From: Anaerolineales bacterium
GTDB taxonomy: Bacteria; Chloroflexota; Anaerolineae; Anaerolineales; UBA11579
DNA length: 64,000 nt
NCBI GenBank assembly: GCA_025808555.1
Contig: CP075526.1
Location: 372,001-436,000 of the forward strand
Direction of reading: 5' to 3'
Under the pieces are notes generated by a model. That model was not told the origin of the DNA. It saw nothing but the letters and a program-made list of their open reading frames with translations, and ran no database searches. Positions 1 through 64,000 of this stretch are shown here, piece by piece; the stretch's first letter is position 1, and every line of letters begins with the position of its first letter. Both the position numbers and the translations under genes were made by a program.

Positions 1-1
1 T

Positions 2-613
2 TCACTCGAACACGCCCTCGACGCGGCCTACGCCGCGCCACCGGCAGCCGCCGCCCAGCGGGCGCAGGCCGCCGTGCGCCGGGCGCTGGCCGCCAACACC
101 GGCCAGCCGATGTATTACGACTATGTGCAAGACACACCGCTCGGCCCGCTATGGGTCGCCGTGGGCGAGCATGGCCTGGTGGCCATCGAATACGAAAGCA
201 GCGAAGCCAGCCTGCGCGCTTACTTGCTCAAACTGGGCGGCCAGCCCGTGCGCTCGGCGGAGCGGGTGGCTGCCGCCGCCGAGCAAGTACGCATGTACCT
301 GCTCGGCAGCACCCACGCCGTAGACCTGCCGGTGGATCTCAGCCATCTCACCCCGTTCCAGCAGCGCGTCCTGCAAGAGACCCGCCGCGTGCCGCGCGGC
401 CAGGTGCGCACCTATGCCGAGATCGCCAACAGCATCGGCAATCCGAAGGCGGTGCGCGCCGTAGGCCAGGCCCTGCGTCGCAATCCGATCCCCATCGTGG
501 TGCCCTGCCACCGCGTGGTGGCCTCCGACGGCACGTTGGGCGGCTACGGCGGCCGCATGCGTGACCAGCGCAAGCTCAGCCTGCTCAAGCTTGAAGGCGT
601 CACCTTCGCATAG
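2..613 (+). CDS. ogt: Methylated-DNA--protein-cysteine methyltransferase, 5' end outside window
   Basis: This protein repairs O6-alkylguanine by moving the alkyl group to its own cysteine. The C-terminal DNA-binding and active-site half is clear: the PCHR motif with the acceptor Cys, followed by GTLGGYGG, and an upstream helix with RTYAEIA. The reading frame stays open to the left edge. GTG at 74 and ATG at 110 (MYYDYVQD) are possible starts, but neither has a ribosome binding site. The region before residue MYYDY is Ala-rich and helical and is not part of the usual family fold, so the gene may begin outside the window with an extra N-terminal segment. Function is secure; the true start is not visible. 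Confidence 0.88.
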   Translation, partial: SLEHALDAAYAAPPAAAAQRAQAAVRRALAANTGQPMYYDYVQDTPLGPLWVAVGEHGLVAIEYESSEASLRAYLLKLGGQPVRSAERVAAAAEQVRMYLLGSTHAVDLPVDLSHLTPFQQRVLQETRRVPRGQVRTYAEIANSIGNPKAVRAVGQALRRNPIPIVVPCHRVVASDGTLGGYGGRMRDQRKLSLLKLEGVTFA

Positions 614-1000
614 GTCGTAAGGGCGGGACTCACCTGCCTACGCATATCCCTGTGCTTCGCGAGGAGCGCTGTTCCCAAAGCAGTTATGCAGCGAGAGAGG
701 AATCCTTTAGGGCAAGAAAGGTCTAGCCTGATTCCACCACCGCTAACGGCTTGACAAACCAACCCATTTCCTTACTGTCTCCAAACTTCCTGCTACATTC
801 GCACACATGCCACCATCTGCTCCATCCAATCCCGACAAAGCGAAAAGTTTTAACCAATTCGTCGGAAAGTTAAAAGTGCAAACTTTACGGGGGAAAGTAT
901 TAACCCAGGTGCAAACTTCACATCTGCTAACATATCTCTGATGTAAGAGCCCGCCCGCCGCACTCATCTAGTCAGTATCCGTACACGAAAGCGAGCACAC
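614..1000. other. Intergenic region upstream of the dioxygenase gene
   Basis: This 387-nt gap holds no convincing gene. Its first half has no recognisable signal. A TTGACA at 751-756 has no matching -10 box. The right half is AT-rich and holds repeated short motifs described separately (844-918). Confidence 0.5.
844..918 (+). promoter_or_regulatory. Repeated motifs, candidate operator of the mhqO-mhqD-like pair
   Basis: GTGCAAACTT occurs at 876-885 and again at 909-918, 33 bp apart, close to three helical turns. AAAGTTTTAACC (844-855) recurs as AAAGTATTAACC (894-905). The repeats lie 80-160 nt before the dioxygenase start. In Bacillus the orthologous pair is under quinone-sensing MarR-type repression, so a regulator site is plausible. 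No regulator is encoded next to it. Confidence 0.35.
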
Positions 1001-1951
1001 ATGACCTCTACCCTCGGCATCCACCACATTACCGCCATCGGCTCTGACCCGCAGCGCCTTGTAGACTTCTACACCCAGATCCTCGGCCTGCGCCTGGCCA
1101 AGAAGACCGTCAATCAAGATGACGTCAGCGCCTATCACCTCTTCTTTGGTGACCGCGAGGGCGGCCCGGGCATGGACCTGACCTTCTTCACCTTCATGCC
1201 GCCCACCCCCGGCAGCCGCGGCAACGGGCTGGTCACCAACATCAGCCTGGCCATGCCGGCAGGCGCCCTGCCTTTCTGGAAAGAGCGCTTCGATGAGCTG
1301 GGCGTCAAGCACGAAGGCATCGCCACCCAGCTCGGCTGGCAGCGCCTGGTCTTCTACGACTACGATGACCAGCGCCTCGAGCTGGTAGAAGTAGACCCGG
1401 CCAATTTCGATGACAAAGATCTATGGACCACGCCACAGGTCGGCGCCGAGCATGCCATCCGCCAGTTCCACTCCGCCCTGCTGAGCGTGCACGACAAAGC
1501 CCTGGTCGAGCCGATCCTGCTCGCCTTCGGCTACGCCGTCGAGAGCAGCGAAGGCAACCTGACCCGCTATCACCTGCCCGGCCGGCAACGTGCCGAATTT
1601 GTGGAATTGGAAGAAGACCCCAGCAAGCCAGCTGGCTTCAACGCCTCCGGCACCGTGCACCACATCGCCTTCTCCGTGGCCGACGAGGCCGCCCAGCAGG
1701 CCGTGCGCCAAAACATCGCCGGCATGGGCCTCTATCCGACCAAGATGATCGACCGCTTCTATTTCAAGTCGGTCTACTTCCGCACACCGGCTGGCATCCT
1801 GTTCGAGCTGGCCACCATGGGGCCAGGCTTCACCGCCGACGAGCCGCTGGAAACCCTGGGCGAGAAACTTTCGCTGCCGCCGTTCCTGGAGCCGCATCGA
1901 GAACAGATCGAAGCCGGCCTTACCCCTGTCACCGTGCGCCCGCTGCCCTGA
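1001..1951 (+). CDS. Ring-cleaving dioxygenase, glyoxalase fold (MhqO-like)
   Basis: A 316-aa protein of the vicinal-oxygen-chelate superfamily with two glyoxalase modules, about residues 5-135 and 150-290. It opens with HHITAIGSDPQRLVDFY. The second module has HHIAFSV and FELATMGPGF. Metal ligands His and Glu are present in both styles of motif. Length and order match the MhqO/YkcA family of putative hydroquinone or catechol dioxygenases. The esterase gene follows 2 nt after the stop codon, so they are surely cotranscribed. The same pair (dioxygenase plus MhqD-type hydrolase) in Firmicutes protects against quinones; a quinone-detoxifying role here is inference. Confidence 0.85.
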   Translation: MTSTLGIHHITAIGSDPQRLVDFYTQILGLRLAKKTVNQDDVSAYHLFFGDREGGPGMDLTFFTFMPPTPGSRGNGLVTNISLAMPAGALPFWKERFDELGVKHEGIATQLGWQRLVFYDYDDQRLELVEVDPANFDDKDLWTTPQVGAEHAIRQFHSALLSVHDKALVEPILLAFGYAVESSEGNLTRYHLPGRQRAEFVELEEDPSKPAGFNASGTVHHIAFSVADEAAQQAVRQNIAGMGLYPTKMIDRFYFKSVYFRTPAGILFELATMGPGFTADEPLETLGEKLSLPPFLEPHREQIEAGLTPVTVRPLP

Positions 1952-1953
1952 CG

Positions 1954-2550
1954 ATGAGCGAATTTATCTACATCCATCAGGACCACAACGCGGCCCGCAC
2001 GCTGTTCCTGCTGCACGGCACCGGCGGCGATGAGCACGACCTCATCCCGCTGGTCGACCCGGTGCGCGAGAGCTACAACATCGTCGGCCTGCGCGGCAAT
2101 GTATCCGAAGGCGGCATGCCGCGCTTCTTTGCCCGCTTGGCCATGGGCGTGTTCGACATGGACAGCATCGCCAGCGAGACTGATAAGCTGGCCACCTTCC
2201 TGACCCGTTGGTACGCCGAACACAAAACGGATGCCAAGTCAGCCACCTTCGTCGGCTACTCGAACGGTGCCAACATGATCTTGGCCACCTTGTTCCGCCA
2301 TCCCAGCGTCATCACCAACGCGGCCCTGCTGCACAGCATGCTGCCTTTTGACCCACCGCAGCTGAATTTGATGAGCAAACGCTTCCTCGTTACCTACGGC
2401 GAGCATGACCCTCTGATGCCATCGGGGGAGGCACAGCGCGTGATCAGCGTGCTGCAAGCCGGCGGCGCCGACGTGGACGCGTTCTCGCATCCTGGGGGCC
2501 ACGAGCTGACCCACACCGAGCAGGCCGCGCTGCTGGAGTTTTTGGCATAG
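1954..2550 (+). CDS. Alpha/beta hydrolase, carboxylesterase MhqD-like
   Basis: A 198-aa cytosolic alpha/beta hydrolase of the phospholipase/carboxylesterase family. Visible features are the oxyanion region LLHGTGGDEHDL, the nucleophile elbow GYSNGA, the acid in GEHDPLMP and the catalytic His in GGHEL. The ATG at 1954 starts 2 nt after the dioxygenase stop. A longer open frame reaches back into the dioxygenase gene in another frame and is not meaningful. The partner gene suggests hydrolysis of a ring-cleavage or quinone-adduct product; the substrate is unknown. Confidence 0.86.
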   Translation: MSEFIYIHQDHNAARTLFLLHGTGGDEHDLIPLVDPVRESYNIVGLRGNVSEGGMPRFFARLAMGVFDMDSIASETDKLATFLTRWYAEHKTDAKSATFVGYSNGANMILATLFRHPSVITNAALLHSMLPFDPPQLNLMSKRFLVTYGEHDPLMPSGEAQRVISVLQAGGADVDAFSHPGGHELTHTEQAALLEFLA

Positions 2551-2553
2551 AAG

Positions 2554-2625
2554 CCTGGATCCCCGCACTCCCGTCATTGCGAGGACGTGAAGCGGCGCAG
2601 CCGCTGAGCAACGAAGCAATCTCCA
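2554..2625. repeat. Intergenic repeat with CGTCATTGCGAGG...GAAGCAATCTC ends
   Basis: The segment reads CCTGGATCCCCGC, then CGTCATTGCGAGG, an internal GCGGC-GCA-GCCGC hairpin (2592-2604), and ends ACGAAGCAATCTC. Its halves are loosely complementary. Repeats with these end sequences occur between genes in many environmental bacterial genomes, as far as I remember. It separates the esterase gene from the alaS promoter. No coding capacity is seen. Confidence 0.5.
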
Positions 2626-2673
2626 AGTCTATGTTCTTGCTGTCCTAGGGTCAGCTTTGTTCTCTTCATTGCG

Positions 2674-2698
2674 TATAATTCCCTCTCTAAGAAGAGAG
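2674..2698 (+). promoter_or_regulatory. alaS promoter -10 box and ribosome binding site
   Basis: TATAAT at 2674-2679 is a perfect -10 box. No good -35 is seen. AGAAGAGAG (2690-2698) lies just before ATG 2702 and can act as a Shine-Dalgarno. Because the -10 box lies inside the longer in-frame extension (TTG 2657), it supports ATG 2702 as the start. Confidence 0.6.
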
Positions 2699-2701
2699 AC
2701 T

Positions 2702-5428
2702 ATGCCCAAAACTGCCAACCAGATTCGTCAAGATTACTTAGATTTCTTCACCCAGCGCGGCCACACCGAGGTACCCTCCGCCCCCTTGGTGCCCGGCGGC
2801 GATGCCACCCTGCTGTTCACCAACTCCGGCATGGTGCAATTCAAAGACGTCTTCCTCGGCACCGACAAGCGTGACTACAACCGCGCCGTGGATTCGCAAA
2901 AGTGCCTGCGCGTGGCCGGCAAACACAACGACCTCGAGGACGTGGGCACAGACGATACCCACCATACCTTCTTCGAAATGCTGGGCAACTGGTCCTTTGG
3001 CGATTATTACAAAAAAGAAGCCATCGCCTGGGCCTGGGAGCTGTTGACCCAAACATGGGGCCTGCCGGCAGACCGCCTGTACGCCTCCGTATTCAAGGAT
3101 GACCAGGGCGAGATCGAAACCGACAAAGAGGCCGCCGATAACTGGCTGGCCCAGCCCGGCTTCGTGCCTGAGCACCTGGTCTATTACGGCCGCAAGGACA
3201 ACTTCTGGGAGATGGCCGACACTGGCCCCTGCGGCCCCAACAGCGAGATCTATTACGACTTTGGGCCGGAGTACGGCGAGATCCAAAAGAACACCGATGG
3301 CGAACTCGCCCTCGACAGCCCGCGCTTTGTCGAGATCTGGAACTTGGTCTTCATCCAGTACAACCGCACCGGCCCCAAGGACCTGAAGCCGTTGCCCGCC
3401 AAGCATGTCGACACCGGCATGGGCCTGGAACGCATCGTCTCCGTATTGCAGCAGGCCAAAGGCAACTACCGCACCGACCTGTTCACGCCGCTGATCGCGA
3501 AAGTGCAGGAGCTGGCCGGGCAGACGGACGCCGAGCGGGATGCCAACTTCACCCCCTACCGCGTGATCGCAGACCACGCCCGCGCCGCCACCTTCTTGAT
3601 CGCCGAAGGCGTCGTGCCGGGCAATGTGGGCCGCAACTACGTGGCGCGCATGATCATCCGCCGTGCCGCTCGCTTTGGCACCAAGCTCGGCCTCACCGAG
3701 CCGTTCATGGCCCAGGTCGCTGAAGCCATCATTGCGCACTATGGCGAAGCCTATCCTGAGCTGGTCAAGAACCGCAGCGCCATCCTGGATGGCCTGACGC
3801 GTGAAGAAGAGCAGTTCCAGCGCACCGTTGAAAGCGGCATGGCCAAGTTGGACGCGCTGTTCGCCGGGCTGCCCGCGGGCGGCACACTGGATGGCGCTCA
3901 GGCCTTCGACCTGTACGCCACCTACGGCTTGCCGCTGGAGCTGACCCGTGACGTGGCCCGCGAGCGCGGCTACGGCGTAGACGAAGCCGGCTTCCACGCC
4001 GCCATGGAGCAGCACCGCACCGCCTCCGGAGCGGGCCAGGCCATGGGCGCGCTGGGCGGCGAGCAGGCTGAAGCCTTTGCCTCCGTAGTGCAGCAACTGC
4101 AGGCCGACGGCAAACTGAGCGACAAGGGCGTCAAGTACGACCCTTACGAAGATCTGGACGAATTGGACACCAAGGGCGAAGTGCTGGCTCTGGTGAAAAA
4201 CGGCCAGCCGCTGCAGCAGGCCGCCGCCGGCGACACCGTCGCTATCATCCTGCCCAAGACACCCTTCTACATCGCTGCAGGTGGTCAGGTGAGCGACACC
4301 GGCGTGATCCAGGCTGCCGATGGCAGCTGGGCCATCCGTGTGAGCGAGATGCAGCAGCCCGCCGCCGGCGCCATCGTGCACATCGGCGAAGTGGTGGAAG
4401 GCGCGCCAAGAGTTGGTGATGCCGCCATCGCCCGCGTGGATGCCCGCCGCCGCCAGGACATTATGCGTAACCACACCGCCACGCATTTACTCCACGCTGC
4501 GCTGCACCAGGTCGTGGGCGAACACGCTCGCCAGGCTGGCTCGCTGGTGGCGCCCGACCGCCTGCGTTTTGACTTCAACAATCCCGAGGCCGTCAGCAAA
4601 GACGCCATCGTCCAGATCGAAGATCAGGTCAACGCCTGGGTGCTGGACAATTACGAGTTGGAAAAAGAAACCAAATCGCTGGAACAAGCCAAAAAGGAAG
4701 GCGCCACCGCCCTCTTCGGCGAAAAATATGGCGACAGGGTGCGCACCATTGCCATCGGGCAGGAGGACGCGCCATTCTCGTATGAATTGTGCGGCGGCAC
4801 GCACGTAGAACACACCGGCGATATTGGCCTGTTCCTCATCGTCAGCGAGGGCAGCGCCGCCGCTGGCATCCGCCGCATCGAAGCCGTCACCGGCCGCGAG
4901 GCCTACGCGCTGGCCAAGACGCGCAACGCCGCACTGCAAGAGGCAGCCCGCACCCTCAAGACCACCCCAGACGATGTGCCGGCCAAGACGGCTGCATTGC
5001 AGAGCGAGCTGAGCCAGCTCAACAAAGAGCTGGCCGCCGCCCGCCGCGCTCAAGCACAACAGAGCCTAGGTGATTTGCTGACCAACTTGCCGCAAGTTTC
5101 TGGCGTGCCGGTGCTGGCGGCGGCCGTGCCCGGCGCCGATGCCGACGCGCTGCGCGCCCTGGCCGACAAGTTCCGCCAGCAGCATGCCAGCGGCGTAGCC
5201 CTGCTGGCGGCGGTGGCGGATGGCAGCGTCACCCTCATCGCCGCAGTCACAAAAGACTTAGTGGCCCGCGGCCTGCAGGCTGGCGAGCTGGCCAAGCAAG
5301 CCGCCTCCGTGCTGGATGGCCGTGGCGGCGGCAAGCCGGAGCTGGCGCAAGCCGGCGGCGTGGACAACGGCAAGCTGGACGAAGCGCTGGCCATGGCCGC
5401 AAAGTGGGTAGGCGAAAAGTTAGGGTAA
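2702..5428 (+). CDS. alaS: Alanine--tRNA ligase
   Basis: AlaRS charges tRNA-Ala. The 908-aa length is usual. The class II aminoacylation core (about 1-250) has FTNSGMVQFKDVFLG and FFEMLGNWSFGDYYK. The tRNA-recognition domain follows. The editing domain has zinc-binding HTATHLLH and CGGTHVEHTG, which clears mischarged Ser or Gly. The C-terminal coiled coil and DHHA1-like domain ends with GRGGGKPELAQAGG. The gene has its own promoter. The next gene starts directly after the stop codon, so it may be cotranscribed with alaS. Confidence 0.98.
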   Translation: MPKTANQIRQDYLDFFTQRGHTEVPSAPLVPGGDATLLFTNSGMVQFKDVFLGTDKRDYNRAVDSQKCLRVAGKHNDLEDVGTDDTHHTFFEMLGNWSFGDYYKKEAIAWAWELLTQTWGLPADRLYASVFKDDQGEIETDKEAADNWLAQPGFVPEHLVYYGRKDNFWEMADTGPCGPNSEIYYDFGPEYGEIQKNTDGELALDSPRFVEIWNLVFIQYNRTGPKDLKPLPAKHVDTGMGLERIVSVLQQAKGNYRTDLFTPLIAKVQELAGQTDAERDANFTPYRVIADHARAATFLIAEGVVPGNVGRNYVARMIIRRAARFGTKLGLTEPFMAQVAEAIIAHYGEAYPELVKNRSAILDGLTREEEQFQRTVESGMAKLDALFAGLPAGGTLDGAQAFDLYATYGLPLELTRDVARERGYGVDEAGFHAAMEQHRTASGAGQAMGALGGEQAEAFASVVQQLQADGKLSDKGVKYDPYEDLDELDTKGEVLALVKNGQPLQQAAAGDTVAIILPKTPFYIAAGGQVSDTGVIQAADGSWAIRVSEMQQPAAGAIVHIGEVVEGAPRVGDAAIARVDARRRQDIMRNHTATHLLHAALHQVVGEHARQAGSLVAPDRLRFDFNNPEAVSKDAIVQIEDQVNAWVLDNYELEKETKSLEQAKKEGATALFGEKYGDRVRTIAIGQEDAPFSYELCGGTHVEHTGDIGLFLIVSEGSAAAGIRRIEAVTGREAYALAKTRNAALQEAARTLKTTPDDVPAKTAALQSELSQLNKELAAARRAQAQQSLGDLLTNLPQVSGVPVLAAAVPGADADALRALADKFRQQHASGVALLAAVADGSVTLIAAVTKDLVARGLQAGELAKQAASVLDGRGGGKPELAQAGGVDNGKLDEALAMAAKWVGEKLG

Positions 5429-5760
5429 GTGAAACGATTCTTCTCTTTCAACACCCTGCTTATCCTGATTGCTATTGGGCTGGTCAGCAGCATTATCCTA
5501 TCCATCTTTTATGAGACCTTACTGCCACTGCTGCGCGCCGAACAATGGCTGGCTTTCTTTGCCAATGTAGTCGGCATCCCCATCATTCTGGCGGGTACTT
5601 GCAGCGTGTGCTGGGAGCATGGGTGCTACTGCGCGGCCCAGAGGGGCCAAACCCCAAAGATCTCGCACACATTCTGCGCTCCTTCCGGCCGGGCCTGCTA
5701 TGGTTCTTTGGCGGATTTGGACTGATCGCACTGGGCAGCTATATCAGCAACATCAGCTAA
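5429..5760 (+). pseudogene. Small two-TM membrane protein gene, frameshifted
   Basis: The frame starting at GTG 5429 gives MKRFFSFNTLLILIAIGLV, a first membrane segment and FFANVVGIPIILAG, then turns into nonsense. The frame one base back continues sensibly from about 5590 with YLQRVLGAWVLLRGPEG, LAHILRSFRPGLLWFFGG and GLIALGSYISNIS, ending at TAA 5758-5760. Joining the two with one extra G in the GGG run at about 5589-5591 gives a continuous 110-aa protein with three hydrophobic segments. Either the gene is broken, the assembly lost one G, or a -1 frameshift occurs. I do not recognise the family. Confidence 0.6.
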
Positions 5761-5865
5761 CAATCCAGCTGCTTTTCGGGCAGTCGCAAGCTCTAAAACT
5801 GGCTACACTTGCAGCCTGCAAGCTCGGCCAAAATACTGGCCGCATTCTTGCACTCTGATACGCAA

Positions 5866-6228
5866 ATGGTCACCCGTTACGCCATCTTCGGCCTCACCAT
5901 CCTGCTAGGCCTGATCGCCAGCCTTTATCTGGGCTGGGAGCTGCGTCCGCTGTCTGCGGCCGACGCTGACCCCAGTCTGCTGCGCGAGGACTACGCCGCC
6001 GATTACGCGTTGATGGCCGCCGAAGCCTATGCCGCTGACGGTAGCCTGAGCCGCGCTATGGAGCACTTGGAGCTCCTGAATGCTGACAATGCTCTGCTCC
6101 CTCTGGTAGCCGCGATGGAATTCGGGCAGGAGCATGGCTACTCCCAGGCTGACCTCAACCTGCTCGCCAACCTGGCCGGCGCCCTGCGCGACCAGGTGCC
6201 CAGCCTCTCCCATACGCCCACCCCATGA
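5866..6228 (+). CDS. Hypothetical one-TM protein, paired with the next gene
   Basis: A 120-aa protein with an N-terminal membrane anchor (YAIFGLTILLGLIASLYLGW) and a soluble helical domain with DYALMAAEAYAADGSLSRAM. I chose ATG 5866; the frame extends 19 codons further to 5809 but the anchor starts right after 5866. The stop codon overlaps the next start (ATGA). The next protein has the same layout and a related stretch (QYRLMIALAYASSGDISRAQ), so the two look like tandem paralogues. The helical region resembles a short TPR-like hairpin. Function is unknown. Confidence 0.65.
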   Translation: MVTRYAIFGLTILLGLIASLYLGWELRPLSAADADPSLLREDYAADYALMAAEAYAADGSLSRAMEHLELLNADNALLPLVAAMEFGQEHGYSQADLNLLANLAGALRDQVPSLSHTPTP

Positions 6229-7001
6229 TGACCAAAGAGCCGGCCAAGCGGCCGCCGCTGTATCTGCTGACTGGCCTGGTGATCGGCCTCCTCCTCGGCT
6301 GCATACTGTCCTTCATCGCCTTCCCGTTGCAGGTTGCCAGTGTTGGGCCCAGCCACCTGGCGGAGGAACATCAAGACCAGTATCGCCTGATGATCGCATT
6401 GGCGTACGCCTCCAGCGGCGACATCAGCCGGGCGCAGGCGCGCCTGGCCCAGCTGGGCGATGCGGACCCTGCCCGAGCGCTCAGCGCCCAGGCGCAGCTG
6501 GCGTTGGGCAACAGCGCCACGCAGCGCGAGGCGCGTGCGCTGGCCAGCCTGGCCCGTGACCTTGATACCTTCCAGGCCAGCGCCCAGTCCACCTCGGTCG
6601 CCATCCACACGCCTAATCCAGACGATGTGGATGCCGCCCCGACGCCCTTCGTAGCCGATGAGGGCGGCGTGTACACGCTCAGCAGCCGCGAACTACTGTG
6701 CGAAAGCAGCGAGGCACCGCCGCTGGTCAAACTATTCATCTTCGATGAGAACGGGCAAGCCCAGGCTGGTGTTCGCATCGCAATGCACGATGGCGAAGAG
6801 AGCAGTGAATTCTTCACTGGCGCCCGCCCCGAATTCGGGCCGGGCTATGCCGAATACGAAATGACCCCAGGGAACACGTACATTCTCTCGATCGCAGGCA
6901 CCGAAACGCTGGCGGGCTTGCAGCCAGCCGCCTGCATCACCGATGCCGGCGACCCCGCCTGGGGCGCCTGGCTGCTGCTGTTCAACCGCGCCAAGCCATA
7001 G
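6225..7001 (+). CDS. Hypothetical membrane-anchored protein with helical and C-terminal beta domain
   Basis: A 258-aa protein. A membrane anchor (about 12-34) is followed by a helical region (48-125) with QYRLMIALAYASSGDISRAQ, akin to the preceding gene. An acidic, Pro-rich linker leads to a C-terminal domain (about 145-255) resembling a carboxypeptidase-regulatory or Ig-like fold: LVKLFIFDENGQAQAGVRI and a conserved-looking GPGYAEYEMTPGNTYILSI. It starts in a 4-nt overlap with the upstream gene, so they are translationally coupled. The outer domain would face the cell exterior. No function can be named. Confidence 0.68.
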   Translation: MMTKEPAKRPPLYLLTGLVIGLLLGCILSFIAFPLQVASVGPSHLAEEHQDQYRLMIALAYASSGDISRAQARLAQLGDADPARALSAQAQLALGNSATQREARALASLARDLDTFQASAQSTSVAIHTPNPDDVDAAPTPFVADEGGVYTLSSRELLCESSEAPPLVKLFIFDENGQAQAGVRIAMHDGEESSEFFTGARPEFGPGYAEYEMTPGNTYILSIAGTETLAGLQPAACITDAGDPAWGAWLLLFNRAKP

Positions 7002-7078
7002 TACTCCCTGCCTATACAATCGAATAAGGCGGGGGATAGAATTCTCCAGCATTTTCTTCCGGAGTCAGGGGAAGTTCT

Positions 7079-8701
7079 TTGACTCGGCATGCTATGAAAA
7101 AAAGCACGTCTGATACGCTGTCCAAACCATCACGTACAGTTTGGCTGCTGCTCGCTTGCAGTGCGCTGTATTTTGTCCTGCTGATCTTCCCCAACGCCAC
7201 CGGCGCCCAAACCCCCGACATGCTGTCCATCTTTGAAGTGGACGAGTATGCGCAATATGAACATGCTGTGCGCATGGCCGGCGGTGGAGGAACCTTTGCG
7301 GATGGGCTGCGCAAGTTTGTGGCCTACCAACATTATCACTACGGTTATCCTTTTTATCTTCTCTCGGGCCTGAGTCTGCTTCCGCTGCGTTTGGCGGCTG
7401 GCGGTCAATGGGCTGAGCAAACTCAGCTAATTGTTCTAATATTGCGCCAATTTGTCAGCGTGCTGCCCAATCTGATCAGCATCTGGTTGCTTACTTATAC
7501 AGCCACCGAATTCAGGTCAAGGGTGAGAACCATTGTTGTCTTCACCCTCTTGCTTTTGCTTCCCGGCTTGTTAGGCAACAGCCTGTGGTGGCATCCTGAT
7601 GGCGCGGGTTTACTACTCATCTCGCTGGTTTTTTTCTTCTTGCGGCTTGACCGATTTAAGTTTGGCAGGTTCTTTTGGCTTTCTGCAATCGCGGCGGGAC
7701 TGGCCCTTGGAGTCAAGTTCCTGGGTGCACTGTTCGTTCTTGTTATCCCCACATATCTGATCCTTGGCACGCAAATGGCAACTCAAAGTTTGAAGCAGGC
7801 CACCTTGCGAGCGATAGGCTTCGTTGCGCTGATGCTGGCTACCTTTGTAGTCAGCAACCCTGTATTGCTATTCGCAGCCGAGCGCGGCGAATTCATTCTG
7901 CGTCAGCAGATCATTCTTCGCGAAGCCAGCGAGGGTATCTTTGTCAGCCAGCCTGATTTCTTTCAAGATGGGAGGTTGCCAACCTGGCTAACCGAGAATT
8001 TTGGCACTGGGCTATTCCTGCTGCTACTTGCCATCTCCCTGATTATTGGACTTTACAAAAAAGATACACGGACCCAAGCGTTGCTACTTACTGCCTGGAT
8101 ATTTCCCAACCTGGCAGCTGTCCTGCGCGCCTCATCCTTCCGCACCCACTATTGGCTACCGTTAATGATGCCCGTTATCACCGCGTTGGTATTTGTTCTC
8201 CCCGAACGTCTAAACCATCTAGCCCGAAGGCCACTGGCCGCCAGGAAGCTTTTGCAGTGGGCCGCGCTGGCGCTGCTTTTAGTACAAGCCGGGCTGTTCC
8301 TAAGACAGGATGTACGGCAATATACTCACACGCTGCAGCGTGAAGATACCTCGCCCAGCCTGCAGTTCTATCGCAGCGTTCAGCCCATGCTGGCTGGCGA
8401 AGCGCCTGTTGTCGTCTACCGGGATTGGAAGGTCTACTTCCCTAACCAAGCTGGCATATCTGTTTTCATGGATTGGGATTTGGCTAGTCATGACATGCTC
8501 AACAGCGAGCAGCCGAATGTGCTACTGCTGGAGCGTGAGAACGTAGAAGCATACGGGGCGGCTGACTATCTTGACAGCGCCCCCGACCCTGACCGCCTGC
8601 GCGGCATGCACCTGTTCTACCGGGGTGCGCTGCTGGACGAAATCCCTGGCTATGAACTAGTATACGAAGATGGCTTTGGGCTGATGTTCGTGCGGCAGTA
8701 G
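7079..8701 (+). CDS. Glycosyltransferase family 39-like polytopic membrane protein
   Basis: A 540-aa integral membrane protein with roughly ten hydrophobic segments and a soluble C-terminal part. After the first membrane helix comes SIFEVDEYAQYEHAVRM, which places Asp/Glu in the first outer loop as in GT39/ArnT-type mannosyl or arabinosyl transferases that use polyprenyl-phosphate sugars. FRTHYWLPLMMPVI is a typical late helix. The start is either TTG 7079 or ATG 7094; a GGAGTCAGGGG stretch at 7061-7071 could serve either. The gene is clearly less GC-rich than its neighbours, hinting at transfer. The exact sugar and acceptor are unknown. Confidence 0.65.
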   Translation: MTRHAMKKSTSDTLSKPSRTVWLLLACSALYFVLLIFPNATGAQTPDMLSIFEVDEYAQYEHAVRMAGGGGTFADGLRKFVAYQHYHYGYPFYLLSGLSLLPLRLAAGGQWAEQTQLIVLILRQFVSVLPNLISIWLLTYTATEFRSRVRTIVVFTLLLLLPGLLGNSLWWHPDGAGLLLISLVFFFLRLDRFKFGRFFWLSAIAAGLALGVKFLGALFVLVIPTYLILGTQMATQSLKQATLRAIGFVALMLATFVVSNPVLLFAAERGEFILRQQIILREASEGIFVSQPDFFQDGRLPTWLTENFGTGLFLLLLAISLIIGLYKKDTRTQALLLTAWIFPNLAAVLRASSFRTHYWLPLMMPVITALVFVLPERLNHLARRPLAARKLLQWAALALLLVQAGLFLRQDVRQYTHTLQREDTSPSLQFYRSVQPMLAGEAPVVVYRDWKVYFPNQAGISVFMDWDLASHDMLNSEQPNVLLLERENVEAYGAADYLDSAPDPDRLRGMHLFYRGALLDEIPGYELVYEDGFGLMFVRQ

Positions 8702-8705
8702 CCCC

Positions 8706-11498
8706 CTAGCCCACCACGTCCATCTGGCCCCAGTTCTTGCCGACCTTCACTTCGGTCTGCAGAGGCACGCTTAGCTGGTAGGCCTTGCTCATCTCGTCGC
8801 GCACCAGCGCGGCTGTCTTGTCCAGTTCCGCCTCAGGCACTTCCAGCACCAGCTCATCGTGAACTTGCAACAGCATTCGCCCGCCCAGCTTGGCCTTGGG
8901 GAGGGCAGCATCTACGCGCAGCATGGCCAGCTTCATGATGTCAGCCGCAGTGCCTTGAATGGGGCTGTTGATCGCTTCGCGCTCCAGGCGGCTCTTGAGC
9001 ACATAGTTGGTGCCCTCTTTCAGCGCCTGGAACTGGCGCCGGCGGCCCAGCAGGGTTTCGATATAGCCCAGCTCGGCCGCTTTCTTCTTCGTACTATCAA
9101 TGTATGCACGTACACCGGGGAACTTCTCAAAGTACGCCTTGACAAAGTTCTCGGCCTCGGCCAAGGTCAGATCCGTGCTACGGGTAAGTCCAAAAGGGCT
9201 CATGCCATAGATCAAGCCAAAGTTCACAGCTTTGGCGTTGCGGCGTTGCTCACCGGTCACCTTGTCAGGCGCAATGCCCAGGATCGCCGCGGCCGTAGTA
9301 ATGTGAATGTCCTCATTGTTGCGGAAGGCGCTCAACATCGCTTCGTCCTGGGCAATGTGCGCCACAATGCGCAGCTCGACTTGAGAATAGTCCACCGCAA
9401 GCAGTTTGTGCCCAGAGGCTGCGATAAAGGCGCGCCGCACGCGGCGCCCCAGCTCAGTGCGGATGGGGATGTTTTGCAGGTTTGGTTCGCTGGAGGCAAT
9501 GCGCCCGGTCACTGTACCCGCCTGGTTGTACGAGGTATGTATTCGGTTGGTTGCCGGGTTCACCTCCAACGGCAGCGCATCCACGTAGGTGGTCTTCAGC
9601 TTGGAGAGTTCGCGATGGTCGAGGATCAGGTCCACGATCGGGTGCTGCTCGCTCATCGCTTCCAGAATGTCCGCCGAGGTTGAATATGCGCCCGAGGCGG
9701 TTTTGCGCACGCCGGGCGGAGGCGGCAGCTTGAGGCGATCGAACAACATATGAGCCAACTGCTGGGGCGAGCTGAGATTGAACTCCTCGCCTACTTGCTG
9801 ATACACCTCTGTGCCGATGCGCTCTAAGTCCTTATTGAGCTCGGCGCCCATGCCGGCCAAAAACTTTGTGTCCAGCATGATGCCCGTCATCTCCATATCA
9901 GAGAGTACGCGTACCAGCGGCATTTCGATCTGGTCAAAGATTTGCTCACCCCTGACGGCCTTCATGCGTTCGGTTAGCACGGGTTGCAGGCGCAGCACCA
10001 CTTCGGCATCCGCGGCGGCATATTCGGCCGCCTGCTGGATCGGCACCTGGGCCATGGTGATCTGCTTGCGACCCTTGCCCAGCAGATCCTGAATTTCGGT
10101 CATCTCATTGTTCAGGCGTACCCACACCAGGCCTTTGAGGCCGAGATTGCGTGAGCCGCTGTCGGCCACCCATTCGGCGATCATGCTGTCCATGCTGAGT
10201 GGCTGCACACGCAGGCCATGCCGGGCCAACACCACGTAATCAAAACTTAGGTTGTGGCCAAACTTGGGGATCTTGGGGTCGGTCAGCGGGCCTTGCAGGG
10301 CAGCCACTACCTCCTCAATGGGAAGCTGGGAGCCGAGTATGCGTTCGTGTCCGATCGGAATGTAATAGCCCTTACCCTCCTCCACTGAGAACGAGATGCC
10401 CACCAGGTCACATTGCATGTGGTTGGTGCTGCTGGTCTCAGTATCAAAGGAGATGTACTTGGCGGCGGCCAGCGTTTTGGCCAGCGCAGCCAGTGCCTCG
10501 GGCGTATCCACGACCTCTACGTCAATATCCACCGCCGGGCCACGCGGGGTCGGGTTCTCTTCGGGGAACATGCCCAGCTGGCCCAGCTTGGTGTCCTGGG
10601 GCATGTTGCCCAGCTCCAGCACGGTATTGAGCCGCTTCATCAGCGAGCGGAACTCAAGCTGGCGAAACAACTCGAGAACATCCTGAGACTTGATGTGATC
10701 GGTGCGCGCCTGTTGGATGTGAAAGTCTATATCGAGGTCAGTGACAATACGCGAAAGCTCAAGGCTCAGATCCGCTTTCTCGCGCCCGTCCTCGAACTTC
10801 TGGCGTTGGGAAGGCTTGAGCTTATCGAGATTGGCGTAAATGTTCTCCAGCGTCTTGTACTCCGCCAGCAAGCCAGCCGCGGTCTTCTCGCCAATGCCGG
10901 GGATGCCGGGGATGTTGTCAGATTTGTCGCCGATCATGGCCTTGAAGTCCACCACCTGCTCCGGCATCACTCCCAGGAATTCAAAGACATCCTGCGGCGC
11001 ATAATCTTTGCCGTCAGCCAACTGCTTGCCAGGCAGACTGACAATGATGCGCTTGTCAACAAGCTGCAGCAGGTCTTTATCCCCGGTAATGATCTTGACG
11101 CCCACTCCTTCGCCGGCCACCTTCTTGGCGATGCTGCCAATGACATCATCGGCCTCGAAACCTTCAAGCTCCAGGCGCGGAAAGTTGAACGCATCCACCA
11201 TCTCGCGGATACGCTCCATCTGCACGCGCAGATCATCCGGCATTTTTTCGCGGGTGGCCTTGTAGTCGGGGTAACGCTTATCGCGGAAGGTTTTGCCTAC
11301 ATCGAAGGCAACTGCCATGTATTCGGGGCGCTCCTGCTCCAGGATGCGCAGCAGCACCGAAGTGAAACCAAACACGCCGGCAGTGGGCTCGCCAGCGCTG
11401 GTGGTCCAGCGGCTGCTACCCGCTCCCGCGCTGGTGAGCGCAAAGTAGGTGCGGTAGGCCAGAGCATGGCCATCAATAAGATATAGCGTTTGGGGCAT
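8706..11498 (-). CDS. polA: DNA polymerase I
   Basis: Fills gaps in repair and removes Okazaki primers. At 930 aa it has all three domains. The N-terminal 5'-3' FEN nuclease (about 1-290) has LIDGHALAYRTYF and GDKSDNIPGIPGIGEKTA. The 3'-5' exonuclease keeps its Asp/Glu pair in SFDTETSS, so proofreading is probably active. The polymerase domain has motif A DYSQVELRIVAHIAQDE, motif B RRNAKAVNFGLIYG and motif C VHDELVLE. I placed the start at ATG 11498 (MPQTLYLIDG) instead of the 26-codon longer frame. A TACAAT box lies 6 nt upstream of the ATG and no Shine-Dalgarno is seen. Confidence 0.97.
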   Translation of the reverse strand: MPQTLYLIDGHALAYRTYFALTSAGAGSSRWTTSAGEPTAGVFGFTSVLLRILEQERPEYMAVAFDVGKTFRDKRYPDYKATREKMPDDLRVQMERIREMVDAFNFPRLELEGFEADDVIGSIAKKVAGEGVGVKIITGDKDLLQLVDKRIIVSLPGKQLADGKDYAPQDVFEFLGVMPEQVVDFKAMIGDKSDNIPGIPGIGEKTAAGLLAEYKTLENIYANLDKLKPSQRQKFEDGREKADLSLELSRIVTDLDIDFHIQQARTDHIKSQDVLELFRQLEFRSLMKRLNTVLELGNMPQDTKLGQLGMFPEENPTPRGPAVDIDVEVVDTPEALAALAKTLAAAKYISFDTETSSTNHMQCDLVGISFSVEEGKGYYIPIGHERILGSQLPIEEVVAALQGPLTDPKIPKFGHNLSFDYVVLARHGLRVQPLSMDSMIAEWVADSGSRNLGLKGLVWVRLNNEMTEIQDLLGKGRKQITMAQVPIQQAAEYAAADAEVVLRLQPVLTERMKAVRGEQIFDQIEMPLVRVLSDMEMTGIMLDTKFLAGMGAELNKDLERIGTEVYQQVGEEFNLSSPQQLAHMLFDRLKLPPPPGVRKTASGAYSTSADILEAMSEQHPIVDLILDHRELSKLKTTYVDALPLEVNPATNRIHTSYNQAGTVTGRIASSEPNLQNIPIRTELGRRVRRAFIAASGHKLLAVDYSQVELRIVAHIAQDEAMLSAFRNNEDIHITTAAAILGIAPDKVTGEQRRNAKAVNFGLIYGMSPFGLTRSTDLTLAEAENFVKAYFEKFPGVRAYIDSTKKKAAELGYIETLLGRRRQFQALKEGTNYVLKSRLEREAINSPIQGTAADIMKLAMLRVDAALPKAKLGGRMLLQVHDELVLEVPEAELDKTAALVRDEMSKAYQLSVPLQTEVKVGKNWGQMDVVG

Positions 11499-11504
11499 TA
11501 TTGG

Positions 11505-11510
11505 ATTGTA
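11505..11510 (-). promoter_or_regulatory. -10 box for leaderless polA
   Basis: TACAAT on the minus strand ends 6 nt before ATG 11498. With a start of transcription about 7 nt after the box, the mRNA would begin at or next to the AUG. No convincing -35 is seen. Confidence 0.5.
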
Positions 11511-11579
11511 CTGTAGGGAATGTGTGAGACTGAAGAACCATGAGCGAGCAGGAAAAAATGCCCGCCCAAAAATCAACTG

Positions 11580-12929
11580 TTACTGATTTGGAATCCCCTG
11601 GCGGTTGCGCGTATGGGCAATGAAATCGCTGACCTGCACATCGGTGGGCAGGCCGCCGTTCATTACCAGAAAACCCGGCGCAAAGAACTGGCCTGAGGGA
11701 TTATCGCGCTTCAAGCGCGGGAACTCGTCAAAGATGCGCTCAGACAAATGGTTCTCCAGCGTGTGCACAACGCTCTCCGGCGCGGTCTCAGCGGGCAGGC
11801 TCACCATCCATTGCACAAAGCCGGGCTGAAGGCTGAGATGCTCAAGGCGCCAGGCGAATGCTACACACAGCTGCGGTAGCCAGGCGGCCAGCTTCTCCGC
11901 CAAGTCGCCTTCCAAACGATGCTCAGGCAGGCGCGGGGCCAATACATACGCATAGCTCAGCAAGGCGCTACCGCCAGCGGCAGCCTGGGCGGCGGGCAGC
12001 CAGCGCACCCGCGGCTGAGCGGGAGCGGGTTCTGTCTGCGGCGGGCTGGGCGGCGTCGGGGCAACCGGGGCAGCGGCCTGCTGGCCGCGGCTGACGGCCT
12101 GTGCCGCCGGAACAGCCACTTCAGCCATGCTGGCTTCGCTGGTAACCGCCATGGCGGCGGCCATGCGATCAACCTGGCTGCGCATTTTACTAAAAGGCAC
12201 CTGGGTATCAAACACAAGCGCCAGCTTGTGTTCGCTGCCAATGGGGGTGGCATACAGCATGTAGTCGGCCTGCGTCGCTTCCAGGCGTACAAAGCGGGCC
12301 AGGTCGGCGCCCGCGTCACCGCCGTTGGAGACGGCGGCGGCCAGCTCTTCGGCGGCGGCGCGCGGCAGTTCGCCGGCGTAGGCCCAAAGCTCAGCCCCGC
12401 GGGTGATCAGCGCGGCCTGGGAGGCAGACTCCAGTGAAAGCTGGGCCAAGTGCTGGGCAGACAGCTTGGTGTCTGCCAGCCACGCAGGCGTAGAGTGGGC
12501 AGCGGCCTCCGTAGGCTTAGCTGCCACTGGGGCGTTGCCATACTGGGCCTTGGGAGCGGCTTGGGCAGCGTGCAGCGGGCCGTAGAGTTTCTCGAGCGCG
12601 GCGACCAGGTCCGGCAAATAGAAGGGCTGCGAAAGCACAGCCCGCGCGCCCACATGCTCCCAGCCATCCGCAGGAGTATCTTCGGTCAGTATCAGGATCA
12701 GCTTGAAGTCAGGGGCAATCTGGCGCAGTTGCTCCAGATAGCCGGCAATATCCATATCCGCAAAATCAGTATCCAGCACCAGCAGATCCAACCCACTGGC
12801 CGCGGCGGCTAACGCCTGGGCAGGCGAGGACAACAGCTGCGGCTGCAGCTTATCCGCATCGGCAAGCAGCTGGCGAACCATTTCGCCAAAGCCTTTGCTG
12901 GGCGTCAGAATGATGGCTTGCTTGGTCAT
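11580..12929 (-). CDS. Receiver-like / roadblock-like / Y1-transposase-like three-domain protein
   Basis: A 449-aa protein of unusual make-up. Residues 1-117 look like a response-regulator receiver with the phospho-acceptor Asp (LLVLD, D53), but the conserved Lys is Gln (LSQPF). Residues about 165-262 resemble a roadblock/LC7 domain (ALITRGAELWAYAGELP). A Pro/Ala linker follows. The C-terminal 120 residues follow the plan of IS200/Y1 transposases: QPGFVQWMVSLP in place of the DHVHLLV strand, ENHLSERIFDEFPRLK for the KGRSSR helix, FFAPGFLV for the LWAPGYFV strand, and VSDFIAHTRNRQG for the tyrosine helix. The HUH histidines and the catalytic Tyr are all replaced, so it cannot be a nuclease. 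ATG 12929 is chosen; TTG 12938 has the better-spaced AGGGG. Function unknown. Confidence 0.6.
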   Translation of the reverse strand: MTKQAIILTPSKGFGEMVRQLLADADKLQPQLLSSPAQALAAAASGLDLLVLDTDFADMDIAGYLEQLRQIAPDFKLILILTEDTPADGWEHVGARAVLSQPFYLPDLVAALEKLYGPLHAAQAAPKAQYGNAPVAAKPTEAAAHSTPAWLADTKLSAQHLAQLSLESASQAALITRGAELWAYAGELPRAAAEELAAAVSNGGDAGADLARFVRLEATQADYMLYATPIGSEHKLALVFDTQVPFSKMRSQVDRMAAAMAVTSEASMAEVAVPAAQAVSRGQQAAAPVAPTPPSPPQTEPAPAQPRVRWLPAAQAAAGGSALLSYAYVLAPRLPEHRLEGDLAEKLAAWLPQLCVAFAWRLEHLSLQPGFVQWMVSLPAETAPESVVHTLENHLSERIFDEFPRLKRDNPSGQFFAPGFLVMNGGLPTDVQVSDFIAHTRNRQGIPNQ

Positions 12930-13007
12930 AGACGTCAAAAATAGCCCCTAGGGGGGCAAGTAAGTATAAGTCAAACCCGGCTGGTTTTAACTACCCAGTT
13001 TGGGTGG

Positions 13008-14291
13008 CTAACTTTGCTTGATGCGTTTGCGCGCGGCTTTGTACCAACGTGTCGCCAAGCTGCGCAACTGCTTCCAGATCTGATGCAAGCGCTGTGCCAG
13101 GGAGTCCCTGGGAGCTAAGGGAACCTCTTTCTCTGGCCACGGGTTGAGATCGAGCATTTTGCGCAAAGCAAAGCGCAGCAGGAGCTGCAGGCTGGCCAGC
13201 ACGGGGGCGGCCAGAAGCAGGCCCACGAAGCCCAGCAGGCTGGCGGCGATGAGGGCGGCCACCAGCACAGCAGCTGGGTGCACACCCAGCGTTTTTCCGA
13301 AAATGCGCGGGCTGACCAGATTATCAAAGATCTGGTCAAGCACCAAGGTGCCCACCACCACGATCGCGGCGTAGGCGAACGGCTCAATGCCAAGATAATT
13401 GCCACCCTGAAAGTAAGCCACCAATGCAGCCGTGCCACCCGCCACCACTGGCCCCACATAAGGAACAAACTTGGCCAAGCCGGTCAGGAACGCCAAACCC
13501 AGCGCGTTGTGCACACCCAGAATGGTCATGAGCATGAAATACGTAATGATGACCAAACTGATGATCAGCAACTGGCCGCGCAAGAAGGTATCCCAAATGC
13601 GGGAGAGCTCGCGCCCAATGCGGCGTATTTCGGCGTCATAGCCGGTGTTTGCGATCTGCGCAAAGAAAGAGGGTACGCCTTCGGCATCCACCAGCAGGAA
13701 GTACGAGATGATGAATATGAAGGCTGCCCAGCCCAAGGTGCTGAGCGCGCCAGTTGCGACCAATCCCAGCAGGCTGCCCGCCTGGCCCAGCAGCGGCTGC
13801 AGCGCGGAGAGCACTTGCTGACCCAGGGTGACGAAGTTGAGGTTGAACTCTTCCTGCAGGATGCGCTCAACTTCGGAAAACTGAATATCAAACGGGCCGA
13901 TCTGCAGCGATTGAGTCGCCAGTTGGCGGGCAAACTCCGGCAAGCTGGTGATCAGGTTCTGGCCGGCATTCACCAGCGAGCCCATCTGATCCACGACCGC
14001 AGAACCGCCCAGGATCGAGAGCCAGATCACCACGGCCAGAAAGCCAACGAAGATCAGGCTGACAGCAGAACGCCACTTGAGACCCGTGGCTTTCGCCAGG
14101 CGCTCCACAAGCGGGTGCAGAATGTACGAGAGCATGAAGGCCACAAGCAGCGGGCCGATCAGGTAATCGAAGCGCACCAGCACGGCGGCCAGCAAAGCCA
14201 CCAGGCTGAGGGCCACTACCAGTTTCGTGGTAGGGCTCCAGCGTTTTGGCGGCGCTGGCTTGGGAGGCAAGGCTTTTCTTCTGGCTGACAT
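13008..14291 (-). CDS. AI-2E family transporter (UPF0118 permease)
   Basis: A 427-aa membrane protein of the TqsA/PerM family. Membrane segments run from about residue 23, with LVALLAAVLVRFDYLIGPLL, a central amphipathic region (90-160), then several more helices. FLTGLAKFVPYVGPVVAGG is the conserved signature with the G-x-x-P-Y-x-G-P motif. The basic C-terminal tail is cytosolic. Substrates in this family vary (AI-2, Na+/H+, lipids), so none is assigned. A TAGAAT box lies 6 nt before the ATG, with no Shine-Dalgarno. Confidence 0.88.
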   Translation of the reverse strand: MSARRKALPPKPAPPKRWSPTTKLVVALSLVALLAAVLVRFDYLIGPLLVAFMLSYILHPLVERLAKATGLKWRSAVSLIFVGFLAVVIWLSILGGSAVVDQMGSLVNAGQNLITSLPEFARQLATQSLQIGPFDIQFSEVERILQEEFNLNFVTLGQQVLSALQPLLGQAGSLLGLVATGALSTLGWAAFIFIISYFLLVDAEGVPSFFAQIANTGYDAEIRRIGRELSRIWDTFLRGQLLIISLVIITYFMLMTILGVHNALGLAFLTGLAKFVPYVGPVVAGGTAALVAYFQGGNYLGIEPFAYAAIVVVGTLVLDQIFDNLVSPRIFGKTLGVHPAAVLVAALIAASLLGFVGLLLAAPVLASLQLLLRFALRKMLDLNPWPEKEVPLAPRDSLAQRLHQIWKQLRSLATRWYKAARKRIKQS

Positions 14292-14297
14292 TTTTGC

Positions 14298-14303
14298 ATT
14301 CTA
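14298..14303 (-). promoter_or_regulatory. -10 box for leaderless AI-2E-family gene
   Basis: TAGAAT on the minus strand, separated from ATG 14291 by exactly 6 nt (GCAAAA). The spacing equals that seen before rsmG, tilS and polA. Confidence 0.5.
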
Positions 14304-14317
14304 GCTCAAAAGCAAAA

Positions 14318-14345
14318 TGGGCGGGGCACATTAGCGCCCCGCCCA
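14318..14345 (-). terminator. Terminator at the end of the ccm operon
   Basis: A 9-bp GC stem, GGGCGGGGC (14319-14327) pairing with GCCCCGCCC (14336-14344), with an 8-nt loop. On the minus strand it is followed by ATTTTGCTTTT. It sits just after the ccmD-like stop. A T-run also follows on the plus strand, so it could work both ways. Confidence 0.75.
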
Positions 14346-14368
14346 ATGGCTTTTTTTGAGTTTCGTGG

Positions 14369-14593
14369 CTAGCGGCGCGTAGTGCGCTTGGCGGTCTTTT
14401 TGGCCGCCTTCTTGGCAGTCTTCTTGGCTACCTTCTTGGGGGCGGTTTTCTTTGCCGGTTTGGCGGATTTCAGGATCTCATAATCCGCCTTCAGGTTCTT
14501 GACCCGCAGCGGGAAGCTGGCAAGGTGCAAGGCGATCGCCCCGAAAGTGACGGCGAAGCCCAGGATCATGTAGTTGGTTGTTTCGATCGGCAT
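14369..14593 (-). CDS. ccmD: CcmD-like small membrane protein with Lys/Ala-rich tail
   Basis: A 74-aa protein, last in the ccm operon, which is the expected place and size of CcmD, the small helper that binds CcmC and CcmE. One membrane helix spans residues 8-28 (YMILGFAVTFGAIALHLA), followed by a short amphipathic stretch (VKNLKADYEILK) as in CcmD. Residues 43-74 form a strongly basic AKK/APKK-type tail like that of histone H1, which ordinary CcmD lacks. The start ATG 14593 replaces a longer frame that overlaps ccmC. The assignment rests on position and topology. Confidence 0.7.
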   Translation of the reverse strand: MPIETTNYMILGFAVTFGAIALHLASFPLRVKNLKADYEILKSAKPAKKTAPKKVAKKTAKKAAKKTAKRTTRR

Positions 14594-14613
14594 GTCTCTC
14601 ACTTGCTCCCGGC

Positions 14614-15333
14614 CTAGCGGCCCAGCGCCTTCATGCGCAGTTCTTCCACTTTGTCGGCCAGCCAGCCCAGGCGCACGCGGTGCCACAACAGGGTCAACGT
14701 GAACACGGTCAGGGCCAGCAGGGTGAACAGCAGGGTCCACACCATGGGGCGGGTCATATCGAAGCCGCCCTCAGCCGTGGCGCTGCCGCTGCCGATCACC
14801 ACGGGATGCAGCGTGCGCCAGATGCGAATGGAGAAGAAAGTCAGCGGGACAGTGAACGCAGCCAGGATGGCGTAGATGGCGCCAAAACGGGCACGGCGCT
14901 GCGGGTCATCAATGCCCTGGCGCAGCAGCATATAGGCCATATAGACCAGGATGAGGATGGTGAAGGTGACCACGCGCGGGTCCCAGGTCCACCATGTATT
15001 CCAGGCCGGGCGGGCCCAGATGGAGCCGGTGGTGACGCAGATGAAAGCGAACACCAAGCCGATCTCCACACAGGCCACAGACAGCACGTCCCACTTCTTG
15101 TGCGGGCGCAGCAGATAGATGATTCCGGCCACGGCGGCAATAATGAGCACCACCATGGTTACCCAGCCGCTGGAAGCGTGAAAATAAAACACACGCTGCA
15201 CATTGCCCATCACGCGCTCCATGGGCGCATAGAAGAAAACTATGTAGATGCTGCCCGCCATAAGCAGCGCTGAAAGAACATCCAGCACGCCCAACAAGCG
15301 GGGTTTGGGGTCTAGCGAAGTTGATGATGCCAT
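14614..15333 (-). CDS. ccmC: Heme exporter / cytochrome c biogenesis protein CcmC
   Basis: A 239-aa protein with six predicted membrane helices that passes heme to CcmE. The periplasmic tryptophan-rich WWD-type motif is visible as NTWWTWDPRVV. The conserved external His residues lie in VFYFHASSGWV and in the loop before the sixth helix (WRTLHPVVI). It lies between ccmB and the ccmD-like gene, with 6 nt to ccmB, in one operon. Confidence 0.93.
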   Translation of the reverse strand: MASSTSLDPKPRLLGVLDVLSALLMAGSIYIVFFYAPMERVMGNVQRVFYFHASSGWVTMVVLIIAAVAGIIYLLRPHKKWDVLSVACVEIGLVFAFICVTTGSIWARPAWNTWWTWDPRVVTFTILILVYMAYMLLRQGIDDPQRRARFGAIYAILAAFTVPLTFFSIRIWRTLHPVVIGSGSATAEGGFDMTRPMVWTLLFTLLALTVFTLTLLWHRVRLGWLADKVEELRMKALGR

Positions 15334-15339
15334 TGAAGC

Positions 15340-16014
15340 TTACTCCTCTACGATGAAGTCAAAGAACATAAAGCCCAACGCGGGCATGATGAGACCATAC
15401 ACAACCAGAATGTTGAGGCTGGAGAGGGCGTATTCCATACCCAGGCCGTTGATGAAGGCGCTGCTGGCCCGTACCGAGGCCACCAGCACCGGCAGCACCA
15501 CGGGGAACAACAGCACCGGCAGCAGCAATTCACGGCTGCGGGCCTGGGCCGCCATGGCGGCCAGAAGCGTGCCTGCAGTGCAAAAGCACCACGAACCCAG
15601 CACCAGCACCAGCCACAAACCCGGCTGTGCCAGGCTCATGTTGTAGAACACAGCATAAAGCGGGAGGGTGAAAATTTCCACAACCAGCATGAAGAATAAG
15701 TTCGCAAGGGTTTTGCCAAAGTAAATGGCGCTACGCTCAACCGGGGCCAACAGCAGGCCGTCCAGCGAGCCGCGCTCACCTTCAGTGGCCAGGGTGCGGT
15801 TGAGCCCCAGCGTGCCGGCAAAGGCGAAAGTGGTCCACAGCACGCCAGCGGCGATCTGGCGGCGGGTGAGCATGTCGATATCCAGCGTGAACGCAAAAAT
15901 AAAGATGACCAGCACCACGAACACCAGCATGGCGCTCACCATTTGGCGGCTGCGCCACTCGGCGGCCAGGTCTTTGCGCATGATGGCCCACACGGCTGTG
16001 AAGTAGTTAGCCAT
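15340..16014 (-). CDS. ccmB: Heme exporter protein CcmB (ABC permease)
   Basis: A 224-aa, six-helix membrane subunit of the CcmAB ATPase that releases holo-CcmE. Its N-terminus (AIMRKDLAAEWRSRQMVSAML) and the central GERGSLDGLLLAPVERSAIY match the family. It overlaps the end of ccmA by 8 nt, so the two are translationally coupled. The length is usual. Confidence 0.93.
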   Translation of the reverse strand: MANYFTAVWAIMRKDLAAEWRSRQMVSAMLVFVVLVIFIFAFTLDIDMLTRRQIAAGVLWTTFAFAGTLGLNRTLATEGERGSLDGLLLAPVERSAIYFGKTLANLFFMLVVEIFTLPLYAVFYNMSLAQPGLWLVLVLGSWCFCTAGTLLAAMAAQARSRELLLPVLLFPVVLPVLVASVRASSAFINGLGMEYALSSLNILVVYGLIMPALGFMFFDFIVEE

Positions 16015-16711
16015 TGGCGCGCTCCAGAGCCTGCTGATAGTGCGCAGGCAGCCTGGCGCCCAGCTTGGCCTTGGCCAGCGTGCCGGCGTTGCGGCCAGCG
16101 GCCAGCAGCACGGCGCGCTGCGTCAGGCCGCCCACCCTATCGAGATCATGGCTGGCGATCAGCACCGTGGCGCCGGCCCGTGCCTGGGCGCGCAGCACAT
16201 CGTCCAGCGCATCGGCAGTTTGCAAGTCGAGAGCGCTGTGCGGCTCGTCGAGCAGGAGGACGCGCGGGCGATGCAGCAGCGCCCGCGCCAGCGCAAGGCG
16301 CTGCAACATCCCGCGCGAATAACCACGCACCGGCTCGCGGCGGCGTTCCAGCAAGCCCACCAGCTCCAACAGTTCATCGATGCGGGCAGCCGCGGCTGAC
16401 ACAGCGTACAGGCGGGCAAAGAAGTCCAAATTCTGGTCAGCGGTCAGGTCCTCATACAGCAGCGGCTGGTGGCCCAGATAGCCCAGCTGGGCGCGGGCTG
16501 CAGCTGCCTGCTTAGGCAGCTGGCAGCCAGCCACCTGGACGCGGCCAGTCGTTGGCTGAGCCAGCCCAGCCAGCACGCGCAGCAGGGTACTTTTGCCGGC
16601 CCCGTTGGGGCCAAGCAAGGCCACCAGCTCGCCCTTGCGCACGCGCAAATTCACGCCGTGTAAAGCCAGGCGGTATCCATAACGCTTGCTGAGCTGGCTG
16701 ACAGTGATCAT
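16007..16711 (-). CDS. ccmA: Heme ABC exporter ATP-binding protein CcmA
   Basis: A 234-aa ABC ATPase. Walker A is GPNGAGKST (about 35-43). The signature is YSRGMLQRLALARAL, a variant of LSGGQ typical for CcmA. Walker B is VLLLDEPHSALD. It pairs with CcmB to drive heme transfer from CcmC/D to apocytochrome through CcmE. It overlaps the upstream cytochrome gene by 4 nt and ccmB by 8 nt. Confidence 0.93.
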   Translation of the reverse strand: MITVSQLSKRYGYRLALHGVNLRVRKGELVALLGPNGAGKSTLLRVLAGLAQPTTGRVQVAGCQLPKQAAAARAQLGYLGHQPLLYEDLTADQNLDFFARLYAVSAAAARIDELLELVGLLERRREPVRGYSRGMLQRLALARALLHRPRVLLLDEPHSALDLQTADALDDVLRAQARAGATVLIASHDLDRVGGLTQRAVLLAAGRNAGTLAKAKLGARLPAHYQQALERANG

Positions 16712-18414
16712 CGGTCCTTCATCATACGGCGCAGCTGGGCCTTGAGGGCGGCGCGCTGGCGCGTGTATTGGTTCTGGGAAACATCGCCAGCCTCAAAGCG
16801 CGCATCAAGTCGGGCGATGCGGGCCAGCACTTCGTCCGGCCCGGCTTGCATGCGGCGCAGCCACAGCCAAGTGAAGCCAACCGCCAGCGTGAGTCCAGCC
16901 AGCCCCACCACCACGCCGTCGTTGGCCAGCAAGGCTTGCCAGCCACCGCCGCCTTGCGGGTTGGGCCCGCGCAGCTGCAGTTCAGCGGTGTCACCCGCAG
17001 AATAGGCCTGGCTAGAGAGGTAAGCCCGATAGGAGGCATCCTGGATCTGCTGTTCGCCCGCTTTGGTGAAATCAGCATTGGCCAAAGTCACGCCGCCGTG
17101 TTGAACCAGCACAGCAACCGAGCGCACGGGCAGGTTAAGCGCCAGCGGCAGGTCCAGGCTGCGCGTGTACGGCATCTCATAGGCAAACAAGAGTTGGTAG
17201 GTCTGCAAACCGGGCAACACAGCGCGCAGATCGCCAAAACCGTTCTGGGTCGGCAGGTAGCGCTCGCGGAACACGCCCTCATTAAAGGCCAGGTCGCCCG
17301 CGCCCTCCGGCAGGTCATATAGCAGCACTGGCGCGCCTTCTTGCGTAGGCGTAACGGCGCGCGTGCCAATGTTGGAGACGAGATACTGCTGCACCACGCG
17401 CACAAAGCCCGGGCGCTCGAATTCCAGGATCAGGGTCAGACGCTCAACTGCCAGCTGGCTGGTATCGGATGTTGTTTCGTAAATGATGATAGGCTGGCTG
17501 AACTCAGTCTGGCCCTCATTCAAAAATTCGGAGAAATAGCTGAGCCCCAGATAGTCCACCGCGGCAAAGAAAGTGCGCCCCTCGGCTACAGGCACTTCGT
17601 CAAAGGCAAAGCGCCCATTGGCGCCCACTGTGGCGGTCTGGCTGTGTACCAAAGTCTGGCCCTCGTAGCCAAACAGGGTCACTTGCAGGCCAGGCGCCAG
17701 TTCACCATCCGTGCCATCTTGAACGCGACCGCTGAACGCACCAATAGCGGCGGGCTCATCCCCGCCGGCTGGCGCCTGCGGCTCAGCGCCCAATGAGATG
17801 GCCTGCACATACGAGCCCAGCGCCAGCAGTTCCGCTGAGGCCAGGCTGGGCGCCGCCTGTTCGATGGCGCCGATAATGTCGTTGCGGCTGTAAGCCGCCA
17901 TCTGACGGATATCGGCCAGCGGCAACGCGGCTTCGATCGCCTCCTGATGGCGAGCAAAGAGTTGCTCGCCGCCTTCCGCCGCCAACGGATCCTGACTCAG
18001 CGAGAATGTATAGGCCAGCACATCCCAGCGCTGCTGCAGACTGAGCTGGCTGGCGAACGGCGGCATGAAATTATCCAGATTGCCCTGGGTAATGATCTGG
18101 TACCACTCGGCCGGGCTGGCGGCATCCGCTCGCTCGGCTACGCCGAGTGGGGCGGGCTGCACGGGCAGCATGTTGGCCTGGCCGCCATCGCCCAGGCCTG
18201 TGGCGCCGTGGCACGGCGCACAGCTCTGGGCGTAGATGGCCGCGCCCGCAGTAATGTCTGCCGGCGCGGGCGGGTACTCCAGCGGAACGGGGGTCGAGTC
18301 GACGCCGCTGATGATCGCATTCGGCGGCGGGGTCACGTCGCCGGCCAGCGAGAATTCGCAGGCGGTCAGCAGCAAGGCCAGCAACGGCAGCCAGCGCAGC
18401 AAACGGGTGCTCAT
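16708..18414 (-). CDS. Membrane-anchored cytochrome c lipoprotein inside the ccm operon
   Basis: A 568-aa protein. A lipoprotein signal ends in LLTAC (C19). A class I cytochrome c domain follows (about 50-140) with CAPCH (65-69) as the only heme site and NFMPPF supplying the likely axial Met. Next are a helical segment, a beta domain (about 225-300) like a carboxypeptidase-regulatory fold, and another beta-rich region. Near the C-terminus is a membrane helix (VVVGLAGLTLAVGFTWLWL) and a short SHOCT-like helical tail. It overlaps its neighbours at both ends. It is probably a client of the operon and an electron carrier on the outer face of the membrane; its partner is unknown. Confidence 0.75.
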   Translation of the reverse strand: MSTRLLRWLPLLALLLTACEFSLAGDVTPPPNAIISGVDSTPVPLEYPPAPADITAGAAIYAQSCAPCHGATGLGDGGQANMLPVQPAPLGVAERADAASPAEWYQIITQGNLDNFMPPFASQLSLQQRWDVLAYTFSLSQDPLAAEGGEQLFARHQEAIEAALPLADIRQMAAYSRNDIIGAIEQAAPSLASAELLALGSYVQAISLGAEPQAPAGGDEPAAIGAFSGRVQDGTDGELAPGLQVTLFGYEGQTLVHSQTATVGANGRFAFDEVPVAEGRTFFAAVDYLGLSYFSEFLNEGQTEFSQPIIIYETTSDTSQLAVERLTLILEFERPGFVRVVQQYLVSNIGTRAVTPTQEGAPVLLYDLPEGAGDLAFNEGVFRERYLPTQNGFGDLRAVLPGLQTYQLLFAYEMPYTRSLDLPLALNLPVRSVAVLVQHGGVTLANADFTKAGEQQIQDASYRAYLSSQAYSAGDTAELQLRGPNPQGGGGWQALLANDGVVVGLAGLTLAVGFTWLWLRRMQAGPDEVLARIARLDARFEAGDVSQNQYTRQRAALKAQLRRMMKDR

Positions 18415-18797
18415 TACTTGCGCCGCGCCCCCTTGCGGGGTGCATTCTTCTTGCTTTGCTTATTTTTATAGGCGGCGATCATGGCCTCAAGCTCATCGCG
18501 TTCAGGCTTGGCCGATGCGGGTAACTCAATATTGGCTTTCTCCAAGGCGCGCAGAGCCGCCGCACCCTCCGCTAGCAATTGGCGGCGCTGTGGATGATAG
18601 ATCTCCTCCGGCACTTTGCCCAATTCCCAATCGGCGTCCAGCTCCAGCAGCGCATCCAGCACACGCTGGTGCTCGGCTTGCAGGTTGGCCAGTTGCGGGT
18701 TCAAGTCCTCATCGGCATCTGCCAGCAGCGGGCGGGCGACGTACAGCCCACACAATACCAACAAGGCAACGAACAGGAGCAGCGAACCAAGATCCAT
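18414..18797 (-). CDS. CcmI-like small membrane protein
   Basis: A 127-aa protein with one N-terminal membrane helix (residues 4-22), then a coiled helical domain with LQAEHQRVLDALLELDADWELGKVPEE. The HQRVLDALLELDADWELGKV-type pattern resembles the N-terminal part of CcmI (heme lyase helper), which also has one helix followed by a coiled coil, but the TPR half is absent. The C-terminus is basic (KKNAPRKGARRK). It overlaps ccmG and the cytochrome gene by 1 nt each. Its role in the heme lyase complex is inferred from position. Confidence 0.6.
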   Translation of the reverse strand: MDLGSLLLFVALLVLCGLYVARPLLADADEDLNPQLANLQAEHQRVLDALLELDADWELGKVPEEIYHPQRRQLLAEGAAALRALEKANIELPASAKPERDELEAMIAAYKNKQSKKNAPRKGARRK

Positions 18798-19342
18798 CAG
18801 TCGATCTCAAGCAGGCGGTCAACCACAGTCATGATCTCTTCAACGGATTGGTACGGCCCGATCTTGACCGAGGCGATCTCGCCCAGTTTGTTGATCACAA
18901 ATGTCTCCGGCACGCCGCGGGCGCGGAAACTGGTGTAGATGGTGGTGCCCAGGTCAGGCCCGTTGGGATACGTGACGCCGTGTTCCTCAATGAACGCCAG
19001 CGATTCTTTCTCGGTGTCCACATAGGCCACGCCGAGGAAGAGCACATCGCCGCGGTCCTGATAGTGCTGCCAGGCCTGCTCCAGGTGAGCGGCCTCTTCT
19101 TTGCAAGGCAGGCACCACGAGGCCCAGATGTTGAGCACTACTACTTTGCCCTCAATGTCTTCCGGGCCAATGGTCTGGCCGTCAAAGGTGGTTAGCGTAA
19201 AGTCTGGCGCCTGCTCACCACGCGTCAGCACACCCTGCAGGGAGGACTGCAACTGCGCCCCCACCAAGGCCAGCAACGCGATCAGCAGACCCCAGGCCAG
19301 CACACGGCCCAGGAGGGAGGTTGGCTTTTTGTCTTCGCTCAT
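18797..19342 (-). CDS. ccmG: Thiol-disulfide reductase CcmG/TlpA-like
   Basis: A 181-aa membrane-tethered thioredoxin-fold protein. A membrane anchor (about 11-30) precedes the redoxin domain with APDFTLTTFDG and the active site WASWCLPC (C77, C80). GVPETFVINKLG holds the cis-Pro region. It reduces the heme-binding cysteines of apocytochromes. It shares one base with ccmH on one side and with the CcmI-like gene on the other, typical of tightly coupled translation. Confidence 0.9.
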   Translation of the reverse strand: MSEDKKPTSLLGRVLAWGLLIALLALVGAQLQSSLQGVLTRGEQAPDFTLTTFDGQTIGPEDIEGKVVVLNIWASWCLPCKEEAAHLEQAWQHYQDRGDVLFLGVAYVDTEKESLAFIEEHGVTYPNGPDLGTTIYTSFRARGVPETFVINKLGEIASVKIGPYQSVEEIMTVVDRLLEID

Positions 19343-19815
19343 CAGCGGCGCGCCTTAAGTTCTTCTTCCAGCTGGCGGGTGTATTCATCATCTTTGCTGG
19401 GCTTGGCTGCACTGGGCGCCGCCTGCTGCCAGCGGCGCAGGTTGCGCCCCAGCAGCAGCGCCGCGCCCAGGATCACTGCCGGCGGCAGCAGGTACACCAG
19501 CCAATTGAGCCCACGCGCCGGCGGCACGGCAAGCACGCCTTGTCCATAGTGGGCGGCAAAGTAGTCATACACCTGCTGTTCGCTATAGCCATCGGCCAAC
19601 AGGTCAGCAATCTGGCCGCGCCACTGGGCGCAGGCGGCCGTGCCGCACACATCCAGCGGCACGTTGGCGCACACCGGGCAATACAGGTTCTTGGCTACAG
19701 CGTTGACTTGGTCAGCGCTGGGAGTCCCCTGTAGCGCAGAGTTCAAGGCGGCCGGGCTGCCGGCGCAAGCGGCCAGCAGCAGGACGGCGGCAACGGCAAA
19801 TGCCAGCAACCTCAT
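19342..19815 (-). CDS. ccmH: Cytochrome c-type biogenesis protein CcmH, lipoprotein form
   Basis: A 157-aa protein. A lipoprotein signal ends LLLAAC (C17). The CcmH domain has YCPVC (C46, C49), then QIADLLADGYSEQQVYDYFA and HYGQGVLAVPPARG, followed by one membrane helix (about 108-125) and a polar tail. Two further cysteines (LDVCGTAACAQW, C57 and C62) are unusual; the standard family has only the CxxC pair. It overlaps ccmF by 4 nt and ccmG by 1 nt. It forms part of the heme lyase or thioreduction step. Confidence 0.87.
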   Translation of the reverse strand: MRLLAFAVAAVLLLAACAGSPAALNSALQGTPSADQVNAVAKNLYCPVCANVPLDVCGTAACAQWRGQIADLLADGYSEQQVYDYFAAHYGQGVLAVPPARGLNWLVYLLPPAVILGAALLLGRNLRRWQQAAPSAAKPSKDDEYTRQLEEELKARR

Positions 19816-21905
19816 GCACGCTCCGCTGTGCCGCGCACTCGGGCACGGCTGCGGGCGGGCTGCAACTCAGCGTCGGGCCACGAGGCGACCAGCGTGCCAA
19901 AGATGAACACAAACCCGCCCAGCCAGATCCAGTTCACCAGTGGGTTGACATACATCTTGAATGTGGCGCTGCTGGCGCTCACCGGCTCCCAGTCGACCAG
20001 CAGAATGTAGACATCATCCTCCAGCGTGCTACGCAGACCGGGGATGGTCATGGCTTGCTGCGACTCGTAATAAAAATCGCGGCGCGGGTACAGCTGGGTC
20101 AGCGGTTGGCCGTCCTTGAACACATTCACCACGGCGCGGTCCACCAGGCGGCCGTCTGGCGTTTCAAACTCAGCCAGCGACTCGTACTCAATGCTGTAGC
20201 TGCCCAGATGCATGCGTTCGCCCACCGCCAGGCTGCCCTGCGTTTCCTGCTGGAACAGCTCAATGCCAATGATGCCCACCGCGATCAGGATGACGCCAAT
20301 GTGAATGATGTAGCCGCCATAGCGGCGGCGGTTGCGGGCCACCAGGCGCCAGAAAGCCTGCAGCGGAGTCTCGCCGCGGCTGGTGCGCGCCCGGGCGCCG
20401 CGCAGAAACTCATAGGCGGTAACCAGGAACACGAAGGCGCAGATCCATAATGCCAACAGCGCCAGCGGCTGGCGCATGCCGCCAGCAAGCAAGGCGGCCA
20501 GGGCCAGCAGCGAAATGATGAATGGCTTCCACATGGCGCGGCCCAGTGTACGCGCCGTAGAAGCACGCCAAGCCGAAAGCGGCGCAATGCCCATCAGCAG
20601 CAGCAAGGCCGCCCACAGCGGGCCAGTGGCGCTCTCGTAGAAGATGGGGCCAACCGTGGCGCGCTGGCCGGTGAAGATGTGTGCCAGGGCGGGGATGGCG
20701 CGGCCAATGCCCCCGCTGGCTTCGCTGACAATGGGGAACACGACACCCCAGAAGCAGATGACCAAGATGCCCATGAAGAGCAAGTTGTTTACAAGGAAGA
20801 GCGCCTCACGTGAGAGCAGCGAGGTCATCTCCACTTCAGACTTGAGCGTAGCCCAGCGTTTGTTCAGCAGTGCCAGCGAGACGGCGAAGGTGACCGCGAT
20901 GAAACCAAAGAACATTGGCCCAATCGCGCTCTGCGCAAAGGCATGCACCGAAGACAACACGCCGGAGCGCGTGAGGAAGGTGCCGAAGATCACCAGGCAA
21001 TAGGTCAGGATGATGAGCAGCATGTTCCAATGCTTGAACATGCCGCGCTTTTCCTGGATCATGACTGAATGCAAAAAGGCCGTGCCAGTGAGCCAGGGCA
21101 TGAACGCGGCGATCTCCACCGGATCCCAACCCCAGTAGCCGCCCCAGCCCAGCACATCATAGGCCCAGCGGCTGCCGAGGATGAGGCCCAACGAGAGGAA
21201 CAGCCAGGCCACCAGCGTCCAACGGCGCGTCACGCGGATCCAGCGGTCATCGCTGCGCCCGGTGACCAGGGCGCCGATGGCAAAAGCGAATGGCACCACG
21301 AAAGCCACAAAGCCGATATACAGCATGGGCGGGTGAATGATCATGCCCGGATGGCGCAGGAGCGGATTGAGTCCATTGCCATCCATGGGAATGTAGGGCT
21401 GCGCCCCGGCGGGCTGCCACAGCGCAGCCCACACCGTGCCAGTCACGCCCTGCCAATATCGCAGGAAGGGATTTTCAAAGAAGAGGATTAGCGCCAGGAA
21501 GAACGCCAGCGTACCAGCAGTGACGATAATGACCCACGGCTCCAGATCGCGGTCACGCCGCCATTCGCGCAACATCACCGCAAAAGTGAAGGCCGCCATC
21601 AGCCAGGCCCAGAACAGCAGCGAGCCGGCCTGCCCGCCCCACAGCGCGGTGACGCGCAGGTACATGGGCATGCTGTGGCTGGTGACCTGGGTGACGTACT
21701 GCAGGTGAAAGTCTAGATTGGCCAGCGAATACACCAGGCTGCCACACGCCAGTGTCAGCAGGGGAAAGCTGAGGATGGTGGCGGAGCGGGCGCTGGATAC
21801 CCAGCGCTGCTGGCCGCTCCAGCTGCCAAAGGCAGCCGCGGCGCACGCATACAGCGCCAGCAGAAAAGCCATCAGTAGCGCAAAGAAACCAAAGTCTGCG
21901 ATCAT
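19812..21905 (-). CDS. ccmF: Heme lyase CcmF
   Basis: A 697-aa polytopic membrane protein, about 15 helices, of the heme-handling protein family. The tryptophan-rich WWD motif reads GWGGYWGWDPVEIAAF. Conserved periplasmic His residues are in RHPGMIIHPPMLYIGF and near SSVHAFAQSAIGP. The C-terminal periplasmic region has the usual beta part (SYSIEYESLAEF). It ligates heme to apocytochrome c. It follows ccmE by 15 nt and overlaps ccmH. Confidence 0.95.
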   Translation of the reverse strand: MIADFGFFALLMAFLLALYACAAAAFGSWSGQQRWVSSARSATILSFPLLTLACGSLVYSLANLDFHLQYVTQVTSHSMPMYLRVTALWGGQAGSLLFWAWLMAAFTFAVMLREWRRDRDLEPWVIIVTAGTLAFFLALILFFENPFLRYWQGVTGTVWAALWQPAGAQPYIPMDGNGLNPLLRHPGMIIHPPMLYIGFVAFVVPFAFAIGALVTGRSDDRWIRVTRRWTLVAWLFLSLGLILGSRWAYDVLGWGGYWGWDPVEIAAFMPWLTGTAFLHSVMIQEKRGMFKHWNMLLIILTYCLVIFGTFLTRSGVLSSVHAFAQSAIGPMFFGFIAVTFAVSLALLNKRWATLKSEVEMTSLLSREALFLVNNLLFMGILVICFWGVVFPIVSEASGGIGRAIPALAHIFTGQRATVGPIFYESATGPLWAALLLLMGIAPLSAWRASTARTLGRAMWKPFIISLLALAALLAGGMRQPLALLALWICAFVFLVTAYEFLRGARARTSRGETPLQAFWRLVARNRRRYGGYIIHIGVILIAVGIIGIELFQQETQGSLAVGERMHLGSYSIEYESLAEFETPDGRLVDRAVVNVFKDGQPLTQLYPRRDFYYESQQAMTIPGLRSTLEDDVYILLVDWEPVSASSATFKMYVNPLVNWIWLGGFVFIFGTLVASWPDAELQPARSRARVRGTAERA

Positions 21906-21920
21906 TGTGAGATGCAGGGG

Positions 21921-22448
21921 CTAGTAGTCGCCGGCCTGGCCGGGAAGCGCCTCTTCGTAGCGGGTCGGGCAGCGCAGCAGCAAGCCGTTCTCGTCGGCGT
22001 AGAACACGCCGTCTTCGCCCAGCTTGCCGGCCACGATGGCTTCCACCTCGTGGGCCAGCAGATCAGGCTTGACGCCAATGTACTGCACCTGCAGGCGGGT
22101 ACGCGTGGGGTCATTCACGGCTTGGTTCAGGGCTTTGGCTAGGCCGCCGTCATCATTGATCAGCCGCGTATCGGCGGGCATATGCACCATGGTGAAGGTG
22201 AGGGTCAGGGTGGCGGGGTCGTATTCGATAGTGTCGCCCAGCACCGCCCCTGCCACGCGGGCCGGTTTGCCCACGGCTTCGGAGCCGCGCTCATTCAGTT
22301 CGTCGATCGTGAAGAAAAATTGCGCTCCTGCGGCAGTGGATGTGATGATGAGGTAGACCACCGCGGCCAGGATCAGCAGGCCGCCAATAATGAACTTCTT
22401 GTTTCCGAGACCGGTGGGCAGGGGTTGGGCAAGGCTTGTGCTGCTCAT
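21921..22448 (-). CDS. ccmE: Heme chaperone CcmE, CxxxY variant
   Basis: A 175-aa protein: a cytosolic N-terminus, one membrane helix (FIIGGLLILAAVVYLIIT) and an OB-fold domain (about 50-165). The place where E. coli CcmE has its covalent heme-binding HxxxY carries CPTRY (C160, Y164) in LLLRCPTRYEEALPG. This CxxxY form is known from Desulfovibrio and archaea. It is the first gene of the operon. ATG 22448 is preferred to TTG 22454. A TATAAT lies 25 nt further upstream, giving a short leader. Confidence 0.9.
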   Translation of the reverse strand: MSSTSLAQPLPTGLGNKKFIIGGLLILAAVVYLIITSTAAGAQFFFTIDELNERGSEAVGKPARVAGAVLGDTIEYDPATLTLTFTMVHMPADTRLINDDGGLAKALNQAVNDPTRTRLQVQYIGVKPDLLAHEVEAIVAGKLGEDGVFYADENGLLLRCPTRYEEALPGQAGDY

Positions 22449-22473
22449 GTGCAATCTCTCACTTTCGAAAGAG

Positions 22474-22479
22474 ATTATA
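22474..22479 (-). promoter_or_regulatory. -10 box of the ccm operon
   Basis: TATAAT on the minus strand, 25 nt before the ccmE start, within the 38-nt gap to the ribZ-like gene. The leader contains CTCTTTCGAAAG. No good -35 is seen. Confidence 0.5.
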
Positions 22480-22486
22480 CCGCCTG

Positions 22487-23245
22487 CTACTCAATGGCCG
22501 CCCGCAGGCGGGCTGCCATACGCCCGAAGGCGGGCGAATAGCGCACCGCCAGCTTGCGCGGCCGCGCCAGCCTGACCTGCATATCCAGCTTAATGCTGGC
22601 TGGGCGGCGGCCCAGCACCAGCACGCGGTCCGCCAGATACAGCGCTTCATGGATGTCGTGGGTCACCATCACCACCGTCTTGTGCTCCAGCTCCCAGATG
22701 CGCAGCAGTTCCTCGCCCATCTTCTCGCGGGTCAGCGCATCCAGCGAGCCGAACGGCTCGTCAAGCAGCAAAAGCTGCGGGTCTTGCACCAGCGCCCGGC
22801 CGATGGCGACTCGCTGCGCCATGCCACCGGAGAGCTCGCTGGGCAGCGCCTGCTCAAAGCCGGCCAGCCCCACCAGCTGCAGCATGTCCCAGGCGCTATC
22901 AATCGCATCGGGGTCCTGGCGCAGTTCCAAGGGCAGGGCAACATTATCGAGTGCGGTGCGCCACGGCATAAGGTTTGCATCCTGAAACACCAGCCCTACC
23001 CCAGCCTGCGGTCCGCGTACCGGCTGGCCGCCGAACAGTATGCGCCCGCTGTTGGCCGGCAGCAGCCCGGCTAACAGCCGCAGCAGCGTGCTCTTGCCTG
23101 AGCCAGAGGGGCCGAGCACGCACACGAACTGCCCGCGCGGCACACTGAAGGACACGTTGCGCAGCACGGCCAGCTGGCCGTCACGGTCAGCAAAACTGGC
23201 GGAGAGCTTCTCCACCGAGAGCAAGGGAGCAGTGCTACGCGCCAT
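22487..23245 (-). CDS. ABC transporter ATP-binding protein of the riboflavin uptake operon
   Basis: A 252-aa ATPase of the NitT/TauT (SsuB-like) family. Walker A is [10 protein letters not shown], the signature ELSGGMAQRVAIGRAL and Walker B LLLLDEPFGSLDALT. It is the third gene of the operon behind the FMN riboswitch and shares one base with the substrate-binding gene. In Chloroflexota the RibX and RibY proteins form a riboflavin importer; this would be its ATPase (RibZ-like). The role follows from the riboswitch and operon, not from the ATPase sequence itself. Confidence 0.83.
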   Translation of the reverse strand: MARSTAPLLSVEKLSASFADRDGQLAVLRNVSFSVPRGQFVCVLGPSGSGKSTLLRLLAGLLPANSGRILFGGQPVRGPQAGVGLVFQDANLMPWRTALDNVALPLELRQDPDAIDSAWDMLQLVGLAGFEQALPSELSGGMAQRVAIGRALVQDPQLLLLDEPFGSLDALTREKMGEELLRIWELEHKTVVMVTHDIHEALYLADRVLVLGRRPASIKLDMQVRLARPRKLAVRYSPAFGRMAARLRAAIE

Positions 23246-24222
23246 TAGTCAGCCGGCAGGTAGTCATTACTGAAGGCCGCGCTCAGGTCCAGCGGCTGGT
23301 TGATCAAGCCCATCTCCAGCAGCACCGCGTGCATGTTCTCCCACGCCTGCGGGTTGGAATAGCCCAAGGGGTCAGCTTGCCACGATTCGATCGAAAGGGT
23401 CAGCACGGCCATCTGAGTATCTTTGTCCAGCGCGGCCAGGCCTTCAACATAGTTCTTGGAGATCTCATAGGCGGCCTCAGGGTCAGCGATGGTGTCGGCC
23501 AGGCCGCGCAACAAAGCGCGCACAAAGGCACGCACCTGCTCCGGGTGCTCGGCCAGCATGCGCTCATTGGTCAGCACGCCATTGGCGGCCAGTTCGACAT
23601 AATCAGCCACATGCAGCACGTTCACATCGTAGCCCTCGGCCTCCAGCTGGATGGGCTCGTTGTTGACATAGCCCACCACGGCCTGCTGCTGGCCGGCCGC
23701 CAGCGCCTGCACTTGGTTGAAGCCAATCGAATCGAGCACTACATCCGCTTCGGGAATGCTGGCGCTGCTCAGCAGGGCGCGCAGGCCGATGTAGTTGGCG
23801 CCGAACAGGCCGGGCAGGCCGATGCGCGCCCCGCGCAAATCTTGCGGGGTTTGGATGCCGCTCTCAGCCAGGGCCACCACGGCAACCGGAAACTCTTGGT
23901 ACCAGGCAGCCACATACACGATCGGCAACCCTGCGGCACGGCCCAGCAACACCTGCTCGCCTGACACGATCGCGAACGGAAGGTCGCCCGCGCCCACCAG
24001 GGCTACGCCATCGGTCTCAAAACTGTAGTCGAATTCGATCTCAAGACCCGCCTCGGCAAAATAGCCGCGCTCCACCGCCACGTAAAACGGCGCGTATTGC
24101 ACATTGGGAATGTAGCCCATGGGCAAGCGCAGGCTTTGCAGCGAACCGCTGGCTGGCGGCTGCGCTCCGCAGGCCGCCAGCACGATGGCGATGAGAACAA
24201 TAAACAGAATGCGAGTCTTCAT
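23245..24222 (-). CDS. ribY: Riboflavin-type substrate-binding lipoprotein (NMT1/THI5 family), RibY-like
   Basis: A 325-aa lipoprotein (signal LIAIVLAAC) of the NMT1/THI5-like periplasmic binding family. The N-terminal lobe has MGYIPNVQYAPFYVAVERGY and later GLPGLFGANYIGLRALL. By sequence this family covers thiamine precursors, taurine, nitrate and, in Chloroflexota, riboflavin (RibY). The upstream regulator is an FMN riboswitch, so riboflavin is the probable ligand. ATG 24222 is used; a 16-codon longer frame overlaps the permease. The ATG overlaps the permease stop (TAATG). Confidence 0.8.
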   Translation of the reverse strand: MKTRILFIVLIAIVLAACGAQPPASGSLQSLRLPMGYIPNVQYAPFYVAVERGYFAEAGLEIEFDYSFETDGVALVGAGDLPFAIVSGEQVLLGRAAGLPIVYVAAWYQEFPVAVVALAESGIQTPQDLRGARIGLPGLFGANYIGLRALLSSASIPEADVVLDSIGFNQVQALAAGQQQAVVGYVNNEPIQLEAEGYDVNVLHVADYVELAANGVLTNERMLAEHPEQVRAFVRALLRGLADTIADPEAAYEISKNYVEGLAALDKDTQMAVLTLSIESWQADPLGYSNPQAWENMHAVLLEMGLINQPLDLSAAFSNDYLPAD

Positions 24223-25025
24223 TAGTCTCCGTATGAAAAAGAAGAAGGATTGGATTTTTGCTGCCACCACAGCCAGCGCCGTTCGGCCAGCACAACCAGG
24301 CCATACAGGCTGAGCGCCAGCGCCACCAATGCGAACACGGCCACGAACACCAGCGCGGTGTCATATTGGCCGCGGCCAACATTGATCAGGAAGCCCAGAC
24401 CACGGTCAGCGCCCACCAGCTCGCCCACCACCGCACCGATCACCGAGAGGGTTGCGCCAATGCGCAACCCTCCCAAAAACACCGGCAGCGCGGCGGGCAA
24501 CTCCAGCAGGCGGAAGGTTTGGGCGCGGCTGGCCTGCAGGCTGCGCATCAGGTCACGCAGTTCCTGCGGCACGCTGTGCAGGCCGATGATGGTGTTGATC
24601 AAAATGGGAAAGAACACGATCAGCGCGCAGATCAGCGTCTTTGAGAGCAGGCCGGGCCCGAACCAGATCACCAACAGCGGAGCGATGGCCACAATGGGCA
24701 CCGACTGGCTGGCCACCACGAACGGAGCCAGCAGCCGCTCCCAGCGCGGCGAGCGCGCCAGCCAGTAACCCAGCAACGCCGCCGCCAGCACGCCGATCGC
24801 CAGCCCCAGCAGCACCTCCTGCAGCGTGACCAGCCCGTGGCGCAGCAAGGTGCCATCCTGCAGAGCCAGCACCAGGCGGCTCCACACCGCCCGCGGCGCG
24901 GGCAGGATGAAGGCGGGCAGCTGCGTCACACGCACCAACGCCTCCCAGGCCAACAGGGTCAGCGCGCCGACGAGAGGGCCGAGCAGCCAGCCTATGGGTT
25001 CCGAGTTATTGTGTTTCCGTTCCAC
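24222..25025 (-). CDS. ribX: ABC transporter permease, RibX-like
   Basis: A 267-aa permease with about six helices. The EAA loop is visible as GLHSVPQELRDLMRSLQASR followed by RLLELPAALPVFLGGLRIGA, the standard contact with the ATPase. The start is GTG 25025 with GAGGTGAT placed 5 nt before it. It is the first gene behind the FMN riboswitch and the two terminators. Together with the next two genes it makes a complete importer, predicted for riboflavin. Confidence 0.83.
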   Translation of the reverse strand: MERKHNNSEPIGWLLGPLVGALTLLAWEALVRVTQLPAFILPAPRAVWSRLVLALQDGTLLRHGLVTLQEVLLGLAIGVLAAALLGYWLARSPRWERLLAPFVVASQSVPIVAIAPLLVIWFGPGLLSKTLICALIVFFPILINTIIGLHSVPQELRDLMRSLQASRAQTFRLLELPAALPVFLGGLRIGATLSVIGAVVGELVGADRGLGFLINVGRGQYDTALVFVAVFALVALALSLYGLVVLAERRWLWWQQKSNPSSFSYGD

Positions 25026-25045
25026 TACACATCACCTCAAATAAA

Positions 25046-25072
25046 ACAGCCCCGATAATTCATCGGGGCTGT
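25046..25072 (-). terminator. Terminator directly before the ribX start, likely attenuator
   Basis: An 11-bp stem, ACAGCCCCGAT (25046-25056) pairing with ATCGGGGCTGT (25062-25072), loop AATTC. On the minus strand TTTAT follows. It ends about 20 nt before GTG 25025, so read-through is needed for expression of the operon. Confidence 0.8.
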
Positions 25073-25128
25073 TGTGCAACGCAAAAATACGCGCCATAGC
25101 ACACACCACGCAGGCCGCGCTTCCAAAA

Positions 25129-25161
25129 CAATGCCCCAAAGCAGATTGCTTTGGGGCATTG
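25129..25161 (-). terminator. Second terminator between riboswitch and ribX
   Basis: A 14-bp perfect stem, CAATGCCCCAAAGC (25129-25142) with GCTTTGGGGCATTG (25148-25161), 5-nt loop, followed on the minus strand by TTTTGG. It stands between the riboswitch and the first structural gene. Confidence 0.75.
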
Positions 25162-25234
25162 CAAGATACGCGTCATGCGCAAGCAAAGTAAACGCAAGCG
25201 TTTTACTTTGCTTTGCGGAGTCTTCGTCTCCGCT

Positions 25235-25414
25235 CTTCTTTCATCCGGACTATACCGTCGGCCCCGGAGTTTCACCGGATCCTGCGCTCAGGGAGCGCTC
25301 GTGGGCTATACCACCGATCGGGAATTTTACGCTCGGCGCCTTGCGCCGAGCGTTTAGGAGTTGCTTCGCAACTCCGCGCTCGACGACGCCAAGGGTAATC
25401 ACCCTGCCCCGAAG
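25235..25414 (-). ncRNA. FMN riboswitch (RFN element)
   Basis: On the minus strand the region starts CTTCGGGGCAGGGTG and ends CGGTATAGTCCGGATGAAAGAAG split over its last helix, with the hallmark blocks AATTCCCGATCGG, CACGAGCGC, CAGGATCCGGTGAAACTCC and GGGGCCGACGG between. The outer P1 stem pairs CTTC with GAAG. These blocks match the FMN riboswitch consensus almost base for base. P2 is enlarged: between GGGTGATTACCC and AAAATTCCC there are two added hairpins (GAGTTGC/GCAACTC and CGCTCGGCGC/GCGCCGAGCG). FMN binding would favour the downstream terminators and shut off ribXYZ. Confidence 0.92.
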
Positions 25415-25520
25415 AGTATTCAGTTGTCATCTACACTCAGTAGCCGCAGTTGCTATGCAACTGCCAACGCTGTGGCTGCTTTTGCCACAGCGTACCTGCC
25501 ACCGAAGAGTATTCAATTGT
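25405..25520 (-). repeat. Partial duplication of the riboswitch 5' flank
   Basis: CTGCCCCGAAGAGTATTCAG (25404-25423) recurs as CTGCCACCGAAGAGTATTCA (25496-25515), about 92 bp apart (plus-strand reading), both followed by TTG. On the minus strand the upstream copy begins like the riboswitch (CTTCGGTGGCAGG) but then runs into a hairpin CGCTGTGGC/GCCACAGCG (25468-25492) and lacks the rest. It looks like a remnant of a duplicated riboswitch start. Confidence 0.55.
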
Positions 25521-25552
25521 TACTGCTCACTGATTATAACCAGTCAACAGCA

Positions 25553-26068
25553 CTACTTAGACCCGCCCTCTACCGACTCAATCTCGGCCAGGGTGCTTTG
25601 CACATATTGTTCAGCTAGCAGCAGATTACCGGCAGAGCGTTCGATAACGCTCAGGATCGTGCTCATCTTGGAAACTTCTTCCAGTTGTTCGTTCACGAAC
25701 CAACCCAGAAACTCCTGGGCGATGTAGTCTTTCTCCTTGACGGCAATATCCATCAAGTCGTTGATCTGGCGGGTCACCTCTTCCTCCCATGCCAGCGCGG
25801 CCCCCACGGCATCCTGAGGGGATTTGAAGTCGGCGCGGGCCTGCGCAATGGCAGGCACGCCTATCGTGCCGCCCGCATCCAGCACGTAGCGCACAAACTT
25901 CATGGCGTGGGCGTTCTCCTCGGCGGCCTGCTCAAAGAACAGTTTGCCGAACATGAGCATGTTCTCGGCGGTGAAGTACGAGGCAATGTTGACATACTGC
26001 ATGGCTGCGCCAAACTCTCGCCCCACTTGGTCATTAATGGCTTTTTCAAGCGTTTTGCTGATTAACAT
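25553..26068 (-). CDS. ftn: Ferritin
   Basis: A 171-aa non-heme ferritin that stores iron. The four-helix bundle carries the ferroxidase ligands: Glu in REFGAAMQYVNIASYF, the E-x-x-H of EQAAEENAHAMKF, and EEEVTRQINDL plus EFLGWFVNEQLEE further on. The start ATG 26068 has GGAG 6 nt upstream, which decides it over a 29-codon longer frame. A TAAAAT at about 26090-26095 may be the -10 box. The gene ends just before the riboswitch region of the next operon. Confidence 0.93.
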   Translation of the reverse strand: MLISKTLEKAINDQVGREFGAAMQYVNIASYFTAENMLMFGKLFFEQAAEENAHAMKFVRYVLDAGGTIGVPAIAQARADFKSPQDAVGAALAWEEEVTRQINDLMDIAVKEKDYIAQEFLGWFVNEQLEEVSKMSTILSVIERSAGNLLLAEQYVQSTLAEIESVEGGSK

Positions 26069-26234
26069 TCCTGCTCCTTTACTGTGCAAGTATTTTACCA
26101 TATCTTCACCCTGGTTGATAAATAAAACCAACTGCATATAAAACAGATCATGCAATTTATATGGTTTATATCATAGATATTGTTAACCACAACAGCCAGC
26201 CTTCCGGCTGGCTGCTGTGGGCCTGCATAACTGC
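26069..26234. other. AT-rich gap between ferritin and SPFH genes
   Basis: It contains the ferritin promoter region on its left part and, at 26193-26214, a 9-bp hairpin (CAGCCAGCC-TTCC-GGCTGGCTG) just after the SPFH stop codon. The hairpin has no U-run on the minus strand, so terminator function is only possible. Confidence 0.45.
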
Positions 26235-27263
26235 TTATGGATTGGTGCTTGGCAGCGGCAGCAGGAAGGGGTTATCCGTAGGCACCAACATCACCTGGAT
26301 GTTGGGCGCCAGCTTCTGGATGTACTCCAGTGTCAAAATGTCCGGGTTCTGGGCAATGGCCTGGGCCAGCATGCGCAGCGCTTCGGCCTCGGCCTCCGCC
26401 TGGATCAGGCGGGCCTCGGCCTCACCCTGCGCACGGATCACGGAGGCATCTGCGGCGCCCTGCGCCACCTGGCGGGCCTGCTCCGCCTCCTGGCGGCGCT
26501 GCTCCACCACAAACGCAGCCTGCTGCGCTTGCTGCTCAGCGATCTGCTTCTGCTCAACAGAATCAGCATATTCAGATGAAAAAGCAATGTTTCGGACAAC
26601 AAAGTCGATCATCTCAATCCCATTCGTCTCAAAGCGGCGCGCCAACTCATCACTAACCAGCTGGGCCATTTCCAAACGCTTACTGCTATAAACTTCCTCT
26701 ACGCCGAATTGGGCAACTGCATCACGGATGACACCGCGAACGATCGGGCGAACCATGCCGTTGATATAGCGATTCTGCCAGCGAATGTGAACCTCAACCA
26801 CTTCGGCTGCATCGATGGCAAAAATAACCGATGCATCTACATGTACTACTTGTCCGTCCGAAGTCCGCGCTTCAACGGCGTCATCGCGAAAGACATCACT
26901 CTCTTCAGGAATCACCGACATCGTATAGGTCTGACGCGAAATCGTGTAGGGGATCACATTTTCGGCGAACGGCACAACCCAATGCAGACCAGGCTGCAAA
27001 GCTTCATTGCGAATGCCGCCCTGCGTGGCGCTGATCACCACACCACGCTCATTGGGCTGAATGAATACCAAGCCCGCCGCCAGCGTGCTGAGCACAATGG
27101 CAACGACCACTGTTGCTGCGATCAGCAGACCACCGCCAGCCATGGCGGTAGCGCCGCGCACGGTGCGGCTACGCACCGTACGCACCGCCACCAGGGCGAT
27201 GACGCCGATCACCAGCAACCAGGCCATGGCCGAAAGAAATGCAAGAATACTTACGAGTTCCAT
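26235..27263 (-). CDS. SPFH/Band 7 (prohibitin-like) membrane protein
   Basis: A 342-aa protein. Two membrane helices lie in the first 70 residues, then the SPFH domain (about 75-250) with FIQPNERGVVISATQGG, LQPGLHWVVPF and EVYSSKRLEMAQLVSDEL. A long charged coiled coil follows (about 255-310), rich in Gln, Ala and Glu. The fold groups with prohibitin and HflC/K rather than with flotillin. Such proteins form ring scaffolds that control membrane proteases; no protease is encoded nearby. GAGGAG lies 5 nt before the ATG. Confidence 0.85.
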   Translation of the reverse strand: MELVSILAFLSAMAWLLVIGVIALVAVRTVRSRTVRGATAMAGGGLLIAATVVVAIVLSTLAAGLVFIQPNERGVVISATQGGIRNEALQPGLHWVVPFAENVIPYTISRQTYTMSVIPEESDVFRDDAVEARTSDGQVVHVDASVIFAIDAAEVVEVHIRWQNRYINGMVRPIVRGVIRDAVAQFGVEEVYSSKRLEMAQLVSDELARRFETNGIEMIDFVVRNIAFSSEYADSVEQKQIAEQQAQQAAFVVEQRRQEAEQARQVAQGAADASVIRAQGEAEARLIQAEAEAEALRMLAQAIAQNPDILTLEYIQKLAPNIQVMLVPTDNPFLLPLPSTNP

Positions 27264-27337
27264 TACTCCTCCTCAGAGAGTAAACGGCCTGTTCCCACGT
27301 TCGTATGGCTTGCGTGGTAGCATGCCGATGGATTGCG

Positions 27338-28045
27338 ATGATTCATTATAAGGCTCGCCTGACCAGCCTCCTGTTAGAACCCTATCAGAACGCCGCAGGC
27401 CGCCTGCACATCCCCCTGGCCGCCCTGCCGCGCCCGGGCCAATACCTGCAAGCCCACGATCCCGCCGACGCGGAAAACGTGCTGGCCACCCAGCTCTTCC
27501 CCGCCGGGCATGAGCCGGCCAGCCGTGATGGCGAAACCATCGAGCTGGCCGTAGCCGGCCCGCTGCCGGCCAGCTGGCAGCCTGGCGCTCAACTGCTGCT
27601 GCGCGGCCCGCTGGGCCGCGGCTTCAGCCTGCCCGCCGGCGCACGCCGCCTGGTGTTGGCGGCCAGCGGCCGCAACGCGGCCCGCCTGCTGCCAGTAGCC
27701 GCCGAGGCGGTTGAGGTGGCCCTGTTCTGCGACGAACCGCCAGGTGAACTACCCAGCCATATTGAAGTGCAGCCGCTGGCCGCCCTGCCCGCCGCGCTGG
27801 TCTGGGCCGACTTTCTGGCCTTGGACATCCCACCTGCTCATATAGAAGAGCTGCCCAAGCTGCTGGGCATCCATGAGCGCGCCCCTAAGACGCTGCGCGG
27901 CCAGGCCTTGGTCACACCGCCCATGCCGTGTGGCGGGCTGGCGCAGTGCGGCGTTTGCAGCTTTGCCACACCACATAAAGCCCTGCTGGCATGCAACCAG
28001 GGGCCAGTGTTTCCTCTGGCTGACCTGCTCCCCTCTCGACTATAG
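27338..28045 (+). CDS. PyrK-like iron-sulfur flavoprotein, orphan
   Basis: A 235-aa protein resembling the electron transfer subunit of dihydroorotate dehydrogenase B. The C-terminal [2Fe-2S] motif is complete: C198, C204, C207, C219 in CGGLAQCGVC and LLACNQGPVF. The middle shows LLRGPLGRGFSLP, the conserved nucleotide loop of PyrK. The usual FAD-binding RP-x-S motif of the first domain is not seen. No pyrD is nearby. ATG 27338 is used although the frame opens at 27305. It may serve pyrimidine synthesis with a distant PyrD, or another electron chain. Confidence 0.7.
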   Translation: MIHYKARLTSLLLEPYQNAAGRLHIPLAALPRPGQYLQAHDPADAENVLATQLFPAGHEPASRDGETIELAVAGPLPASWQPGAQLLLRGPLGRGFSLPAGARRLVLAASGRNAARLLPVAAEAVEVALFCDEPPGELPSHIEVQPLAALPAALVWADFLALDIPPAHIEELPKLLGIHERAPKTLRGQALVTPPMPCGGLAQCGVCSFATPHKALLACNQGPVFPLADLLPSRL

Positions 28046-28049
28046 ACGA

Positions 28050-29495
28050 TTACGAAACGCTGGCCGCTACCTGTTCCCCGTAGGCCATCAGCGCTTTCAC
28101 CATTTCAGGTGTGCGACCCTCAGCGTACACGCGCAGCACAGGCTCGGTGCCCGAGGGGCGGATGAGCAGCCACGAATCGTCGGCCATGATGTACTTGCTG
28201 CCATCCCGACTTACGACTTCCAGCACCTTCTCCCCGCCGATCGCCTCCGGCGCCTCTTCAGTCAGCTTGGCAGTCATCACCTTCTTCTCGACCGGGCGGC
28301 TTAGGCGCAGGTCTTTGCGCGCATAATGCGCCGGGCCAACGCTGGCTAATAGATCGGCCACCAGTTGGCGCAGCGTGCCGCCGGAGCGCGCCACCATCTC
28401 TACCACCAGCAGGCCCATCAGCACGCCATCGCCTTCGGGAATGTGCCCGGCGAACGAAATGCCACCCGACTCCTCGCCACCAATGAGTACGTTGCCCGCC
28501 AGCATATGGTCGGCAATGTGGTTGAAGCCAACCGGCGTCTCCTCCACCTGCAGGCCGTATTTAGCCGCCAGGCGGTCGATCATGCGCGTGGTGGAAACCG
28601 TACGGATGACTTTGCCAGTCTGGCCACGCGTCTCCACCAAGTGGCGCAGCGCCAGCGACATGATCTTGTGCGGGTCTACGAACTCGCAGTCTTCGTCCAT
28701 CGCCCCGACGCGGTCGGCGTCGCCATCCGTGGCCACGCCGTAGTAGCCGGGGTGCTGGGCGATGGCGTCGGCCAGCTCCTGCAAATGCGGCATGATCGGC
28801 TCCGGGTGCACGCCGCCGAAGCCAGGGTTCATCTCACCGCGGATCTCTGTCACCTCGCAACCGGCCTCGCGCAGCATGGCGGCAATGTGGCCGCGGCCCG
28901 AGCCGAACATGGAATCGACGAGCACTTTTTGCGGGTTCTTGCGAATGGTCTCGAAATCGATCAGGGTAGCCAGATGCGCCTTGTAGGCCGGCATGGGGTC
29001 GAAGCGCGTAATCAGCTCCTGTGCCACGGCCTGCTTGAAATCCATCACCGAGGCGCCGCGGCCGCGGGCCTCGTTATCGCTCAGGTAAATCTCGACCCGG
29101 TGGCACAGTTCGTGCGGGGCAGAGCCGCCGTAGGCGGCTTTGAGCTTGACGCCGTTGTAGCGCGGCGGGTTGTGCGAGGCAGTGATCATCACCCCGCCAA
29201 TGGCCTGGTGCTCCCGCACCGCATACGAAATCGCCGGCGTGGGCGCATCCGCCGCCGCCAGCAAGACGCGGAACCCGTTGGCGGCCAGCACGCGAGCCAC
29301 ATCGCCCGCAAAGCGGTCCGACAAAAAGCGCGTATCAAAGCCCACCACCACCAGCGGCGACTGCTTGGCCGCCCCGTTTTGCAAATCGGCCCGCATGGCA
29401 TCCGCGATCGCCTGGGCGACCATGCGCAGGTTTGCAAAGGTAAAGGTATCGGAGATCACGGCGCGCCAGCCGTCTGTACCGAAGTGAATGGGCAT
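28050..29495 (-). CDS. Phosphoglucomutase / phosphomannomutase family protein
   Basis: A 481-aa alpha-D-phosphohexomutase. The first domain starts FGTDGWRAVISD. The phosphoserine loop is TASHNPPRYNGVKLKA, with Ser being the phosphorylated residue. The metal loop is DGDADRVGA. The sugar-binding loop is GGEESGGISF and the phosphate-binding loop RPSGTEPVLRVYAE. It interconverts hexose 1- and 6-phosphates; whether glucose, mannose or glucosamine is preferred cannot be read from the sequence. It ends convergently 4 nt from the PyrK-like gene. Confidence 0.9.
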   Translation of the reverse strand: MPIHFGTDGWRAVISDTFTFANLRMVAQAIADAMRADLQNGAAKQSPLVVVGFDTRFLSDRFAGDVARVLAANGFRVLLAAADAPTPAISYAVREHQAIGGVMITASHNPPRYNGVKLKAAYGGSAPHELCHRVEIYLSDNEARGRGASVMDFKQAVAQELITRFDPMPAYKAHLATLIDFETIRKNPQKVLVDSMFGSGRGHIAAMLREAGCEVTEIRGEMNPGFGGVHPEPIMPHLQELADAIAQHPGYYGVATDGDADRVGAMDEDCEFVDPHKIMSLALRHLVETRGQTGKVIRTVSTTRMIDRLAAKYGLQVEETPVGFNHIADHMLAGNVLIGGEESGGISFAGHIPEGDGVLMGLLVVEMVARSGGTLRQLVADLLASVGPAHYARKDLRLSRPVEKKVMTAKLTEEAPEAIGGEKVLEVVSRDGSKYIMADDSWLLIRPSGTEPVLRVYAEGRTPEMVKALMAYGEQVAASVS

Positions 29496-29791
29496 TTGTA
29501 TTGACCTCGTTCAAAAATAAGTCTGGGGAGTGCAAAAATTCTAACACTGCTAGTGCTGGTTTTGCCTCCGGTCGCCTGTTCACCTGTCAAGTTGTTGTTC
29601 GTTTTTTTGGGTGGGGGTGGGGTGTGCAACTAAAAAGATATCTGGAACCATCTAAACCCCCACCAATCTCATCCTACTGCCAAATGATGTCATTGCGGTA
29701 AAAAAATGAAGCCTGTCAAGGCGTTGCACAGCATGCCAGCCCATGCAGAGTGCGCGCAGCGTACGATTCATGCGCATGCTAAAATGCCAAC
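29496..29791. other. Divergent intergenic region
   Basis: This gap between the phosphohexomutase (leftward) and the cyclic-nucleotide gene (rightward) has no gene. It contains a T7 run and a G-rich block (about 29602-29620), an A7 run near 29701, and a TAAAAT box at the right end. Confidence 0.5.
29780..29785 (+). promoter_or_regulatory. -10 box for leaderless cyclic-nucleotide gene
   Basis: TAAAAT followed by exactly 6 nt (GCCAAC) and ATG 29792. No Shine-Dalgarno is present. Confidence 0.5.
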
Positions 29792-31453
29792 ATGGCTACC
29801 GAAAACAGCGCCAAAGCCAGCAGTATTGCTGAACGCATGGCGCTTTTAAAGGAACTTGCTCTCTTTCGAGACATCAGCGAGGTGGATCTGCAGTACATTG
29901 CCGCCCGCTTCATTGAATACCAGTTGCCACGCGGCCAGGAGCTATATGAGCAGGGCGAACTGGCCGAGAACCTGTATATCGTCCTCAGCGGGCACCTGCG
30001 CTGCGAGCTAGTGAATGCCAGCTCGCAGGTAGCGGCCTCTGGCCTGCAAAATGGCGATGTGTTCGGCGCCCGCAGCCTGGGCCTGGATGGCAGCGCCATC
30101 TCCCGCGTCAAAGCCCTGCATGCCAGCCGCCTGCTCTACCTTCCCCGCCGCGACCTGGAGCGTATGCTGCAGGCTTTCCCCGCCTTGGCCGAACGCCTGG
30201 GCACGCTGGCGGCCGGCCGCTCGCTGAAACCGGACGCCGAGTTTGACTGGCTGGGCCGGGATGAGTCCATTCAATTTGTGATGCGCAAACATTCCGCCGC
30301 CCTGTGGCTACGCATGGCACGTGCCTTGCTGCTGGCGATCGGCAGCATGCTGTGCGTGCTGTTCGGGCTGGAGGCGGCTAACCCGCTGCCCTGGCTGCTG
30401 GCCGCCTCCGGCCTGCTACTGGGCGCGGGCGGCTGGGCCGTCTGGGAGTTGATGGACTGGCGCAACGACTATTACGTGCTGACCGACCAGCGCGTAGTCT
30501 GGCTGGAGCAAAAGCTGCTGCGCTCCGCCAGCCGCGTCGAAGCCCCGCTGGAGACCGTGCAATCGGTCAACACCCACACCACCCTGCTGGGCCGCATATT
30601 GGGCTTTGGCGACGTAATGATCCAAACCTTCACCAGCACCGTCTCCATGCCCAAAGTGGGCGACCCGCAAACGACAAAATTCCTGGTTGAAGAATACGTG
30701 TTGCGCCAGCGCCGTGGAGCGCGCAGCACCCGTCATGACGACATTCGCCAGACGGTGCGTGAGAGCCTGGGCACCGCACCGCATAACCGCGCCGCCGCCC
30801 GCCCTGCTCCATCCGCCTTCCAGCCGCCCAGCCGCACCGAACGCCTGTGGATGTTCCCCACCCGCACAGTGGATGGCGACAAGATCATCTATCACAAGCA
30901 CTGGGCCAAGCTGCTCGGCACACTGGTCTTCCCCGTGCTGGCGTTCATCGGCGTGGTGTGGGCGGTCAATTTCGTATACAACGGCCTGCCCAGCGATGCT
31001 GCCGGCTGGCTGATCATGCTGCTTGCATTGCTCATCCCCGTCGGCTTCATCATTTATCACTATGTGGACTGGCAGAACGACATTTACCTGCTCACGCCAG
31101 AAAGCTTGATGGACTCAGAAAAGAAGCCGCTGGGCAGCCTGATCACCAAGACCGCCCCGCTGGCCAATGTGCTCAGCCTGGAGAACCATCGCATTGGCCT
31201 GCTGGGCCTGCTGTTCAACTTCGGCGTGGTGCGCATCAACGTTGGCGACAGCTGGCTCGATTTTGACGGCGTGCACGACCCGGCCCAGGTGCAGCAAGAC
31301 ATCTTCGCCCGCATTGAAGCCTTCAAGCTCAAAGCGCAAAAACAGCGCGACCTGGATGAGCGCAGCCGGATGGCCGAATGGCTCAAGGTCTACGAAGAAG
31401 AGCGCACCCGCGGCCTGCCGCGCGCGGGCCAGGATGGCGAGGCGGTAGAATAA
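29792..31453 (+). CDS. Cyclic-nucleotide-binding domain protein with two membrane-linked PH-like repeats
   Basis: A 553-aa protein. Residues 15-140 are a cNMP-binding (CRP-type) domain: LFRDISEVDLQYIAARF, ENLYIVLSGHLRCEL and NGDVFGARSLG. The Arg that usually binds cyclic phosphate (RxA) is not obvious. Then come two modules, each with a pair of membrane helices and a PH-like domain starting in a similar way: DWRNDYYVLTDQRVVWLEQ (about 222) and DWQNDIYLLTPESLMDSEK (about 428). These correspond to bPH2 domains. The C-terminus is charged. It could be a ligand-gated membrane organiser; the role is unknown. Confidence 0.72.
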   Translation: MATENSAKASSIAERMALLKELALFRDISEVDLQYIAARFIEYQLPRGQELYEQGELAENLYIVLSGHLRCELVNASSQVAASGLQNGDVFGARSLGLDGSAISRVKALHASRLLYLPRRDLERMLQAFPALAERLGTLAAGRSLKPDAEFDWLGRDESIQFVMRKHSAALWLRMARALLLAIGSMLCVLFGLEAANPLPWLLAASGLLLGAGGWAVWELMDWRNDYYVLTDQRVVWLEQKLLRSASRVEAPLETVQSVNTHTTLLGRILGFGDVMIQTFTSTVSMPKVGDPQTTKFLVEEYVLRQRRGARSTRHDDIRQTVRESLGTAPHNRAAARPAPSAFQPPSRTERLWMFPTRTVDGDKIIYHKHWAKLLGTLVFPVLAFIGVVWAVNFVYNGLPSDAAGWLIMLLALLIPVGFIIYHYVDWQNDIYLLTPESLMDSEKKPLGSLITKTAPLANVLSLENHRIGLLGLLFNFGVVRINVGDSWLDFDGVHDPAQVQQDIFARIEAFKLKAQKQRDLDERSRMAEWLKVYEEERTRGLPRAGQDGEAVE

Positions 31454-31467
31454 CCGCTTGGAATCTT

Positions 31468-31992
31468 ATGGCTATCCGAGATATTGTTAACTATCCCAGC
31501 GAGATCCTGGAGCAAAAGGCGCAGCGCGTGGAGCGCATTGACGCCGAAGTCCAGACCCTGATCGACGACATGATCGAGACCATGCGCAATGCGCCCGGCG
31601 TTGGCCTGGCCGCGCCGCAGGTAAACGCGCCGCTTCGTATTGTGGTTGTCGAATACGGCGAACCCGAGAACGAAGACGAGGAGCCGGCCGAAAAGCAGCT
31701 CTTCACGCTCATCAATCCTGAGATCAGCCGCATGAGCCGCGAGAAGGAGATCGGCACCGAGGGCTGCCTGTCCTTCCCCGGCATCCTGGCCGAGGTTGAG
31801 CGCTCGCTGGCTGTCACCGTGGTAGCACAAGACCGCAACGGGGACCCGCTCAAGATCAAGGCCGAGGGCTGGCTGGCGCGCATCTTCCAGCACGAGATCG
31901 ATCACCTGAACGGCGTGCTGTTCACTGAGCGCGCCCAGAAGGTGTACGAGATCAAGCCAGACGAAGAAACCGAAGAAAACCCCGCGGCGTGA
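31468..31992 (+). CDS. def: Peptide deformylase
   Basis: A 174-aa metalloenzyme that removes the formyl group from new proteins. All three motifs are present: GVGLAAPQV, EGCLSFPG with the metal-binding Cys, and QHEIDHLNG with two His ligands and the catalytic Glu. ATG 31468 (MAIRDIVNYP) is the start; the longer frame runs into the upstream gene. It follows that gene by 14 nt and recF follows by 10 nt. Confidence 0.96.
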   Translation: MAIRDIVNYPSEILEQKAQRVERIDAEVQTLIDDMIETMRNAPGVGLAAPQVNAPLRIVVVEYGEPENEDEEPAEKQLFTLINPEISRMSREKEIGTEGCLSFPGILAEVERSLAVTVVAQDRNGDPLKIKAEGWLARIFQHEIDHLNGVLFTERAQKVYEIKPDEETEENPAA

Positions 31993-32002
31993 GGCCGGCC
32001 GC

Positions 32003-33268
32003 ATGCAGCTCAAGCGCCTCTCGCTGACCCACTTTCGAAACTTTGCGCGCCTCGACGTGCAGGTGCCGCCGCAATCGGTGCTGATCGTAGGCCGCAACGC
32101 CCAGGGCAAAACCAGCCTACTGGAAGCCATCTATTTCCTCGCCACGCTCAACTCTTTCCACGCCGATACTGACCGCCAGCTGATCAATTTCATCGAGGCG
32201 CGCAACCCGCTGGCCGTGGCGCGCCTGCAGGCCACCTACGAGCGCAACGGGCGCGAGCACCAGCTCGAGATCCGCGTGATCAAAGACCAGACCCGCAACG
32301 GCGAGCGCAGCCGCAAAGAAGTGCTGCTGGACGGCGCCAAGAAGAAAGCCAATGAAGTCATCGGCCAGTTCCAGGCCGTGCTGTTCCTGCCGCAGATGCT
32401 GCAAATTGTCGACGGCTCGCCGCGTCACCGCCGCCGCTACCTGGACCTGGCGCTGGCCCAGGTGCAGAGCCAATACGGCGAGAACCTGAGCGAATTTGAA
32501 AGCGTGCTGACCCAGCGCAACGCCCTGCTGCGCCAGCTGAGCGAGAACGGCGGTGACCAGAGCCAGCTCGACTTCTGGGATCAGCGCCTGGCCACCCGCG
32601 GGGCACAGGTACTGGCCGCCCGCTTCCGCGCCATTCAGGAGTTGGAGCAGGCCGCCGCCCGCCTGCACCACGGGCTCACCCGCGGCGCCGAGGTGCTACG
32701 CCTCAGTTACCAACCCAGCTATGACCCGCTGCCAGCGCCTGCCGGCCAGCGCACCTTGCTGGACGCGCCAACGGACCGCAGCGGCGTCTCTGCCGAAAAG
32801 CTGGAGAGCGGCTACCTGGCCGCCCTGCAAAAAGCCCGCCGCGAGGATCTGGCGCGCGGCACCACCAGTCTCGGCCCCCATAGGGATGAGCTGCGCTTTC
32901 TGGGCAATGGCGTAGACCTGGGCAGCTACGGCAGTAGGGGCCAAGTGCGTACCGCCCTGCTGACCCTCAAGCTGGCCGAACTGGAATGGATGCATGCCCG
33001 TAGCGGCCAGCGCCCGGTGCTGCTGCTGGACGAAGTGCTGGCGGAACTGGACGAGAGCCGCCGCGCCGATCTGCTGGAGCGCCTGAAAGCCAACAGCGAT
33101 CAGGTGCTGCTCACCACCACCGACTTCAACTTGTTCACGCCGGAGTTTCTTGAAAGCGCCGCCCGCTGGGAAATTGATGGCGGGCAGTTGACAAACGGAA
33201 TTGAAGATGCGCGCGGGTTGTTTAGCGGAATTGATACAGACATAGACCGGGAGCCGGACCGCTTTTAG
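32003..33268 (+). CDS. recF: DNA replication and repair protein RecF
   Basis: A 421-aa SMC-like ATPase that loads RecA at gaps. Walker A is VGRNAQGKTSLLEA (about 29-42). The signature lies in TTSLGPHRDEL and YGSRGQVRTALLTLKLAE. Walker B is VLLLDEVLAELDESR. The C-terminus is about 40 residues longer than usual (FSGIDTDIDREPDRF). Here it lies next to def and rsmG rather than next to dnaA/dnaN. Confidence 0.94.
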   Translation: MQLKRLSLTHFRNFARLDVQVPPQSVLIVGRNAQGKTSLLEAIYFLATLNSFHADTDRQLINFIEARNPLAVARLQATYERNGREHQLEIRVIKDQTRNGERSRKEVLLDGAKKKANEVIGQFQAVLFLPQMLQIVDGSPRHRRRYLDLALAQVQSQYGENLSEFESVLTQRNALLRQLSENGGDQSQLDFWDQRLATRGAQVLAARFRAIQELEQAAARLHHGLTRGAEVLRLSYQPSYDPLPAPAGQRTLLDAPTDRSGVSAEKLESGYLAALQKARREDLARGTTSLGPHRDELRFLGNGVDLGSYGSRGQVRTALLTLKLAELEWMHARSGQRPVLLLDEVLAELDESRRADLLERLKANSDQVLLTTTDFNLFTPEFLESAARWEIDGGQLTNGIEDARGLFSGIDTDIDREPDRF

Positions 33269-33323
33269 TTCCAGTCCACATGCGATCCCCCAAGGAGTTG
33301 CTGAACGCTGACAGCTGACCGCT

Positions 33324-34037
33324 TTACAACGGCTTCTTGCCCGGCGTGCCCGCCTGGCGCGGAAAGCGCGCCTGGGTGGGCTTAACCTTCTGCACCACCA
33401 CCAGCCAGCGCTCCTCCTCTTCCAAGCCTGGCACCTGCACGCGCACCAGCTCGTGCAGCTTGCCGCCCAGCTGCCCAAAAGCGTTGGCCGCGTCCTTGGC
33501 TTCCTCGGCTACGCCGCGCGCCTTCTGCGCCAGCATGTAGCCGCCCACGCGCACGAAGGGCAGCAAATACTCAGCCAGCACGCGCAGCGGCGCCACGGCT
33601 CGCGCCACCGCCCAGTCATACTGCTCGCGCTGGGCGGGCAGCTGCCCGGCGTCCTCCGCCCGCTTCGTCAGCACCTGCACGTTTTGCAGGCCCAGAACTT
33701 GCACAACATGCTCAAGAAAGCTGGCTTTCTTGGCAACAGATTCCAGCAGCGTGAGCTGCAGGCCAGGCTGCCAGATCTTGAGTGGCAGCCCCGGCAGCCC
33801 GGCGCCGGTGCCCACATCGATCACGCGCTCGCCCGGCTGGGCGCGCATCGCCAGCCAACAGCTGAGCGAATCCAGGAAGTGGCGCGTGAACACCGCCTCG
33901 CGCTCGCGCACCGCGGTCAGGTTCATGCGCTGGTTCCACTCCAGCAGCTCGTCGGCATAGCGCTCAAAGGCGGCGGCCTGGACTTCACTCAAGGGTTCGC
34001 CCAGCATACGTTGCACGGAGTCGCCAAAGGAAGACAT
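33324..34037 (-). CDS. rsmG: 16S rRNA (guanine527-N7)-methyltransferase RsmG
   Basis: A 237-aa SAM-dependent enzyme that modifies G527 of 16S rRNA. The SAM site is VIDVGTGAGLPGLPLKIWQP, followed by LLESVAKKASFLEHVV. YDWAVARAVAPLRVLAEYLLP is the family signature. It converges with recF. A perfect TATAAT lies 6 nt before ATG 34037, with no Shine-Dalgarno. Confidence 0.95.
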   Translation of the reverse strand: MSSFGDSVQRMLGEPLSEVQAAAFERYADELLEWNQRMNLTAVREREAVFTRHFLDSLSCWLAMRAQPGERVIDVGTGAGLPGLPLKIWQPGLQLTLLESVAKKASFLEHVVQVLGLQNVQVLTKRAEDAGQLPAQREQYDWAVARAVAPLRVLAEYLLPFVRVGGYMLAQKARGVAEEAKDAANAFGQLGGKLHELVRVQVPGLEEEERWLVVVQKVKPTQARFPRQAGTPGKKPL

Positions 34038-34043
34038 GCGGCG

Positions 34044-34049
34044 ATTATA
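34044..34049 (-). promoter_or_regulatory. -10 box for leaderless rsmG
   Basis: TATAAT on the minus strand, 6 nt (CGCCGC) before ATG 34037. The plus-strand promoter of the next gene starts 18 bp away, so the two divergent transcripts share this 44-nt gap. Confidence 0.6.
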
Positions 34050-34066
34050 TATGCGAGACTACGGGA

Positions 34067-34072
34067 TAAGAT
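34067..34072 (+). promoter_or_regulatory. -10 box for the C39/LysM gene
   Basis: TAAGAT with 9 nt to ATG 34082 and no Shine-Dalgarno. The leader would be absent or 2-3 nt. Confidence 0.45.
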
Positions 34073-34081
34073 ACTGACGTC

Positions 34082-35293
34082 ATGAAGAACACGCTCATCG
34101 TTTTGCTTAGTGTGCTGGCCTTGCTGGCCGGGGCACCCGCCTCTGCCCGCGCTGCGCAAAGCGGCCTGCCCGCCCAAGCCTACATAAGTGGTTTTGTGGG
34201 CCGCGCCCAGCAGTATTCGCTGTCCTGCGAATCACGCTCGGCGGTGGATGTGGCCGCGTTCTGGGGCTACTCCATCTCCGAGACGGAATTCTTCAACGGT
34301 CTGCCCAGCTCCGATGACCCTAATCAAGGTTTCGTCGGCAATGTGAATGACCCGTGGGGCTACATCCCGCCGGCCTCCTACGGTGTGCACGCCGAGCCGG
34401 TGGCGCGCCTGCTGCGCAGCTACGGCCTGGATGCGCGTGCCGAAGAAAGCCTCAGCTGGCAAGACCTGCAAACTGAGATCGCCGCGGGGCGGCCCGTCAT
34501 TGTGTGGGTCATCGGCAGCGTGTGGTCAGGCACGCCGCGCTACTACACCACCCTGGCCGGCAACAGCGTGCTGGTGGCCAACAACCAGCACACCATGACC
34601 CTGATCGGCTACGACCAGAACTCGGTCCAGCTTGTGGATGCTCTCACTGGTTACACCATCACCCATTCCATCCAAAACTTCATGGCTTCCTGGAGCGTGC
34701 TCAACAACATGGCCGTGCTGACCGATGGCCCGCCCGCCATGCAGCCCGAAGCTGAGGCTGAGCCGCCCACCAACGAGCAGCCCAGCGAGGAGAGCTACAC
34801 CGTGCAAGCCGGCGATACACTCAACCGCATTGCCGGGCGCCTTGGTTTCACCTGGGTGGACCTGGCCGGCTGGAACAACATCACCTACCCATACGCGTTG
34901 TTCCCCGGCCAAGTGCTGGCGTTGTACCCCAGCCAGAATGAAGCCGGCCCGCAGCCTTCCGCCGACAGCTACACAGTGCAGCGCGGCGACCATCTGATGA
35001 AAATTGCGCGCGAGCTGGAGCTCAACTGGCAGGACCTGGCCACGCTCAACGAGCTAACCTCCCCGTATCTCATCCTGCCCGGACAGGTATTGCGCCTGCC
35101 CGCCAGCCAGGCGACCGCGCCCCCGCCGGATGCACCGGTAGAAGTGCCCGAGTTCTACACCGCCACACGCAGCGAGAGCCTGTTTGCGTTGGCGCACTAC
35201 TATGGGTTGGATTGGCTGCGGGTTGCCGCTCTGAACAACATCAACTTCCCTTTCATGCTGGCCCCCGGGCAAACGGTGACACTGCAGCATTAA
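34082..35293 (+). CDS. Secreted C39-like peptidase with three LysM domains
   Basis: A 403-aa exported protein. A signal peptide covers residues 1-24 (ending ASARA-A). A C39-like papain fold follows: QQYSLSCESRSAVDVAAFWG holds the candidate nucleophile Cys, and NQHTMTLIGYDQNSVQLVDAL holds the His and Asp. Three LysM repeats then start at about residues 238, 297 and 357 (SYTVQAGDTLNRIAGRLG, SYTVQRGDHLMKIAREL, EFYTATRSESLFALA), which bind glycan. It may cut or anchor surface proteins. A terminator follows directly. Confidence 0.83.
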   Translation: MKNTLIVLLSVLALLAGAPASARAAQSGLPAQAYISGFVGRAQQYSLSCESRSAVDVAAFWGYSISETEFFNGLPSSDDPNQGFVGNVNDPWGYIPPASYGVHAEPVARLLRSYGLDARAEESLSWQDLQTEIAAGRPVIVWVIGSVWSGTPRYYTTLAGNSVLVANNQHTMTLIGYDQNSVQLVDALTGYTITHSIQNFMASWSVLNNMAVLTDGPPAMQPEAEAEPPTNEQPSEESYTVQAGDTLNRIAGRLGFTWVDLAGWNNITYPYALFPGQVLALYPSQNEAGPQPSADSYTVQRGDHLMKIARELELNWQDLATLNELTSPYLILPGQVLRLPASQATAPPPDAPVEVPEFYTATRSESLFALAHYYGLDWLRVAALNNINFPFMLAPGQTVTLQH

Positions 35294-35328
35294 ACAAAAA
35301 CGCCCCGCTGTTGCGGGACGTTTTGTTT
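35294..35328. terminator. Bidirectional terminator between the LysM gene and infA
   Basis: ACAAAAACGCCCCGC and GCGGGACGTTTTGT form a stem around TGTT, with T-rich sequence on both sides. The two flanking genes converge here, so it serves both. Confidence 0.75.
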
Positions 35329-35338
35329 GTGCGCGGGA

Positions 35339-35593
35339 CTAGGAAGGGATGCTCTGGCTTTGGCCAGGCGCCTTGTTGTAGCGGTACACAATGCGGCCAC
35401 GCTGCATGTCGTAAGGCGACATCTCCAGCGTGACGCGATCTCCCAGGAGGATGCGGATGTAGAAGCGGCGCATCTTGCCAGACAAATAGGCAAGCACCTT
35501 GTGCCCGTTGTCTAATTCCACTTGAAATTGGGTGCCGGGCAGCGCTTCGATCACCGTGCCCTCCACCTTAACCATATCTTTTTCTTTTGCCAT
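35339..35593 (-). CDS. infA: Translation initiation factor IF-1
   Basis: An 84-aa S1/OB-fold protein. [37 protein letters not shown] and [20 protein letters not shown] match IF-1 throughout. The tail [11 protein letters not shown] is slightly longer than usual. The gene stands alone, away from the ribosomal protein clusters where infA is often found. A TATAGT box lies 9 nt before the ATG. Confidence 0.95.
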
Positions 35594-35602
35594 AACCCGT
35601 TA

Positions 35603-35608
35603 ACTATA
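35603..35608 (-). promoter_or_regulatory. -10 box of infA
   Basis: TATAGT on the minus strand, 9 nt before ATG 35593. No Shine-Dalgarno is seen. Confidence 0.4.
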
Positions 35609-35681
35609 CCTCATTGCCTGCAATATCACACTACCCGTTCAGGTAGTTACGTCATGTCAAAGCTGGCAATGGCAGTACAGG

Positions 35682-35687
35682 TATACT
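35682..35687 (+). promoter_or_regulatory. -10 box of the methylmalonyl-CoA mutase gene
   Basis: TATACT, 9 nt before ATG 35697, again without a Shine-Dalgarno in between. Confidence 0.45.
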
Positions 35688-35696
35688 CTGCCAAGA

Positions 35697-37322
<1,626 letters not shown>

Positions 37323-37337
37323 AGGAGCCGCGTCGCA

Positions 37338-37889
37338 ATGCCATCGTTCGTCAAGAAGATCGACCATATCGCCCTTGTCGTCAAGGATCTGGACAAGGCC
37401 CTCGAATTCTGGCAGGATGCGCTGGGGCTGGACCTTTCGCATATCGAAGAAGTGCCCAGCGAGAAGTCCATCGTAGCCTTCCTACCCGCTGCCGAGAGCG
37501 AAGTGGAGCTGGTCACCCCCACCGACACCGAGAGTGGCGTGGCGCGCTACCTTGAGAAGCGCGGCCCGGGCATGCATCACATCTGCTTTGAGGTCTACGA
37601 CATCCAGGCCACTATGGACCATCTCAAGTCCAAGAACATACGCCTCATCAACCCCGAGCCCATCATCGGCACGGGCGGCAAGAAGATCGCCTTCATTCAC
37701 CCGGAAAGCACGCACGGCGTATTGGTTGAGCTGTATGAGCTCAGTGGGCAAGAGCTGCAGATCCGCCTGGAGCGCGCCCGCCAGGCCGCCGAGCGCTTGC
37801 TCAACGAGGGCCAGCTGCGCGCTGCCGCGGCCATGGAATATCTACGCAAGCTCACCCGCCCCGCTGGCGAGCGCGACAAGCAGAACTAA
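37338..37889 (+). CDS. mce: Methylmalonyl-CoA epimerase with C-terminal extension
   Basis: A 183-aa glyoxalase-fold enzyme that swaps the S and R forms of methylmalonyl-CoA for the mutase. IDHIALVVKDLDKALEFWQD holds the first His ligand; MHHICFEVYDIQATMDHLK and HGVLVELYEL hold the others. The usual protein is 135-150 aa. Here about 40 extra residues form a charged helix (LQIRLERARQAAERLL and so on). AGGAG lies 9 nt before the ATG. The last 4 nt overlap the convergent EamA gene. Confidence 0.92.
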   Translation: MPSFVKKIDHIALVVKDLDKALEFWQDALGLDLSHIEEVPSEKSIVAFLPAAESEVELVTPTDTESGVARYLEKRGPGMHHICFEVYDIQATMDHLKSKNIRLINPEPIIGTGGKKIAFIHPESTHGVLVELYELSGQELQIRLERARQAAERLLNEGQLRAAAAMEYLRKLTRPAGERDKQN

Positions 37890-38749
37890 GCCCGGTTCAC
37901 GATAAACACGCTGCCCAGCACCAGCGCGCCGCCGGCCAGCAGCAGCGGATCAAGCGCTTCACCCAGGAACAACGCACCCAGCGCAATACTCACCAGCGGG
38001 AACGTGTACGTGGTCATGGACATGCGCGTGGGGCCAATGGTGCGGATCAGGTAGTAATACAGCATATACGCCAGATAGGAGCTGGCCCCGCCCAACACCA
38101 GGATGCCTAGCAGCGTCATGAGTTGCGTGGGCGCCTGCACCGGGCTCTCCACAAAGGGCACCGCCGCCCACACCAGCGCACCACTGAACGCAGTCGGCAC
38201 CAGCGCCTGCACGATCACGCTGTGCCCGTGCAAGGCCTTGCGAGCGAACACGGCGCTGCCCGCATACAGCATCGCCGCCAACAGATGCGAGGCATAGCCC
38301 CACAAGGTGGACTGCCCGCCGTCAATATCGCGCAGCAACAACAGCACCACACCGCCAAAACCCACCATTAGGCCGGCCAGCTGCCAGCCGCTCAGTTTGT
38401 CATCCTTGAGCGCAAAGTACGACACGATCATGGTGAACAGCGGCACGGTGGAGAGCACGATCGAGGCCACGCCGGTGTCAATGTATTGCTGGCCCGAGGT
38501 GGTCATCACCAGCGGAATGGCGATGTTGAGCAACCCCATCAGCAGCAGCGGCCACCACTGCGCCCAACCGCGCGGCAGCGCGCTGCGCTTGACATACGCC
38601 GTGATCGCCAACAACAGGCTGCCCAGCAGCAGGCGCCAGGCCACCAGCGTGAACGGCTGCAGTTGCTCCAGGGCTACTTTGATCCAATAGAAGGCGCTGC
38701 CCCACGCCAGGCTTAGCGTCACAAAGGCCAGAAATTGCTTTTGATTCAT
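37886..38749 (-). CDS. EamA family transporter (first of a pair)
   Basis: A 287-aa drug/metabolite exporter with ten predicted membrane helices in two EamA repeats. It starts FVTLSLAWGSAFYWIKVALE and carries TSGQQYIDTGVASIVLSTVP in the first repeat and the matching GGASSYLAYMLYYYLIRTIG in the second. It is clearly paralogous to the adjacent upstream gene, 6 nt away, and cotranscribed with it. The substrate is unknown. Confidence 0.85.
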   Translation of the reverse strand: MNQKQFLAFVTLSLAWGSAFYWIKVALEQLQPFTLVAWRLLLGSLLLAITAYVKRSALPRGWAQWWPLLLMGLLNIAIPLVMTTSGQQYIDTGVASIVLSTVPLFTMIVSYFALKDDKLSGWQLAGLMVGFGGVVLLLLRDIDGGQSTLWGYASHLLAAMLYAGSAVFARKALHGHSVIVQALVPTAFSGALVWAAVPFVESPVQAPTQLMTLLGILVLGGASSYLAYMLYYYLIRTIGPTRMSMTTYTFPLVSIALGALFLGEALDPLLLAGGALVLGSVFIVNRA

Positions 38750-38755
38750 ATGGGC

Positions 38756-39622
38756 TTAGCCGCGGTTGACGATCAGCAAGCTAGCCAGGATCAGCAAACC
38801 GCCCGCCACCAGCTGCCAGTCCAGCGCTTCACCCAAGAACAGCACGCCCAGGGTCACGCCCACCACCGGAAAGGTGTAGGTGACCATGGTGGTGCGGGTG
38901 GGGCCAACTGAATGGATGAGGTAATAGTAGAAAAGATAGGCCGCGCACGAACCCGCCAGGCCCAGCCACAGCAGCGCCACCCAGGTGCTGGTTTGGCTTG
39001 GCAGCTGCACGGGCGCCTCCACCATAAACGTGGCCGCCAGCATGAACGCCGTCGCGGAGATCAGCGGCACCATCGCCTGCACTTCCTGCGGGGCGCCCTT
39101 GGTCTTGCTGCGCGCAAACACCGCGCTGCCTGCGTAAAACAGCACCGCCAGGATCATGGCGCCCTGCGCCAGCAGGTTCATGTGCAGGTCACCCGGCATG
39201 TCACGCAGCACCAGCAGGGCAACGCCGGCAAAGCCCACCAGCAAACCCAGCACCCGCCGGGTGCTCATCTTGTCGTCCGTCAGGGCAATGTGGGCGATGA
39301 CTGTCGTGAACAGCGGCACCGAGCTGTTCAACACTGAGGCCACCGCCGAGTCGATATGCAATTCCGCCCATGAGATCAAGATAAACGGGAACGCAGTATT
39401 GGTTAATCCAAGAAGCAGCAGGTTGCGCAGCAGGGTCTTGTCTTTCGGCCAGCCTGGGCGCCGGATGGAGTACACCACCAGCAGACCCAGCAGGCCGAAC
39501 AGCACACGCATCGAGACCAGAAGAAAAGGCCCCACCTCTTCTAGGGCGATCTTGATCCAAAAGAACGAAGACCCCCAAACCAACGCCAGGCCAATAAAGA
39601 CCAGCCACTCTTTGCTTTTCAT
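38756..39622 (-). CDS. EamA family transporter (second of a pair)
   Basis: A 288-aa, ten-helix drug/metabolite exporter. ATG 39622 (MKSKEWLVFIGLALVWGSSF) is the start; a 24-codon longer frame has no support. SWAELHIDSAVASVLNSSVP and AGSCAAYLFYYYLIHSVGPT parallel the downstream paralogue. The pair may form a heterodimer or act on different substrates. Confidence 0.85.
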   Translation of the reverse strand: MKSKEWLVFIGLALVWGSSFFWIKIALEEVGPFLLVSMRVLFGLLGLLVVYSIRRPGWPKDKTLLRNLLLLGLTNTAFPFILISWAELHIDSAVASVLNSSVPLFTTVIAHIALTDDKMSTRRVLGLLVGFAGVALLVLRDMPGDLHMNLLAQGAMILAVLFYAGSAVFARSKTKGAPQEVQAMVPLISATAFMLAATFMVEAPVQLPSQTSTWVALLWLGLAGSCAAYLFYYYLIHSVGPTRTTMVTYTFPVVGVTLGVLFLGEALDWQLVAGGLLILASLLIVNRG

Positions 39623-39720
39623 ACCTTGGTGCGCTCCTTCTCCAAAACAAAAACACCGCACAGCCTGCGGCGATACTGTTATAACCCCAGCCATGCGGGA
39701 TTTGTGAAAGCAAAGAGCAA

Positions 39721-39741
39721 GAGGCTGGGAAACCCAGCCTC
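39721..39741 (-). terminator. Terminator of the marR-macAB-like operon
   Basis: GAGGCTGGG (39721-39729), loop AAA, CCCAGCCTC (39733-39741). It follows the permease stop by 17 nt. On the minus strand TTGCTCTTTG follows; the plus strand has CTTTTTAG. Confidence 0.65.
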
Positions 39742-39758
39742 TTTTTAGTTCGGTTCAC

Positions 39759-40985
39759 TTATTCGTAGCGCAGCGCCTCTACGGGTTGCAGACTGGCGGC
39801 TCGATTGGCCGGGTACAGGCCAAAGAACAGGCCCACCGCCATCGAGAACAGGGTCGCCAACAGCACCGAATCGAGCCCGATCACCGGCGTGATGTCGGCG
39901 TTGCTTGCGGCCGCCACCGCCCCTACCGCGGCCGAGATCAGCCAGCCCAGCAGGATGCCCAGTATGCCGCCCAGCAGGCTCAGCATCGAGGACTCGGCCA
40001 GGAACTGGATCATGATGTCGCGCTTGCGCGCCCCCAGCGCTTTGCGCAAGCCGATCTCGCGCGTGCGCTCGATCACCGAGACCAGCATGATATTCATGAT
40101 GCCGATGCCGCCCACCAACAGCGAGATGGCTGCGACGCCGCCCAAAAAGATGGTCAGCACGCCGGTCACGGCTGCCGCCGTATCCAGAAAGTCCTGTTGA
40201 TTGAAGATCCTAAAGTCATCCGCGCCGATGCCGGTGCGATGGCGTGCACGCAGAATAGCGCCGATCTCTTCGCTGGCCTGCGGCACCGCATCCGAGCTGG
40301 CCGCCTGCACAATGATCATATCGACGCGATTGGGTGTTGAGCGTCGCAGCAACCGCGCCTGGGCCGTGGTGAGCGGTACGATGGCGCGGTTGTCCTCATT
40401 GGTGAAGCCTGAGCCGCCCTTGGACACCGTGAGGCCGATCACGCGGAAGGGCTGCCCTTCGATGCGCACGGTCTCACCTACCACGCCGTCCCTGCGGCCA
40501 AACAGCTCCTCGGCCACATCCGGCCCGAGCACCACCACCGCCGAGCGCGACAGAATATGCGCTTCGTTGATGAATTCGCCTTCGCTTAACTCCACATTGC
40601 GCACCCAACCGTAATCCGGCGTGACCGCGTCCAACACCGTCGAGGTGCTCTCGCCCTGCGCGGTAACGGTGGCCGAGCCTTGCATCATCGGGGCCACACC
40701 GATCACTGAGGGGGCGGCAAAACTATCCTGCAAAGCCTGTGCATCCGTCAGCGTCAGCGGTTTCGGATTCGTTACGTCGCTGTTGCCGCCGGACATCACG
40801 AACAGCAGGTTCGTACCAATGCCTTCGATCGTGCCGGTGATCGTGCTCTGGGCGCCGCGGCCCACCGCCAGCATGGCGATCACCGCTGCTACACCGATCA
40901 CGATGCCCAGCACGGTCAACGCCGAGCGCAGCTTGTTGGCCGCCAGGCTCTCCAGCGCTACGACAAATGAGTTCAAATAGTTCAT
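39759..40985 (-). CDS. MacB-type ABC permease
   Basis: A 408-aa FtsX/MacB-family membrane subunit. The first helix (about 20-45) is preceded by [22 protein letters not shown], followed by a large periplasmic domain (about 50-270) and three C-terminal helices with [27 protein letters not shown]. It pairs with the ATPase upstream, whose stop it overlaps by 4 nt. With the adaptor it would form a tripartite or two-membrane-face efflux pump; macrolides, peptides or lipids are possible substrates. Confidence 0.9.
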
Positions 40986-41731
40986 GCTTGCCTACTTCCC
41001 GCCGCCGCAGCAGCCTGCGCCGCACTCTGCGATGAATCTTGCAGCACCTGGCCGTCACGGATAGTGACGACGCGCTGGGTGCGCTTGGCGACCTCGGGAT
41101 CATGCGTGACGATGATCAGGGTGACGCCGCGCTCTTTGTTGAGATTGAGCAGCATTTTCATGATCTCGTCGCCGGATTTGCTATCCAGGTTACCGGTCGG
41201 CTCATCCGCCATGATGAAGGCGGGGTTGTTCACCAGGGCGCGCGCAATTGCCACGCGCTGCTGCTGGCCGCCCGAAAGCTCATTCGGCTTATGGTCCAGA
41301 CGGTCGCCCAGCCCCACAGCCTCCAGCGCCTGGCGGGCGATCTCGGTGCGGTTCTCGTTGCGGTTGGCGTAGCGCAGCGGCAGTTCCACATTCGCCAGGG
41401 CCGAAGCCCGCTTGAGCAGGTTGAACGTCTGGAAAATGAAGCCCACTTTGCGGTTGCGCACATCCGCCAGCTGGTCATCGTTCATCGCCGCCACGTTCTC
41501 GCCGTCCAGGTAGTATTCGCCGCTGGTCGGCCGGTCCAGGCAGCCCAGGGTGTTCATCAATGTGGACTTGCCGGAGCCGGACGGCCCCATGATGGCCATC
41601 ACCTCGCCCCGTTCCACTTCAAGTGAAAGTCCGCGCAGCGCGTGCACTTCCACATCGCCCATTGTGTAGACTTTGGTCAGGTTGCGGGCTTCAACCACCA
41701 GACTGTTCTTAGCGCTAATTGAAGCCTCCAC
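40982..41731 (-). CDS. MacB-type ABC ATP-binding protein
   Basis: A 249-aa ATPase of the LolD/MacB type. Walker A is [11 protein letters not shown]-loop FIFQTFNLL, signature [17 protein letters not shown], Walker [14 protein letters not shown]. The C-terminal tail is Ala/Gln-rich. The start is unsure: GTG 41731 is used (17-nt overlap with the adaptor gene); GTG 41698 and a longer frame to 41767 are alternatives. It sits between adaptor and permease in the operon. Confidence 0.9.
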
Positions 41732-43175
41732 CGCCCATAAATTGGTTGGAAGGATCCATCGGGTCAAAACTGGAGACGGGCGGGTTGAGTACGATCACGT
41801 CGCCCTCGCTCAGTTCGCCGCCCACGACTTCGCTGAACGTCTCGGAGGAGGCACCCAGCGTGATCACCACGGCTTCCATGCGGCCAGCGCGCATCACGTA
41901 GACCACGCGGCGCCCGTTCTGCACGCGCACGGCCCGGTTGGGCACCAGCAGCACATCCTCAAGCTCGGTCACCACAATGTTGACCGCCGCGGTCATGCCG
42001 GGGCGCACATTCGCATCTGCATCCTCCAGCTCCACCAAGACGCGGAAGTTGACGCCGGTCTGGGTCACATTGCCGGCCAGCGCCACGGCCACCACTTCGC
42101 CCTGGTACTGCACGTCCTGCACCGCGTCGAGCACAATGCTGGCAGGCTGGCCCACCTGGATGCGGTTGATGTCCACTTCAGACACCTCAACCACCACCTG
42201 CACCGTGCTCAGATCGTCCACCTGTACGGCGCTGCTGCCGACGTTCACCAGGTCGCCCTGGTTGGGGTAGATGTCCGTCACCGTGCCATTGAACGGGGCG
42301 AGGATGAAGCCCATATCCACACTGGCCTGAGCAGCGGCCAGGCGAGCCTGGGCAGCAGCCAACTGCAGCGCCGTGGGGCCGGCCATGATCTCGTCATAGT
42401 TCTGCTGGGCAATGTCCAGCTGGGCTTGCGCCAACGCCAGGTCGGCTTCGGCCTGGGCGATCGGCGTGCTGCCGGAGCCAGAAGACCGCGCGTTGTACTG
42501 GCGCAGGGCCGCATCGTATTGCTGCCTGGCCTCGGTCAATTGCAGCAGGAAGTTGGCCCGTACCAGATCGCTCTCGGAGCGACCTGAATAGGGTTCATAG
42601 GCTTCTTCGGCTCTGTTCAGCCGGTCCTGGGCCAGCACCAGGTTGGCCTGGGCCTGGTCAATATCCACCGGGCGGCCTGGGTTACTGATCGAGTTCAGAT
42701 AGCGGGCGGCCGTTTCGTAGACATCCTGCGCATCGGCCAGCGCCTTCTGCGCCTGGCTGATACCCAGGTCGCCGAACGAGTTCTCGAAGTCCTCCATGGC
42801 GTCCTGCGCGGTCTGCAAGTCTGCCTGCGCCAGGATCACGTTGGCAGGCATCGAGGCGGTGAGCAGGTTGGCGATCACATCGCCTTCGCGCACGCGGTCG
42901 CCCACCGCAAAGTTGATCTCTTCTACAATGCCCGAGGTTTCCCAGACCAGCGCCGCGCTTTGCAGGGCGCGTACACTGCCCGTGGCGCCAATGGTGGCCA
43001 CCAGGTTGCCGCGCTCCACCGGCGCGGTTTGCAAGCTGCCGCTGGCTGCCTGGGCGGCCCGATTGGCGCCGTTGACCATCAGGGCCACCACCAGCACCAC
43101 CAGCGCTACGCCGCCAAGCACGAACCACTTGCGGCCATCCAATTGATTGAACCAATTCTTGATACGTGTGAACAT
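41715..43175 (-). CDS. HlyD/MacA-type periplasmic adaptor
   Basis: A 486-aa membrane fusion protein. One N-terminal membrane helix (about 17-35) is followed by a lipoyl half ([19 protein letters not shown]), a long coiled-coil hairpin (about 110-270, rich in Gln, Ala and Asp), the second lipoyl half ([19 protein letters not shown]) and beta-barrel domains with [20 protein letters not shown]. The C-terminus is Gly-rich (MGGGGFN). It links MacB-type permeases to the outside. It is transcribed after marR. Confidence 0.88.
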
Positions 43176-43212
43176 TGCTTCTTCTTGCTCCTTATTCGGC
43201 CATCGGCCGTAT

Positions 43213-43653
43213 CTATTTCTGCTGTTCTTCCATACTTGAAATGGCTTTGTCCAGCAAACGCACCAGCTGGCTTTGCTCCTGCGGGTTCAGGCCGTTCAGG
43301 AAGTCTGTAATCTTCTTACGTTGAAAGGCCTCTGCCCGTTTCGCGAATTCGGTGGCCTTGCGGGTAAGGTACAGGTGATACGAGCGCTTGTCCTGCGGGT
43401 CAGCCTCGCGCTGAACCCAGCCGTCTTGTTCCAGTTTGCGCAGGCTCACGCTCACCGTGGGGGCGCTCAACCCCACCTGCTGCGCCAGCTCATTCACACG
43501 GATGCCCGGCGAACGCCGCACCGAGAGCAGCAGCCCCAACTGCGAGAGGCTGAGCTCCACATTGTTCAGCGTTTCCCGCCCCATGCCCATGCGCTCAATG
43601 CGCTGCATCAGGCTGCGGAACTGTTCCTGCGGGCTCAGCGTAGTCTCGTCCAT
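43213..43653 (-). CDS. MarR family transcriptional regulator
   Basis: A 146-aa winged-helix repressor. The DNA-binding part is RVNELAQQVGLSAPTVSVSL then RKLEQDGWVQREADPQDKR, the usual recognition helix and wing. It is first in the operon with the adaptor, ATPase and permease genes. A perfect 8-5-8 palindrome lies 3 nt before its start codon, which implies self-repression and control of the pump. The inducing ligand is unknown. Confidence 0.92.
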   Translation of the reverse strand: MDETTLSPQEQFRSLMQRIERMGMGRETLNNVELSLSQLGLLLSVRRSPGIRVNELAQQVGLSAPTVSVSLRKLEQDGWVQREADPQDKRSYHLYLTRKATEFAKRAEAFQRKKITDFLNGLNPQEQSQLVRLLDKAISSMEEQQK

Positions 43654-43655
43654 AA

Positions 43656-43676
43656 TTAGTTAGTTTATCTAACTAA
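43656..43676 (-). promoter_or_regulatory. MarR operator
   Basis: TTAGTTAG-TTTAT-CTAACTAA, a perfect inverted repeat with 8-bp arms. It ends 3 nt before the marR ATG at 43653. Size and TAGTTAG half-sites are typical of MarR operators. Confidence 0.8.
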
Positions 43677-43731
43677 ATGATTGTAGCCCAGCCCGCCCCA
43701 TACCAGATGTGCGCTGGATGAGAGCGCAAAA

Positions 43732-43779
43732 AACTCAATCGCCAATTGAGTTGACGCATGCCACCCGCATGCCTACACT
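43732..43779 (+). promoter_or_regulatory. Promoter with overlapping operator for the recombinase-like gene
   Basis: TTGACG (43751-43756) and TACACT (43774-43779) are 17 nt apart, a good housekeeping promoter. A perfect inverted repeat AACTCAAT-CGCCA-ATTGAGTT (43732-43752) overlaps the -35 box. The spacer holds a direct repeat GCATGCC-ACCC-GCATGCC. A repressor site is likely. On the minus strand the repeat plus TTTTT could instead act as a weak terminator. Confidence 0.65.
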
Positions 43780-43814
43780 CCGCATTGCATGTCTATGCGC
43801 ATTAAGGAGTCGTG

Positions 43815-44726
43815 ATGCCTAAAGCCCCTGCTGTCTCGCCGCTCAGCCCCAAGACCACCCTGCCCCCGGCCATCCAAGCCTGGGCCAGCTTCCTGCAAGA
43901 CCAGGGCTCTTCGCAACACACGGTCAAAGCCTTCACCGGCGATGTGCGCTTGCTGGCCAGCTTCCTCCCGGCTGACCAGGCCGTGGGTTCGATCTCCACC
44001 AACGACCTGAACAATTTCCTTGATTGGATGCAGCACAAACGCGGGGTGGAATGCAGCCCCAAGACCCTCAGCCGCCGCATCACCTCGCTCAAAGGTTTTT
44101 TCCGCTGGCTGCAGAGCGGTGGCGCGGTGCTAGCTGACCCTGCCGAGCGCGTGGTGCAGCGGAGCGTGCTCAGCCCGCTGCCGGATGTGCTCAGCCAGGA
44201 TGAAATGGAAAGCGTGCTGGCGGTCGCAGCCCGCCAGCGCCGCGGCAAGCGCGGCGATGCCCGCGCCTACACGTTGGTCTCGCTGCTGCTCAGCACCGGC
44301 ATCAAGAAAGGCGAGACGTTGGCGCTCAAGACCAACCATGTTGACCTGGAAGCGGCCGATGGCCCCACCCTGTTCGTGCGCTACCCCGGCCCCAAAGACC
44401 GCTACAAGGAGCGCAAGATCAGCCTGCCTTCCGAATGGGTCGAAGCCTACGAGGAGTACAGCGCGCAGTACGACCTGAGCGATGCGCTGTTTCCCTGGTC
44501 GCCGCGGCGTTTGGAATATCTGCTTGAGGATCTGGGCAAGGAAGCCGGGCTGGATAAGCAGCTTTCGTTCCTGATGTGTCGCTGGAGTTGTGCTTTGCGC
44601 GATCTGCGCAGCGGCATGGACGAAAACCACCTGCGCCAAAAACTGGGCGTCTCAGAGATCCAATGGCGCGAACTCAGCATGAAGCTCAGCCGCCTGCGCG
44701 CCGAAGACCAATTGCAATTGTTTTAG
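43815..44726 (+). CDS. Tyrosine recombinase-like protein lacking catalytic residues
   Basis: A 303-aa protein with the two-domain plan of XerC/XerD: an N-terminal SAM-like core-binding domain (about 17-105, IQAWASFLQDQGSSQHTVKA and SRRITSLKGFFRWLQ) and a C-terminal catalytic-type domain. Active-site residues are mostly gone. The first Arg is Lys (STGIKKGETLAL), HxLRH reads LMCRW with only Arg kept, LGH reads LGV, and no Tyr stands near the end. It should still bind DNA but cannot recombine it. AGGAG is 5 nt before ATG 43815. It has its own controlled promoter, suggesting a domesticated role. Confidence 0.7.
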   Translation: MPKAPAVSPLSPKTTLPPAIQAWASFLQDQGSSQHTVKAFTGDVRLLASFLPADQAVGSISTNDLNNFLDWMQHKRGVECSPKTLSRRITSLKGFFRWLQSGGAVLADPAERVVQRSVLSPLPDVLSQDEMESVLAVAARQRRGKRGDARAYTLVSLLLSTGIKKGETLALKTNHVDLEAADGPTLFVRYPGPKDRYKERKISLPSEWVEAYEEYSAQYDLSDALFPWSPRRLEYLLEDLGKEAGLDKQLSFLMCRWSCALRDLRSGMDENHLRQKLGVSEIQWRELSMKLSRLRAEDQLQLF

Positions 44727-44738
44727 CCAGCAATAAAG

Positions 44739-46130
44739 CTATTCGCCCACGCTCACCACCCGCGCATGCAGCGCAGGCATGCCCACCTGCGCGACGTAGC
44801 CGTGTGCCAGGCGCAAGCCCGGCGCCCACACCACCTCGTCGCCTTTGCACAGTAACGGCCAGGCGGCCCGCGCTCGCTGCGGCAGCTTGGCATTGATGAA
44901 CACATCCGATAATTTTTGCGTGCCCTGCGCCAGCGCCATGCGGTCGCCAGGCCGCGGGCGGCGCAGGGTCAGCTCGCCGCCGATACGCTCTGCATCCAGC
45001 CACGCCTCATACACATCTCCCGTCGGGGCGGCCGCAGGCTGGACCTCATCCAAGCGCAGCTTCCATCCCGGGCCTAACGGCACGCTCACTCCGGCTTCCA
45101 AATGTACCGTCGCCTCCGGCGCTTGCGGCCAGGCGACTGGCAGCTGCGCGCTGCGCTCGGCCAGCCACAGTCGCTCACCCTCCACCAGGATCACTAGACC
45201 CTCAAACCAATCATACGGGCCGCCCTCCTCATTTAATCCCTCACGCGCTTGCTCCACCAGGGCAAAGCTCAACTCGCCGCTGTGCGGGCGTAGAGCCTGC
45301 GCGGCACGGCGCAGCACGCGCCGCTGCAGCGCCAGCGGTTGGCTTTGCAGTGCGCTGCGCTGCAAAGCCACATAGCTTGGCCCAGCCGCGGCCAGGCAGC
45401 GCCGCCAAGCAGCTTGCCCCTCAGCCTGCAGCACGGCCTCTTCGGCGGCCAGCAGCTCACCCGTGTGCACCAGGCGCGTCTTCACTCCGGGCGCAAACTG
45501 CTCTAAAAGCGGCAAGAGTTCATGCCGCACTTTGTTCCTAAAATACGCCGGGTCCTGATTGCTCGGGTCCGTCAGCGTTTCCAAACCATGCGCCTGGCAA
45601 TACGCCAGCACATCCGCGCGGCTGGCCGCCAACAGCGGGCGCACCAGCGCCACGCGCTCGCTCCACGGGTTAGGCAGCCAATGCGCCTGCATGCCGTGCA
45701 GGCCCTGCGGGCCTGCCCCGCGCAGCAGGTGCATCACGATCGTCTCGGCCTGGTCATCCGCATGGTGCGCCACCACTACCGCTTGCGCATCCTGCGCATG
45801 GGCCAACTCGAACAAGAACGCATAGCGCGCTGCGCGTGCCGCTTCCTCGATCGTCTGGCCTTCAGCCCCCGCCCGCGCGGCCACATCCACCCGCCGGCTG
45901 GCAAAACCCACGCCGTAGCCGGCCGCCATGGCGGCCGCGGCTTCCGCATCCTGGGCCGATTCGGGCCGCAGGCCATGGTCCAGATGCGCGGCCAGCAGCG
46001 GCCAGCCCGCTGCATGCAAGGCATGCAGCGCCGCGGCGCTGTCTGGCCCGCCCGAGAAGCCCAGTACCAGAAGCTTGCCCGGTTCCATCTGCCTCATAGC
46101 AGCTTCACTTAGCAGGCTATGCGCACTCAT
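44739..46130 (-). CDS. tilS: tRNA(Ile)-lysidine synthetase
   Basis: A 463-aa PP-loop ATPase that converts C34 of tRNA-Ile(CAU) to lysidine. The P-loop is GFSGGPDSAA (25-34). HHADDQAETIVMHLLRGAG and DPSNQDPAYFRNKVRHELLP are family signatures. The C-terminal TilS domain contains LTLRRPRPGDRMAL. It is convergent with the recombinase-like gene. A perfect TATAAT lies 6 nt before the ATG and no Shine-Dalgarno is present. Confidence 0.95.
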   Translation of the reverse strand: MSAHSLLSEAAMRQMEPGKLLVLGFSGGPDSAAALHALHAAGWPLLAAHLDHGLRPESAQDAEAAAAMAAGYGVGFASRRVDVAARAGAEGQTIEEAARAARYAFLFELAHAQDAQAVVVAHHADDQAETIVMHLLRGAGPQGLHGMQAHWLPNPWSERVALVRPLLAASRADVLAYCQAHGLETLTDPSNQDPAYFRNKVRHELLPLLEQFAPGVKTRLVHTGELLAAEEAVLQAEGQAAWRRCLAAAGPSYVALQRSALQSQPLALQRRVLRRAAQALRPHSGELSFALVEQAREGLNEEGGPYDWFEGLVILVEGERLWLAERSAQLPVAWPQAPEATVHLEAGVSVPLGPGWKLRLDEVQPAAAPTGDVYEAWLDAERIGGELTLRRPRPGDRMALAQGTQKLSDVFINAKLPQRARAAWPLLCKGDEVVWAPGLRLAHGYVAQVGMPALHARVVSVGE

Positions 46131-46136
46131 CCCGCC

Positions 46137-46142
46137 ATTATA
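46137..46142 (-). promoter_or_regulatory. -10 box for leaderless tilS
   Basis: TATAAT on the minus strand followed by exactly 6 nt (GGCGGG) and ATG 46130. GGCGGG is too close to the start to be a Shine-Dalgarno. Confidence 0.6.
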
Positions 46143-46220
46143 GCGACGCGCAGCGCTTCCCCAGCCTTGGCATAGCGTAATTGCCGCTCGGCCCCCTTTA
46201 TGCTAGACTGGACTTCCTTT

Positions 46221-47483
46221 ATGGCGCAGACCTACACCCTCCTGGTGGTGGATGACGACCTCGATACCCTGAAGCTGGTGGGCACAACGCTCGAAAAGCA
46301 AGGGTTCAACATCGTGGCCGCCAAAGACGGGCAAGAAGCACTGGACAGGGTGGCCGAAACCAAGCCTGACCTGATTTTGCTCGATGTGATGATGCCCAAG
46401 ATGGATGGGTATGAAGTCACGCGCCGTCTGCGCGCCAACCCAGACACCGCCGGCATTCCCATCATTCTCTTCACCGCCAAAGCCCAGGTGGACGACAAAG
46501 TGGCCGGCCTGGATGCGGGCGCGGATGATTACCTGACCAAGCCCACCCACCCGGCCGAACTGGTGGCACGCGTGCGCAACATTCTCAAGCGCCCGGTCAC
46601 CAGCATGCTGCCGCCGCTGCCCCCCGAGCCTGCGGCTCCGCAACGCAGCCAGCCCGCGCCTGCCGCCCCAGCTGCTCCTGCCTACCACGAGCCTGCAAGT
46701 TACAGCCCGGCTCCCGCGGCCAGCAGTGGCGCCCCGCGCACAGTCCTCGGCGTGCTGGCTGCCAAAGGCGGCCAGGGTGTCTCCACCCTATGCATCAATC
46801 TCGCCGCCGGCTTTGCCGAGCGCTTCAACACCGGCTGTATCCTGGCCGAGCTCACGCCCGGCCACGGTGATCTCAACATTCGCCTGGGCCTCAACGGCGA
46901 AGGCCTGGTGGAGCTGCTGCGCCGCACCACCCGCGACATCTATCGCAGCGCCGTGGAAGGCGCACTGACCGAGCACAAGAGCAACCAGCGTGTATTGCTA
47001 GCTGGCATTCGCCCTAGCGACATAGCGCTTGCCCAGGCCGGCGAGCAGATGGCTGCCATCGTCAGCGAACTCAAGCAGATCTCAGACCATGTGGTGTTGG
47101 ATCTAGGCGTTGGACTGCCCACCAGCAGCCAGCGCGCCCTGGAGCACTGCACTCATATCCTCGTCGTTGCTGAACCGGACCCAAACTCGGTGGAACAGAC
47201 CCGCGCCCTGCTGCATGATCTGGATGGTATGCGCCTGCAAGGCAAGCTGATGGTGGTGATGGTGCACCGTGTGCGTAATGACCTGGCGGTCAACGCCGCC
47301 GAGCTGCAAAAACAACTCGAGCGTGAACTAGAGGCTGTTTTCACCCCCGCGCCTGAGCTGGCTCACCAAGCCACCCGCCAGCAGCAGTCCATGCTGGAGA
47401 CGGATGCCCAAAGCTACACCGCCCAGCAGACCATGAAATTAGTCAGCCTGATCACTGAACCCAAGACCGCCCGCCGCCGTTAG
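46221..47483 (+). CDS. Response regulator receiver fused to a CpaE/MinD-like ATPase domain
   Basis: A 420-aa protein. The receiver (1-122) is intact: DDD at 11-13, phospho-acceptor D55 in LLDVMMPKMDG, and K107 in DYLTKPTHP. A Pro/Ala linker leads to a CpaE-like P-loop domain (about 172-400) with VLAAKGGQGVSTLCINLA (deviant Walker A), VVLDLGVGLPTSSQRAL and ILVVAEPDPNSVEQTRAL. CpaE proteins place type IV/Flp pili and related machines at the cell pole. No pilus genes are near. ATG 46221 is used; the frame opens at 46200. TAGACT lies 11 nt before it. Confidence 0.82.
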   Translation: MAQTYTLLVVDDDLDTLKLVGTTLEKQGFNIVAAKDGQEALDRVAETKPDLILLDVMMPKMDGYEVTRRLRANPDTAGIPIILFTAKAQVDDKVAGLDAGADDYLTKPTHPAELVARVRNILKRPVTSMLPPLPPEPAAPQRSQPAPAAPAAPAYHEPASYSPAPAASSGAPRTVLGVLAAKGGQGVSTLCINLAAGFAERFNTGCILAELTPGHGDLNIRLGLNGEGLVELLRRTTRDIYRSAVEGALTEHKSNQRVLLAGIRPSDIALAQAGEQMAAIVSELKQISDHVVLDLGVGLPTSSQRALEHCTHILVVAEPDPNSVEQTRALLHDLDGMRLQGKLMVVMVHRVRNDLAVNAAELQKQLERELEAVFTPAPELAHQATRQQQSMLETDAQSYTAQQTMKLVSLITEPKTARRR

Positions 47484-47538
47484 CCACGCGCTGCGAAAGC
47501 AGCGCACGAAGCAACCCCCAAATCAACCTCAGTGCAGT

Positions 47539-49263
47539 TTAGCGAGCCCCTCGGCGGCCAAACTGCTTTTCCAATAAATCGATCGATAAATGGATCATCG
47601 TTGGGCGGCCGTGCGGGCAGGTGCGCGGCGCCTCGCACGCCTCCAGGTCACGCAGTAGAGCGCGCTGTGCCTCCGGCGAGAGCGTTTGCCCGGCCTTGAC
47701 TGCGATGCGCTTGCAAATACGCGCGATCAGCCGCGCTTCCAGCTGCTTCTCCAGCGGCTGCTCATCCTCCTCAAAGTCTTCTACTACGGCGCGTAAAGCC
47801 GTCTCTGGGTCGCTGCCCAGCAGCACCGCCGGGATGGCGCGCACTTTGTACGCCTGCGGGCCAAACGGCTCGATATCAAACGCCAGCCCGCGCAGCGTGT
47901 CTAGATGACTCTCCAGCAATTCAGCTTGCGCGGCGGGCAGCTGCACCGTCACAGGTTCCAGCAGGATCTGCGAGCCGAGCTGCTGGCGTTGGCTGCGAAA
48001 GCGCTCGAACAACACGCGCTCGTGGGCCGCATGTTGGTCCACGAGATACAAACCGTCCGGCGCCTCAGCCACCAGGTAGGCTGCGCCTACCTGCCCCACC
48101 AGGCGCAGCAGCGGCACGCCGGGCAGGCGCGGCTGCGGCGCAGCCGCCGGCTCAACGTCGCCCTCGACGTCTGGCGGCGCGGCCAGCTCCGATTCGGGTT
48201 CGGGCATTGGCTCGGGCGGGGCGGGCATGGGCCGCCACGCCAGGCCGGGCTGCAATGGCTCCAACTGCGGCACAGGCGCGTGCGCCAGCAAGGCACGCCG
48301 CACAGCGCGCTGTACGCTGGCGAACACGCGGTCGCGCTGTGCAAAGCGCACCTCCGCCTTGGTTGGGTGCACATTCACGTCCACCATCTCGCTGGGCATC
48401 TCTACAAACAGCACCACTAATGGATAGCGCCCCACCATGAGCATGCCGTGATAGGCCTGCACCGTAGCTGCCGCCAGGGCGCTATCCTGCACCCAGCGCC
48501 CATTCACAAAGAAGGTCAGCTCGGCGCGGTTGGCCCGCGTCAGATCGGGGGGGCTGATGAAGCCGGTCACCGTCACCTCCGCATCGGGCGCCTCTACCGG
48601 GATCATGCGGCGCGCCATGCCTGCGTCGTACAACGCGGCCAGGATCTCACGCCGATCCCCATTGCCGCTGGTCTGCAAGCTGTGCTTGCCATCCATCTGC
48701 AGCTCAAAGGCCACTTGCGGATAGGCAAGCGCGTAGCGCGCTACTAGTTGGCTGATGTGGCGGCGCTCGGTTACCTCGCCTTTCAGGAACTTGCGCCGCG
48801 CCGGCAAATTGAAGAACAAGTCCTCCACATGCGCCAGCGTGCCCACCGGCGCGCCGATCTGCTCCAACCCGGCGCGCTTGCCCGCATCCACCTGGATGCG
48901 GGCGGCCGCTTTGCTCTCGGCCGGGCGCGAGGTCAGCGTGAAGCGCGACACTGAGGCGATCGCCGCCAGCGCTTCGCCGCGGAAGCCCAGGGTATGGATA
49001 TGCTCCAGGTCCTCCGGCGTGCTGAGCTTGCTGGTGGCATGGCGCTCCAGCGCCAGTGGCAGCTCGGCCACCGGAATCCCCAGGCCGTCATCGCTGACCT
49101 CGATCAGGCGCTGGCCGGCCCCTTCAATGCGCACCTGGATACGGCTGGCGCCGGCGTCCAGGGCGTTCTCGATCAATTCTTTCACCACGGACGCGGGGCG
49201 CTCCACCACTTCGCCGGCAGCGATCTGCGAGGCAAGCTCCTGCGGCAACATACGGATAGGCAT
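47539..49263 (-). CDS. mutL: DNA mismatch repair protein MutL
   Basis: A 574-aa GHKL ATPase. The N-terminal part has IAAGEVVERPASVVKELIEN and ALDAGASRIQV, then GFRGEALAAIASVSRF. The C-terminal dimerisation domain carries DQHAAHERVLFE, which fits the DQHA(x2)E(x4)E endonuclease motif, so this MutL is probably a nicking enzyme, as in bacteria lacking MutH. ATG 49263 (MPIRMLPQELAS) is chosen. A TACCAT box lies 6 nt before it. mutS is not in the window. Confidence 0.95.
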   Translation of the reverse strand: MPIRMLPQELASQIAAGEVVERPASVVKELIENALDAGASRIQVRIEGAGQRLIEVSDDGLGIPVAELPLALERHATSKLSTPEDLEHIHTLGFRGEALAAIASVSRFTLTSRPAESKAAARIQVDAGKRAGLEQIGAPVGTLAHVEDLFFNLPARRKFLKGEVTERRHISQLVARYALAYPQVAFELQMDGKHSLQTSGNGDRREILAALYDAGMARRMIPVEAPDAEVTVTGFISPPDLTRANRAELTFFVNGRWVQDSALAAATVQAYHGMLMVGRYPLVVLFVEMPSEMVDVNVHPTKAEVRFAQRDRVFASVQRAVRRALLAHAPVPQLEPLQPGLAWRPMPAPPEPMPEPESELAAPPDVEGDVEPAAAPQPRLPGVPLLRLVGQVGAAYLVAEAPDGLYLVDQHAAHERVLFERFRSQRQQLGSQILLEPVTVQLPAAQAELLESHLDTLRGLAFDIEPFGPQAYKVRAIPAVLLGSDPETALRAVVEDFEEDEQPLEKQLEARLIARICKRIAVKAGQTLSPEAQRALLRDLEACEAPRTCPHGRPTMIHLSIDLLEKQFGRRGAR

Positions 49264-49269
49264 ATGGAA

Positions 49270-49275
49270 ATGGTA
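49270..49275 (-). promoter_or_regulatory. Possible -10 box for leaderless mutL
   Basis: TACCAT on the minus strand, 6 nt before ATG 49263. Weaker match to TATAAT than the other cases. Confidence 0.35.
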
Positions 49276-49384
49276 ACTGGTAATTTGGAGTGCCGGCTTC
49301 AGATTTGCGATTGTCATCTGTGCTTTGGCGTGCTATTCTCGCGGTTGCGTCGTTATCTACGGCATACCACTTCAAGGAGAACGA

Positions 49385-50185
49385 ATGAACCTTTTGAAGC
49401 ACAAGCATGCACATCGTTTGGCCCTGCTGGCGGTGCTGGCCCTGCTGCTGGCCGCCTGCGGCGGCACTGGCCCCGAACCCACCGCAACCGAGCCAGTGGA
49501 AGCCCCAGAGAGCACTGCGACCAGTGGCGTGACCGGCCTGTGCGCCAATGAGTACCAGCCGTTGGCCCAAGGCTCCTCTTGGACCTACAACACCACTGAG
49601 GCCGACGGCAGCAGCGACGTTTATACGACCACTGTAAGCGAATTGAGCGACGACGGCTTCACCTTTACGCACAGCTTCGAGAACACGGTGGTCACGCAGC
49701 TGTGGGCCTGCACCCCCGAAGGTTTGAGCGCCCTGGAATACGGCGACGGGCCGGAAGCCAGCGTCATCGGCGGCGGGTTCAGCGCCGACATCGAAACCAT
49801 TGGGGTCACCGGTGTGACTTTCCCAAAGGATTTGGCGCCTGGCGTGAGCTGGGAGCAGACCTATGATGTGCAAGGCACCATCAGCATGGGCGGCGGCATG
49901 GAAGGCACCGCCACCGGCACTGTGACCCACAGCTTCACCGCCATCGGCGAGGAAAGCGTAACGGTGCCGGCGGGCAGCTTTACCGCCATACGGGTTGAAG
50001 GCACGAACGTCATCAGCTTCGTAGGCAGCGTGGGCGGCATCTCGATCCCCATAGAGATCGAAGGCCCGACAGTGATTTGGTGGGTGCGCGGCATCGGCAT
50101 GGTGCGCAGCGAGTCCACCTTGGCGGTGGAGGGTGGTGAACCCTTTGTCGGCACTGTTGAGCTGCTGAGTTATAGCCTGCCCTAA
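49385..50185 (+). CDS. Secreted lipoprotein of unknown function
   Basis: A 266-aa protein. The signal peptide ends LLLAACGG, a lipobox. A Thr/Glu/Pro-rich linker leads to a beta-rich domain (about 50-266). It contains YQPLAQGSSWTYNTTEADG and SWEQTYDVQGTISMGGGMEG, then VTVPAGSFTAIRVEGTNVI and WWVRGIGMVRSES. This layout, with GSSWTY, AGSF and WW-G-G-V, recurs in lipoproteins of the DUF3108-like or LolA-like fold. AAGGAG is 5 nt before ATG 49385. The gene diverges from mutL and ends in a strong terminator. Confidence 0.75.
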   Translation: MNLLKHKHAHRLALLAVLALLLAACGGTGPEPTATEPVEAPESTATSGVTGLCANEYQPLAQGSSWTYNTTEADGSSDVYTTTVSELSDDGFTFTHSFENTVVTQLWACTPEGLSALEYGDGPEASVIGGGFSADIETIGVTGVTFPKDLAPGVSWEQTYDVQGTISMGGGMEGTATGTVTHSFTAIGEESVTVPAGSFTAIRVEGTNVISFVGSVGGISIPIEIEGPTVIWWVRGIGMVRSESTLAVEGGEPFVGTVELLSYSLP

Positions 50186-50210
50186 CTCTGTCACGTTCCC
50201 CATGTTCAAA

Positions 50211-50236
50211 AAAGCGCCGGCGGATGCCGGCGCTTT
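50211..50236 (+). terminator. Terminator after the lipoprotein gene
   Basis: AAAGCGCCGGC (50211-50221), loop GGAT, GCCGGCGCTTT (50226-50236), then TATTTTTAC. A-rich sequence on the left makes it bidirectional; the DinB gene converges here. Confidence 0.85.
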
Positions 50237-50245
50237 TATTTTTAC

Positions 50246-50722
50246 TTAGGGCTGGAAGGCTTTGCCTCCAGCCCACAGTTGGTAGGTGAGCTGCATGTGA
50301 CCCACATGCAGACTGTAGTGGCTGATGACATGATGCAAAATGCCGCGCACCGGGTGCACACGCCCATCATAGGTGATGCTGCTGTCCAGCCGCTCCGCGG
50401 TCAGTGCAGAGAGGATCGGCTCACTTTCGGCTGCCACCGCTGCCAGCCGCCCCAGCACATCCTGCGCAGAGGCAGCCACGAAGGCGAACTCCTCATCACG
50501 CACACGCGTGTGCGGCTGGCCACCGATCAGCTCTGCGAACCAGAAGTGCTCCGAACCGGCAGTGTGCACCGCCAGCACAGCCAGCGAGTTGACGCCATCC
50601 GCGTCCTGCGGCAGTGAAGGACGCCAGTTGAGCCCATCCACCGGTGTGGCCTGGATGATGGCAGCCACCTGGCCGCGCAGCTTGTCCAAGGTCAGCAGGG
50701 TCTGCTGGATTTCGGGCAGCAT
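50246..50722 (-). CDS. DinB family protein
   Basis: A 158-aa four-helix-bundle protein of the DinB/YfiT group, possible metal-dependent thiol transferases. The three metal-binding His are plausible in VHTAGSEHFWF and HHVISHYSLHVGHMQLTYQL. The gene starts 2 nt after the stop codon of the fumarase-type gene, so the two form an operon. Substrate unknown. Confidence 0.8.
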   Translation of the reverse strand: MLPEIQQTLLTLDKLRGQVAAIIQATPVDGLNWRPSLPQDADGVNSLAVLAVHTAGSEHFWFAELIGGQPHTRVRDEEFAFVAASAQDVLGRLAAVAAESEPILSALTAERLDSSITYDGRVHPVRGILHHVISHYSLHVGHMQLTYQLWAGGKAFQP

Positions 50723-50724
50723 GC

Positions 50725-52161
50725 TTACTTGACGATGCCTCCGTCGGTGAGCTTGCGCAGGTCACTGAGGGCATGGCGGATCTCGTCTGCCGTCACCGGG
50801 CGATCCTCTTTCACATGCTTGAGCTCTCCAGCGTCGGCCTTGCCGACGGCCAGATCGGTGATCGCCAGGTCATCCTTCACCGCTTCTTTCACCAGCGCCG
50901 CGCCGGCTTGATAACCGATGAGCGGGTTGAGGGCGGTGACGATGATGGCGTTGCGCGCCAGCCAGCCTTCGGCTTTGGGTTGGTTGGCGGTCAGGCCCAC
51001 CACGCAGCGTTCGGTGAAGGCGTTGATGGAGCCGATGATGACCTGCATCATCTCGAACAGGTTGTGGGCGATGATGGGCATCATCACGTTCAGCTCCAGT
51101 TGGCCAGCCGAGCTGGCCAGCGCCACGGTGGTGTCGCAGCCGATGACGTGATACATGGCCATGTTCATCATCTCTGCCAGCACCGGATTGACCTTGCCGG
51201 GCATGATGCTGGAGCCGGGCTGCAGGGCGGGCAGACGAATTTCGTCCAGGCCGGTGGACGGGCCGGAGGCCAGCAGGCGGAAGTCGTTGGCGATGCGGGT
51301 CATGGTGAGCGCAAAGGTGCGCAGAGCAGCCGAAAAGTCGGCGGCATCGGCCAGGCTCTGCATGCTCTCGAACAGGTTGTCAGAGGTGTGCAGCGCCAGG
51401 CCGGTGATCTCGCCCAGGCGCTTGACCATGTTCTTGTGATAGTTGGGATGGGCGTTGAGCCCGGTGCCGGTGGCGGTGCCGCCGATGCCCAGGCGGCGCA
51501 GGCCCTCCGCCGAGCGGCGAATGCGCTCGGCATCACGGCGCACGGCCTTGGCGTATGCGCCGAACTCCTGCCCCAGGCGCACGGGCACGGCATCCTGCAG
51601 GTGAGTGCGGCCGGATTTGACGATGCCGTCAAACTCGGCGGCTTTGGCTTCCAGCGCTTCGGCCAGGCCGTCTACGGCGGCGAGCAGCTCTTCCAGCCGC
51701 CACAGCGCCCCGAGGCGGATGGCGGTGGGAATGGTGTCGTTGGTGGACTGGGCCATGTTGACATGGTCGTTGGGATTGGCAATATAGTTGCCCAACTGGC
51801 CGCCGAGGATGAGGGTGGCGCGGTTGGCCAACACCTCGTTCATGTTCATGTTGTGGCTCGTACCCGCGCCGGCCTGGAAGGGGTCTACGACGAACTGGTC
51901 AGCCCACTGGCCTTCCATCACTTCGGCAGCGGCTTTGGCGATGGCGTCAGCCTTATCAGCATCCAGCAGGCCGAGGCCGGCGTTGACATCGGCGGCGGCA
52001 CGCTTGATGGCGGCCATGGACCAGACGAAGGCGGGCCAGGGTTTGAGACCGGAGATGGGGAAGTTATCCACGGCGCGCTGGGTCTGTGCGCCGTACAAAG
52101 CCCCGGCGGGGACTTTGACCTCGCCCAGGGAGTCTTTCTCGATACGTACGTCTTGGCTCAT
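50725..52161 (-). CDS. fumC: Class II fumarase / aspartase family lyase
   Basis: A 478-aa enzyme of the fumarase/aspartase superfamily. Conserved stretches are GAQTQRAVDNFPIS, SGRTHLQDAVPVRLGQEFGA and the signature GSSIMPGKVNPV with the catalytic loop. The Gly in MPGK favours fumarase (aspartase usually has MPAK), but the following part, VIGCDTTVALASSAGQLELN and ITANQ-type TANQPKAEG, looks like aspartase. Fumarate hydratase is the first guess; aspartate ammonia-lyase is possible. ATG 52161 has AAAGGA 6 nt before it. Confidence 0.85.
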   Translation of the reverse strand: MSQDVRIEKDSLGEVKVPAGALYGAQTQRAVDNFPISGLKPWPAFVWSMAAIKRAAADVNAGLGLLDADKADAIAKAAAEVMEGQWADQFVVDPFQAGAGTSHNMNMNEVLANRATLILGGQLGNYIANPNDHVNMAQSTNDTIPTAIRLGALWRLEELLAAVDGLAEALEAKAAEFDGIVKSGRTHLQDAVPVRLGQEFGAYAKAVRRDAERIRRSAEGLRRLGIGGTATGTGLNAHPNYHKNMVKRLGEITGLALHTSDNLFESMQSLADAADFSAALRTFALTMTRIANDFRLLASGPSTGLDEIRLPALQPGSSIMPGKVNPVLAEMMNMAMYHVIGCDTTVALASSAGQLELNVMMPIIAHNLFEMMQVIIGSINAFTERCVVGLTANQPKAEGWLARNAIIVTALNPLIGYQAGAALVKEAVKDDLAITDLAVGKADAGELKHVKEDRPVTADEIRHALSDLRKLTDGGIVK

Positions 52162-52447
52162 GCTGTCCTTTGAGAGTGAGTTTGGCAATACCCTTGCGGG
52201 TGCCCATGGGGCAGGCCTATTTTAGTCGATTGCCAAAAAGTTTTAATCATCATCATGGCTGGCGGGGGCGGATGGCGCAGATCGTTAATAGTTCAAGGAC
52301 CTTGACAGGTTGTGCGGGCAAAAACTGTCCACGATAGATGGCCAAATGTAACTGCATGCGGTGGTTTTATCGTGGAACCGGGGTTCTGGGTAGAACTGAG
52401 GCGAAAAGTCAAGGGTTTGGATGGCGAATCGCGCTGTGCGAGACATG

Positions 52448-52512
52448 TAGGGCGCACTGCGGTGCGCCCCTAACAGTGTTTAGTGTGCGGGGGCGGGTTT
52501 GAAACCCGCCCC
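52448..52512. repeat. Two adjacent palindromic intergenic repeats
   Basis: TAGGGCGCAC-TGCG-GTGCGCCCCTA (52448-52472) and GGGGCGGGTTT-G-AAACCCGCCCC (52490-52512). Such GC palindromes around GTAGGGGCGGGTTT are, as I recall, scattered between genes in Chloroflexota genomes and may be REP- or MITE-like. Confidence 0.5.
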
Positions 52513-52674
52513 TACGGCCGCGTGCATCCTGAGCGGGTGGATAGGGCCAACACCTGGACGCAGAGGCCGGGCCAGCGAAGGAACTTTGCAGGCAGGTCTT
52601 CTATGCAGGGCGTGCGTTACCCATACGCGCTGCGAGGATCCCTCGCGACGCTCGGGATGCACGGTAGCCGGCGC

Positions 52675-52705
52675 AAAAAAAGCCCGCCGAATGGCGGGCT
52701 TTTTT
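52675..52705 (-). terminator. Terminator of the ferredoxin gene
   Basis: AAAAAAGCCCGCC, loop GAAT, GGCGGGCTTTTTT. T-runs occur on both strands; the ferredoxin stop lies 18 nt away. Confidence 0.85.
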
Positions 52706-52723
52706 AGTTGCTGATTTTTCAGG

Positions 52724-53149
52724 CTACTTGCCGTGCTGCTGCCAGCCGTCCCAGTAACCGGGGCCTTTTTCGAAGTAATCGTAGTTGGGCTGGATGTCAT
52801 CACGGAGGTTGACCGCCTCACCAGGGGTGAGGGTCTTGACCGAGTCGATGGCGACCGCGTGCCCGTGGTGATTGTTGCCCTCAAAGCGCTCGGCGTAGCC
52901 AGGCGTGCCAGCAGGCTTGGCCTGCTTCTGATCAGCCTTGGCTTCATAAGCATCGGGCACTTCATCTTCAGTGAAGATGGCCTCAAACGGACACTCAGGG
53001 ATGCAGGCGCCGCAGTCAATGCAGGTAGCCGGATCGATGTAGTACCAAGGGTACTGGTCCTGCGGCATGCCGGGAACAATGCATTCCACCGGGCACACCT
53101 CAACGCAACCGCCGTCGCGCAAACACAAACTGGTGATGATGTGGGTCAT
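52724..53149 (-). CDS. Ferredoxin, two [4Fe-4S]-type clusters
   Basis: A 141-aa electron carrier. Cysteines C9, C15, C19, C23 and C43, C46, C49, C53 form two cluster sites (GGCVEVCPVECI and CIDCGACIPECPFEAIF). The first has a longer gap than the standard CxxCxxC, as in seven- or eight-iron ferredoxins of the FdxA group. The C-terminal 80 residues are an acidic extension with Tyr and Trp-rich end (GPGYWDGWQQHG). Its partners are unknown. SOD is the next gene upstream. Confidence 0.88.
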   Translation of the reverse strand: MTHIITSLCLRDGGCVEVCPVECIVPGMPQDQYPWYYIDPATCIDCGACIPECPFEAIFTEDEVPDAYEAKADQKQAKPAGTPGYAERFEGNNHHGHAVAIDSVKTLTPGEAVNLRDDIQPNYDYFEKGPGYWDGWQQHGK

Positions 53150-53244
53150 TTAGTTAATCTCCGTTGAGGCGATTTTACACCCAGGTTGCGATTTTTGCTA
53201 CCCTAGATTTAGCAACGTCTCAGCAAACATTAAGCACCGAAGCA

Positions 53245-53847
<603 letters not shown>

Positions 53848-53959
53848 TTTGAGCTCCTTTCAATGAGAAAACGGCCAAAGGATGGTTAAGTTACAATGAA
53901 CGAGGCGATTGTAAGCGTTGCAAAACCCCTTTGTCAAGAAAAGCACAATCCCCCACCCC

Positions 53960-54907
53960 GTGAGCGCACAAACCCAACCGAAAATCCCGCCGCATCTGGT
54001 GCTGCTGCTTGGCATCTTTGCCGTGGCATCATCCTCGCTGCTGATCCGCTATGCCCAGCAGGAGGTGGGCTCGCTGGTGATCGCCGCCTACCGCATGGCG
54101 CTGTCGGCGATCATCCTGGTGCCGCTGACCCTGCCGCGCCACACCGGCGAGCTGCGCCAGCTGAGCCGCCGGGGCTACGCCCTGGCGGCACTGAGCGGCG
54201 TGCTGCTGGCGATCCACTTCGCCAGCTGGATCCTTTCGTTGGAGTACACCAGCGTGGCCAGCTCCGTAGTGCTGGTGACCACCAACCCGCTGTGGGTGGC
54301 GCTGCTGGCGCCGCTGGTGCTGAAGGAGAAGCTGGGGCGCGGTGTGCTGCTGGGCATGCTGGTGGCGCTGGCGGGTGGCGTGGTGGTGGCGTTAAGCGAC
54401 AGCTGCACGTTGGCCGGCGGCACGCTACAGTGCCCGCCGCTGAGCGAGTTTGTGGCCGGGCGCTCCTTTTACGGCAACCTTCTGGCCCTGGTGGGCGCGT
54501 GGAGCGGGGCTGGCTACATCCTGATCGGGCGCAGCCTGCGTCCGCAGCTCTCGCTGACAGCGTACATCTTCCTTGTATATGGCATCGCCGCCCTGGTGCT
54601 GGTGGCGCTGGTGCCGCTTTCAGGCCAGCACGCCTTTGGCTTCTCGCCCGTTACCTATGTATACCTGTTGCTATTGGCGGTGCTGCCGCAGCTGATCGGC
54701 CACTCCAGTTTCAACTGGGCGTTGGCGCACCTGCCGGCCTCGTATGTTTCGATCGCCCTGCTGGGCGAGCCGGTCAGCAGCACCATCCTGGCGGTGCTGC
54801 TGCTGGGCGAAGTGCCGGGCGGCATCAAGTTGGTGGGTGCGGCGCTGATCCTGCTGGGCATACTGATCGCCACCCTGAAACCTGCGCCACAGGGGCGGGA
54901 TGTATAA
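53960..54907 (+). CDS. EamA family transporter
   Basis: A 315-aa, ten-helix exporter of the drug/metabolite superfamily. The first repeat has SSLLIRYAQQEVGSLVIAAY and SWILSLEYTSVASSVVLVTT. The second has FLVYGIAALVLVALVPLSG, then FNWALAHLPASYVSIALLGE. GTG 53960 is used; TTG 53918 would add 14 residues. It is less like the 37.9-39.6 kb pair than they are to each other. The -10 box of the next gene overlaps its stop codon. Confidence 0.85.
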   Translation: MSAQTQPKIPPHLVLLLGIFAVASSSLLIRYAQQEVGSLVIAAYRMALSAIILVPLTLPRHTGELRQLSRRGYALAALSGVLLAIHFASWILSLEYTSVASSVVLVTTNPLWVALLAPLVLKEKLGRGVLLGMLVALAGGVVVALSDSCTLAGGTLQCPPLSEFVAGRSFYGNLLALVGAWSGAGYILIGRSLRPQLSLTAYIFLVYGIAALVLVALVPLSGQHAFGFSPVTYVYLLLLAVLPQLIGHSSFNWALAHLPASYVSIALLGEPVSSTILAVLLLGEVPGGIKLVGAALILLGILIATLKPAPQGRDV

Positions 54908-54928
54908 TTAGATTCACTGACAAAGGAG
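54903..54928 (+). promoter_or_regulatory. Promoter and ribosome site for the zinc-ribbon gene
   Basis: TATAAT at 54903-54908 runs into the EamA stop codon. AAAGGAG (54922-54928) is 6 nt before ATG 54935. In contrast to many genes here, this one has a leader and a good Shine-Dalgarno. Confidence 0.65.
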
Positions 54929-54934
54929 TTAACC

Positions 54935-55519
54935 ATGCTTGTACGCTGTACGCATTGCCACACCCCTTTCACCCTGAACCAGGAAACCATTCACGCTGCG
55001 CTTGACCAGATCGAGGCCAAGGGCTGGAAGCATTACAACGCCTATTGCCCGCGCTGCGCCCGCACTAACGTGGTGCCGCGTGACCAGCTGGTGCGCTTCG
55101 CACCGGAATGGTCCCCTAGTGGGGCCCCTGGCGGGGCGCCCAGCGCTCCGGCGGCCAGCACCCCGGCACCCGCCCGGCCACAGGCTGCGCCTAAGCCCGC
55201 TCCTGTGACCCCGGCCCCCGCTCAGCCGAAGGCTGAGCCTACGCCTGCTGCGAAAGCTCCCGTGAAGGCGGCAGCCAAGCCTGCCAAGAAGGTTACGGCC
55301 AAGCCCGCCGCGGCCAAGAAACCCGTAGCGAAGAAAGCGGCGCCTAAGAAAGCGGCGCCTAAGAAAGCGGCGCCTAAGAAAGCGGCTGCTAAAAAGCCGG
55401 CGGCAAAGAAACCCGCTGTAAAAAAGGCTGTGAAGAAAGCGGCCCCGAAGAAGGCGGCGCCCAAGAAAGCTGCGGCAAAAAAGGCCCCGGCCAAGAAAAA
55501 AGCCACCAAAAAGAAGTAG
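54935..55519 (+). CDS. Zinc-ribbon protein with histone H1-like Lys/Ala/Pro tail
   Basis: A 194-aa protein. The N-terminal 50 residues hold two CxxC pairs (C5/C8 in CTHCHTPF, C38/C41 in CPRCAR), a probable zinc ribbon. After a Pro/Ala linker, residues about 105-194 are a low-complexity basic tail built of AAPKK and AAKKP units, like histone H1 and the HU tails of some bacteria. It should bind DNA or RNA, perhaps in nucleoid packing. The repeat DNA (GCGGCGCCTAAGAAA three times in tandem from 55338) can vary in length. A strong promoter and terminator frame the gene. Confidence 0.75.
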
Positions 55520-55521
55520 CC

Positions 55522-55550
55522 AAAAAACGACCCTGACGGGGTCGTTTTTT
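55522..55550 (+). terminator. Terminator after the zinc-ribbon gene
   Basis: AAAAAACGACCC (55522-55533), loop TGACG, GGGTCGTTTTTT (55539-55550). Confidence 0.88.
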
Positions 55551-55839
55551 CTATACTGGGTCCCAGCACGGCGAAACGACGTGCACTTCTCCCCGCGAGC
55601 GTTAGCTCGCAGCTGCCCGGAATGACAACTCCCCGAAGGTTGTTATTCTGGGCAGCGCCTTGAATCCATTAAACGAACACAACAGACATTTTTGCCCATG
55701 AACGCTGATGGTGTTTATTTCAGCGAGCTTGGTCTTGAAATCGGGGCCACGATTACCCTTCGCTTCGCTCAGAGCGACACGGTTTTTGTTGTTCAATCTG
55801 TGTTTATCCGCCCTTATCTGGGTTCCTCTGTGGAATGCT
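55551..55839. other. Intergenic region with repeat remnants
   Basis: No gene is supported. It contains the palindromes at 55595-55656 and, to the right, stretches such as AATCTGTGTTTATCCGCC that look like decayed dispersed repeats. It lies just downstream of the malQ stop. Confidence 0.45.
55595..55656. repeat. Palindromic repeat with 18-bp arms
   Basis: GCGAGC-GTTA-GCTCGC (55595-55610) is followed at once by GCTGCCCGGAATGACAAC (55612-55629), a 9-nt loop and GTTGTTATTCTGGGCAGC (55639-55656); the arms match in 16 of 18 pairs. MITE- or REP-like. Confidence 0.55.
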
Positions 55840-57330
55840 TTAAGCCGTACGGCCATTGCGGGCGTTCAGGTCTGCGATGCGCGTCGCCAGCACATCGGTG
55901 AGCTGGGCGCCGTCCACGCGCCAGTGCCAGTTACCCAGGGGCGTGCCGGGGATGTTCATGCGGGCTTCGCTGCCCAATTCGAGAAAATCCTGAATGGGGG
56001 CAACGGTGAGGGCGGCCTGCGAGCCCCACAGCATTTCAAGCATGCTCCACACAAAGCCTTGTGGGCCAATCTTGATATAGCTTTCGCACAGCGTTCGCTC
56101 GGCCGCCGGGGCATGCTCGAACCAGCCGAGGAAAGTGTCATTGTCGTGCGTGCCGGAGTAGGCCACGCAGTTGACCGGATAGTTGTGCGGCAGGAAGGTA
56201 TGCTCCAACCCCATATCAAAGCCGAACTGGAAGACCTTCATGCCTGGCAGATTGAACTGGTCACGCAGGGCGATGACCTCGGGCGCGGCTTCGCCGCCGA
56301 GGTCTTCGGCGATGAGCGGCAGATGGCCGAGCTCACGCTCGACGGTATAGAAGAAATCTTCGCCTGGGCCAAATTCCCAGGTGCCGTTCATGGCGGTATC
56401 TTCGCTGGCGGGGATGGCGTAATAGGTAGCGAACCCACGGAAGTGATCAAGCCGAATAACGTCTGAGAGCGCCAGGGTAGCACGCAGGCGCTGGAGCCAC
56501 CAGGCGTAACCCTGCTTTTTGTGCAGGTCCCAGCGATACAGCGGGTTGCCCCACAGCTGGCCGGTGGTGCTGAAGATGTCCGGCGGCACGCCAGCCACGC
56601 GCAGCGGCGCGCCGCGCTCGTCGAGCTCAAATAGCTCGGGGCGGCACCAGGCGTCAACGCTGTCGTGGGCCACGTAGATGGGCAGATCGCCAATGATGCC
56701 GACGCCGTGCTCTGTCATGTAGGCGCGCAGCCCGGCCCACTGGCGGAACAGCAGGAACTGCTGGAAGGCAAAGTAGCGCAGCGTCTCGGCGTGGGTCTGG
56801 CGCGCCTCGGCCAGCGCGTCTGGCTGGCGGCCGCGCAGCGGCGCCGGCCAGTGCGGCCAGGCTTGCTGGCCGTACTGGCTCTTGAGGGTCATAAACAGGC
56901 AATAGTCATCCAGCCAGGCGCTTTGCTGCGCACAGAACTCATCGAACGCGTGATGCAGCACTGGCATGCTGTTGAGGCGCGCAAAGGCCACCTGGTACAG
57001 GCCGCGCTTCCATTGGGTGACGGCGGGGAAATCTACTTTGTGAGTGGGGAACGCCGGCGCGGTCTCCAGGTGGGCGGAATCGAGCAGGCCATCGTCGGCC
57101 AGCAGCTGCGGGCTGATGAGATTGGGGTTTAAGGCGAACGAAGAATACGACTGGTACGGCGATTCGCCGTAGCCGGTGGGGCCAAGCGGCAGGGTCTGCC
57201 ACCAGCGCGTGCCGGACGCGGCCAGGAAGTCTACCCAGGCATACGCCTGTGGCCCCAGGTCGCCGATGCCGAAGCGGCAAGGCAGGCTGGTGACGTGGAG
57301 CAGGATGCCGGATCTGTGCTGGAAGTTCAT
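55840..57330 (-). CDS. malQ: 4-alpha-glucanotransferase (amylomaltase)
   Basis: A 496-aa GH77 enzyme that moves alpha-1,4-glucan segments between glucans. It starts RSGILLHVTSLPCRFGIGDL and GPTGYGESPYQSYSSFALNP. Later motifs are VIRLDHFRGFATYYAIP with the nucleophile Asp, AEDLGG with the acid/base Glu, and YSGTHDNDTFLGWF. ATG 57330 is chosen over a 22-codon longer frame. TAGAAT lies 11 nt before it. Confidence 0.95.
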   Translation of the reverse strand: MNFQHRSGILLHVTSLPCRFGIGDLGPQAYAWVDFLAASGTRWWQTLPLGPTGYGESPYQSYSSFALNPNLISPQLLADDGLLDSAHLETAPAFPTHKVDFPAVTQWKRGLYQVAFARLNSMPVLHHAFDEFCAQQSAWLDDYCLFMTLKSQYGQQAWPHWPAPLRGRQPDALAEARQTHAETLRYFAFQQFLLFRQWAGLRAYMTEHGVGIIGDLPIYVAHDSVDAWCRPELFELDERGAPLRVAGVPPDIFSTTGQLWGNPLYRWDLHKKQGYAWWLQRLRATLALSDVIRLDHFRGFATYYAIPASEDTAMNGTWEFGPGEDFFYTVERELGHLPLIAEDLGGEAAPEVIALRDQFNLPGMKVFQFGFDMGLEHTFLPHNYPVNCVAYSGTHDNDTFLGWFEHAPAAERTLCESYIKIGPQGFVWSMLEMLWGSQAALTVAPIQDFLELGSEARMNIPGTPLGNWHWRVDGAQLTDVLATRIADLNARNGRTA

Positions 57331-57409
57331 TGGCTGGGGAGATTCTATCAAGGGAGCGGGGAAGAACCAAGATTTAATTTCGCGCATACTATGCACGCGT
57401 TAGCACTAA

Positions 57410-57438
57410 TTGACCTAGTTAGTTACTTCGATTAGAAT
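57410..57438 (+). promoter_or_regulatory. Promoter of the SH3 protein gene
   Basis: TTGACC (57410-57415), 17-nt spacer, TAGAAT (57433-57438). It gives a leader of about 80 nt before ATG 57528. The region is AT-rich compared with its surroundings. Confidence 0.65.
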
Positions 57439-57527
57439 TACTTTTGGAAACCGTAACAGCATAAAACATAAATAACATAGTGTCCTTGGAGTTTACTGCT
57501 TCAACAAGCTAAGCATTGGGAGGAAAA

Positions 57528-58469
57528 ATGCGCAGGCAGCTACTTGTTATCGTAACAGTGGTAGTCACAACCTTGTTTTTGCCAAGTTTGGTTATGGCTC
57601 AATCTGGCGGGCTTGATTTGGACGGCTATTGCAGAAGCAAAGGGTATTCAAAAGCTGAGCTAGTAGAAAACAATGCATATGGGTGGAGATGCAAAGGCGC
57701 AGATGGATCGCTTCACAACATGGATTTGTATGATGCCTGCCATTGGCAATACGGTGGTCAATTACCTACACCACAATTTAGCGATTTCAATAACGCTTAC
57801 TCATGGAAGTGCTTCGGGGGTAATACCCAATCTCCGACCATAGCACCCCCGAGTTCTGGCAACTCATCTGGTGGAAGCACAGGAGGTAGTGGCAACAGCG
57901 GATCTGGCTCAGGAAATAGTGGTCCTAGTGGTGGGTCAGTTACATATTACACGGGTTCAAGCAATTCACCATCTACAGGTGCTTTTGTTCAAGTTAGTTC
58001 GTCCGGATTGAGAATTCGCACTGGTCCTGGAACGGGGTATTCGATTTTGGGTCAAGTGGTTAGGGGCCATTACTATTCTTTACTAGAGCAGTCAGGAAGC
58101 TGGGGGAAAGTTGATACAAATCAAGGCAGCGGATGGATATCACTTGACTATGTAGTTACTACTCAGCAGAATTCCAAAATATGGTGTTCCATAACGCCTG
58201 TGGCAGTAGACAGAGGGGGTGGAACCTTCCGTGACAGAAATTATGAGCTTGTATATCGCGGCCCCAGCCTCGCTAGCCTAATGGGCCCTGGAACATCAGA
58301 TTTATTCATTTACTACAGGAATTCTTGGAAGTATCTTGATTACCATGGACATAAGGACGGAGAAAATATCTGGGGAATAAGTACATTGTGGGCATATGCC
58401 ACTCCAGGATGGGACGATGACTCACGGTGGCGGATTGACTTTCACTGGACAGGGAATTCCTGCCCTTGA
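57528..58469 (+). CDS. Secreted Cys-containing protein with SH3b domain
   Basis: A 313-aa exported protein. The signal peptide ends LVMAQ (about 25). Residues 30-100 carry two short modules with Cys and Trp (DLDGYCRSKGYSKAEL, YGWRCKGADG, DACHWQYGGQ), of the type seen in secreted proteins of several phyla. A Gly/Ser-rich linker (about 108-140) leads to a bacterial SH3 domain (about 150-210: GLRIRTGPGTGYSILGQVV). The last 100 residues, ending TGNSCP, are unrecognised. GGGAGG lies 4 nt before ATG 57528. GC is low relative to the flanks, so transfer is likely. It sits just outside the IS. Confidence 0.75.
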   Translation: MRRQLLVIVTVVVTTLFLPSLVMAQSGGLDLDGYCRSKGYSKAELVENNAYGWRCKGADGSLHNMDLYDACHWQYGGQLPTPQFSDFNNAYSWKCFGGNTQSPTIAPPSSGNSSGGSTGGSGNSGSGSGNSGPSGGSVTYYTGSSNSPSTGAFVQVSSSGLRIRTGPGTGYSILGQVVRGHYYSLLEQSGSWGKVDTNQGSGWISLDYVVTTQQNSKIWCSITPVAVDRGGGTFRDRNYELVYRGPSLASLMGPGTSDLFIYYRNSWKYLDYHGHKDGENIWGISTLWAYATPGWDDDSRWRIDFHWTGNSCP

Positions 58470-58558
58470 TTTTCTCATGTAGGCTACAAGAAAAACTCTA
58501 CACAAAAAACGACCAAACATTGGGAGGTTATCTTTACAAAAAACTGATAAGCCTCACA

Positions 58559-58566
58559 TTATCTAA
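58559..58566. repeat. Target site duplication, left copy
   Basis: TTATCTAA, identical to 60370-60377. Eight bp is the known duplication length of IS1595-family elements. Confidence 0.85.
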
Positions 58567-58594
58567 AGCGAGTATCCCCTAACGGCAAGTATGG
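58567..58594 (+). repeat. Left terminal inverted repeat
   Basis: AGCGAGTATCCCCTAACGGC with AAGTATGG. Against the right end it differs at 5 of 28 positions, the outermost base included. Confidence 0.85.
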
Positions 58595-58596
58595 GG

Positions 58597-58602
58597 TAGA
58601 AT
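58597..58602 (+). promoter_or_regulatory. -10 box for leaderless passenger gene
   Basis: TAGAAT starts 2 nt inside the terminal repeat and is 6 nt (GCGGAT) before GTG 58609. No Shine-Dalgarno. Confidence 0.4.
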
Positions 58603-58608
58603 GCGGAT

Positions 58609-59310
58609 GTGGATGTCGCTATTGTAGGTCTGCTTGCCGCGTTGGGTGGCGGCATTTTATTGTTGTTGGGACAGGCAATTTCAGGCCGTTTGGGGGATAT
58701 TTTGCTTGACCGTATTTTGGGCGTTGCTCATAAGCTCATTGGGCATCGCTTCGTTGCAATAAGGGCGCGAATACTGTTTTGGGTGAGGGGTCAAGCATCA
58801 AGAGTACTGGCGGTCATTTATGGTGTATTCCTTCTTATCCTCTTGTTTATGGTGGGTGTATTTTGGTTGGCTGACAGGGCGGGCATAGGCAATGAACCAA
58901 TCCCATCAGACCCGCCTAGTGCTTCTGTAACGAAAATACCAGCGTCTACAGAAACCCCCGCATCCGCCGCGACATTATCCTTTTCGCGTCCTACATTTCA
59001 GTCAGCAGAGGAAGTTACCCGCTCTTATTACGACCTACTAGCGGATGGGCGATACGAAATTGCGTACAGTTTATTGAACAAAGAATTGAAGGAACATCCC
59101 AATTTTGCTTGGGATGCGTGGCTAAGAGAAGTAACCCGAACTACCTATGAAATCATCGGGGATTTGTCAATTCAGCAAATGGGTAACATGTATAGAGTTG
59201 AATTTAATTTGCTAAGTAACGACAACAACGGCATATGGACTCATTGTGTTTCCAGCAACAATGGCTGGGAAATCCAAAGCTTTTATAACCGCGGAGCATC
59301 CTGCCCGTAA
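58609..59310 (+). CDS. IS passenger: membrane protein with soluble C-terminal domain
   Basis: A 233-aa protein starting at GTG 58609. Two membrane helices (about 5-22 and 67-88) enclose a basic cytosolic loop. A Ser/Thr/Pro linker (95-125) leads to a C-terminal domain (about 130-233) with AEEVTRSYYDLLADGRYEIA and YSLLNKELKEHP, similar in plan to DUF4878/NTF2-like lipoprotein domains, ending in a Cys-Pro. It is unrelated to transposition. I cannot name a function; toxin-immunity or surface roles are guesses. It lies between left repeat and the small gene. Confidence 0.7.
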   Translation: MDVAIVGLLAALGGGILLLLGQAISGRLGDILLDRILGVAHKLIGHRFVAIRARILFWVRGQASRVLAVIYGVFLLILLFMVGVFWLADRAGIGNEPIPSDPPSASVTKIPASTETPASAATLSFSRPTFQSAEEVTRSYYDLLADGRYEIAYSLLNKELKEHPNFAWDAWLREVTRTTYEIIGDLSIQQMGNMYRVEFNLLSNDNNGIWTHCVSSNNGWEIQSFYNRGASCP

Positions 59311-59319
59311 GGAAAGCGC

Positions 59320-59481
59320 ATGAAAAAACGAGATGGCAAGAAACCAAAGCCCCTAAAGTCCGAACCTCAAATCACTAAAAAGGACTTCTTTTTGGCACTA
59401 AACAAGGTTATTCGGACTAAGCCCTCTAAGAAGCCCGATGGAAAACGCTCCGGCGCAGGAAAAACCAAAACATCGGAGTAA
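59320..59481 (+). CDS. 53-aa basic protein in the IS element
   Basis: ATG 59320 to TAA 59481 encodes 53 residues starting MKKRDGKKPKPLKSEPQITK and containing KKDFFLALNKVIRT, ending KTKTSE. AAGGA lies 6 nt before the ATG and it follows the membrane protein by 9 nt. Its last 56 nt overlap the end of the transposase gene on the other strand. About a third of its residues are Lys or Arg. Small basic proteins with a D-F-F-x-A-L helix occur beside IS1595 transposases, as far as I recall; a helper for transposition is possible. Confidence 0.55.
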   Translation: MKKRDGKKPKPLKSEPQITKKDFFLALNKVIRTKPSKKPDGKRSGAGKTKTSE

Positions 59482-60307
59482 TGTCTTTGCGATGGTTATA
59501 CCGAAAGGCGTACTCGTTCAAATAAGACTGTAGATACCTGGAGCTAACAGAGTGATAAACGCCGCGAATACCATTCTTGACATTAGACCAAAAGCCCTCA
59601 ATGGTGTTGGTGTGAACATCACCCATAACGTAGACTTTTTGAGCGTGAGGAATGCTGCCGTGAGCGTAGCCCATAGCTGGCAACGCAGCATAGGTGTTCC
59701 TTTCGTCAGTAAATACGCGAGCAGTCTTGTTCACGCTAGATTCAATAATCGGCATGATGGATTTACGGCGAACATTTGGAACAACGCGAGCCTTAACTCT
59801 GCCAGCGCGCTGAGCCATACCAAAAACAGCGGTCTTACCCTCTGCGCCGCGCCCGCGCTTTCCATGCTTGCGACCACCAAAGTAGGACTCGTCCAGTTCT
59901 ACATCGCCAGTAAAGGGCGAAAAATCCTCGTCCAAGCAATGGCGAATTTCTTTGCACATGCGCCACGCGGTTTTGTAGGTAACACCCGTTTCGCGTTCGA
60001 TCTGCTTGGCAGAAATACCGCCGCGCGTTTGTGCCATGAGATAAATCGCATAAAACCACAGAGTGAGCGGAGTGCTGGATTTCTCAAAAATAGTGCCAGC
60101 CATCGGCGCAATCTGATACCCGCAATAATCGCAGGCGTAAGACTTGCGCTCCTTAATCTTGTGGAACAGAGCGTTCTTGCTACAGGAAGGGCAGTCTATG
60201 CGCTCAGGATATTTTTGTTGGCGAATGTAATCCAAGCAAGAGTCATCATCAGGGAACACCTGCTGAAAATCCTTGACCGTGAACTTTTGCATATTGCTTT
60301 TAGCCAT
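59426..60307 (-). CDS. IS1595-family transposase (ISXO2-like DDE)
   Basis: A 293-aa transposase, apparently intact. An N-terminal zinc ribbon (C39, C42, C59, C62) follows the start FTVKDFQQVFPDDDSCLDYI. A helix-turn-helix stretch (SAKQIERETGVTYKTAWRM) precedes the catalytic core: D139 (VELDESYFGG), D201 (RVFTDERNTY) and N234/E237 (HTNTIEGFWSNVK). This is the DD-N/E pattern of ISXO2-like enzymes. ATG 60307 is used; TTG 60328 is possible. Confidence 0.93.
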   Translation of the reverse strand: MAKSNMQKFTVKDFQQVFPDDDSCLDYIRQQKYPERIDCPSCSKNALFHKIKERKSYACDYCGYQIAPMAGTIFEKSSTPLTLWFYAIYLMAQTRGGISAKQIERETGVTYKTAWRMCKEIRHCLDEDFSPFTGDVELDESYFGGRKHGKRGRGAEGKTAVFGMAQRAGRVKARVVPNVRRKSIMPIIESSVNKTARVFTDERNTYAALPAMGYAHGSIPHAQKVYVMGDVHTNTIEGFWSNVKNGIRGVYHSVSSRYLQSYLNEYAFRYNHRKDITPMFWFFLRRSVFHRAS

Positions 60308-60341
60308 TTTCGTATTTTCTCTAGCCAAAGAATAGCAGAAT

Positions 60342-60369
60342 CCATACTTGTTGTCAAGGGATACTCGCC
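60342..60369 (-). repeat. Right terminal inverted repeat
   Basis: On the minus strand GGCGAGTATCCCTTGACAAC with AAGTATGG; begins with GG as is usual for this family. Confidence 0.85.
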
Positions 60370-60377
60370 TTATCTAA
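60370..60377. repeat. Target site duplication, right copy
   Basis: TTATCTAA, an exact match to 58559-58566. Confidence 0.85.
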
Positions 60378-60402
60378 AACAGGTGCGTTGACCGCTCTTT
60401 GG

Positions 60403-60408
60403 TACACT
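60403..60408 (+). promoter_or_regulatory. -10 box of the MOP-type transporter gene
   Basis: TACACT, 10 nt before ATG 60419, no Shine-Dalgarno. It lies just outside the IS, so the promoter was not destroyed by the insertion, although upstream sites may have been moved away. Confidence 0.4.
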
Positions 60409-60418
60409 CCCCTTATAT

Positions 60419-61750
60419 ATGCAAGCTCAGAGCACCGCCCCCCTATCCCAAAAACGAATATTGCTGACCTGGCTGCCGCTGGCGGCCAGCTGGCTGCTGA
60501 TGGCGCTGGAGATGCCATATGTGAACGCCGCCCTGGCGCGGCTGCCGAATAGCGTGCTGATGATCGCCGCCTTCGGGCTGGCCGCCTCGCTGAGCATCAC
60601 GATCGAGAGCCCGGTCATCTCGCTGCTGGCCACCAGCACCGCCCTGGCGCGCAGCCCGCAGAACTACGCCATGCTGCGCCGTTTCACCATCCAGCTCATG
60701 GTGGGCACCACCGTGCTGCAGGCGCTGCTGGGTTGGTCACCCCTGTTTGAGCTGGTGGTGCGCGATTGGATGGGCGTGCCTACCAGCCTGCTGGCGCCGG
60801 TCAAGCTGGGCTTGCAGCTGATGCTATTGTGGAGCGCGGCCATCGCCTGGCGGCGCTTCCGCCAGGGTATTCTCATTCGTTTTGGGCAGAGCGCCTCGGT
60901 GGGCAAAGGCACTGTGGTGCGCCTGCTGGCCTCGGCCGGCACGGCGACCTTGCTGGCGGTGTTCACCGACGCCAGCGGCGTTGCGCTCGGCGCATTGGCG
61001 CTGAGCCTGGGCGTCATCGCCGAGGCGATCTACGCCCATTTCGCCTCGGCCGCGCTCGTGCGCACGCACTTTGGCGCGGAGAGCAAACTCAGCGCGCCAG
61101 ACTTGAGCTACCGCGCCCTGGTCAACTTCCACTGGCCGCTGGCCACCAGCAACCTGTTGTTCCTGCTGACCCAGCCGCTGATCGCCGCGGCCCTGGCGCG
61201 CAGCCCGGAGCCGGAGACGGCCTTGGCGGCCTGGCCGGTGCTGAACGGCCTGTTCTTCATCAGCCGCTCGCTGGAGATGGCGCTGCCCGAAGTGGTCATT
61301 GCCCACTACGACGAGCCCGGCAGCCAGCCCGCGCTGCGGCGCTTCAGCTACAGCGTGGGCCTGGCCGCCTGCGCCCTGCTGGCGCTGGTGGCCTACACTC
61401 CGCTGTCGGACTTTTACTTTCACACCCTGATCGGCGTCAGCGATGAGCTGGCCGTGATCGCCGAGGGCGGCGCACGCCTTGGCGTGCTGCTGCCGCTGGC
61501 GATGGCGGCGGTGTGCCTGGCGCGCGGCCTGCTGACGGCGCGGCGCAACACCCGCCCGCAGGCGGTTGCCATGGCGCTGGAGCTTGCCGTGCTGGCCGGC
61601 GTGCTGGCGCTGGGCGTAGCCCTGCGCCTGCCCAGCATCCCCACCGCGGTGGCGGCGCTGACCCTCTCGCTGGGCACCGAGGCCATCTACCTCGGCAGCC
61701 TGGCCCAAAAACCCCACATCCAAGCCGCGGCCGTGCCGGCGCAAAACTAA
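60419..61750 (+). CDS. MATE/MOP-superfamily transporter, ANKH-like
   Basis: A 443-aa membrane protein with about twelve hydrophobic helices. The start (ILLTWLPLAASWLLMALEMP, NAALARLPNSVLMIAAFGLA) and IESPVISLLATSTALARSPQ resemble prokaryotic homologues of the ANKH (progressive ankylosis) branch of the multidrug/oligosaccharide/polysaccharide exporters. The second half repeats the plan (FHWPLATSNLLFLLTQPLIA). Substrates may be pyrophosphate, citrate or a lipid-linked compound; this is a guess. The aldo/keto reductase follows by 9 nt. Confidence 0.7.
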   Translation: MQAQSTAPLSQKRILLTWLPLAASWLLMALEMPYVNAALARLPNSVLMIAAFGLAASLSITIESPVISLLATSTALARSPQNYAMLRRFTIQLMVGTTVLQALLGWSPLFELVVRDWMGVPTSLLAPVKLGLQLMLLWSAAIAWRRFRQGILIRFGQSASVGKGTVVRLLASAGTATLLAVFTDASGVALGALALSLGVIAEAIYAHFASAALVRTHFGAESKLSAPDLSYRALVNFHWPLATSNLLFLLTQPLIAAALARSPEPETALAAWPVLNGLFFISRSLEMALPEVVIAHYDEPGSQPALRRFSYSVGLAACALLALVAYTPLSDFYFHTLIGVSDELAVIAEGGARLGVLLPLAMAAVCLARGLLTARRNTRPQAVAMALELAVLAGVLALGVALRLPSIPTAVAALTLSLGTEAIYLGSLAQKPHIQAAAVPAQN

Positions 61751-61759
61751 GGAGCATAC

Positions 61760-62737
61760 ATGGACATGCAATACACCTATCTCGGACGCACCGGCCTGCA
61801 GGTCAGCCGCTTGTGCCTGGGCACGATGAACTTCGGCCCCAAGACCAGCGAGGCTGACAGCTTCGCCATCATGGACCGCGCCTTGGAGTTGGGCATCAAC
61901 TTCTTCGACACGGCCAATGTATACGGCTGGAAGAAAGGCGAAGGCATCACCGAGAACATCATCGGGCGCTGGTTTGCGCAGGGCGGCGGCCGCCGCGAGA
62001 AAGTGGTGCTGGCTACCAAGGCCTACGGCGAAATGGGCGACTGGCCCAACCAGAAGCGCCTCTCAGCCCTTCACATCCGCCAGGCCTGCGAAGCCAGTTT
62101 GAAGCGCTTGCAGACCGACTACATCGACCTGTACCAGATGCACCACATTGACCGCAACACGCCCTGGGAAGAGATATGGCAGGCGATGGAAGTGTTGGTG
62201 CAGCAAGGCAAGGTGATCTATGTGGGCAGCAGCAACTTCGCCGGCTTCCATATTGCCCAGGCGCAGGCCGCGGCCAAGACGCGCAACTTTATGGGACTGG
62301 TGTGCGAGCAAAGCCTATACAACCTGGCCGCCCGTCGCATCGAGCAGGAGCTGATCCCGGCCTGCCGCGAGTACGGCCTGGGCCTGATCCCGTATAGCCC
62401 GCTGGCGGCGGGCACGCTGGCCGGCGCCTTCGAGAAGGTGAAGGACAGCCGCCGCACGGATGAGCGTAACCAGAAAGCCATCGAGCGCCGCGAGCAACAG
62501 CACAAGGATTACGAGGCGCTGTGCAAGCAGCTGGGCGCCAGCCCGGCCACGGTGGCGATGGCCTGGCTGCTGGCGAACCCAGTGGTGACCGCGCCGATCA
62601 TTGGCCCGCGCACGCTGGAGCAGTTGGAGACGGCCTTGGAGCCGCTGGATTTCACCCTGGATGCCGAGGCGATGAACAAGCTGGACGAGATCTGGCCCGG
62701 CCCGGGCGGCGAGGCCCCTGAAGCGTACGCTTGGTAA
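61760..62737 (+). CDS. Aldo/keto reductase
   Basis: A 325-aa NADPH-dependent TIM-barrel oxidoreductase. The catalytic tetrad is visible: Asp and Tyr in FFDTANVYGWKKG, Lys in VLATKAYG, His in YQMHHID. The C-terminal NADP site contains IIGPRTLEQLETAL. AAGGAG is 6 nt before the ATG. It matches the YajO/Tas-like group; the natural carbonyl substrate is unknown. It lies in one run with the transporter and the peptidase. Confidence 0.92.
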   Translation: MDMQYTYLGRTGLQVSRLCLGTMNFGPKTSEADSFAIMDRALELGINFFDTANVYGWKKGEGITENIIGRWFAQGGGRREKVVLATKAYGEMGDWPNQKRLSALHIRQACEASLKRLQTDYIDLYQMHHIDRNTPWEEIWQAMEVLVQQGKVIYVGSSNFAGFHIAQAQAAAKTRNFMGLVCEQSLYNLAARRIEQELIPACREYGLGLIPYSPLAAGTLAGAFEKVKDSRRTDERNQKAIERREQQHKDYEALCKQLGASPATVAMAWLLANPVVTAPIIGPRTLEQLETALEPLDFTLDAEAMNKLDEIWPGPGGEAPEAYAW

Positions 62738-62749
62738 ACGGAGAACACG

Positions 62750-63931
62750 ATGGCAACACTCGTACAAGAAAAAACGCAGCAAGCGGTCAGCATTCTGCAG
62801 GAGAAGGGCGTGGATATGTGGCTCACCTTCGTGCGCGAGACCCGCGCGGCCGGCGACCCCATGCTGCCGATCATCTTTGGGGCCGACCTGACCTGGCAGA
62901 GCGCGCTGATCATGACCCGCGCCGGCGAGCGCATCGCCATCCTCGGCAACCTGGAGGCGGATACGGCCCAGAACACCGGCGCCTACGACACCATCGTGGG
63001 CTACGACCAGTCCGTGCGCCAGGTACTGCAGGACACGATCAAGCGCCTAGATCCAAAACAGATTGCAATCAACATTTCACGCAATGACCCCTTCGCCGAT
63101 GGCCTGAGCAGCGGCCTGGGCGAACTGCTGCGTGATTACCTGGGCGAGTACGCCGAGCGCATCATCTCGGCCGAGCCGGTGATCAACGCCGTACGCGGCC
63201 GCAAGACCGCCGAGGAGCAGCGCCGCATCCGCGCTGCCATTGCCAGCACCGCCGAGATCTACGCCGCCACCTACCCCTTCGTCAAGGTGGGCCAGACCGA
63301 GCGCGAGATCGCGGCCCACATGCACGCCGAGACGCTCAAGCGTGGCCTTGGCTTCGCCTGGGAGCAGAAATTCTGCCCGGCGGTGAATGCCGGGCCAGAC
63401 AGCCCCATCGGCCACGCCGCGCCCACCGAGATCAAGGTCGAGCCCGGCCAGATCATTCACTTTGACTTTGGCGTGCTGCAGGAGGACTACACCTCCGACA
63501 TTCAACGCGTGATGTACGTGCTGCGCCCGGGTGAGAGCGCCGCGCCAGCCGAAGTGCAGCACGGCTTTGACACGGCGCGGGCCGCCATCGAGGCGGCCAT
63601 GGCGCTGATCAAGCCCGGCGCGATCGGGCTTGCGGCCGACACGGCCGCCCGCACGATCGTGACCGAGGCGGGCTTCACCGAATTCAAGCATGCCCTCGGC
63701 CACCAAATGGGCCGAAGCGTGCACGACGGCGGCGCCTTGCTCGGCCCGCTGTGGGAGAAGTACGGCGAGACGCCCAACATGCCGCTGGAGGCCGGCCAGG
63801 TGTTCACCATCGAGCCGAGCTTGATGGTGGCTGGCCACGGCTGCATCGGCATCGAAGAAGATGTGGTGGTGACCGAGAACGGCTGCGAATATCTGGGCGC
63901 GCCGCAAACCGAACTGATCTACGCGGGGTAA
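62750..63931 (+). CDS. M24 family metallopeptidase (Xaa-Pro aminopeptidase-like)
   Basis: A 393-aa pita-bread-fold protein. An N-terminal creatinase-like domain (about 1-140) precedes the catalytic domain. The five metal ligands are visible: Asp in IIHFDFGVL, Asp in DYTSDIQRVMY, His in HALGHQMGRSVHDGG, Glu in FTIEPSLM and Glu in CIGIEEDVVVT. It may cleave Xaa-Pro peptides; creatinase-like or inactive relatives exist, but the ligand set is complete. Confidence 0.9.
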   Translation: MATLVQEKTQQAVSILQEKGVDMWLTFVRETRAAGDPMLPIIFGADLTWQSALIMTRAGERIAILGNLEADTAQNTGAYDTIVGYDQSVRQVLQDTIKRLDPKQIAINISRNDPFADGLSSGLGELLRDYLGEYAERIISAEPVINAVRGRKTAEEQRRIRAAIASTAEIYAATYPFVKVGQTEREIAAHMHAETLKRGLGFAWEQKFCPAVNAGPDSPIGHAAPTEIKVEPGQIIHFDFGVLQEDYTSDIQRVMYVLRPGESAAPAEVQHGFDTARAAIEAAMALIKPGAIGLAADTAARTIVTEAGFTEFKHALGHQMGRSVHDGGALLGPLWEKYGETPNMPLEAGQVFTIEPSLMVAGHGCIGIEEDVVVTENGCEYLGAPQTELIYAG

Positions 63932-63933
63932 CT

Positions 63934-64000
63934 ATGCCAATCCACACATTGCCTGCCCAAAAACGCATCGCCCTGGTGGCCCACGATGGCCGCAAGAAGG
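63934..64000 (+). CDS. mgsA: Methylglyoxal synthase, 3' end outside window
   Basis: Only the first 22 residues are in the window: MPIHTLPAQKRIALVAHDGR then KK. The IALVAHDGRKK block is the typical start of methylglyoxal synthase, which makes methylglyoxal from dihydroxyacetone phosphate. It starts 2 nt after the peptidase stop. The rest of the gene cannot be checked. Confidence 0.72.
   Translation, partial: MPIHTLPAQKRIALVAHDGRKK

Follow-up and report, generated by a model that had tools for sequence, protein, structure and literature searches.

Exaptation of IS200/IS605 proteins is well known for TnpB and IscB, as in Cas12, Cas9 and RNA-guided repressors, and, to our knowledge, the known host versions of the transposase TnpA retain their active site. 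A review of recruited mobile elements discusses TnpB and IscB and leaves TnpA unmentioned (PMC8987985). A survey of Y1 proteins, which discarded unusually long fusions, treats HuH and Y as features shared by all classes, and the Gln four residues after the nucleophilic Tyr (Tyr+4) is metal-binding in TnpA (PMC6006769). On the signalling side, fusions of a receiver to a roadblock domain have been reported (PMC4316618). In the literature searched, which comprised non-subscription titles, we found no description of a receiver-roadblock-Y1 architecture. Here we describe a protein with this architecture, encoded next to polA within a 64,000-nucleotide stretch of DNA (the window), in which a Y1/TnpA-like domain without a complete active site forms the C terminus of a roadblock-type signalling protein.

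The open reading frame proposed at this position in the original prediction is present and lies on the minus strand, which that prediction had not given; its ATG is at 12929 and its stop codon at 11580-11582. A full-length AlphaFold model built with 28 sequences resolved a receiver (residues 1-118), a roadblock topology (149-262), a disordered segment (266-320) and a Y1 fold (323-443). The linker that precedes the Y1-like domain is very variable in length in an alignment of relatives.

Table 1. Features of the fusion gene and its surroundings (window coordinates; residue numbers refer to the 449-aa product).
Feature	Position	Strand	Basis or remark
CDS, 449 aa: degenerate receiver, roadblock, disordered linker and catalytically dead Y1/TnpA-like domain	11580..12929	minus	
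Receiver-like domain, residues 1-118	12576..12929	minus	AlphaFold fold; Z 18.0 to Spo0F 1srr
Roadblock/LC7 (MglB-like) domain, residues 149-262	12144..12485	minus	Topology and MglB PDB matches
Low-complexity Pro/Ala-rich linker, residues 263-320	11970..12143	minus	Predicted disordered, pLDDT <50 for 266-320
Y1/TnpA-like domain, residues 321-445	11595..11969	minus	Profile and predicted fold
F371, first HUH His position	11817..11819	minus	TnpA alignment
Q373, second HUH His position, followed by family-specific W374	11811..11813	minus	TnpA alignment
F436, nucleophilic Tyr position	11622..11624	minus	TnpA alignment
T440, metal-binding Gln position (Tyr+4)	11610..11612	minus	TnpA alignment
polA, DNA polymerase I, 930 aa, next gene downstream	8706..11498	minus	Linkage conserved
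Gap of 81 nt between fusion gene and polA	11499..11579	minus	Terminator-like stem at 11541-11568
Promoter-like TTAAAA-16-TATACT 5' of the ATG	12963..12990	minus	Consensus match only

The C-terminal domain is recognizable as a Y1 transposase by both profile and fold. PF01797 (Y1_Tnp) matched the window protein at residues 324-437 with 35.5 bits (E 1.3e-8; gathering score 23) and matched all 28 relatives, while the NCBIfam IS200 match (31.4 bits) fell under the equivalog cut-off of 55. TnpA chains ranked first in a phmmer search of the PDB (2fyx, E 0.0011), and a profile of 37 family members retrieved eight TnpA sequences from the PDB (E 3e-10 to 3e-20) and nothing else significant. A PHROGs search returned one transposase family and two weak matches of unknown function. 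AlphaFold modelled the Y1-like domain alone with a pLDDT of 94.5, and all significant Foldseek ranks for this model were ISDra2, Sulfolobus and IS608 TnpA and related chains (TM 0.82 and rmsd 2.2 for 2fyx). VIA-align likewise placed 2fyx (DR_0177) first, at Z 16.2 (rmsd 2.2 over 125 residues, 21% identity), with other TnpA at 14-16 and the best unrelated fold at Z 8.3. The original prediction had specified beforehand that an unrelated fold or the lack of a PF01797 match would count against a Y1 (IS200) domain; a match above the cut-off and a TnpA fold were found, which supports its interpretation. A chance match or misannotation is ruled out by the Pfam score, the fold and the occurrence of the architecture in 76 genomes.

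The active site of this domain has been lost and its pocket remodelled. In the window, both HUH His and the Tyr are replaced (Table 1), as had been predicted; across the family the claim does not extend to the Tyr, which is retained without the His pair in 27 of 61 fusion domains. None of the 61 carries the complete set of two His and one Tyr, and by inspection members from other orders also have an incomplete active site. The Tyr+4 position is Gln in 3 and Thr in 44 of the 61 members. An active nuclease is ruled out: the window protein has neither HUH nor the Tyr or Gln, and every relative has an incomplete site. Only one member keeps both HUH His, with Phe in the Tyr position (L023:829-2370, genome G054), and it represents a natural intermediate of loss. 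Around the old metal site, where the consensus is now Tyr/Phe-x-Gln-Trp, a new set of residues is conserved (Q373 in 50/61, W374 in 55/61, Tyr or Phe at 371 in 52/61), and the site is thus remodelled and conserved, unlike simple decay. Eleven columns are invariant among 28 sequences. The invariant Arg R441 was dropped as a candidate new feature of the metal site because Arg is also found there in an ordinary TnpA (L108).

Structural positions of TnpA (Y326, P332, L339, W416, G419 and Y420) are mostly retained among the 61 domains, while conserved polar positions are gone (His327 and Arg335 in none, Lys392 in two). Two motifs had been read as TnpA hallmarks in the original prediction and proved otherwise: K-x-x-S-R is not retained, as the window has Glu392 in place of its Lys and most relatives have Arg, Glu or Asp there (Lys in 2/61), and RQG is a motif of the fusion family, not of TnpA. 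The domain has also lost much of its positive charge: mean net charge is +5.6 for 15 active Chloroflexota TnpAs and +1.1 for the fusion domains (range -7 to +6; Mann-Whitney p 1.5e-5, a descriptive value that ignores relatedness). The window domain has a net charge of -4 (pI 5.7) and domains from other orders reach -7, while several members of the window's order are mildly basic (+4 to +6). Judged from sequence, this loss of basic charge argues against ordinary single-stranded DNA binding in this lineage; a local basic patch could still be present.

A whole-protein search found a match in 46 of 61 genomes, and profile searches of the class and the phylum Chloroflexota, combined with domain checks, found a roadblock followed by a Y1-like domain in one open frame in 76 distinct genomes (four named records duplicating searched genomes were removed from the 76). 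Fifty-seven of these genomes belong to the window's order and 19 to other families of the class (f34, f48, f49, f60, f62, f69 and f70). The survey across Anaerolineae that had been proposed as a check yields an old, class-wide fusion present over several orders. In a tree of 88 Y1 domains, all 61 domains from fusions grouped with 8 dead copies that stand alone, in one clade apart from 19 ordinary TnpAs (support 100/99); the tree has 127 columns and limited resolution, leaves out most f34 and f60 rows, and has long branches for the rows from other orders. The fused domains placed in this tree have a single origin and are spread over several orders. A recent IS insertion into the gene is ruled out by the single clade and by the presence of the fusion across several orders. 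Separate fusion events in other orders are unsupported, since these domains belong to the same clade; most f34 and f60 rows lie outside that tree.

The full-length fusion is single-copy in nearly every genome, at a conserved chromosomal locus, and its Y1-like part is a C-terminal domain, not the autonomous multicopy tnpA ORF of a mobile element. Family f11 additionally has stand-alone dead Y1 copies of 144-219 aa, up to four per genome and two of them in tandem (L112:2551-2982, L112:3733-4176, L113:3758-4414 and L114:3983-4528, all in genome G703; also at L116, L117, L118 and L119); in the tree they arise within the fused clade, and they lie away from polA. In Nei-Gojobori comparisons with four members of the genus, dN/dS ran from 0.04 to 0.18 in the Y1-like domain and from 0.04 to 0.15 in the roadblock; the receiver gave 0.13-0.25 and the linker 0.16-0.72. 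These values are rough because dS is near 1. The Y1-like domain was thus similar to the roadblock and, in the more divergent pairs, well below the linker. Within the genus, the Y1-like domain is under strong purifying selection. Occurrence in 76 genomes, a single clade, purifying selection and the lack of any complete active site bear out the description of the domain as domesticated and catalytically dead.

The receiver-like and roadblock-like domains that had been predicted in front of the Y1-like domain are both present. The receiver part adopts a (beta-alpha)5 fold with Z 18.0 to Spo0F (1srr) in VIA-align, and scored 17 bits against PF00072, below the cut-off of 30.2. The phospho-acceptor D53 is present in the window and in 25 of 28 relatives; the acidic pair after strand 1 is absent in the window (T9, P10), and Q101 takes the place of the conserved Lys there and in the closest relatives (Lys in 14/28). 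By these residues, the receiver here is best called a pseudo-receiver. The roadblock has an a-b-b-a-b-b-b-a topology in the AlphaFold model, and the top 8 PDB matches of its profile were all MglB (E 0.0019-0.027), with a separate weak MglB match as well. Pfam Robl_LC7 gave no match on the window protein and matched one of 28 relatives (E 0.0011). When the roadblock profile was compared with three roadblock ORFs encoded in the same genome, the match was weak (probability 16%, E 0.0016), a result that the MglB matches supersede. With the full model, Foldseek listed Rag GTPases at low TM across 300+ columns, a mixed alignment that we did not take as proof; receiver chains took up the whole VIA-align list for that model, which is uninformative on the roadblock. 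The same genome encodes a canonical receiver-roadblock protein without Y1 (L229:4082-5080; Response_reg 73.8 bits, Robl_LC7 22.8 bits). It also encodes an MglA-like small GTPase (L230:1480-2025, at ~885.7 kb of the genome) flanked by a CheY-type ORF and by a 277-aa ORF that resembles DUF4388 on visual inspection.

In 60 of the 76 genomes, from at least two orders, polA is the next gene downstream on the same strand (gap 7-509 nt, median ~100 nt); the linkage is absent in the other 16. Because the gap in the window contains a terminator-like stem, co-transcription with polA is not assured. The genes upstream of the fusion vary between families. Genomes without the fusion mostly have unrelated genes before polA, the exceptions being family f2 and the class outgroup G069, in which a receiver-roadblock protein without a Y1 domain sits upstream of polA. 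In a roadblock tree the f2 versions fall inside the window's order with weak support, which suggests that these proteins lost the Y1 domain. In place of Y1, the f2 proteins (L134:375-1502, L136:4244-5554) carry a tail of repeated basic KTGEL-like units. Several features of the wider neighbourhood were also seen. In most genomes of the order polA is followed by a gene for a TPR protein of 770-790 aa (14-locus cluster; L072:13210-15540); in the window this third gene does not adjoin polA. In one genus member (L073:8683-10980, genome G010) a MetE-like methionine synthase ORF lies between the gene and polA, which is 2.7 kb downstream. The window further contains, by eye, a cytochrome c maturation-like run (14614-18414, minus strand; ABC ATPase and membrane proteins of CcmB-like and CcmC-like type) behind a cytochrome c-type protein.

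The identity of the domains is firm, and we infer a mechanism as follows. An IS200/IS605 TnpA would have been fused once to the C terminus of a roadblock-type signalling protein, early in the Anaerolineae-type Chloroflexota lineage. The Y1 domain lost its nuclease chemistry and would have been kept as a folded binding module that neither cuts nor joins DNA. The receiver, which here lacks the acidic pair and Lys, may serve as a docking or pseudo-receiver domain, and the roadblock would dimerize and contact a small Ras-like GTPase, for example the MglA-like protein encoded elsewhere in the genome. The dead TnpA, derived from a natural dimer-former, could provide the dimerization and partner-binding output through the remodelled aromatic/Gln/Trp pocket at the former metal site, and the product may be made together with DNA polymerase I and act on the polymerase or its regulation. 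An output module that binds DNA, RNA or protein, as suggested in the original prediction, is likewise an inferred role. We give about an even chance to our reading, in which a roadblock signalling protein tied to polA carries the domain as an exapted, non-catalytic binding or dimerization module. Several points weigh against it. The linkage to polA, missing from 16 of 76 genomes, might come from joint expression with no contact between the products, and in the window a terminator-like stem separates the two genes. A local basic patch may still bind DNA despite the lower net charge; some domains in the order are mildly basic. The 27 of 61 members that keep the Tyr may also still make some use of it.

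Since the protein is linked to polA, a role on DNA stays open. The dead Y1 domain might bind single-stranded or hairpin DNA or RNA uncut and report gaps, flaps or lagging-strand hairpins to the roadblock and receiver, tuning DNA polymerase I. This is a possibility that we hold to be on the unlikely side. The linkage in 60 of 76 genomes speaks for it, as do the retained DNA-binding fold, the mildly basic members, and the behaviour of active TnpAs, whose substrate is single-stranded DNA at the replication fork and which are believed to touch the sliding clamp (PMC6006769); it must be set against the loss of His327, Arg335, Lys392 and the metal ligands and a net charge of -4 in the window and down to -7 in other orders. 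In its boldest form, with the dead transposase fold as a structure-specific DNA/RNA reader wired through the roadblock to both a small GTPase and DNA polymerase I, we consider it improbable; if true, it would constitute a route from DNA state to GTPase signalling that is not known in bacteria and is fixed across a whole class.

The linkage to polA might instead be inherited gene order, with the protein acting as an MglB-like regulator of a small GTPase in polarity or surface motility and Y1 as a dimer clamp. MglB is indeed the nearest match of the roadblock profile, the genome has a gene for an MglA-like GTPase next to a CheY-type gene at another locus, fusions of receiver and roadblock have been described before (PMC4316618), and the linkage is missing in 16 of 76 genomes. 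The linkage nevertheless persists across orders while the upstream genes have changed, and versions without Y1 also sit upstream of polA. We judge inherited order to be a doubtful account of the locus. That the domain is a functionless transposase fossil, a chance fusion in decay, as the window domain's lack of any catalytic residue might suggest, is contradicted by the dN/dS of 0.04-0.18, the 11 invariant columns in 28 sequences and the one old clade over several orders, and is hardly credible.

On the preferred reading as a binding or dimerization module, TnpA itself appears to have given up catalysis long ago to become such a module, and today it is a conserved component of a core-genome locus shared with DNA polymerase I. 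It offers a clear, testable case of a transposase becoming a pseudoenzyme, and it points to an unstudied regulator or partner of PolA in a large, little-cultured class. There is also a warning for annotation: 'IS200 transposase' calls on proteins of ~370-1150 aa in these genomes are not transposons.

The fusion domain can be compared with four described systems. TldR, an RNA-guided repressor derived from TnpB, shows the other protein of IS200/IS605 elements reused after nuclease loss (PMC13418256); TldR comes from TnpB and not TnpA, and its fold and mechanism are unrelated. TnpA_REP/RAYT proteins are likewise Y1 proteins kept by the host that are not insertion sequences (PMC6006769, PMC8266576). 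In RAYTs, which act on REP hairpins, HUH and Tyr are retained, whereas the fusion lacks HuH, Tyr and the class 2 Y-NP context; the fusion domain resembles the RAYT structure 4er8 distantly (Z 8.1). MglB and receiver-roadblock fusions share the roadblock fold, with MglB as the best PDB matches; in contrast to them, the protein described here has a third, Y1-derived domain, does not reach Robl_LC7, has a degenerate receiver, and sits in a locus with polA rather than mglA. Finally, IS200/IS605 TnpA (ISDra2 2xm3/2xo6, DR_0177 2fyx) shares the whole-domain fold, the order of strands and helices, and the Trp, Gly and Tyr of the LW..GY strand. Unlike TnpA, the fusion domain lacks HUH, Tyr, the metal Gln and Lys392 and has little or no net positive charge, and the protein carries a receiver and a roadblock, occurs as a single full-length copy with no sign of mobility, and neighbours polA.

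Follow-up and report, generated by a model that had tools for sequence, protein, structure and literature searches.

We analysed a stretch of DNA of 64,000 nucleotides (the window), which belongs to a genome of 2.24 Mb in one contig. Its host, an uncultured bacterium, falls with Anaerolineales in Chloroflexota. The window carries a ccm operon with the following genes and features.

21921..22448, minus strand: ccmE, Cys-type heme chaperone (ATG start, 175 amino acids; Pfam CcmE PF03100, 2e-17)
21957..21971, minus strand: CPTRY motif, codons C160 to Y164
19812..21905, minus strand: ccmF, heme lyase (Pfam CcmF_C, 1.8e-47; Cytochrom_C_asm, 5.4e-38; WWD-type motif WGGYWGWD)
19342..19815, minus strand: ccmH, with four loop cysteines C46, C49, C57 and C62 (PF03918, 1.4e-22)
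18797..19342, minus strand: ccmG-type thioredoxin-like protein with WCLPC (Pfam AhpC-TSA, 3.6e-22; Redoxin, 4.7e-16)
18414..18797, minus strand: short CcmI-N-like protein of 127 amino acids without the TPR part, named by its position and its Bacillota counterpart
16708..18414, minus strand: protein of 568 amino acids, a cytochrome c domain (Pfam Cytochrome_CBB3, 1.4e-13) with an unannotated C-terminal membrane protein
16840..17529, minus strand: unannotated "domain Y" inside the 568-amino-acid protein
16007..16711, minus strand: ccmA, ATPase (ABC_tran, 2.7e-34)
15340..16014, minus strand: ccmB (Pfam CcmB, 4.8e-32)
14614..15333, minus strand: ccmC (Cytochrom_C_asm, 2.6e-29; WNTWWTWD motif)
14369..14599, minus strand: small membrane ORF starting 14 bases after ccmC, CcmD-like by place and size only (no Pfam match)

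The operon runs in the order ccmE-F-H-G, the CcmI-like gene, the cytochrome c fusion, ccmA-B-C and the CcmD-like ORF, with spacings of -8 to +15 bases between genes. All five of the System I proteins CcmA, B, C, E and F are found in the window by Pfam, and the tryptophan-rich WWD motif is present in both CcmF and CcmC. The NCBIfam models for CcmE, CcmF, the CcmG-like redoxin (ResA/DsbE) and NrfF (CcmH-like) match only below their cut-offs. The original prediction had described a CcmE with a CPTRY heme site, in one operon with ccmG and with a ccmH that has extra cysteines; the Pfam matches, the tight spacing and the presence of C57 and C62 besides C46 and C49 bear out this description. The genome contains one CcmE, a CcdA-like gene (genome positions 1882913-1883551) and five matches to the CBB3-type cytochrome c domain, and there is no match to ResB (System II) in it. 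With CcmE, CcdA and cytochrome c domains present and ResB missing, System I is the sole recognised route in this genome.

The window CcmE has a single cysteine, C160 (codon 21969-21971), with Y164 (codon 21957-21959) four residues further on, both located in LLLRCPTRYEEA. A profile built from 19 Cys-type CcmE proteins matches the solved structures 8ce8_E, 1sr3, 1j6q and 2kct. In the profile alignments, the C160 column falls on the histidine of the E. coli CcmE motif (8ce8_E, 1.7e-18; 1sr3, 4.6e-16), and in 2kct it falls on that protein's cysteine (6e-13). Modelled with AlphaFold2 (pLDDT 86.3), the window CcmE adopts an OB barrel, and C160 lies immediately behind the last barrel strand (residues 149-159). 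This model can be superposed on 1j6q (Z 11.1, rmsd 2.5, 95 aligned) and on 8ce8_E (Z 10.7, rmsd 3.8, 126 aligned), although many unrelated OB folds score equally. As far as the model can tell, C160 is not away from the heme surface, the outcome named as refuting the original prediction, but at the place that the heme ligand takes in solved CcmE. Anaerolineales CcmE proteins also have about 25 extra residues inserted between two strands of the barrel, which the model folds into helices 94-99 and 103-112. Cysteine and tyrosine occupy the C160 and Y164 columns in all 41 Anaerolineales stretches, which were gathered by the Pfam CcmE model and not by the motif. The pattern is therefore more than chance, given the alignment to the ligand histidine and the 2kct cysteine and its recurrence in these 41 stretches. 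Together, alignment and model indicate that C160 is the predicted counterpart of the heme-binding position of the solved CcmE structures, and published work on other Cys-type systems suggests that heme would be bound there covalently.

A cysteine at the heme-binding position of CcmE, as found in the window, is the mark of System I*. Absence of CcmH and CcmG belonged to the first description of System I* but is no longer defining, and the window has both proteins. With System I* of Desulfovibrio and archaea the window has the CcmABCEF core in common, whereas the tested Desulfovibrio operon lacks both CcmG and CcmH. The archaeal Ccm system of Methanosarcina acetivorans likewise has a CxxxY CcmE, and C120 of this motif is required for heme attachment according to PMC9084895; where the window has CcmH, a CcmI-like protein and a CcmD-like ORF, that system has no CcmH, CcmD or CcmI, and its CcmF is split. 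Canonical System I (E. coli, Rhodobacter) comprises the whole set ccmA-H; CcmG and CcmH are among them, as in the window, and the folds are the same. Compared with it, the window has a cysteine for the histidine in CcmE, a four-Cys CcmH, a CcmI-like protein without TPR and the extra cytochrome c/domain Y protein. Stevens 2011 (PMC3601427) reports Cys-type CcmE in Chloroflexi, CcmH in roughly one in three bacterial System I* genomes and covalent heme binding by the Desulfovibrio Cys-CcmE, and CcmG is entered in its System I* table as either missing or undetected. In the open-licence literature we found no paper on a Cys-CcmE/CcmH system in Anaerolineae; apart from PMC3601427, the hits were, judged by title, on tailings, thermokarst lakes or an unrelated subject. 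The core finding is therefore an instance of a state already reported, largely in 2011. The four-Cys CcmH and domain Y are the more interesting points, and domain Y may be new.

In a sample of 400 Chloroflexota genomes, CcmE was found in 265, CcmH in 199 and both in 194, so that CcmH is present in 194 of the 265 CcmE-bearing genomes. Among the CcmE-bearing genomes of this sample, CcmH is found in 30 of 33 from the same order as the host and in 17 of 17 other members of the class. To type CcmE, we used 120 stretches fetched around CcmE together with the window. The resulting 122 CcmE proteins comprise 75 CxxxY, 30 CxxxF, 13 HxxxY and 4 HxxxF (105 Cys-type and 17 His-type). The CcmE proteins of L097, L127 and L168, and the second one of L137, each represent a second copy in the respective genome; the two ccmE genes of L137 are adjacent (7167-7628 and 7632-8069), with the motifs CPSKY and CPHSY. 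CcmH lies in the same stretch as CcmE in 65 Cys-type and 16 His-type regions. By genome, counting only genomes inside the 400-genome sample, CcmH is found in 34/49 CxxxY, 23/29 CxxxF, 13/13 HxxxY and 4/4 HxxxF entries; 57 of the 78 typed Cys-type genome entries have CcmH and 21 have no CcmH match. Within Anaerolineales, 33 of the 41 Pfam-gathered stretches have CcmH, as do 69 of 80 named loci (order-mates that include Thermanaerothrix daxensis and Anaerolinea thermolimosa), 64 of which have CcmG as well. Eight of the 11 named loci without CcmH have less than 4.5 kb of sequence after ccmE. The 80 named loci were picked by the Cys motif and carry no evidence on the invariance of C160 and Y164, so that all motif counts come from the Pfam-based sets. 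These co-occurrence counts across Chloroflexota indicate that the window has the kind of system usual in Anaerolineales and not a one-off hybrid. Cys-type CcmE together with CcmGH is thus common, which was the outcome named as counting against the original prediction. The "mixed System I variant" that it proposed is real in combining a Cys-type CcmE with CcmG and CcmH, but the combination is not unusual; it is normal for Anaerolineales and had been reported before. Its claim to novelty falls with the precedent in PMC3601427 and with the majority of Cys-type genome entries that have CcmH.

On the CcmF tree (FastTree, 71 rows), the window lies among the Anaerolineales rows, all of which are CxxxY, and the His-type HxxxY rows form a separate clade. 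The HxxxF rows are nested among Cys-type rows, and no fewer than three changes are required to explain the C/H state. This nesting suggests a possible return from cysteine to histidine in the HxxxF CcmE operons (L178, L187, L190 and L175). A deep separate clade is formed by the CcmF proteins of families f26, f36, f62 and f65 (L314-L321); these loci have divergent CxxxY CcmE proteins, in genomes without a Pfam CcmH match.

The window CcmH has the loop C46-P-V-C49 followed by C57 and C62 (spacing CPVC-x7-C-x4-C, codons within 19630-19680), and a further cysteine at residue 17. Its model (pLDDT 87.6) retains the CcmH fold (2hl7, Z 9.3, rmsd 2.6, 67 aligned). The Pfam match, the 2hl7 match and C46/C49 agree with the three-helix periplasmic domain and its LRCxxC-type loop, to which two cysteines are added; the four cysteines are modelled in and just past the loop joining helices 34-41 and 60-74. 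Neither the four cysteines nor W65 and R66 vary across 38 sequences, which come from the window and from 37 named Anaerolineales loci, and the four-Cys form is present in all 33 CcmH proteins found among the 41 Anaerolineales stretches. C57 and C62 are probably structural or redox-active because they are conserved. The four cysteines could instead bind metal in a treble-clef-like CPxC...C...C arrangement rather than form redox pairs. The spacing is consistent with this, as are the short strands in the modelled loop and the helix that starts at residue 60 beside C57 and C62. We nevertheless regard metal binding as doubtful: the first cysteine pair occupies the place of the redox CXXC of canonical CcmH, and the Bacillota CcmH beside Cys-type CcmE retains, as judged by eye, only the cysteines near positions 2 and 3. 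CcmH proteins beside Cys-type CcmE in other groups show differing patterns (e.g., CQCGC...), and the plain two-Cys CcmH is the usual form in CxxxF and HxxxY operons. In raw counts, 41 of 41 four-Cys CcmH adjoin a Cys-type CcmE and 16 of 16 CcmH beside a His-type CcmE are two-Cys; the CcmH of L156, blank in the alignment, was scored as two-Cys from its motif. We make no claim of a coupling between the two states, as the four-Cys state changes only twice on the CcmF tree and an independent-pairs test is unable to reach significance on it.

Our main reading, to which we give a probability of roughly 90%, is that the window encodes a full System I with a Cys-type CcmE (System I*) in which the thiol-reducing arm is kept. 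CcmABCD would export heme and load it onto C160 of CcmE, probably via a thioether. CcmF, through its WWD motif, would then accept the heme and join it to apocytochromes at their CXXCH, for example to the cytochrome that the operon itself encodes, and CcdA, CcmG (CLPC) and CcmH would keep the apocytochrome cysteines reduced. Which genes are present and in what order, where C160 lies, the folds of CcmE and CcmH, the CcdA and cytochrome genes, the absence of ResB and the conservation in Anaerolineales are all observed. The covalent heme on the cysteine, the direction in which heme moves and the functions of CcmG and CcmH are proposed by analogy with published work on other Cys-type systems. CcmG and CcmH may even be non-essential here, since PMC3601427 and PMC9084895 describe experimentally tested Cys-type systems (Desulfovibrio, Methanosarcina) that function without CcmH, and deletion of ccmG and ccdA in Methanosarcina was without effect (PMC9084895). 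The same studies, and the Cys-type genome entries without CcmH, would fit a system in which CcmABCEF alone attaches heme, as in Methanosarcina, and CcmG and CcmH are leftovers or work in a different thiol pathway. This is unlikely for the window, where ccmH and ccmG abut or overlap their neighbour genes, and the invariance of the four loop cysteines, W65 and R66 also argues against it. Still less probable, to the point of being very improbable, is a recent hybrid in which a Cys-type ccmE was transferred into a His-type operon with ccmG and ccmH. The variation of CcmE types within the phylum would allow such a transfer, but the constant cysteine and tyrosine in the 41 Anaerolineales stretches, most of them with CcmH, and the position of the window on the CcmF tree, apart from the HxxxY rows, speak against it. 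In Anaerolineales, a Cys-type CcmE normally comes together with the complete CcmG/CcmH arm, and replacement of the need for CcmH by a cysteine chaperone is therefore not general. An order that mostly has CcmH, with some members that lack it (G200, G290 and G311), and the HxxxF rows among Cys-type rows offer a natural test series for the Cys/His choice and for the contributions of CcmH.

The 127-amino-acid CcmI-like protein has no Pfam or NCBIfam match, and no TPR domain, the apocytochrome-binding part of CcmI, is found in it by Pfam. Its Bacillota counterpart (L323:8937-9284) gives a weak match to TIGR03142 (CcmI). In the neighboring 568-amino-acid protein, CAPCH is located at residue 65 of the cytochrome c domain, and beyond this domain no Pfam or NCBIfam family matches above cut-off. 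Domain Y matches no solved structure with E < 0.5. Its model covers the middle part only, as a model including the tail also drew CcmI-like proteins, and genomes were searched with a profile of 31 members. In raw counts uncorrected for kinship, 174 of the 400 Chloroflexota genomes have domain Y, and CcmH is present in 169 of these; where CcmE and CcmH occur together, 165 of 194 genomes have domain Y, vs. 4 of 71 CcmE genomes without CcmH. In the window, L334, L336, L338 and L339, domain Y has the CcmI-like gene on one side and ccmA on the other, and it is fused to the cytochrome c domain in Anaerolineae. Twelve extra stretches have domain Y away from the first-fetched ccmE, or a CcmE that is missing or untyped; in six of them no other ccm gene is near domain Y, save single ABC or thioredoxin matches. 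Within the fetched stretches, domain Y is present in 58/104 Cys-type vs. 1/17 His-type cases, and genome-wide in 35/49 CxxxY, 22/29 CxxxF, 1/13 HxxxY and 4/4 HxxxF genomes. Its use as a marker of Cys-type operons was rejected on account of the HxxxF genomes; domain Y tracks CcmH and the operon lineage, not the CcmE residue.

The CcmI-like proteins of HxxxY operons have TPR matches in three of the four scanned, mostly below cut-off, and domain Y is rare in HxxxY genomes, which suggests that domain Y may replace the TPR part of CcmI. Domain Y is a candidate new Ccm component and gives a concrete new gene for testing. Tentatively, and at somewhat less than even odds, the Ccm machinery of Chloroflexota, and that of two or more Bacillota plasmids, would have a rebuilt apocytochrome arm, made of a short TPR-less CcmI, an undescribed beta-rich membrane Y protein and CcmH (four-Cys in Anaerolineae), in which the Y protein presents the apocytochrome to CcmF/H instead of the TPR part of CcmI. 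Domain Y is also encoded on two Bacillota plasmids with a CPSKY CcmE. The plasmids of Cytobacillus firmus (L323) and Metabacillus (L324) carry ccm operons (5995-8924) with a CPSKY CcmE and a CcmH that lacks the first cysteine of CXXC. Three further CcmI-like proteins (L178:2914-4131, L190:753-2129 and L167:9651-11045) have matches to BNR/YCF48-like repeats, not TPR, and the one in L167 has a zinc ribbon.
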